Shown here piece by piece: positions 1 to 32,037 of a stretch of 32,037 nt of DNA. A model generated the notes under the pieces. The model was not told the DNA's origin and searched no databases. It worked only from the letters and a program-made list of their open reading frames with translations. The number at the start of each line of letters is the position of its first letter. The first letter of the stretch is position 1. Where the stretch lies: NCBI GenBank assembly GCA_023247475.1, contig JAHFGK010000004.1, positions 1 through 32,037 of the forward strand, read 5' to 3'. This DNA comes from Candidatus Omnitrophota bacterium. GTDB taxonomy: Bacteria > Omnitrophota > Gorgyraeia > Zapsychrales > JAHFGK01. The translations under genes were made by a program, and so were the position numbers.

Positions 1-2
1 TT

Positions 3-206
3 ATCCAAAAGGAAACTATCCAACCATTCGCGATGATTGAATCGGTCGGTGATATGAATCAGGAGGTCAACCTTAAGTGGGCTAGCACCGAGACTTACAC
101 CTTTAATGATTTCACAGGCGTAAAAAGAGTGGAAGATATCTTCAAAATTCGGGATGACAACAACGAAGGATTGTTTTTTGCGTTTAATAGCCACTTTAGG
201 AATTGA
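3..206 (+). CDS. possible 3' end of an unknown protein, truncated by window edge (ambiguous)
   Basis: Open plus frame from the window edge to TGA at 204-206 (...MIESVGDMNQEVNLKWASTETYTFNDFTGVKRVEDIFKIRDDNNEGLFFAFNSHFRN*). The codon-aligned antisense frame is also open, but the plus frame has more purine-rich first codon positions. No family recognised. Confidence 0.35.
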   Translation: MQKETIQPFAMIESVGDMNQEVNLKWASTETYTFNDFTGVKRVEDIFKIRDDNNEGLFFAFNSHFRN

Positions 207-226
207 TTCGATACGCTTTTTATTTT

Positions 227-1054
227 TTAGTCAGAAATTTTTGTTTTCTTCTCTTGTCTCTTGAGAATTTCTCTTATCTTCTTAATGGTCGCTACTTCTA
301 ATTGCCGAACACGTTCACGGGAGACGCCTAATTCTTTGGCAATTTCCGCTAACGTACATGTGTTCCCGTCCGTCAGACCAAACCGCATATCCAAAATCTT
401 ACGTTCCCGTTCCGTCAGCATATCCAAAAAAGTCGAAGCCCGCTCTTTATTAAAAAAAATTTCAATTTGCTCATCCGGGCTGACTAAACTCTGATCCTCA
501 ATAATATCCTTAACCTGTCCGTCGCCCTCTTCTCCAATCGGAGCATCTAGGCTGGATATCTTCGCAATCGCCTTTTCCAGGTCCCGTACCTTATCCACCG
601 AGACCTGCATCTTTTTGGCAATTTCTCCCATGCGAGGTTTTCGTTTTAGCTTATGGGTCAACTCCTCAGTTGTTTTCTTATATTTAAGGATCTCCTCATT
701 CATATACACCGGGACACGAATCAATTTCCCCTGATCAATGATCGCCCGAGAAACTCCCTGTTTAATCCACCACGCCGCATACGTTGAAAAACGAAAACCT
801 TTTTCGGGGTCAAATTTATCTACACTTTTCATCAAACCAATATTCCCCTCTTCAATCAAATCACTTAATGGCACCCCCAGATTCACATATCGTTTGGCGA
901 TACTAATGACCAGACGCAAATTGGCCCGAATCATTTTATTGCGTGCTTCCCGGTCACCTTTTTGAGCTTTTCGGGCTAAATCAATTTCCTCCTCGGGTGT
1001 TAAGAGGGCAATGGGTCGGACATCTTTTAAATAAGCTTTAATCGGATCCACCAT
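227..1054 (-). CDS. RNA polymerase sigma factor, sigma-70 family, short RpoD/RpoS-like (no region 1.1)
   Basis: Region 1.2 (DPIKAYLKDV), region 2 (NLRLVISIAKRYVNLGVPLSDLIEEGNIGLMKSVDKFDPEKGFRFSTYAAWWIKQ), region 4 HTH (TLAEIAKELGVSRERVRQLE). Confidence 0.95.
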   Translation of the reverse strand: MVDPIKAYLKDVRPIALLTPEEEIDLARKAQKGDREARNKMIRANLRLVISIAKRYVNLGVPLSDLIEEGNIGLMKSVDKFDPEKGFRFSTYAAWWIKQGVSRAIIDQGKLIRVPVYMNEEILKYKKTTEELTHKLKRKPRMGEIAKKMQVSVDKVRDLEKAIAKISSLDAPIGEEGDGQVKDIIEDQSLVSPDEQIEIFFNKERASTFLDMLTERERKILDMRFGLTDGNTCTLAEIAKELGVSRERVRQLEVATIKKIREILKRQEKKTKISD

Positions 1055-1096
1055 GATGTTACTTGCAACCTCTCCTTCTTCGGTGATTTCTTAATT

Positions 1097-3979
1097 TTAT
1101 GCAGTAACCAACTGCATGACTTGCTTACGAGAATTTTTCGACTTTTTTCCTAACTGCTTTTTAGCCGTCGACTTCTTCGATAAACCTTTGGTTTCCGCGA
1201 AAAAATTCAAAGCCGCCTGTGCTGCTGCTAAACGGGCAATAGGAACACGGTACGGAGAACAGCTGACATAATCCATGCCCACTTTGTGACAGAATTCAAT
1301 GGAAGCAGGGTCTCCACCATGTTCACCGCAGATCCCGACTTTCAATTTTGTTTGGACCGAACGGCCTTGCTGTACAGCGATTTGCATCAACTGCCCCACT
1401 CCCGCCACATCAATGCTTTGGAAAGGATCTTCCGGTAAAATACTTTGACTTAAATAGTCGGGTAAAAATCCGCCAATATCATCGCGGGAAAAACCAAACG
1501 TCATTTGAGTTAAATCATTGGTCCCAAAAGAAAAGAACTGAGCCACCGTTGCCAATTGACTTGCGGTTAAGGCCGAGCGTGGAACTTCAATCATCGTTCC
1601 AAACAAATAGGGAATTGTTTTAACATGATATTTGGCACATGTTTCTTTGTGAACGCGATCAACAATTACCTTTTGATGTTGCAATTCCTTAACCGTACCC
1701 ACGACAGGAATCATAATCTCAGGAAAAATTTTCTTCCCTTCTTGTGTTAACTCGATAGCGGCTTCGAAAGTAGCACGGATTTGCATCTCTGTAATTTCCG
1801 GATAGGTAATCCCTAAACGCACACCCCTGTGCCCCATCATAGGATTGCTCTCCCGTAAAGAAGCAGCCCGCTTATCCAGAATTTCAAGAGAAATCCCTAA
1901 GCTGTCGGCCAAATTCTTAAGCTGCTCTTTGTTATGCGGGACAAATTCATGTAAAGGCGGGTCCAACAAACGAATCGTGACCGGAAGTCCGTCCATCGCT
2001 TGCAGAGTCCCTTTAATATCTTTTTTAACGTGCGGGTAAAGTTCCGTCAACGCTCGACGACGTTCCTCCGGCGTCTTGGAAACAATCACTTTACGAAGTT
2101 TAAATAGTGGCTCCTCGGAATCTTTTCCGTAAAACATGTGTTCGGTACGAAATAATCCGATTCCTTCCGCACCAAACGCACGCGCCTTGGCCGCATCCTC
2201 CGGGGTATCCGCATTCGTTCTGACCTTCAAGGTACGTATCTGGTCACACACTTTAAGGAAATCATTAAATAATTTATTTTCTTCCGTGGCATCAATCATC
2301 GAGAGTCGACCTTCAAAAAATTTTCCCTTCGTTCCATTTAAAGTAATCCAAGCCCCTTCTTGGAGAGCTTTATTCCCGACCTTCATTGTTTTATTAGGTA
2401 AATCAATTTCCATCTCGGAACATCCCACAATACAACATTTTCCCCAACCCCGCGCCACCAATGCCGCGTGCGAGGTCATACCGCCACGGGCCGTTAAAAT
2501 CGCTTCTGCCGCACGCATCCCTTCCACATCTTCGGGATTGGTTTCTTCTCGAACCAAGATAATTTTCTTTCCTTCTTTGGCCCACCGAACCGCATCATTC
2601 GCGGTAAAAACAATTTGACCAACGGCACCGCCTGGTCCCGCCGGTAACCCTTTACCTAATAAACTCGCGGTCTTTTCTTCTTGCGGATCAATGATGGGAT
2701 GTAACAGCTCATCTAACTGAGCCGGTGTGACTCGTCGAATAACTTCTTCTTTCTTAATCAAACCTTCCTGTAACATATCCATGGCCATCCGCACTGCTGC
2801 TGGTCCATTACGTTTTCCCGAGCGGCATTGCAACATATAAAGCTTACCTTCTTCAGTCGTGAATTCAATATCTTGCATATCCCGGTAATGACGTTCGAGA
2901 CGTCGACGGATATCGTCTAATTCCTTGTACGCTTTAGAATTTAATTCTTCCAGTGTTTTTAAATTTTTATTGTGATCACTTTGAGAATATTTGTTGATCG
3001 GTGCCGGGGTTCGAATTCCAGCCACCACATCTTCTCCTTGGGCATTGATCAAATACTCTCCGTAAAATCTATTTTCGCCATTACCAGGGTTTCGAGTGAA
3101 GGCCACACCCGTTGCGGAATTGTTACCCATATTGCCAAAAACCATGCTTTGCACATTAACGGCCGTGCCCCATTCATCCGGAATCCCTTCGATGCGACGA
3201 TATGATATCGCTCTTTTGCCATTCCAGGAACTAAAAACAGCAGAAATGCCTCCCCACAACTGTGCTTCGTGATCATCGGGAAATTCTTTTCCCAAAACTT
3301 CTTTAATCTTAATTTTATAAAGGGCGCAAATTTTTTTTAAATCTCCCACCGTCAAATCCGCATCATTGGAAATACTTCTTGATTTCTTAGTCTCTTCCAA
3401 AATGTGCTCCAATTGCGCACGCACGCCCTTACCTTCCTTGTGTTCAATCCCAGCAGCTTTTTCCATAACCACATCCGCATACATTGTTAATAACCGTCGA
3501 TATGCATCGTAGACAAAACGTTCATTCTGGGTCTTCTTGACAAGACCCGGTATTGTCTTTTCGGTCAGACCAACATTTAAAACTGTTTCCATCATCCCTG
3601 GCATGGATTTTCGAGCCCCGGAACGAACGGAAACCAAAAGCGGATTGTGGGGGTCGCCAAACTTTTTGCCCGTTAATTTCTCGACGCGCTTTAAAGCAGC
3701 TTCCACATGTTCTTTAAGACCGGCCGGATATTTTTTGTTATTGGCATAATAATACGTACATACCTCGGTTGTGATGGTAAATCCCGGGGGAACGGGCAAT
3801 CTTAAATCTTTATGCCCGGCCATTTCGGCTAAGTTAGCTCCCTTGCCGCCGAGGAGGTTTTTCATTTGCGCTGTTCCTTCCGCCTTGCCCCCACCAAAGG
3901 AGTAAACATACCGGCCTTTGGCCGGTACTGCCTGCGTAGCGGTACTGCTTCGTGGTACTTTGCCGACTTTTTTTGCCAT
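1097..3979 (-). CDS. ppdK: pyruvate, phosphate dikinase
   Basis: 960 aa; N-terminal MKNLLGGKGANLAEM, phosphohistidine motif GGMTSHAALVARGWGK, C-terminal GICGEHGGDPASIEFCHKVGMDYVSCSPYRVPIARLAAAQA. Confidence 0.97.
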   Translation of the reverse strand: MAKKVGKVPRSSTATQAVPAKGRYVYSFGGGKAEGTAQMKNLLGGKGANLAEMAGHKDLRLPVPPGFTITTEVCTYYYANNKKYPAGLKEHVEAALKRVEKLTGKKFGDPHNPLLVSVRSGARKSMPGMMETVLNVGLTEKTIPGLVKKTQNERFVYDAYRRLLTMYADVVMEKAAGIEHKEGKGVRAQLEHILEETKKSRSISNDADLTVGDLKKICALYKIKIKEVLGKEFPDDHEAQLWGGISAVFSSWNGKRAISYRRIEGIPDEWGTAVNVQSMVFGNMGNNSATGVAFTRNPGNGENRFYGEYLINAQGEDVVAGIRTPAPINKYSQSDHNKNLKTLEELNSKAYKELDDIRRRLERHYRDMQDIEFTTEEGKLYMLQCRSGKRNGPAAVRMAMDMLQEGLIKKEEVIRRVTPAQLDELLHPIIDPQEEKTASLLGKGLPAGPGGAVGQIVFTANDAVRWAKEGKKIILVREETNPEDVEGMRAAEAILTARGGMTSHAALVARGWGKCCIVGCSEMEIDLPNKTMKVGNKALQEGAWITLNGTKGKFFEGRLSMIDATEENKLFNDFLKVCDQIRTLKVRTNADTPEDAAKARAFGAEGIGLFRTEHMFYGKDSEEPLFKLRKVIVSKTPEERRRALTELYPHVKKDIKGTLQAMDGLPVTIRLLDPPLHEFVPHNKEQLKNLADSLGISLEILDKRAASLRESNPMMGHRGVRLGITYPEITEMQIRATFEAAIELTQEGKKIFPEIMIPVVGTVKELQHQKVIVDRVHKETCAKYHVKTIPYLFGTMIEVPRSALTASQLATVAQFFSFGTNDLTQMTFGFSRDDIGGFLPDYLSQSILPEDPFQSIDVAGVGQLMQIAVQQGRSVQTKLKVGICGEHGGDPASIEFCHKVGMDYVSCSPYRVPIARLAAAQAALNFFAETKGLSKKSTAKKQLGKKSKNSRKQVMQLVTA

Positions 3980-4016
3980 TTTAACTAGACCTTTCTTTAA
4001 AATGAATTTAAAAATA

Positions 4017-5321
4017 TTACGAAAATTTCTCGACCAAATAATCTTTCAGCCCGCTAACCGAAACCCGTTGCTGCTGCATCGTATCACGATCACGCACGGT
4101 CACTTGTTTATCTTCTAGCGACTGCACATCGACCGTGACACAATAAAAAGTTCCTATTTCATCTTGTCGACGATAAAGTTTCCCTATCGCGGCTGTATCA
4201 TCATACACGCAGACAAAGTGCTTTTGTAAATCTTTCTTGATGCGCTGGGCCATATGAACAATGTCAGAATTTTTCTTCAACAAGGGTAAGACAGCCACTT
4301 TAATTGGGGCTAATTGTTTGCTGAAGCGGAGCACCACCCGCAATTCCCCTTTAACTTCCTCTTCCTGGTAAGCATCCACTAAAAAAGCGAGCGCGGCTCG
4401 ATCCACCCCGCCCGAAGGTTCAATAATATAAGGGAAAAATCTTTCTTTGGTAACCTGATCCTGATACTGCAAATCTTTACCGGAAAATTTAGAATGTTGT
4501 CGCAAATCAAAATCGGTACGATTAGCGATTCCCTCCAACTCCGACCAGCCGAAAGGAAAATTATATTCAATGTCGGTACAGCCTGCCGCATAATGCGCCA
4601 GTTCGTCTTTACCATGTTTACGTAATCGCAAATTTTCTTTTCGCAAGCCTAAACCCAAATACCATTGAAACCGTTCCTGAATCCACTCTTCATGAACTTT
4701 CTCAGCGTCCTTAGGTCGGGTAAAATACTCAATTTCCATCTGTTCAAATTCACGAGTGCGGAAGGTGTAGTTGCCAGGAGTTATCTCATTACGAAAGGAT
4801 TTCCCGATTTGGGCAATCCCAAAGGGAAGTCTACGGTGGGTTGCGTCTAACACATTATTAAAATTCACAAATATCCCTTGAGCTGTTTCTGGTCGTAAAT
4901 ACGTTAGTCCACTTTCATCTTCAACAGCTCCGAGATAAGTCTTTAACATCAGATTAAATGGACGACCGTCGGTAAAATCTTTAGAACCGCACTGGGGACA
5001 TTGATTCCCGAATTGGTCAGGACGGAATCGCTTTTTACATTTTTTACAATCGACCAGGATATCGGTAAAGTTATCGGTATGCCCAGAGGCCTTCCAGACC
5101 AAAGGATGCATTAAGATACTTGTATCTAGACCGATAACATCATCGCGTTCGTGCACAACCGCCTTCCACCAGGCATTCTTGATGTTGCACTTTAATTCTA
5201 CACCGAGGGGACCATAATCCCAGGCACTCGCTAATCCGCCATAAATTTCCGATGACTGAAAAATAAAACCACGCCTTTTACAAAGCGCCACAACCCTTTC
5301 CATCGTCACAGAATTCGTCAT
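4017..5321 (-). CDS. glyS: glycyl-tRNA synthetase, homodimeric alpha2 type
   Basis: Class II motifs FQSSEIYGGLASAWDYGPLGVELK, SFRNEITPGNYTFRTREFEQMEIEYF, IIEPSGGVDRAALAFL and anticodon-binding domain. ORF track begins at TTG 5324; ATG is at 5321. Confidence 0.96.
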   Translation of the reverse strand: MTNSVTMERVVALCKRRGFIFQSSEIYGGLASAWDYGPLGVELKCNIKNAWWKAVVHERDDVIGLDTSILMHPLVWKASGHTDNFTDILVDCKKCKKRFRPDQFGNQCPQCGSKDFTDGRPFNLMLKTYLGAVEDESGLTYLRPETAQGIFVNFNNVLDATHRRLPFGIAQIGKSFRNEITPGNYTFRTREFEQMEIEYFTRPKDAEKVHEEWIQERFQWYLGLGLRKENLRLRKHGKDELAHYAAGCTDIEYNFPFGWSELEGIANRTDFDLRQHSKFSGKDLQYQDQVTKERFFPYIIEPSGGVDRAALAFLVDAYQEEEVKGELRVVLRFSKQLAPIKVAVLPLLKKNSDIVHMAQRIKKDLQKHFVCVYDDTAAIGKLYRRQDEIGTFYCVTVDVQSLEDKQVTVRDRDTMQQQRVSVSGLKDYLVEKFS

Positions 5322-5435
5322 CAACAGCAGCGTGCACTCCTCTTTCGAAATAAAATTGTTGGGGATTAAATATCAGAAGGATTTATTTTATCGAAAAGTC
5401 CTCTAAAATGCAAGGGATAAGTATGGGATCTCTTG

Positions 5436-5453
5436 AAAAGGAACGAACCTTTT
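5436..5453 (-). terminator. weak hairpin after panB (possible terminator)
   Basis: Inverted repeat AAAAGG-AACGAA-CCTTTT just downstream of the panB stop (5462); short, AT-rich stem. Confidence 0.25.
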
Positions 5454-5461
5454 ATTTAATA

Positions 5462-6304
5462 CTATTTATTGATTTTGAACTTTTTAAATTCTTGTGGTTT
5501 GATGGTGAACGTATATTGAGCGCTGGGAAAATCCTTATGCCTCACTTCCTCTCGGAATTGCGTGACCGCTTTGCCAATGATTTCATTTAACTTGACATAT
5601 TGTTTAGCAAATTTAGGTTGATACCAGTCAAACAGCCCTAAAAGATCATGTGTCACCAAAACCTGTCCGTCACACGCCGGGCCCGCCCCGATTCCAATCG
5701 TGGGGATTTTAAGTTTCCGGGTGATGATTTCAGCAATTTTATCCGGGATACATTCCAAGACAATGCTAAAACATCCAACTTTCTCAAGCGCCTGAGCATT
5801 ATCAATAATTTTTTGTGCCGACGATGCATCTTTGCCTTGTAGTTTCATTCCACCTAATCGTTCCGCATTTTGCGGTGTTAAACCAACATGTCCCATGACC
5901 GGTATTCCGGCTCGGATAATATCTTGAGCCACGTCAAGACAACGGTCAAACCACTCCAATTTGACGGCATTACATCCAGCTTCCTCAACAAAACGTTTCG
6001 CATTCTTGACGGCGAATTCGGGTTTAATTTGGTACGCCTCATAAGGCATGTCTCCGACTAAAAGTGCATGTTCAACCCCACGATTGACCGCTTTGGTGTG
6101 ATGAAGCATTACCTCCATCCCTACCTCACGTGTTGATTTTAGCCCTAACACAACATTTGCCAAAGAATCTCCCACCAAAATGATATCGATGCCACATTGA
6201 TCAATGATCTTGGCTAAAGGATAATCATAGGCGGTGAGCATCACAATTCTTTCGCCCTTTTTCTTTTTTGCGATGATTTCTTGAATAGTTTGTCGGGAAT
6301 TCAT
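5462..6304 (-). CDS. panB: 3-methyl-2-oxobutanoate hydroxymethyltransferase
   Basis: MLTAYDYPLAKIIDQCGIDIILVGDSLANVVLG, GHVGLTPQ, IPTIGIGAGPACDGQVLVTHDLLGL. Start set at ATG 6304 (MNSRQTIQEI) rather than the ORF-track start at 6379. Confidence 0.95.
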   Translation of the reverse strand: MNSRQTIQEIIAKKKKGERIVMLTAYDYPLAKIIDQCGIDIILVGDSLANVVLGLKSTREVGMEVMLHHTKAVNRGVEHALLVGDMPYEAYQIKPEFAVKNAKRFVEEAGCNAVKLEWFDRCLDVAQDIIRAGIPVMGHVGLTPQNAERLGGMKLQGKDASSAQKIIDNAQALEKVGCFSIVLECIPDKIAEIITRKLKIPTIGIGAGPACDGQVLVTHDLLGLFDWYQPKFAKQYVKLNEIIGKAVTQFREEVRHKDFPSAQYTFTIKPQEFKKFKINK

Positions 6305-6403
6305 AGTACCACAACTTCTTTCTAAATGAACAAATGAAAACGGATAGCGGTCTTTAGAAATCCCTCCGATGCAAAACAAAACGCCGCTATCCGCTCCTTG
6401 TTA

Positions 6404-7774
6404 CTAACCTTTTAAATAGCGATGAATATTTTCCGCAGCCTTCTTCCCTGCCGCGATTGCATCCACCACCGGCCCTGCTCCGGTTGTCACATTACCACCG
6501 GCAAATACACCGGACATCGAGGTCGAACCAGTTGCCGGATCGGTCCAAATGAATCCGCGTTCATTGACCCTTACCTTCGGAAATAATCTTGAAATCAAAG
6601 AATTTGTTTTCTGCCCCATAGCAAGAATCACGGTATCCACATCCATCACAAACTCCGATCCTTCCACGGCTTTGATTTCCCAATGTGCCGATTGTTCCGT
6701 TGAATTCGCATCGGCAAAATCCATCCGTAAACATTTTAATCCGGCAACAAAATGATGGTCATTACTTAAAATTTCTAAAGGTTTTACTAAACTCTCCAAT
6801 TGCACGCCTTCTTCTTTAGCATATTCTTTTTCTTGACCGTGCACCTGCATATCGTCCTCGGTATGGCTAAAAATCATCATCACCTGACGTTGTAAACGCA
6901 CACCCATACGTGCGCAATCTAACGCCGCAAAGTTGGAGCCAATCACCGCCATCCGCGGACCGACGTAAAACGATGACTCTATCTTGAAAAAATTATTCTC
7001 TTTGAGTTCATTGACGCGCATTAAAAATTCGTTATCATAATATACTCCCCCCAAATTATCTCCCGGGAGATCGACCAATTTTGGGGCCCCCGCACCCAAT
7101 GCCAACAAAACCGCCTGAAACCCTTGCTTTAAAAGATCCTCAATCGTTAACGTTTGACCAATAAGAATATTTGTTTTGATTTCAACACCGTAGGATTTAA
7201 TTTCTTCAATTTCCGAATCCAAAATATTTTTAGGTAATCGAAAGTTAGGAATTCCATAACGTAAGACCCCACCCGGCAAATCGTGCACCTCAAAAATAGT
7301 AACAGGGTACCCTAACCTCGCCAATGTCGCAGCGGCACTCAAACCCGTCGGGCCAGAACCAATGATCGCAATTTTTTTATTGTTGCGTACCCCAATTCGT
7401 TTATGGCTCGATTTGGATCTTCCATAATCCGCTACAAAACGTTCCAGAGCACGAATGCCAATGGGAGCATTCTCTTCACTTAATATACAAGCTTCCTCAC
7501 AAGGGGCGGTGCAGATACGTCCACACACGGCGGGTAAACTGTTTTGTTCTCTTATTTTTTCTAAAGCAGCTTTAGGATCACCCTCCCGTAACAGGCGAAT
7601 AAATCCTGGAATGTCAATCCCTAAAGGACACCCCCGCATGCACACTGGGTCCGCACACTGCGGACACCGTCGGGCTTCCTCAACACAAATCTTTTTTGAA
7701 AACCCTAAGGATACCTCTTTAAAACTTTTAATCCGTTTATCTTTGGGGAGATTTTTGACGCTGGGCTGTTGCAT
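6404..7774 (-). CDS. GltD-like FAD/Fe-S oxidoreductase, NfnB/SudA type
   Basis: N-terminal Fe-S cysteine sets (CPQCADPVCMRGCPLGIDIPGFI; VCGRICTAPCEEAC), Rossmann motif IAIIGSGPTGLSAAATLARLGYPVTIFE, C-terminal GVFAGGNVTTGAGPVVDAIAAGKKAA; adjacent to an NfnA/SudB-like gene. Confidence 0.9.
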   Translation of the reverse strand: MQQPSVKNLPKDKRIKSFKEVSLGFSKKICVEEARRCPQCADPVCMRGCPLGIDIPGFIRLLREGDPKAALEKIREQNSLPAVCGRICTAPCEEACILSEENAPIGIRALERFVADYGRSKSSHKRIGVRNNKKIAIIGSGPTGLSAAATLARLGYPVTIFEVHDLPGGVLRYGIPNFRLPKNILDSEIEEIKSYGVEIKTNILIGQTLTIEDLLKQGFQAVLLALGAGAPKLVDLPGDNLGGVYYDNEFLMRVNELKENNFFKIESSFYVGPRMAVIGSNFAALDCARMGVRLQRQVMMIFSHTEDDMQVHGQEKEYAKEEGVQLESLVKPLEILSNDHHFVAGLKCLRMDFADANSTEQSAHWEIKAVEGSEFVMDVDTVILAMGQKTNSLISRLFPKVRVNERGFIWTDPATGSTSMSGVFAGGNVTTGAGPVVDAIAAGKKAAENIHRYLKG

Positions 7775-7787
7775 TTCTTTTTAAAAT

Positions 7788-8675
7788 TTAACTTTTTATC
7801 GCTTCATCCACAAGATTGCGTAGACGCACGAGAAAGTTACCCTCTCTTTTTTGTTGCATGGTCTTGAGTTGTTCACCAAATCTTTTACCGATATCCTCAA
7901 AAGCATTCATGCGAATTTTTAAATCCGGGTAATCCACTTGATGCCCGTCAAATTCCGGGCCATCCACACAGGCTAAACGAATCTGTCCTCCGACGCGCAC
8001 ACGACAAGAACCGCATTGTCCAATCCCGTCCATCATAATAGGAGTTAAATACACCAAGGTTCTGATCTGCTTGGGTTGAGTGATTTGACAAACGCCTTCC
8101 ATCATATCGACCGAACCCGCAGCGTACACAAGATTCACTTTTTCATGGATCAAAATTTCTTTGAGCATATTGGTGGCCAAACCTCGTCGGGCATAAGAAC
8201 CATCGTTAGTCGTGACCAAAATCTTATTACAGGCCAATCGCATCTGCGGTTCCAGCATTAAAGATCTCTTCGTTTTGGCTCCGATAATACCGATGACTTT
8301 ATTGCTGTTCTTTTTAAAGGCGCGCGCGATAGGAAGAATTTGTGCGGCCCCAATTCCGGTGGCGATACAAATCACGACACCCACTTTTCCGATCGTGGCC
8401 GAATTCCCTAAAGGCCCCAGAATAGAATAAATAAAATCATTAATGGGGAGGTTCCCTAATTGTTTCGTGGTACTACCAAGTTCTTGGAAAATCAAAGAGA
8501 TTGTTCCCTTCAATGCATCCGATTCAACCACACTTAAAGGAATACCCTCTTCCCCGGATTTAAGGGTAACGACCACATACTGACCTGGCTGGACCTTGAC
8601 CGCAATCTCGGGAGCCAAAATATTGAGTCGTTTGATATCGGAAGCGAGAATTTGTTTGTTGAGAATTTTGTACAT
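7788..8675 (-). CDS. FNR-like ferredoxin-NADP reductase subunit, NfnA/SudB type
   Basis: MYKILNKQILASDIKRLNILAPEIAVKVQPGQYVVV, CIATGIGAAQILPIARAF, [2Fe-2S] cysteines MMDGIGQCGSCRVRVGGQIRLACVDGPEFDG. Start set at ATG 8675. Confidence 0.9.
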   Translation of the reverse strand: MYKILNKQILASDIKRLNILAPEIAVKVQPGQYVVVTLKSGEEGIPLSVVESDALKGTISLIFQELGSTTKQLGNLPINDFIYSILGPLGNSATIGKVGVVICIATGIGAAQILPIARAFKKNSNKVIGIIGAKTKRSLMLEPQMRLACNKILVTTNDGSYARRGLATNMLKEILIHEKVNLVYAAGSVDMMEGVCQITQPKQIRTLVYLTPIMMDGIGQCGSCRVRVGGQIRLACVDGPEFDGHQVDYPDLKIRMNAFEDIGKRFGEQLKTMQQKREGNFLVRLRNLVDEAIKS

Positions 8676-8727
8676 GAATGAGCTCCGTCTTTGCAGAATG
8701 AAATGACGCAAGTTTGCTAAAGCGAAT

Positions 8728-10461
8728 TCACTTTCCAATCGCCTTCCGCAATTCCTTCAACGTCAGCGTATTCAGCACATCCTTTTTCTCCAACCAACCT
8801 CGTCTGGCAATTGCCACGCCAAATTTTAAGTACTCCAAATGTTCCCTGGCATGCGAATCGGAATTAATCACAAACTTAACGCCCATGCTACGAGCAAAAT
8901 AAACGTTGGTGGAGTTTAAATCCAAGCGAACTGGAAACGAATTAACTTCTAAAAAGGTATTCGTATCGATGGCAACTTTACAAAATTCTTTAAAATCAAT
9001 ATTATAGGGTTCCCGCTTCCCTAAATGTACACCGGTTGGATGAGCTATGATATGGACGTATTTATTTTGGCACGCTTTGATAAGACGCCGGGTTAGCTGT
9101 TCTTGACTTTGTTCAAAACCACTGTGGATGGCCGCAATCACAATATCAAACTGACTTAAAGTGGTATCATTGTAATCTAAATTGCCTTCGCTGTCTATTT
9201 CTACTTCTGTTCCAAACAAAACACAAAAATTCTTTAATTTTTTATTAAGTTCATCAATTTCTTTCTTTTTTTTCTTTAAATTTTCCACCGAAACGCCACC
9301 AGCTACTATAAGACGGGGGGAGTGATCACTGATGGCTAAGTATTCGTAACCTCTCGCCTGCGCCGCTGCAACCATCTGGGCAATGGTATGTCGCCCATCC
9401 GACCAAGTCGAGTGTACATGCAATTCTCCTTTAATATCGTCAAGCTCAATCAATTTTGGCACTTTAAGAATTTCATTACCGAGGAAAAGTTCATTTTCGC
9501 CAATATCTTCACGAATTTCTGGAGGAACATATGGAAGACCGAGGGCCTCGAAACAATCTTTTTCTGTTTTGCTGGCGATGCACTTTTCTTTGTCGCCCTT
9601 CAGGGAGAAAATTCCGTATTCATTGACCTTCATATTTTTTTTAATCGCGATCTGCCGCAGTTTGACATTAAAATTTTTTGAACCCGTAAAATACAGAAGC
9701 GCCGCACCCCAACATTGAGGATCAACCACACGCAGATCGATCTGAACATTTTCTTTCGTCAAGATTGAAGATTTCGTATCGCCTTCAGCATTCACACTCT
9801 TGACTTGTGGCAGACGAACAAAGGTCTCCATCACTTTTTTAGGATTGGAAGAATCAATGAGGATATCGATATCACGAATGGTCTCGCGCATCCGACGCAG
9901 ACTTCCCGCAACCGAAATCTCTTTGACCTCCGACAATTTTTGCAGTACGCCAACAATTTCCTCGGCAATGCGTGTGGCCTTGCCCAAATTCATCCGCTCT
10001 TGACCTTGAGCGACCACCTTGATACCGTTCAAAATATTTTCAATCGTTTTCTCTTTAATACCTGGCAGACCTAATAATTTTCCTGATTCCGCCGCCTTGC
10101 GTAAACTCTCTACATTTTTAATCCCCAGTTGGTCATAAAAAAGTTTCGCCTTTTTGGGTCCCACCGATGGGATATTCATGATATCCAGTAGAGTCTCCGG
10201 AATTTCTTTAATCAATCTTTCATAAGCCGTGACTTTACCAGTGTCTAAATATTCGATGATCTTTTCTTTTAAAGCCTGGCCGATGCCAGGAATCTCCGAG
10301 AGTCGATCTTCTTTTTTTAATGTTTCAATATCTTCCGCGAGATCTTCAATATTTTCCGCCGCCTTATAATATGCCCGCACCTTGAAGACATTTTCGTCTT
10401 GCATCTCCAAGAGTGCACCCATACGGTTAAATATGTCAGCGATGTCTTTATTTTTGGTCAT
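8728..10461 (-). CDS. polX: DNA polymerase/3'-5' exonuclease PolX (PolX + PHP)
   Basis: HhH segments, nucleotidyltransferase motif VAGSLRRMRETIRDIDILID, PHP motifs GELHVHSTWSDGRHT, ISDHSPRL, GTEVEID, IHSG, NSDSHAREHL. Confidence 0.95.
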   Translation of the reverse strand: MTKNKDIADIFNRMGALLEMQDENVFKVRAYYKAAENIEDLAEDIETLKKEDRLSEIPGIGQALKEKIIEYLDTGKVTAYERLIKEIPETLLDIMNIPSVGPKKAKLFYDQLGIKNVESLRKAAESGKLLGLPGIKEKTIENILNGIKVVAQGQERMNLGKATRIAEEIVGVLQKLSEVKEISVAGSLRRMRETIRDIDILIDSSNPKKVMETFVRLPQVKSVNAEGDTKSSILTKENVQIDLRVVDPQCWGAALLYFTGSKNFNVKLRQIAIKKNMKVNEYGIFSLKGDKEKCIASKTEKDCFEALGLPYVPPEIREDIGENELFLGNEILKVPKLIELDDIKGELHVHSTWSDGRHTIAQMVAAAQARGYEYLAISDHSPRLIVAGGVSVENLKKKKKEIDELNKKLKNFCVLFGTEVEIDSEGNLDYNDTTLSQFDIVIAAIHSGFEQSQEQLTRRLIKACQNKYVHIIAHPTGVHLGKREPYNIDFKEFCKVAIDTNTFLEVNSFPVRLDLNSTNVYFARSMGVKFVINSDSHAREHLEYLKFGVAIARRGWLEKKDVLNTLTLKELRKAIGK

Positions 10462-10470
10462 ATAAGGTCA

Positions 10471-10498
10471 CACGTACACAAGAGCACAAGTCACAGGT
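10471..10498. repeat. short degenerate 7-nt periodic repeat (CACGTAC ACAAGAG CACAAGT CACAGGT)
   Basis: CAC trinucleotides at 10471, 10485, 10492 with ACA at 10478; lies in the polX/ABM intergenic gap. Confidence 0.4.
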
Positions 10499-10513
10499 TT
10501 TAAAAATCTGAAA

Positions 10514-10819
10514 TCAAAAAGGTTGGTTTCTGCTCACTAAACCCAGATTCGTAAACACCGGCTCACCATCGCACAAAGGATACAACAATTGAACAAATTT
10601 TTTAACATATGAAGACTTGCGGTGAATCGTCTGTGCTTCTTCGCTTTCGAAAATCATAAAATGCACAAAAGAGCATTCATCCTGATGTTCTTGATAGGAT
10701 TGATAGAGAATGGTGGCGGGCTCGTTTTCTTTAACCGCATCGACGAATTCAACAATAACTTTTTTGGTGGTGTCGACCTTGTCCTTATGCACTTTAAATC
10801 TGACCATCATGTGGCGCAT
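10514..10819 (-). CDS. antibiotic biosynthesis monooxygenase (ABM/YgiN-like) domain protein
   Basis: 101 aa; MMVRFKVHKDKVDTTKKVIVEFVDAVKENEPATILYQSYQEHQDECSFVHFMIFESEEAQTIHRKSSYVKKF resembles the dimeric alpha/beta-barrel ABM family. Confidence 0.75.
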   Translation of the reverse strand: MRHMMVRFKVHKDKVDTTKKVIVEFVDAVKENEPATILYQSYQEHQDECSFVHFMIFESEEAQTIHRKSSYVKKFVQLLYPLCDGEPVFTNLGLVSRNQPF

Positions 10820-10828
10820 TGTCCGTCT

Positions 10829-10893
10829 CTCGTTGCTCGGGGCTCGTGACTCCTAAAAAAATAAACTGCAAGCGACGAGGGCCGAGTCCCGAG
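10829..10893. repeat. inverted array of degenerate heptamers, CTCGNNN arm and NNNCGAG arm
   Basis: CTCGTTG-CTCGGGG-CTCGTGA-CTCCTAA then (GCGACGAG)-GGCCGAG-TCCCGAG; CG at 10831, 10838, 10845 and 10876, 10883, 10890. Confidence 0.75.
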
Positions 10894-10896
10894 GCC

Positions 10897-11592
10897 CTAT
10901 TTCAAAACTTTCTCCCCCTTCAAAATCTCCGGAATCTGCTGGACATCAATCCGAAGGCCGCCGTCGTGTTCAATTTTTAAAGTATACAAAAGCCCCGGGA
11001 CAAATTTTGTCCCGGGCGCTTCAATCTGAGCGTTTTTGATTCCTCTTTTACTCGATTGCCGAGGATCTAAAACGTATTCCCAAAACTTCTGCCAGATTTC
11101 ATCTTCAAAAGCATTACGGGGCCCTTCAATCTTGTATCCGGCTGGCACTTCACTCACATTTGTTATCAAATATTCTTGCGTCCGCTCTCCGTCCAATATA
11201 AAAACCTTCCAAAACAGATACGCACTTTTCCCACGCAAGGCATCACCGTTTTGGACATAAATATCCTCGAAGCGTACGACCAAAGACTGAAACTGAATAA
11301 TATTCCCAGCGAAGGTAAAATATTTTGGTTCCAGAGGTTTTCCTTGAGCGTCATATTCCAAAAATTTGATCGTCGTCATATGCTTTTGCGTTATAGGATT
11401 AAATTGCACTTCCGTGACCAGAACCTCGGCGATTCGCGAATCCGCTTCCAGACGACTGATGATTTGTTTGAGAATTTTATTTTCGTTGACGTACTTTTGA
11501 TAGAGTTGATAAACAGGATAGGCGATGTAACCCAAAAGGACAAATAGCAACAGATACTTCCAAAGTTTAAGGGAATTTTTCTTTTCTACCAT
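10897..11592 (-). CDS. hypothetical protein with N-terminal membrane anchor
   Basis: Single hydrophobic segment LWKYLLLFVLLGYIAYPVYQLYQKY followed by ~190 aa soluble region. ORF track begins at TTG 11595; ATG at 11592 follows AAGGGG. Confidence 0.8.
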   Translation of the reverse strand: MVEKKNSLKLWKYLLLFVLLGYIAYPVYQLYQKYVNENKILKQIISRLEADSRIAEVLVTEVQFNPITQKHMTTIKFLEYDAQGKPLEPKYFTFAGNIIQFQSLVVRFEDIYVQNGDALRGKSAYLFWKVFILDGERTQEYLITNVSEVPAGYKIEGPRNAFEDEIWQKFWEYVLDPRQSSKRGIKNAQIEAPGTKFVPGLLYTLKIEHDGGLRIDVQQIPEILKGEKVLK

Positions 11593-11627
11593 CAATGCCC
11601 CTTCATTATAAATTGTCTTATTCTTCC

Positions 11628-11795
11628 CTAGAAAGGAATCCCGGGGATCACTCCCGGTGGAGGTTTCGGTAAACTGCTGACAATGTCCAAAATTTTCCCC
11701 ACCACCTTAAATGGTAGAGCAATCAATGCACAACCGCTCGTAGATAGGCATAAGATTAATAAAACACTGGCGATGATTAACTTCTTAGAGTTCAA
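11628..11795 (-). CDS. small putative lipoprotein (55 aa, TTG start), absent from the ORF track
   Basis: (M)NSKKLIIASVLLILCLSTSGCALIALPFKVVGKILDIVSSLPKPPPGVIPGIPF*; signal peptide with lipobox-like STSGC, GGAG 9 nt upstream of TTG, fits between two codirectional genes with ~30-nt gaps on each side. Confidence 0.75.
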   Translation of the reverse strand: MNSKKLIIASVLLILCLSTSGCALIALPFKVVGKILDIVSSLPKPPPGVIPGIPF

Positions 11796-11825
11796 GCAGT
11801 TTGTCTCCCGATGGCAGAGCGGCTC

Positions 11826-14033
11826 TTATTCGACGTTGGTATAAGATATCGTTTCAATATGATCGCTGGTGATGATCATCTTTGAGCCCATCGCATGAAT
11901 GGACCCCAACGCCTTTAGTAGTGGATTAATCACCTCGTTTACCAAAAATTCTTTTTGTTTTTCATCAATGGGCGGTCGAGCAGAGACGGATTGATCAATG
12001 TATTGTTCAAGTTCTTTTTGTCGCTCTTTGGCGGAATTAAGATTCATTTCTTTTTCTTTGATTTGATTTCTTAAATTCTCAATTTGAGCTGGATCTACAG
12101 GAAAAGCGGCGGAAGTCAAAGTTGAATTTTGTTGTACTGGTGGATTTTGTTCTGGTGCTGCTGCAGCTGCATTGGAAGTTGGTGCCGTTGTATCCCCAAC
12201 GGGCGTCGCAGAAAAAGCAGATTGGGAAGGCCCATTGGTCTTGGGAACTGTTGGGGCCGCTTTGGTTAAAGTTTCCACATGGCTGTTTAAGTTTGCCAAT
12301 TCTTTTTCTTTTTGCTGAATCTCCCCCTTTAAATCTTCTAATCGCTTTTTACTGCCTTCTAAAAATGCCTTCTGCTGAGCAATACGCATGGTTAGCCACT
12401 GGTCCCCCCATTGAACAAACTTGTCCATTTGACGAGCCAGTTCCGTCATTTCGAGGAAAAAGACACCATTGCTTTTCTCTGTAAGTCCTAGATTAATCTC
12501 TTTGAAATTCTGGTTCGCCGTTAACGATTTGGTCGGATCACCCAACGCATCGATCGAACTTTTAAGCAAATCACGATTCAGCGCGATCAATAAATATTCA
12601 TCTAAAAAGCAATAACCAGGCTGTAAATTTGCTGCTAACGGGAAAGAAAAATATTTAATGCCCGTTCCCTTATAATCCTCGGTCTGTAAATTAATGATGG
12701 GCTGGTTCACTAAAGTCGTCATCATATGTTCAGCTTTGGCTCGATCATCGATCTTGATAAAGAATAAAATCTGCGGAATAGGGAATAGCCCTTCCAAATT
12801 AATATCTAAGAAATAACCACCATATTCATTTCCTAAGGCCGGTAAAATATCTGTTTCTAGATTCAATTTAAGGGCATCTTGAATTTTGGTAATCACCATT
12901 TCGGGGGTCATCGCATTTTCCCCTTGTGGCTGTTTAGCGAACTCTTCTTTCATTTTTTTCCAATAATCTTCGAAATTAAAACAATTGTTCCACTGATAAA
13001 TGGCGGCATTCTGAGGAATAAATTTTATCGCTTTATTTTCCACGGGCTGGCAAGAATACAGTTGGCGAATATAAGGTTCTAATTTATCCTGTTCGTAAAA
13101 CATCATAAAATTTTGCGCTGAAATATGTGTTGCGGCAGATTTAGCACTGCCGGGGGTATACGAATAACCCACGGTTGTAAAACCATTAAACTGACTGAAG
13201 GCATCTTCAATTGATTTTTGACTAGCATGCGTCGGGGATTTTAATGCCGCCAATTTCACAATTTGGTCCTTGATCCCAGAAACAAATTTCTGATAATGGC
13301 CATAAGCGACCACATCCGCCGATTTTAAGAATCGTTCACTAGTCTTTTTATAATCCGCATCCTCTTCTAAAGATTTTTTTGTTTTGGTCGTAACATCAAT
13401 ACAATTTTGTATCATTTTGTCGTTTAAACTGATCACAAGAAAATCCTTAATCTTTGCATAATAAATCGTTAAACCCTCTGTCTCAGACTTAATCTGGGTA
13501 ATCACATGATTTTTATATTTAATCTCCTGCATAGGAGAAGACTCGGCAAATCGGGTAAAGACAGCGTTAATGAATTGCGCAGCCTGCGCTTGGGGAGTCA
13601 GTTGTACAACTAAAACGATACTACTCATTAACTCTTGTGTGGCTTTAGGGTCCAACTGATCAAAATCAATATTGGCGGGATACAGAGCTAAACCAATTTT
13701 TTGGCCAAAAAGTTTGCTCGATAACAAATTGTTAGCTCCATCAAGGGTTTTGGTTTTAAAAGCATCATAAGCTGCTATGTGTGCCTCACCATAATTCATT
13801 TCTTGTATGATGCGTTTTATACTGATTTTCCTTAAATCTTGCCAAAATTTAGTGCTGGTAAAATCATCGACATTTTTTTTAATATGGGATACGCGAATAT
13901 AAAAAAGCGGTCCTTCCGGTACAACTTGAGCAATATCCACGCCCCTTAATAATGCCTTTTTCTGATTCAAAACGATGTAAGATCCCGTAATAATCAAAAC
14001 TAAAGCTAGAAAGACAATGATAATTTTTTTCAT
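11826..14033 (-). CDS. DUF3352-like secreted or membrane-anchored protein with coiled coil and Pro/Ala/Thr linker
   Basis: 735 aa; N-terminal TM IIIVFLALVLIITGSYIVL, GVDIAQVVPEGPLFYIRVS start, C-terminal coiled-coil segments separated by TVPKTNGPSQSAFSATPVGDTTAPTSNAAAAAPEQNPPVQQ; GGAGAG upstream of ATG. Family assignment tentative. Confidence 0.7.
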   Translation of the reverse strand: MKKIIIVFLALVLIITGSYIVLNQKKALLRGVDIAQVVPEGPLFYIRVSHIKKNVDDFTSTKFWQDLRKISIKRIIQEMNYGEAHIAAYDAFKTKTLDGANNLLSSKLFGQKIGLALYPANIDFDQLDPKATQELMSSIVLVVQLTPQAQAAQFINAVFTRFAESSPMQEIKYKNHVITQIKSETEGLTIYYAKIKDFLVISLNDKMIQNCIDVTTKTKKSLEEDADYKKTSERFLKSADVVAYGHYQKFVSGIKDQIVKLAALKSPTHASQKSIEDAFSQFNGFTTVGYSYTPGSAKSAATHISAQNFMMFYEQDKLEPYIRQLYSCQPVENKAIKFIPQNAAIYQWNNCFNFEDYWKKMKEEFAKQPQGENAMTPEMVITKIQDALKLNLETDILPALGNEYGGYFLDINLEGLFPIPQILFFIKIDDRAKAEHMMTTLVNQPIINLQTEDYKGTGIKYFSFPLAANLQPGYCFLDEYLLIALNRDLLKSSIDALGDPTKSLTANQNFKEINLGLTEKSNGVFFLEMTELARQMDKFVQWGDQWLTMRIAQQKAFLEGSKKRLEDLKGEIQQKEKELANLNSHVETLTKAAPTVPKTNGPSQSAFSATPVGDTTAPTSNAAAAAPEQNPPVQQNSTLTSAAFPVDPAQIENLRNQIKEKEMNLNSAKERQKELEQYIDQSVSARPPIDEKQKEFLVNEVINPLLKALGSIHAMGSKMIITSDHIETISYTNVE

Positions 14034-14104
14034 ACTCTCTCCTTATATGTAATGATAACCTTATAATAAGTTAGTGAATTTGTAAAGACGAGATCTCGTT
14101 GATT

Positions 14105-14875
14105 TTAATCGAGACCAAAAAATTTTTTCGCGTTGCGATTGAAAATTTCTAGTGCCTTTTCTTCCTCCATATTTTTTAGCGCACAATAGGCCTTCAATGT
14201 TCGAACAACATCTTTAGGTTCAGCTTTAAATCCGTCAGTTTCATCCGTACCAAAATAAACTGGGCTATCGGTTTCAATCAGAGTATTTTCAATGGGAGCA
14301 TGCCTAATGGCCTCACGGGACTGAGGGCTATACACGATGCTAGGGGTCGCGGAAACAAAGTAATCATTTTTGACAATATCCTCAAGGACATCCAGAGGAC
14401 CACTGTACCAATGAAAGACAGCCTTTTTTATTCCCTCTTCTTTCGCTGTTTCAAAACATTCCCGCCACGTTCCCCGAGAATGTATAACCACAGGCAAATT
14501 AAATTCTTTGGCTAACTTAAGCTGCCGACGAAAAACTTGACGTTGTTCATCTTTTTTTTGCTGATCCTTTTTCACCCACTTGTACCAAAAATCTAATCCA
14601 ATCTCCCCGATGGCCTTGGCCTCACGGATATGATCCCGGATAAATTGGATACCATCATCCACTTCTCCCTGTTTAATATTGCCGGGATGAATACCTAACG
14701 CCACATAAATTTTAGGATGTTGAGTTTTAAATTTCAGTTCCAAATTCTTTTTGTTAGCCGCGAGATCCACGCCGACCGCAACAATGGCCTCCACACCATT
14801 TTCGGAAGCACTTTTTAAAGCTTGTTCAATATTATCCAGATGATCCAGATGGGCGTGCGTGTCGATGATGTTCAT
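14105..14875 (-). CDS. tatD: TatD family metal-dependent hydrolase
   Basis: IDTHAHLDHLDNIEQ, VALGIHPGN, AIGEIGLDFW, LPVVIHSRG, FHWYSG, LIETDSPVYF. Start set at ATG 14875. Confidence 0.94.
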   Translation of the reverse strand: MNIIDTHAHLDHLDNIEQALKSASENGVEAIVAVGVDLAANKKNLELKFKTQHPKIYVALGIHPGNIKQGEVDDGIQFIRDHIREAKAIGEIGLDFWYKWVKKDQQKKDEQRQVFRRQLKLAKEFNLPVVIHSRGTWRECFETAKEEGIKKAVFHWYSGPLDVLEDIVKNDYFVSATPSIVYSPQSREAIRHAPIENTLIETDSPVYFGTDETDGFKAEPKDVVRTLKAYCALKNMEEEKALEIFNRNAKKFFGLD

Positions 14876-14882
14876 ATTACAT

Positions 14883-15326
14883 TCAAGTTTTACTCTCAAT
14901 AACAAACGTCACCGGACCGTCATTAACCAAACCAACATCCATCATCGCCCGGAACTGTCCTGTTTTCACTTTAACATTATACTTGGTTAATTGGTCAATG
15001 AAATAGTGATAGAGTTGCTCCGCCTTCTGAGGATCGGCAGCCTGGTCAAAGGAAGGTCGACGTCCTTTGGAACAATCGCCAAGAAGGGTAAACTGCGAAA
15101 CTACCAAAAATTGCGCACCAACCTCAAGAGAAGAAAGATTCATTTTCCCCTCTTTGTCTTCAAAAATCCGCAGTTCAATGATCTTTTTAACCAAAAAGTC
15201 AGCGTCTTGCGTGGAATCCTCTTTAGCCATACCGATTAAGACCACCATCCCCTGGGCAATTGCACCAACGATGTTCTCCTCCACTTTAACATACGCCTCT
15301 TTGACTCTTTGAACCACAACCCTCAT
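14883..15326 (-). CDS. dtd: D-aminoacyl-tRNA deacylase
   Basis: MRVVVQRVKEAYV, VVSQFTLLGDCSKGRRPSFDQAA, GQFRAMMDVGLVNDGPVTFVIES. Confidence 0.96.
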   Translation of the reverse strand: MRVVVQRVKEAYVKVEENIVGAIAQGMVVLIGMAKEDSTQDADFLVKKIIELRIFEDKEGKMNLSSLEVGAQFLVVSQFTLLGDCSKGRRPSFDQAADPQKAEQLYHYFIDQLTKYNVKVKTGQFRAMMDVGLVNDGPVTFVIESKT

Positions 15327-15392
15327 GGAATCTTTAGTTTTCCTCTTTTTTACATCTATTAAATAATAGAAAGATTATAATTTTTTTATAGA

Positions 15393-15455
15393 AAGTGGTC
15401 AATCAAAATAACCACTTAAGTGAATTGAGAAACCACAATAACAATGAGCTCAATT
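15393..15455. promoter_or_regulatory. cluster of inverted repeats upstream of the helicase
   Basis: AAGTGGT(15393-15399)/ACCACTT(15411-15417); palindrome CACTTAAGTG(15413-15422); AATTGAG(15423-15429)/CTCAATT(15449-15455). Confidence 0.45.
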
Positions 15456-15482
15456 GACTTTGATATGCTTTTATGTTAGAAA
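15454..15482 (+). promoter_or_regulatory. candidate sigma-70 promoter for helicase
   Basis: TTGACT-N17-TAGAAA, ~60 nt upstream of the 15540 ATG; -35 overlaps the CTCAATT half-site. Confidence 0.45.
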
Positions 15483-15539
15483 TAGGTTCGCAATTATTAT
15501 CATGGAAAATTGCATCTGGAAACTTGAGACTGCTGTCCA

Positions 15540-17756
15540 ATGAAAATTAAAAATGCTCTTACCGAATATCATTTCCCTGAGGAAGTGATTGATATTTTGT
15601 CTCAATTTGGAATGACGGACTTCTATCCCCCCCAAACGAGTGCCATTAAAATTGGCTGCTTAAAGGGGGAAAATCTTTTAATGTCGGTCCCTACCGCCGC
15701 TGGAAAAACGCTCATCGCGGAATTGTGTATGCTCAAATCCATTGTGCACAACAATGGCCGGTGTTTATATATCGTTCCTTTGAAGGCCCTCGCGAGTGAA
15801 AAATACGAAGACTTTAAAAAAAAATATGCTCGGCTAAAAATCAAAGTGGGTTTAGCCACGGGGGACTTTGATGCCCCCAACAAATTTCTTAACCGTTTTC
15901 AAATATTAATCGCAACAGCCGAAAAAGTCGACTCCCTTCTTCGCACCCGGGCGCAATGGTTGATTCAATCTCTTTCTGTTGTTGTCTTAGATGAAATCCA
16001 TTTCATTAATGATGGAACTCGTGGACCTACTCTTGAAATTCTCACTGCCCGTATCAAACAGTTCAATCCGAAGGCACAAATCCTAGCCCTTAGTGCCACC
16101 GTCAAGAATGCTAAAGAAATGGCGGATTGGCTAAAAGCCAAATTGGTTTTAAGTGACTGGCGTCCAATTCCCTTAAGGGAAGGCGTTTATTTTAATGAGG
16201 TTATTAAATTTAACCAAGGGCCGGCTCGTTTAGTCAAGGAAGAACCCGACGATGATTTAAGCAAATTAACCTTGGATACCTTACGCGGGAAGGGACAAGT
16301 ACTCATCTTTGTCAATTCGCGTCGTTCGGCTCAAGCAACCAGTCGACAAATTTGTAAAAGTGTCACTTTAACTCTTAGTGAGGATGAGAAAAAAGAATTA
16401 GCCATGTTATCTAAAACCATTTCTGGGGCACATTCCAGTTCCACCAAAATGTGCCGCAAGTTAGCGGAAGTTATTCGGTTGGGTTGTGCCTTCCATCATG
16501 CCGGGTTAAAACCGAAACAACGTAAACTCATTGAAGATCATTTTAAAAAGAATTTAATTAAGGTCATCTGTTCTACTCCAACCCTTGCCGCGGGAGTAAA
16601 TTTACCAGCCCGACGGGCAATCATCCGCGACTGCAAACGATTTGAAGAAGGTTTAGGCGCCTCTTACATCCCGACCTCAGAATACAAACAATGCGCGGGC
16701 CGAGCTGGACGACCACAATATGATCAATACGGCGAAGCTGTCTTGATGGCAAAATCTCTTTCCGAATTAAGCGCGCTTTTTGATCGTTACATCAACGCCG
16801 ATCCCGAGCCCGTAATCTCTAAACTAGGAAACGAATCAGCCTTACGCATGCACGTCCTGGCCTCCATTGCCGGGGGATATGTCCATGACGTTAACAGTAT
16901 GTTCGAATTTATTGCGCACACCTTTTTAGCTCACCAGAAAAGAATTAACAATTTAATTGAATTAATTAGCCATATCTTTGGGTTCCTGCAAAGCGAAGGG
17001 TTTATTGAAAAAAGTGGTTTTAGCTACTACGCAACTGCCTTCGGTCAAAGCACCAGCCGGTTGTACATCGATCCGATGTCAAGTATTACTCTGAGGGATG
17101 GATTAAAAAAAATTACTGCTGGCAAATCGTTCTCGAGCATTGGATTGCTTCATCTTATCTGCTGTTGTCCCGACCATCCGCTTTTAAACGTCAATCAAAA
17201 AGACTTTGAAGATCTGGAAATGTTTACCGCCAATTATCGCGATGAACTTATTTTATCCCAAAAAGATCTTCCGATCTTAGAAGATTTCTTCGCTCAGGCC
17301 TCGATCATGAAAACCACGTGGATGTTATCTCAGTGGACCGAAGAAGAAAAGGAAGAGGTCATTTGTGATCAATTTGGAATAGGCCCGGGAGATATCTACC
17401 GACATACCGAGGCCACCCAATGGTTACTGCATGCGGCCTCTGTTTTTGCAGAACTTTTTCAGATGAAAAAATTAACCTTTGTCTTAGAAAATTTAAGACA
17501 ACGTGTTGAGTATGGAATCAAAGAAGAGCTATTGGAGCTGACGCAACTCAAAGGTATTGGTCGAATTCGTGCCCGCAACCTTTTTAGCAGCAACTTTAAA
17601 AAAATTTCCGATCTCAAATATTCTTCGGTCGATAAACTCAGTCAGGTTAACCAAATTGGTAAAACCCTGGCGAAAGATATTTTGTCACAAATCAATAACC
17701 ACTCATCGAAAAAATTAACAATATCTTTAGAAGATGACCTACTGGAATCGCTTTAA
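15540..17756 (+). CDS. Hel308-like superfamily 2 (Ski2-like) DNA helicase
   Basis: SVPTAAGKTLIAEL (motif I), DEIH (II), ALSATV (III), LIFVNSRRSAQAT (IV), FHHAGL, CSTPTLAAGVNLPARRAIIRDCKRFE (V), QCAGRAGRPQYDQYGEA (VI), C-terminal HhH LTQLKGIGRIRARNLF. Confidence 0.92.
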   Translation: MKIKNALTEYHFPEEVIDILSQFGMTDFYPPQTSAIKIGCLKGENLLMSVPTAAGKTLIAELCMLKSIVHNNGRCLYIVPLKALASEKYEDFKKKYARLKIKVGLATGDFDAPNKFLNRFQILIATAEKVDSLLRTRAQWLIQSLSVVVLDEIHFINDGTRGPTLEILTARIKQFNPKAQILALSATVKNAKEMADWLKAKLVLSDWRPIPLREGVYFNEVIKFNQGPARLVKEEPDDDLSKLTLDTLRGKGQVLIFVNSRRSAQATSRQICKSVTLTLSEDEKKELAMLSKTISGAHSSSTKMCRKLAEVIRLGCAFHHAGLKPKQRKLIEDHFKKNLIKVICSTPTLAAGVNLPARRAIIRDCKRFEEGLGASYIPTSEYKQCAGRAGRPQYDQYGEAVLMAKSLSELSALFDRYINADPEPVISKLGNESALRMHVLASIAGGYVHDVNSMFEFIAHTFLAHQKRINNLIELISHIFGFLQSEGFIEKSGFSYYATAFGQSTSRLYIDPMSSITLRDGLKKITAGKSFSSIGLLHLICCCPDHPLLNVNQKDFEDLEMFTANYRDELILSQKDLPILEDFFAQASIMKTTWMLSQWTEEEKEEVICDQFGIGPGDIYRHTEATQWLLHAASVFAELFQMKKLTFVLENLRQRVEYGIKEELLELTQLKGIGRIRARNLFSSNFKKISDLKYSSVDKLSQVNQIGKTLAKDILSQINNHSSKKLTISLEDDLLESL

Positions 17757-17763
17757 TCCACTT

Positions 17764-18495
17764 TCAAAGGTATTTTTCGCTTTTGATCCGTCGGCCCAAA
17801 TGATAAACCAAAAAATTATTTAAAATATATTTTAATTCTTTTTGAACCTGCTCGGTGAGGCTCAATCGCAAACTTGTTGGCCAATCATTCTTTTCAATAT
17901 GGAGGATCGACGCCACCGCACCTGGAGAAATAAAACTGACCGCTGTATCACTTAGTTCACAGTTTAAACAAACGAGTCCCCCATCGTCCAAACTAAATCT
18001 CGCCTTTCCAAAAATTTTTGACTGACATTTAAGACAAGTATCCAAATGCGGACGAAATCCTGAATAAAATAAAGTCTTGATCTGAAAAATATGAACGAGC
18101 TTATTCATATCAGATGCTGTTTCCAAACTATTGAAAAAATCCGTCATTAACTGATAAACTTTTAGATTCTTTTCCTCGGGTGGCATAAGGATATACACCA
18201 ATTCCAAAATATAATTGGCGGCCATCGTTTTTTTAAGATCCTGTCGAATGGGAAGAAAAAATTGCCGCAGGTCGCATTGACTAATCAGATGCAAGTCCGA
18301 ATTGCGGTACTGATAATAAACAATATCATTCACTGTAAATTTATCAACACTACTTCCGAATTTTTTGTGATCTTTACGAATTCCCTTTAAAACGCCACTC
18401 ACCCTGCCATAATCTTTTGTAAAAAAGACAGCAATGCGACTGGTTTCGCGAAAATCAAAGGACTTAAGAACGATTCCTTCCGTCTTTAAAATCAT
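17764..18495 (-). CDS. recO: DNA repair protein RecO
   Basis: EGIVLKSFDFRETSRIAVFFTKDYGRVSGVLKGIRK; CLKCQ...CLNC zinc site. Confidence 0.93.
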   Translation of the reverse strand: MILKTEGIVLKSFDFRETSRIAVFFTKDYGRVSGVLKGIRKDHKKFGSSVDKFTVNDIVYYQYRNSDLHLISQCDLRQFFLPIRQDLKKTMAANYILELVYILMPPEEKNLKVYQLMTDFFNSLETASDMNKLVHIFQIKTLFYSGFRPHLDTCLKCQSKIFGKARFSLDDGGLVCLNCELSDTAVSFISPGAVASILHIEKNDWPTSLRLSLTEQVQKELKYILNNFLVYHLGRRIKSEKYL

Positions 18496-18529
18496 ATTTC
18501 GCTTCTATTCATCCGGTAGGATAAAATCG

Positions 18530-18994
18530 TCAAATGTTATCTTTTAAATGTTTCATAATCAACTGCTCTTTTTTTCTCATACGCTTGATATCCTTGAGAG
18601 AATGGTCATCATATCCTAATAAATGTAATATCCCATGAATGATATATAAAATAATCTCATCCTCTGGTAAAGTATGATAAATTTCCGAATTTCTAAAGGC
18701 TGTTGTCGTGGAAATGATAACATCACCTTTTACTTTCCTCACCTTTTTCGACTGCCCAACTTTTTTAAGAAAGGGTGCGTTGCTATCGCTCAAATCAAAA
18801 GCGAGGACATCCGTCATATATGCCCGATGAAGAAATTGTTTATTTAAGGCCTTGATCTTACGATCGGTGACGAAGGCAATGCACAAGTCGGTATCTACGA
18901 CATCTTCATGTTTCAATATTCTCTTTACGATCTTGATGATTGAGGTGGGAGAAAGCGGTATTTTCTTTTGTTGGTTTTGAATTGAGATCTTCAT
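18530..18994 (-). CDS. ybeY: endoribonuclease YbeY
   Basis: MTDVLAFDLSD, metal-binding HGILHLLGYDDH. Start set at ATG 18994 (MKISIQNQQKK) rather than 19042. Confidence 0.94.
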   Translation of the reverse strand: MKISIQNQQKKIPLSPTSIIKIVKRILKHEDVVDTDLCIAFVTDRKIKALNKQFLHRAYMTDVLAFDLSDSNAPFLKKVGQSKKVRKVKGDVIISTTTAFRNSEIYHTLPEDEIILYIIHGILHLLGYDDHSLKDIKRMRKKEQLIMKHLKDNI

Positions 18995-20342
18995 GGTTAT
19001 TCTTTTTCTCGGGGTATTTAACCCGTGTATGATACATCGCACTCAAAACACGGACAAAGGTAAGAGCGATTCTTTCAATTTCTTTTAAAGTCAGATTGCA
19101 TTCGTCTAATTGTCCATCAATAAATTTATTGTTAATGACCTTTCTAACCGTTTCCTCAATATTCTGTGGATTGGTCTCCTCTAAAGCACGGGTAGCGCCT
19201 TCCGACGAATCCGCTAAAAGAAGAATGGCGGCCTCGCGTGTTTGCGGTTTCGGTCCGGGATAACGGAAGTGTTCTTCTCGAACAGAACTCGGGTCACTCG
19301 CTTCTTCCAAAGCCCGCTGATAAAAAAAATGCATAAGACTTGTTCCGTGATGCTGCGGGATAAAATCAATGATTTTCGGATTAAGTTTATATTTCTGGGC
19401 TAATTCAATGCCCTCCTTGACATGATTCATAATCACCAAACGGCTCATTGAGGGTTCAATATGATCGTGTTTATTGCCGCCGTGCATTTGATTTTCGGTA
19501 AAATATTCGGGCTTAACAATCTTCCCCACATCGTGATAATACCCACCCACCCTGGCTAAAAGGCCATTGGCACCGATTGCATCCGCTGCTGACTCCGCCA
19601 AATTACTCACAATGAGGCTGTGATGATATGTGCCGGGGGCCTCCATGATCAATCGTTTTAAAAGCGGTTGATTAAAATCCGTTAACTCTAATAGACTAAA
19701 ATTGGTTAATACACCAAAAATATATTCGAAGATCTTTAAAGTTGCGATAACCACAAAGGAAGAAAGAATGCCGTTGATCATAAGGGGACGCAGATAGTTT
19801 AAGAAAAAATTCTTGGTTAATAAAAAATCCCATTGGGGATATTGGAGGACAATACACATCACCTGAATAATACTAACATAAAGACCTGCGCCAATCAGTT
19901 GCCCTCGGGTTCGGGCCTCCCGAACTATATAAGCGGCAGTTAAGTTACCTAAAAAAAAAGTAATCATGAGTTGTAAATTACCGTTGACCGCTAAACAAAC
20001 GACGGCACTGCTCATCAACGCCATTAAGAATGACAATTGCAGATCATTAAACAAAAGCATGGTTAGCATTGCAACACTCGCTATGGGAATATAATAAATG
20101 GGGGTTGTGGTATAGGTCGTCACTGCGTGAGCGGTAAAAAGAATTACGGTCAACAACAATGACAAATGCAAAAAAAGTTTAAGGTTGGCTTTTGTGGAAT
20201 AAAAAAGGTGAATACCTGAAAATAGAATCAGTAAAGAAATCAGGGCGGGGAAATGAATAATCTGACAATAGACCGTTAAAAATAAAATAACAAAAATCGC
20301 AATCGTGGCATGACCTGTATCTATGTTCGTTCTCTGGGGCAT
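18906..20342 (-). CDS. 7TM-HD (PgpH/YqfF-type) phosphohydrolase lacking the extracellular 7TMR-HDED region
   Basis: Multiple TM segments, then APGTYHHSLIVSNLAESAADAIGANGLLARVGGYYHDVGKI, IPQHHGTSLMHFFYQRA, RYPGPKPQTREAAILLLADSSEGATRAL. 478 aa. Confidence 0.92.
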   Translation of the reverse strand: MPQRTNIDTGHATIAIFVILFLTVYCQIIHFPALISLLILFSGIHLFYSTKANLKLFLHLSLLLTVILFTAHAVTTYTTTPIYYIPIASVAMLTMLLFNDLQLSFLMALMSSAVVCLAVNGNLQLMITFFLGNLTAAYIVREARTRGQLIGAGLYVSIIQVMCIVLQYPQWDFLLTKNFFLNYLRPLMINGILSSFVVIATLKIFEYIFGVLTNFSLLELTDFNQPLLKRLIMEAPGTYHHSLIVSNLAESAADAIGANGLLARVGGYYHDVGKIVKPEYFTENQMHGGNKHDHIEPSMSRLVIMNHVKEGIELAQKYKLNPKIIDFIPQHHGTSLMHFFYQRALEEASDPSSVREEHFRYPGPKPQTREAAILLLADSSEGATRALEETNPQNIEETVRKVINNKFIDGQLDECNLTLKEIERIALTFVRVLSAMYHTRVKYPEKKNNHEDLNSKPTKENTAFSHLNHQDRKENIET

Positions 20343-20371
20343 GTTATTAATTCATGAAGGGTTGAAGAGAA

Positions 20372-21328
20372 TCAACTTTGCTTACCACCAGATTTTTCAT
20401 AGGCCTCAATAATCCTTTGCACCAATTCGTGACGCACAACATCTTCTCCCGTCAAGTAAACAAACTTAATCCCTTCAATATCTTTAAGAATCCTCTGGGC
20501 CTCTAATAATCCTGTAGGGGAATTTTTGGGAAGATCGCTTTGTGTTAAATCGCCGGTAATAACCGTTTTGGAATCAAATCCGAGGCGCGTGAGAAACATT
20601 TTCATCTGAAACGGTGTGCAGTTTTGTGCTTCATCAAGAATGACAAAAGCATCATTTAAGGTCCGCCCGCGCATAAAGGCCAACGGCGCCACCTCAATAA
20701 TGCCCTGTTCGGAAAGCTGTTCAACCTTTTCGGGCTCCATCATATCGTAAAGGGCATCATACAATGGCCGCAAATAAGGAAGAACTTTCTCCACCATATC
20801 GCCGGGGAGAAATCCCAAACTTTCGCCTGCTTCAATCGCCGGTCTTGTTAAAATAATGCGTCGTACCAAACCTTTTTTAAGAGCATTGACAGCCATGGCC
20901 ATCGCTAAATAAGTCTTCCCTGTTCCCGCCGGGCCAATACAAAAGACAATGTCATAATGTTTGATGGCATCCACATAATCAATCTGGCCTCTGGTTTTGG
21001 GGGTAACTAGTGCGCCCTTAACCGAGACATCAATCTTTTCTTTGGCTAAACGTTTAAAATCGATTCCCTTTTCAGACCCGGCTAATTTAAGGGCGTAAAT
21101 AATATCGCGTCGTTTTACTTCCCATCCATTATCCGAAATGCCATTGAGATAATCGATTAAATCCGCAACTCTCTCAGTTTGCTCTCTTGTTCCGGTTACT
21201 CGAATACCATTTTGGCTGCGGATAATCTTCACCCCCAGTTCTTGTTCTATTAACCGTAAATTTTGATCATATTTTCCAAAAAGAACTTGGAGGTCTTTGT
21301 TATTATCAAATAAAATGTCTTTTTCCAT
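20372..21328 (-). CDS. phoH: PhoH family ATPase
   Basis: GPAGTGKTYLAMAMAV, RPAIEAGESLGFLPGDM, AFMRGRTLNDAFVILDEAQNCTPFQMKMFLTRLG. Confidence 0.96.
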   Translation of the reverse strand: MEKDILFDNNKDLQVLFGKYDQNLRLIEQELGVKIIRSQNGIRVTGTREQTERVADLIDYLNGISDNGWEVKRRDIIYALKLAGSEKGIDFKRLAKEKIDVSVKGALVTPKTRGQIDYVDAIKHYDIVFCIGPAGTGKTYLAMAMAVNALKKGLVRRIILTRPAIEAGESLGFLPGDMVEKVLPYLRPLYDALYDMMEPEKVEQLSEQGIIEVAPLAFMRGRTLNDAFVILDEAQNCTPFQMKMFLTRLGFDSKTVITGDLTQSDLPKNSPTGLLEAQRILKDIEGIKFVYLTGEDVVRHELVQRIIEAYEKSGGKQS

Positions 21329-21373
21329 TATCGCAATTTCACCTCTCCTTGTTCACCCTTTAAAAGGATCGCA

Positions 21374-21922
21374 TTAATGTGGAATTTTGAGAATTACCCC
21401 TGCTTTAATCCGATTAGGATCGGGAATTTTATCTTTATTGACATCATAAATCTTATGCCATTTACTGTAAGAATTATAAAACTTCTTTGAAATTTTCTGC
21501 AAGGTATCATTTTTTTCGACGGTATACTCTTCAAACGACGTTTCCGTTGATTTTTCTGGCTGAACTTCCTCTAAGTTAATAGGCGGAATGGCTGGTCTGA
21601 ATACCGTTGGTTCCGGTGCTGGTGGAGGCGTATAACTAGAAGAAGGAGCTGCCGGAGGCATGGCTGGAATACTTAAATCCTCCGGAGGATTTTTAGTAAA
21701 TTCCATAACATATACGCGACGTGTTTTTTTCGTCTGGGTATTTTCTGCTGCTTTAGGTCCTCCGACCAAATAACCGGCATTCCCCATGATCTCTTGATCC
21801 ACTCTTAGCCTATCCTCAGAGTACGTTCGTACTGTGACCCCTCCTCCCCCGCTCGTTGTGCCACAGCCAGTGACAAATGTGATGAAAAAGATTAAACTCA
21901 CAGCTTTTAACAATTTAGGCAT
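21374..21922 (-). CDS. LysM-domain lipoprotein
   Basis: Lipobox FVTGC, Pro-rich linker, C-terminal LysM EEYTVEKNDTLQKISKKFYNSYSKWHKIYDVNKDKIPDPNRIKAGVILKIP. Confidence 0.88.
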   Translation of the reverse strand: MPKLLKAVSLIFFITFVTGCGTTSGGGGVTVRTYSEDRLRVDQEIMGNAGYLVGGPKAAENTQTKKTRRVYVMEFTKNPPEDLSIPAMPPAAPSSSYTPPPAPEPTVFRPAIPPINLEEVQPEKSTETSFEEYTVEKNDTLQKISKKFYNSYSKWHKIYDVNKDKIPDPNRIKAGVILKIPH

Positions 21923-23315
21923 CTTTGCCTCCTTTTTTAATAATCATTAAACCTAAATCTGTTATTTGTTGTTTATCCACTTGCGAAGGAGCATCTGTCA
22001 TTAAACAATTTCCTCTTTGAGTTTTAGGAAACGCAATAATATCGCGAATCGAATCTAATCCCGACAAAATGGCTCCCAAACGATCTATCCCATAAGCCAC
22101 ACCCGCATGAGGTGGAGCCCCATATTCGAAAGCTCTCAACAAAAATCCAAATCTTTTATCGGCCTGTTGTTTATTCAAGCCGATGGCCTCAAAAATTTTT
22201 TGTTGCATTTCCTTTTTATGGATACGCACTGAGCCACTGCCGATTTCATGGCCATTGAGAACCAAGTCATAGGAGCGGGCATAAATCTTTTCATATCCTC
22301 CCTTTTCCAGATAATGCAGATCCTCTTCCCTTATAGAAGTAAAGGGATGATGCTCACTTTCCCACCGTTTTTCCTCTTCATTATACTTAAACATTGGGAA
22401 ATCAACAACCCAAACAAATGCAAAATCATCTTTGTCTTTACGCAGGTCGGGTTTATCACTTTTATATTTTTTCATTGCCTCTTTATGCGTTATCCGAGGA
22501 AAAGGGATCGCAATATCAATTCCCTGGATTTGCTTAAAAATCTCTTTAAATAAGCGTTCCGTCAATGCAAAAATATCTTCCTCTGTGACAAAGGACATTT
22601 CCATATCTAGTTGGGTAAACTCTGGTTGACGATCCGCCCGGAGGTCTTCATCCCGAAAACATTTGACGATCTGAAAATATCGGTCGAGACCAGAAACCAT
22701 CAAGATTTGTTTAAACAACTGCGGCGATTGCGGCAACGCAAAAAATAATCCTGGATTCAATCGAGAAGGAACCAAAAAATCCCGTGCCCCTTCCGGGGTT
22801 GATTTTGTCAAGACAGGGGTTTCCACCTCGATAAATTGTTCTTGATACAAAAAATTTCTGATGACCACACACAGTTTGTGGCGTAACAATAGTGCCTTTT
22901 GCACCTTTTCGCGGCGAAGATCCAAATAGCGATAGGTTAATTTTACCTCTTCCGAGACCTCAACGCTATCATCAATTTCAAAAACAGGGACTAAACTCGA
23001 ATTCAGTATTTCTAAATCCTCCGCCACTAATTCAATCTCACCCGTAGCAATCTGAGGGTTAACATTTTTAGGTGGACGAACCGAGACTTTTCCGGTGATC
23101 TTAACGACAAATTCCGGACCTAATGCTTGAGCCAATTGATGAGCTTGCGGACATATCGATGGGACGAAGACCGCTTGTGTGAGACCGTAACGATCACGAA
23201 TATCAATAAACGTTAATTTTCCATGATCTCGTCTTCTATGAACCCAGCCACACAGGGTCACGCATTTATCTTTATACTCTTTTCTTAATTCACCGCACGT
23301 ATGGGATCTGAGCAT
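21915..23315 (-). CDS. aspS: aspartyl-tRNA synthetase, bacterial type, apparently lacking the GAD insertion domain
   Basis: OB fold (CVTLCGWVHRRRDHGKLTFIDIRDR), LPQSPQLFKQ, FRDEDLRADRQPEFTQLDMEMSF, GYGIDRL-type motif 3 (AYGIDRLGAILSG). 466 aa with SDKPDLR joined to FVWVVDFPMF by a few residues. Confidence 0.95.
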   Translation of the reverse strand: MLRSHTCGELRKEYKDKCVTLCGWVHRRRDHGKLTFIDIRDRYGLTQAVFVPSICPQAHQLAQALGPEFVVKITGKVSVRPPKNVNPQIATGEIELVAEDLEILNSSLVPVFEIDDSVEVSEEVKLTYRYLDLRREKVQKALLLRHKLCVVIRNFLYQEQFIEVETPVLTKSTPEGARDFLVPSRLNPGLFFALPQSPQLFKQILMVSGLDRYFQIVKCFRDEDLRADRQPEFTQLDMEMSFVTEEDIFALTERLFKEIFKQIQGIDIAIPFPRITHKEAMKKYKSDKPDLRKDKDDFAFVWVVDFPMFKYNEEEKRWESEHHPFTSIREEDLHYLEKGGYEKIYARSYDLVLNGHEIGSGSVRIHKKEMQQKIFEAIGLNKQQADKRFGFLLRAFEYGAPPHAGVAYGIDRLGAILSGLDSIRDIIAFPKTQRGNCLMTDAPSQVDKQQITDLGLMIIKKGGKDA

Positions 23316-23319
23316 AGTT

Positions 23320-24621
23320 TTATAACTGCTTTTCGATTAATTGCTGAGTGATTTTACTTAAATTATCTACTTTTTCTTCGCGTTGTGTCCCTGTTTGCAT
23401 ATCCTTTAATGTCACCACACCCTTTTTAATTTCATTTTCTCCCAGGATCATCACATAACGTGCTCCTACTTTATCCGCTAAACGCATTTGGCTTTTTAAG
23501 GATGAAATACGGTAAGTCATATCACTAGAAATCTCGTGACTACGCAAGATATTTAAAATCTGAAAGGCTCTTTTCAAAGAAATTTCATCTAAAGCAATAA
23601 TATAGACGTTCACTGCCGACTTAGCAACCATCGTTTCTTTGGGCATCGCCAGTAATATTCGTTCCATCCCTAAGGCAAATCCGACCGAGTCGACTTGCGG
23701 ACCACCTAAGTCACTGACCAAATTATTATATCGACCGCCTGCCCCTAACGCGTCTTGACTGCCCAAAGACGAATCCGAAATTTCAAAAACCGTGTGCGTA
23801 TAATAATCTAATCCTCTAACTAATTTAAAAGACTGCTCATATTCTATATTAAGACTATCTAAAGCCTCTCTCACATGAGCAAAATATCTTCGGCTTTCTT
23901 CCGAAAGATAATCGGACCCCAGCTCTAATTGATCTACAACCAGTTTACATGTTTTGTTTTTACAGTCAAGAATGCGAAAGACATTTCTTTCGAATCTCTT
24001 TTGACAATCTTCACATAAGTTAGAAACGTTCGGTTTCAATTTTTGTCGCAGAAATTTAGAAAAATTTTCTTTGTCTTGCAATGCTCCTAATGTATTTATT
24101 TTTAGTCTATAGTGCTTAATATCTAAGACTTTCAAAATATTAACACTCAATGCAATCACTTCAGCATCTAAGTAAGGTGAAGAGGTCCCCGGCCCAATCG
24201 CCTCTACTCCTATTTGATGAAACTGGCGCAGGCGACCTTTCTGCGGCCGCTCCCCCCGAAACATCGGACCGATATAAAAGAGTTTCGACAAACTTTCTTT
24301 TTTATCTAGATCATTCTGGATATAGGATCTTACAATGGGTGCTGTTCCTTCCGGCCTTAGGGACAATCCTCCGATTTCAATATCATCGGCATCACTTTTT
24401 TTCTGAGACTGTAAAGTGAGCATTTGCTTTTGTACAACATCACTAGTCTGTCCCATCGAGCGGACAAAAAGATCAGTCTCTTCAAAGATGGGTGTACGGA
24501 TCTCTTTATAGCCGTATACTCTTAGTAGATTTCGTACCTCGCTTTCAACCTCTTGCCAGCGAAAAATTTCATCAGGAAGGATATCGCTAGTACCTCTAGG
24601 AACCAAAAATTTCTTGAGCAT
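23320..24621 (-). CDS. hisS: histidyl-tRNA synthetase
   Basis: PRGTSDILPDE, LRPEGTAPIVRSYI, LVRGLDYYTHTVFEI, ALGAGGRYNNLVSDLGG. Confidence 0.96.
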   Translation of the reverse strand: MLKKFLVPRGTSDILPDEIFRWQEVESEVRNLLRVYGYKEIRTPIFEETDLFVRSMGQTSDVVQKQMLTLQSQKKSDADDIEIGGLSLRPEGTAPIVRSYIQNDLDKKESLSKLFYIGPMFRGERPQKGRLRQFHQIGVEAIGPGTSSPYLDAEVIALSVNILKVLDIKHYRLKINTLGALQDKENFSKFLRQKLKPNVSNLCEDCQKRFERNVFRILDCKNKTCKLVVDQLELGSDYLSEESRRYFAHVREALDSLNIEYEQSFKLVRGLDYYTHTVFEISDSSLGSQDALGAGGRYNNLVSDLGGPQVDSVGFALGMERILLAMPKETMVAKSAVNVYIIALDEISLKRAFQILNILRSHEISSDMTYRISSLKSQMRLADKVGARYVMILGENEIKKGVVTLKDMQTGTQREEKVDNLSKITQQLIEKQL

Positions 24622-24643
24622 AATTCTCCCTCTATAAACCTTA

Positions 24644-24674
24644 AAGGGCGGAGTCTTACATTTTCTCCACCCTT
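24644..24674 (-). terminator. stem-loop in HU-hisS gap (possible terminator or attenuator)
   Basis: Minus strand AAGGGTGGAG-AAAATGTAAGA-CTCCGCCCTT, 10-bp stem with one G-U; weak U-tract follows. Confidence 0.4.
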
Positions 24675-24780
24675 AAATAAAATCTTCTACTCCACTATAT
24701 ATGTATTAAAATCCAATAGTAATACAGTACCAATTACTTCCTTAAATAGATATTAAGATGAGTTGGGGCTGTCCTTACAA

Positions 24781-25053
24781 CTATTTAATCTTATGCTTCA
24801 TTTCCAGGCCAGGCTTGAAAACTACGACTTTGCGGGGTGGGACAGGGACACTTTCACCGGTACGTGGATTCCGTCCATAACGAGCGCGTCTTTCTTTTAT
24901 TTTAAATACACCAAAATTACGTAGCTCTACTTTTTCTAAACGCGTCAGACTATCAACAATCACATCAAATGTTTTTTGGACGATTTTTTTAACATCAACC
25001 TGTTTTATCCCAGTCATATCCGTAATTTTTAAAACTATATCTTTTTTAGTCAT
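24781..25053 (-). CDS. HU/IHF family DNA-binding protein
   Basis: MTKKDIVLKITDMTGIKQVDVKKIVQKTFDVIVDSL, VELRNFGVFKIKERRARYGRNPRTGE; AGGAGGTG upstream of ATG 25053. Confidence 0.94.
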   Translation of the reverse strand: MTKKDIVLKITDMTGIKQVDVKKIVQKTFDVIVDSLTRLEKVELRNFGVFKIKERRARYGRNPRTGESVPVPPRKVVVFKPGLEMKHKIK

Positions 25054-25076
25054 TGATTCACCTCCTAATCCTAAGT

Positions 25077-25105
25077 AGAGTATCAGCAATGTGTTACGGT
25101 GTCAA
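25077..25105 (-). promoter_or_regulatory. candidate promoter for the HU gene
   Basis: TTGACA-N17-TACTCT on the minus strand; good -35, weak -10. Confidence 0.35.
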
Positions 25106-25247
25106 GGAATAAATACTGAGGATTGCAAACACTAAATAAATTGGTAGTATTAGAATTGCTTTCTATTACTAATAATACTTTTCAATAATCGAATATATAA
25201 AATTATACTTTTACTCTCCCCTTCAATTAATATTTATCCTAGCGAAA

Positions 25248-28200
25248 CTAAATAGTAACTGAGAATCGATTTTCCCCCACCAATTCTCTTAGCTCCTCCA
25301 TTAAACCTTCGCTGGGCGAGACAAAAAGATCTTCGCCAACTAAAATTTGCACACTTTTGTAGGATTTTGTATTGAGCTGTAAATAGACTGGCGTTTTCCC
25401 GGGAAATTGGGACAATTTTTCCTTTAATTTTTCCAATCCCATTGAATTAACACCAGATAAATCAACTTTGATTGCTTTGATCGACTTATATAGTTCATCG
25501 ACATGCTTAATTTCACTCACCACTATTTTAGGCTCTTCTTCACGGAAACTAACTCTTCCTTTGAGGACCACGATCTCTCCTTCCTTTAGATAAGAGGCGA
25601 CACCGGAATAAGTGGAAGGAAATACAACGGCCTCAACCACACCATCCAAATCTTCCAAATTAAGGATAGCCATACGTTCATTTGTCTTACGGGTTGTAGT
25701 GAGTTTAACACTGTTAATTAAACCAACCATTTTAACTTCCTGACCATCCGTGACTTGGCTTAAATTCTTAGTAGTATAATCCGTAAACTCTTTGATCTCC
25801 ATCTTAAACTGATTCAAAGGGTGCCCACTCATATAAAAACCCAGTGTTTCGCGTTCATACGCTAAAACTTGAGGTTTTGGCCATTCCTTAGCCTGAGGAA
25901 TTTCCTCTTTCCCGACACTAAAACTTTCGCCGTCCCCACCCATATCAAAAAATGAAAACTGTCCCGCCGCCTTTTCTTTCTGATTTTGGGCTCCCCTTTC
26001 CAAAGCCTTTTCCGCAATAGCCATCAGTTGAGAACGATAAATTTTAAAACAATCAAGGGCGCCACATTTAATAAGACTTTCAATAACCTTCCGATTAACC
26101 AACCTTAAATCAACCCGTTCACAAAAATCGTAGATTGATTTATAAGAGCCACTAGTATTTCTGTTATTCACAATCGATTCGATAGCTGTTTGCCCAACAT
26201 TCTTAACCGCTAGAAATCCAAAGCGAATGGCTTTTGCATCAATTACACTAAAATTACTAAAACTTTCATTAATATCCGGAGGTAAAATTCCGATCCCCAT
26301 CTCCTCCGCTTCTCGGACATATTCGACAATTTTATCTGTATTATCGCGCTCACTGGTGAGTAGGGCACTCATAAATTCAACGGAAAAGTTCGCTTTTAAA
26401 TAAGCGGTTTGATATGAGATAAGTGCATAAGCTGCCGAATGACTACGGTTAAAACCATATCCGGAAAAATAATCAATAAGATCAAATAATTTGTTGGCCT
26501 GCTCCTCTCTAATCTTATTAGTTTTGAAACACCCTTCCACAAAATCTTTCCGTATCTGATCCATAACCTCAGGAATTTTTTTACTCATGGCGCGCCTTAG
26601 ATGATCAGCTTGCGTCATGGTAAAACCCGCTAAGACACTCGCCATCTGCATGACTTGTTCTTGGTAAACGATAATCCCGTACGTAGACTTTAAAACTAGT
26701 TCCAGTTTAGGATGATCATATCTAACGGGGACTTCTCCTCGTTTACGCTTAATGAAATCTTCCAGCATCCCACTTCCCATGGGCCCAGGTCGATAAAGCG
26801 CTAAAATAGAGATTAAATCCTCAAATTGGGAAGGTCTCGACTTTTTCAGAAGTTCTCGCATCCCCGCGCTTTCTAGTTGAAATATCCCAAAACTACTGGC
26901 TTGCCCTAGGAGTTCGTATGTCTTAGAATCATCTAAAGGAATTTTATCAATATCAATCTCAACGCCTCTCGTTTTCTTGGTGAGCTTAACCGTATGATCG
27001 ATAACCGTCAGCGTCCTCAATCCTAAAAAGTCCATCTTTAAAAGACCAATTTTCGCAATTCCATCCATCGAATAACCAGTCGTGACCTGATCATCACTCG
27101 TCTTAAAAAGAGGAACGTATTCGGTTAATGGTTTATCCGAAATAACCACCCCCGCGGCATGAATGGAGGCGTGACGGTTAAGTCCTTCTAAAACTTGGGC
27201 GGTGTTAATGATTTCCGCCGCTACCTTATCTTCTTGATACAATTTACTTAATTGGGGTTCAACGGTCAGAGCGGTTTTAAGGGTCATCCCTACTTCCGCC
27301 GGAATAAGCTTAGCAATTTTGTCTACATCCGTATACGAAACCCCCATGACCCGACCGACATCCCGCACCGCAGCCCGAGCCTGCATGGTTCCAAACGTTA
27401 TAATCTGCGCCACATTATCTTTGCCATATTTTTTCGTTACATAATTGATAACTTCTCCTCGACGTTCAAAACAAAAATCGATATCGATATCCGGCATCCC
27501 TAAACGCTCCGGATTAAGAAAACGTTCAAATAAAAGTCCATATTTGATAGGATCCAAATTCGTTATACCCAATAAATAACTAACAAGGCTTCCCGCCGCT
27601 GATCCCCGTCCCGGTCCTACCGGAATCCCTTTTTGTTTGGCGTAATGGATAAAGTCCCAGACGATAAGAAAATAACTGACAAATTCCATTTTTTTGATGA
27701 CGGACAATTCATATTGAAGGCGTTCTTCTATTTCTTTCGTGGCACGGCCATAACGTTGTTGTATTCCTTTTAAACATAGCTCTCTCAAAAATTCCTCTTT
27801 TGTTTTTTCAGGAGGTGGATCATAGTTAGGAAGGTGATATTCATCAAACCGTAATTCCAAGTTACATTTTTCGGCAATCTCAATGGTGCTTTGCAGAGCT
27901 TCAGGAATCCAAGCAAATTCCTTTTTCATTTCTTCTGGATCCTTAAAATAGAACTGATCGGTTTTTAAGCGCAGGCGGTTGGGGTCATTAAGAACCGTCT
28001 GTGTCTGAATGCACAAAAGCGCCTCATGTGCCATAAATTGGGACTGCTCTAAATAATGCACATCATTGGTGACGACCAAGGGGATATTTAAATCTTTGGA
28101 TATTTTTATAAGCCCTTCATTAGCACTTTTTTGTTCCGGAATCCCATGCTCCATCAATTCGAGATAAAAATTACCTTTCCCAAAAATTTGCTGATATTCA

Positions 28201-28682
28201 TCGGCTGTTTTCAAAGCGCTGCTGTAATTTCCTTCCCGCAGTTTGGAGGCAATTTCTCCTCGCAAACAAGCAGAAGTACATAACAACCCTTCGGAAAGCT
28301 GAGATAAAATCTCTTTATCCATCCGGGGTTTATAGTAAAATCCTTCTAAATAGCCCGCCGAAACGAGCTTCATCAGATTACTGTAACCCCTTTCATCTTT
28401 GGCAAACAAGACAATATGGGAAGTTGCTCCTTGACGCGGGCTTTTATCCAATCGGCTGGATGGAGCAAGGTACGCCTCACAACCAATAATGGGTTTGACT
28501 CCCATCTTGATACATGTTTGATAAAAATCAATAGCCCCAAATAGGTTGCCGTGATCGGTCATCCCCAAGGCGGGCATTTTATAATCGGCGGCTTTTTTGA
28601 CTAATTCTTTAACTCGACAGGCACCATCGAGGAGGCTGAATTGGGTGTGGACATGCAGATGAACAAAATCGGAATGATACAT
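25248..28682 (-). CDS. dnaE: DNA polymerase III subunit alpha
   Basis: PHP [71 protein letters not shown], C-terminal HhH and OB regions. Confidence 0.97.
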   Translation of the reverse strand: [1144 protein letters not shown]

Positions 28683-28696
28683 ATTAAATCTGGATA

Positions 28697-28790
28697 TCGT
28701 CGTTCGGGGTTCGGGGTTCGTGAATTATTGCTCGAAGAACGAATTTGTTATTTCGAAGACGAATGACGATATCCGAATCCCGATCCCCGG
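28697..28790. repeat. inverted array of degenerate heptamers, TTCGGGG-type arm and CCGAATC-type arm
   Basis: CG at 28698, 28705, 28712, 28719, 28733, 28740, 28754, then after a one-base phase shift 28760, 28767, 28774, 28781, 28788; fills the guaA/dnaE gap. Confidence 0.75.
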
Positions 28791-28794
28791 TCAT

Positions 28795-30516
28795 CTATTC
28801 CCATTCAATCGTTGCCGGCGGTTTAGAGCTAACATCATAAACGACACGATTAACACCGGGGACTTCATTGATAATGCGGTTGGCTATTTTCCCCAAAAGA
28901 TCATAGGGTAATTGGACCCAATCTGCGGTCATGCCGTCAATACTGCTGACGCAACGGATCGCAATAACATGCTCGTAAGTCCTTTGATCACCCATCACAC
29001 CGACCGTTTTAACGGGAAGAAGAACCGCGAAGGATTGCCACACTTGATTGTAAAGTCCGGCCTTTTTAACTTCCTCTAAAACACGTTCATCCGCCTCACG
29101 CAAAATATCCAATCGTTCTTTAGTGACTTCACCCATAATACGAATCCCTAAGCCTGGACCTGGGAAGGGTTGTCGGTTCAAAATAATATCCGGTGATCCA
29201 AGATGTTTCCCAATGACTCGCACTTCATCCTTAAACAATTCTCGCAAGGGTTCAATCAAGTGTAGTCTCAAACTTTTCGGTAACCCTCCCACATTATGAT
29301 GGCTCTTGATCGTAGCAGAAGGCCCTCCCAAAGGTGAAATGGATTCAATGACATCAGGATAAAGTGTCCCTTGCGCTAGAAATTCGACATTACTAATCTT
29401 CTTCGCTGCCTCCTGAAAAACTTTTACAAATTCTTCGCCAATAATCTTTCGTTTGAGTTCCGGATCCGTCACATTTTTTAAGCGTTGCAAGAATCGGTTG
29501 GAGGCATCAATACATTTTAAATTGATTTTTAAATTTTCTTGAAATGTTTTTTGGACGGTAGCCACCTCATTTTTCCGTAACAGTCCATTATCGACGAAGA
29601 TACAATGCAACCGTTTACCGACCGCCTGATGAATAAGCATGGCCGTGACGGTCGAATCAACGCCACCACTTAATCCCAATACCACGCGTTTATTGCCGAT
29701 GGTTTCTTTAATGTCTTTAATAGCGGCATTGATGAATTTATCCATCGTCCAGCGAGGAAGACATCCGCAAATCTGGTAAGCAAAATTAAGAAGGATTTGA
29801 CTCCCTCGTTGCGTGTGCACCACTTCCGGATGAAATTGAACTCCATAGATTTTCTTAGCGCGATTAGCGATAGCCGCCACCGGCGCACTCAAGGTGTGGG
29901 CAAGCCGTATAAATCCCGCTGGGATTTTCTTAATCTCATCGGAGTGACTCATCCAGCAGGTGAGATTACTGGGCAAATTCACGAAAAGATCGCTGTTGCT
30001 ATCGACAAATAATTCCGTACGACCAAATTCCCGTTCTTTGCTTCGCTCAACTTTGCCACCAAACATCTCGGTAATGGCTTGCATCCCATAGCAAATTCCT
30101 AAAATAGGTAAACCTAATTTAAAAATCTCTTGTCTCGGTAAAGGCGCGCTCTCGTCATAAACACTTAAAGGCCCTCCCGAAAGGACAAGGCCTTTCGGAC
30201 TAACTTTTTTGATTTCCTCAATCGAGATGTTATAGGGGACAATTTGACTGAAAACTTTATTTTCCCGAATCCGTCGGGCAATCAGTTGCGTATACTGCGA
30301 TCCAAAATCAAGGACTAAAATAATATCTTTATTGCGAGGTTTACTGATTTTTTCGGGTAGGGATAATCGACGGTGGGGGGTTTGACGCCACGTTCGTTTT
30401 CTTGAAATTTTTTTAGCGAAAATTCTTCTCCTTTTAGCCGTGATTCTTTTCCTTTTAGTCGAGATTCTTTTTTTCTTGGGACTGACTTTTTTTCTGCGAG
30501 CGCTTTTTTTGGTCAT
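28795..30516 (-). CDS. guaA: GMP synthase (glutamine-hydrolysing) with basic N-terminal extension
   Basis: [75 protein letters not shown]; preceded by ~65 aa Arg/Lys-rich extension. Confidence 0.96.
30422..30484. repeat. 21-nt in-frame tandem repeat encoding the GuaA basic tail
   Basis: Plus-strand ATTCTTNTCCTTTTAGNC-like units beginning at 30422, 30443, 30464; protein [21 protein letters not shown]. Confidence 0.75.
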
Positions 30517-30530
30517 ATTTTTTTCCTGAT

Positions 30531-31691
30531 TTATTTCCCCATACCAACCCGTTGCCCCACTTGGAAAACTTTTCCTTCAGTTTGTATGGAGGAAGCAATG
30601 ATGATTTCGACATCATGCATCTCTTTAGTGTTGGAAGCACCTAGGGAACCCATGGAAGTTTTTAAAGCTCCGACAAGATTCTGCGAACCGTCATCAACTT
30701 TCGCCGGACCAAACAAGATCTCTTGGAGGGTGCCGCTGGTGCCCACCTGAATTCTCGTTCCTCGGGGGAGATTCGCATGAGAAGTCGCCATTCCCCAGTG
30801 AAACCCACGGCCGGGTGCTTCTTCAGCTCGAGCAAACGCCGAGCCCACCATCACTGCATCCGCTCCTGCGGCTAAGGCTTTACAAATCTCACCGCCAATC
30901 CGCATTCCGCCATCGGTAATAATAGGAATATATTTGCCCTTTCGCTTAAAAAAATAATCGCGTGCTGCTGCGGTGTCAACCGTGGAGCTAATCTGTGGAA
31001 TACCAATACCTAAAACGCCCCGCGTGGTACATGCCGCTCCGGGGCCTATCCCGACTAAAATACCGGAAGCGCCGATCTCCATCAATTCTAAGGCCACGTC
31101 GTAAGTAACACAATTACCAAAAATCACGGGGATTTTCAATGAGCTACAAAATTTGGCTAGATCTAGTATCTTATATTCCGTGGAAATATGTCTAACCGTG
31201 GCCACCGTGGACTGGACAACAAAAATATCACAACCTGCTTCTTGAGCAATCTCGGCGAACTTTTGGGCATTTTGGGGAATACAGCTTACCACGGCAGGAA
31301 CTTTGGCCGCTTTAATTTCTTTAATTCTTTTGGCAATAAGCTTTTCTTTAACAGGGTTCAGATACACACTCTGAACTAATTTAGTAGCTTCTTGAGGGCT
31401 AGCACTTGCGATTTGCTTTAAGACTTCATCCGGATTTTCATACCGTGTTTGAATACCATCCAGATTAAGGACAGCAATTCCGCCAAACTTACCCATGGCA
31501 ATCGCAAACTTAACATCCACAACCCCATCCATGGCAGCGGCTAAGATAGGGACTTGAAATTTCTTACCCGCAATGGTCCAGCTGGTGTCCACTTCATTAG
31601 GATTAACGGTGACCATGCCTGGGACGAGGGCGACTTCATCAAAACCATAACAACGTCTTGCTCGCCGGCCTATCCCAATCCATTCCGCCAT
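30531..31691 (-). CDS. GuaB3 family IMP dehydrogenase/GMP reductase-like protein without CBS domains
   Basis: 386 aa; [54 protein letters not shown] (active-site Cys), [31 protein letters not shown]; no room for a CBS insert. Confidence 0.88.
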
Positions 31692-31757
31692 TAATTAAAA
31701 CCTCCTAAAGGGGTATAGAAAAAATTTTTAAGAAATTGAGATAAAACTTGAAATATT

Positions 31758-31786
31758 ACTATAGATAATTTGTCTATAAATGTCAA
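31758..31786 (-). promoter_or_regulatory. sigma-70 promoter upstream of guaB3-guaA
   Basis: Minus strand TTGACA-TTTATAGACAAATTATC(17)-TATAGT; gene has AGGAGGT Shine-Dalgarno upstream of ATG 31691. Confidence 0.75.
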
Positions 31787-31883
31787 CACAAATACTAAAC
31801 AGAAGGTACTTCCTTGTCTTTTATAACATAGAAACAAAACTACAAATATTTAAATTAGTTGGAGAAAATTCCACCATACTCAC

Positions 31884-31909
31884 CTAAGCTTAAATTACTT
31901 TAAGCTTAG
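31884..31909. terminator. perfect 11-bp inverted repeat overlapping the groEL stop codon
   Basis: CTAAGCTTAAA-TTAC-TTTAAGCTTAG; AT-rich and no clear U-tract, so terminator role uncertain. Confidence 0.4.
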
Positions 31910-32037
31910 AACCCCATTCCCCCACCCGGCATAGAAGGTGGCGTTGCTGGCTTTTCTTTCTCTGGCAATTCGGTCACTACTGTCTCAGTCATTATTAGCA
32001 AAGCAGCAATACTGGCGGCGTTCTGTAAAGCGGTTCG
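31906..32037 (-). CDS. groEL: chaperonin GroEL, C-terminal fragment (cut by window edge)
   Basis: [43 protein letters not shown]. Confidence 0.95.

Follow-up and report, generated by a model that had tools for sequence, protein, structure and literature searches.

Tandem heptanucleotide arrays in other bacteria

Tandem repeats with a unit of seven or eight nucleotides have been described between the genes of several bacteria, and the closest precedent for the elements considered here comes from Geobacter metallireducens. The main text of the 2009 account (PMC2700814) describes paired tandem octa- or heptanucleotide 'global regulator binding sites' of classes 1–3, mostly opposite-strand pairs with variable spacing, with 8–24 pairs per family and several families per genome; these were taken as putative IHF/HU sites, a proposal only, and the proBA gap carries a different repeat in the sister species G. 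sulfurreducens. The Omnitrophota elements share with these sites the tandem 7–8-nt units, the inverted pairs, the dispersal and the coexistence of several families in one genome. There is likeness in sequence as well: class 3 (MTYCTGA, reverse complement TCAGRAK) is the same heptamer as the Omnitrophota GAAGTCA family, while class 1 (GTTGCTYN; NRAGCAAC as its reverse complement) comes close to the AGTAACNR family found in one relative, genome G030. The two differ in phylum; the main text on Geobacter does not report TCG/CTCG heptads, and it contains no empty site, family switching or analysis of conservation at single loci, all of which are given for Omnitrophota below. A preliminary description of the present locus did not recognise its inverted layout with variable spacer bases; the Geobacter pairs, as that main text presents them, are a precedent, and the Omnitrophota elements are a variant of a poorly described kind.

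Other heptamer repeats resemble the elements in fewer respects. The STRR heptanucleotide repeats of cyanobacteria and the GGGNATC repeats of Xanthomonas and Nostoc are tandem, intergenic, preferably placed between aligned genes and numerous in each genome; they are direct arrays of a single unit, for which a G-quadruplex has been proposed, and the abstract and introduction of the source describe no inverted partner array (PMC4692102), whereas the Omnitrophota elements have degenerate units in two inverted halves. The TAACTGA repeats of Beggiatoaceae are likewise intergenic heptamers, found just upstream of start codons, but with one fixed unit (PMC4679880).

REPIN/REP sequences are short dispersed intergenic palindromes with two inverted halves; they occur also as singletons, and their families vary by species. 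Dispersed inverted pairs of this type are found here too, as a TCG family in five of the six species of genus g10 and, in the genome of the window itself, at several places with TCG/CTCG heptads; unlike REPINs, the Omnitrophota arms are degenerate tandem heptads and generally have no flanking RAYT gene. The likeness to MITEs consists in an empty site in a relative (the hemE junction of genome G262, below). Finally, the heptad operators and parS of the omega2 system (plasmid pSM19035) consist of 7-bp units set end to end, some direct and some inverted, with one fixed unit and one plasmid protein; the Omnitrophota units are many and vary widely, with no known protein.

The guaA-dnaE gap

The window, that is, the whole 32,037-nt stretch of DNA analysed here, carries on its minus strand guaA (GMP synthase; 28795..30516, NF000848) and, downstream of it, dnaE (DNA polymerase III alpha subunit; 25248..28682, NF005298), whose highest-identity relatives are mostly from Candidatus Omnitrophota MAGs, which places the window in that phylum. 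The gap between them, as set by the ORF limits and gene names (28683..28794, 112 nt), reads on the transcribed (minus) strand

ATGACCGGGGATCGGGATTCGGATATCGTCATTCGTCTTCGAAATAACAAATTCGTTCTTCGAGCAATAATTCACGAACCCCGAACCCCGAACGACGATATCCAGATTTAAT

and is nearly filled by the element. In the direction of the genes, a 5' arm (28754..28789) adjoins the guaA stop codon and is built on a TCG lattice of heptads (TCGGGAT, TCGGATA, TCGTCAT, then TCG...); an AT-rich inner segment (28722..28753) holds a remnant of the TCG/CGA lattice, shifted in phase; a 3' arm (28692..28721) of CGAACCC, CGAACCC, CGAACGA and CGATATC heptads ends 9 nt from the dnaE start codon. Counted along the minus strand of the gap, TCG starts at positions 12, 19, 26 and 33 and, with the phase shifted by one base, at 39, 53 and 60; CGA starts at 40, 61, 75, 82, 89 and 96.

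Identity at lag 7 is 0.486; at lag 14 it is 0.39, and at all remaining lags through 13 it lies within 0.16–0.35. In 2000 dinucleotide shuffles the lag-7 value was never reached (p<0.0005), and for the top-scoring lag-7 segment the shuffle test gives p=0.0005. A 15-nt inverted repeat (28692–28706 against 28760–28774) is 93% complementary (p=0.003). The preliminary description thus had the sequence and its place between guaA and dnaE right, as it did the 7-nt CG lattice with a one-base shift between halves, visible in the TCG and CGA starts, and the rough complementarity of the arms. Its view that the array fills nearly the whole gap also stands; its starting point, 28697, does not, the element beginning slightly earlier, at 28692.

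No Rfam covariance model matched the window at gathering score; no Rho-independent terminator (a GC-rich stem followed by a U run) was detected on either strand of 28600–28850, and the element has no U-tract. The earlier reading of the array as neither a canonical terminator nor a simple microsatellite is borne out.

A second heptad element of the same make (10820..10896, minus strand) fills the gap between two co-directional ORFs, with units CTCGGGA, CTCGGCC, CTCGTCG and onward to GAGTCAC, GAGCCCC, GAGCAAC and GAGAGAC (lag-7 p<0.001; inverted repeat p=0.02). Enrichment at lag 7 elsewhere in the genome had been put forward as a test, and arrays are indeed present at other places: in 0.2 Mb sampled from the window's genome, lag 7 gives the most local segments of any lag, the counts being small. 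The pattern YTCGNNNYTCGNNNYTCG has nine matches in the whole genome against three for its reversed control; some of the nine overlap one another or fall inside predicted ORFs, so that the true further copies are a handful. The mean lag-7 identity of the entire intergenic sequence from three genomes shows no clear peak, because the arrays are a minority of that sequence; a score for local segments is therefore needed.

The same gap in relatives

An array at lag 7 or lag 8 (segment score at least 10) lies in the guaA-dnaE gap of 12 of the 29 relatives whose gap is at least 50 nt, window included; shuffles lead one to expect 0.6. Other co-directional gaps in the sampled genomes outside G030 carry one in 14 cases of 230 (Fisher p=1e-6 against guaA-dnaE), a contrast rather than a matched test, with within-operon gaps included and the genomes partly overlapping. 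G030 has an array pair in this gap too. The unit sequences are mostly unlike between relatives. Conservation or copy-number variation among relatives, which the preliminary description had named as a further test, is found in both forms: arrays at the same gap, and exact 7-nt unit differences between close species.

An element class across Omnitrophota

Local lag-k segments were scored in stretches of several genomes. In 0.5 Mb of G030 the intergenic segments number 48 at lag 7 and 35 at lag 8, with 0–4 at the other basic lags; in 0.32 Mb of genome G009 there are 21 at lag 7, and 0–2 at each of lags 4–6 and 9–13. A four-unit YTCG heptad pattern occurs in 99 of 237 genomes of the phylum, with up to 69 matches per genome; the reversed pattern is not a clean background for this count, since in many genomes it also marks arrays of another family. 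The GAAGTNN family is found in 16 of the 237, and further families in G030 have the units GTATGTN, AGTAACNN, GGTTNNT and GTCACAAN. A single genome can combine numerous unrelated unit sequences with both periods, 7 and 8; members of one family turn up at many loci of a genome, and the dispersed families have 12–50 similarity matches per genome. A dispersed class of elements in Omnitrophota very probably exists, and the window array is probably one copy of this phylum-wide class of small palindromes, in which each arm is a tandem run of degenerate heptads, or in some cases octads, and the two runs face each other as inverted halves. The literature on Omnitrophota, with thin coverage of subscription papers, yielded no account of such arrays.

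Three observations lie beside this survey. Palindromes of the GTAGGGGCGA...TCGCCCCTAC type are another dispersed repeat, which co-occupies gaps with heptad arrays or replaces them (L194:5970-6297 and L195:1497-1725 in G030; the L036 gap). In genome G151, a GAAGTCA heptad array (L257:1501-1531) apparently lies within an ORF resembling diaminopimelate epimerase; its translation there would be a repeated peptide, EVRSQKS. An exact GAAGTCA array is present in 21 putative viral contigs (L399–L419), against four for a reversed pattern, in a scan that used one heptad pattern and pooled viral, prophage and host sequence.

Position relative to genes

With gene calls filtered by coding potential in G009 and G030, elements in co-directional gaps begin a median of 5 nt past the upstream stop codon in both, and end a median of 19 nt (G009) or 24 nt (G030) before the next start. 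They occupy 27–28% of the co-directional gaps of 40–600 nt in these two genomes, the richest of the relatives. There is no co-directional excess: arrays are about equally common in convergent and divergent gaps (7/32, p=0.54, a sample of 32 gaps only), and convergent gaps show no excess of them. Inside the array gaps of G030 the motif CGATTG runs with transcription 19 times and against it never, a count in which gene direction and replication direction are not separated.

An empty site, family exchange and unit changes in one genus

The history of single loci can be followed in genus g10. Of its six genomes, five have dozens of similarity matches to a heptad hairpin family with the unit TCGT(AT/CG)Y; in G262 none was detected. 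At the hemE junction, four of the species have a 75-nt element between stop and start; in G262, hemE and the protoporphyrinogen oxidase gene overlap and there is no element, an empty site. Loss in G262 is the alternative polarity. No target-site duplication is evident at this one site, where the sequences compared are about 73% identical.

Two operon junctions show one family in the place of another. Between argB and argD, a TCG element stands in G261, G042, G009 and G263, a CCAG/CTGG element at the same place in G264, and a gap without array in G262. Between guaA and dnaE, G042 has a TCG element (CTCGTAT) and G009 a GAAGTAA element, the flanking genes of these two being 86–87% identical; G263 has a mosaic array in which TCG heptads are combined with GTGAAGC heptads, and the G262 gap holds no element.

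Some orthologous copies differ by exactly 7 nt, a unit gained or lost; in two species of genus g25 the left arm is shorter in one. The order of units at a given locus is largely kept between species, and the spacer bases, which the preliminary description called variable, do vary without being free noise. In pairwise comparisons the elements diverge by 12% and third codon positions by 29%, a contrast that overstates the constraint, the pairs being non-independent and the loci having been found through retention of the array in both species. The window copy presumably shares the history of the copies followed in these relatives.

Folding and pairing of the arms

The window hairpin is clear as an inverted repeat and unexceptional as a fold: the predicted RNA has z of about -1.1 and -1.2, no better than shuffles. 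In relatives, guaA-dnaE gaps with arrays have a mean z of -4.2, and array-free gaps, several of them with other palindromes, a mean of -3.4. Some G030 elements have loops of up to 360 nt, and a left arm in that genome resembles the right arms of other elements in its family as closely as it does its own partner (p about 0.88).

Compensatory changes were found at none of 26 pairs in four hemE orthologues, several pairs being broken in one species, and at one of 12 pairs in 16 dispersed copies; invariant core pairs say nothing of covariation either way. Covariation as proof of selection on a hairpin thus appeared in no test. This leaves two readings: the mismatches that recur with the period are tolerated, or the arms are recognised as double-stranded DNA.

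What the elements may do

The likeliest way to understand the placement, the empty site and the exchange of families is to suppose that the elements work as RNA hairpins between cistrons. Elements would be gained between adjacent genes of an operon, occupying the space from the stop codon to the Shine-Dalgarno region, and thereafter be inherited vertically with loss or gain of whole 7-nt units; the gap would be transcribed, and imperfect hairpins in the polycistronic mRNA would separate neighbouring cistrons, through uncoupling of translation, or by setting RNA processing, stability or partial termination. The inverted periodic layout would then count for more than the exact sequence. The replacement of families at guaA-dnaE and argB-argD is the strongest argument for a role of layout: because sister species swap families at two junctions, such a role, most simply that of an intercistronic RNA hairpin, is favoured over one sequence-specific protein. 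Placement between the stop codon and the next start, the hemE empty site, the mean z of the array gaps and the 19:0 orientation of the G030 motif agree with the hairpin; the arms that pair with non-cognate partners as well as with their own, the lack of compensatory changes, the window copy's ordinary fold, the array-free gaps that fold nearly as well, the long loops, the missing U-tract and the absence of co-directional excess speak against it. On balance, a function as hairpins between cistrons is held tentatively, at somewhat less than an even chance. A model in which the elements are terminators and nothing more was rejected: the window has no U-tract, the gaps of relatives give few and weak stem-plus-T matches, and convergent gaps show no excess.

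A broader statement is that the class is defined by geometry only: facing arrays with a period of 7 or 8 bases and interchangeable sequence, unrelated families swapping at the same operon junctions across the phylum, and selection acting on the layout rather than on sequence or a known protein. In this general form the proposal is doubtful. If layout is selected, the elements would give a large uncultured phylum a general means of marking boundaries within operons that does not depend on sequence, and could account for the excess of heptanucleotide repeats in many bacterial genomes. Natural experiments, in which the same junction carries a different array or none, make the function of heptamer repeats directly testable.

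A second perspective, and a serious rival to the intercistronic hairpin, sees repeats that favour particular insertion sites: selfish or neutral dispersed sequences, REPIN- or MITE-like, mobilised in trans, tolerated only between genes and without function for the host. Dispersed families with their dozens of matches, the empty site at hemE and the variation of family content among sister species speak for it, and Y1/RAYT transposase genes (PF01797) are present in 11 of 11 array-rich genomes and two of five poor ones (p=0.018). Yet the 30 PF01797 loci generally lack arrays alongside: a strong array lies within about 0.5 kb of one and about 0.7 kb of another, both in array-rich G009, and the survey pointed to no mobilising enzyme. 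RAYT mobilisation, with a weak correlation of presence and genes without flanking arrays, was set aside. The single empty site shows no evident target-site duplication, the strong bias to one orthologous gap and the slow divergence suggest retention, and the layout stays constant while families change. Selfish dispersal as the full account is unlikely, if by no means negligible.

A third perspective places the function in the DNA. Each heptad would bind a small protein that polymerises along the duplex, and the facing arrays would enable looping or organise the nucleoid, on the model of the omega2 ribbon-helix-helix heptads or of the IHF/HU sites proposed for Geobacter. The lack of covariation is what recognition of each arm as double-stranded DNA would lead one to expect; units combine a constant core with a limited set of variable triplets, pairs share polarity, and arrays occur in divergent gaps too. 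A single sequence-specific protein, however, would not allow many unrelated units, periods of 7 and 8 in one genome, or the replacement of families at the same site. Operator-like DNA, in either the omega2 or the IHF/HU form, is judged improbable.

Local replication slippage, by which arrays would form and degrade where they stand, their facing half being copied from a hairpin template, fits the exact 7-nt gains and losses, the lag-14 signal and the mosaic in G263; but the same families at many loci of a genome require dispersal, and the choice of gap and the conserved order of units across species go unexplained. It probably acts on existing elements; as sole cause it is very unlikely. Chance, a degenerate GC-rich gap merely looking periodic, might appeal to the degeneracy of the window copy and the few copies in 0.2 Mb of its own genome, but has next to no likelihood given the shuffle test in the window and is refuted by the relatives that carry this architecture in their guaA-dnaE gaps.

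Other features of the window

The neighbouring genes have features of their own. GuaA begins with a 65-residue Lys/Arg-rich extension ahead of the conserved domain (30322–30516); a 21-nt repeat (three times seven), present about three times at 30411–30471, encodes part of it. The gene upstream of guaA (30531–31691) is not a canonical guaB: its product is a GuaB3-type protein related to IMP dehydrogenase (TIGR01304). An aspartyl-tRNA synthetase (21915–23315) is short, at 466 aa, and its match to the bacterial model of 590 positions falls into two stretches; it seems that an internal domain is missing or that the gene is broken. A Hel308-like, archaeal-type DNA helicase (15540–17756) is the sole long predicted plus-strand gene amid minus-strand genes.
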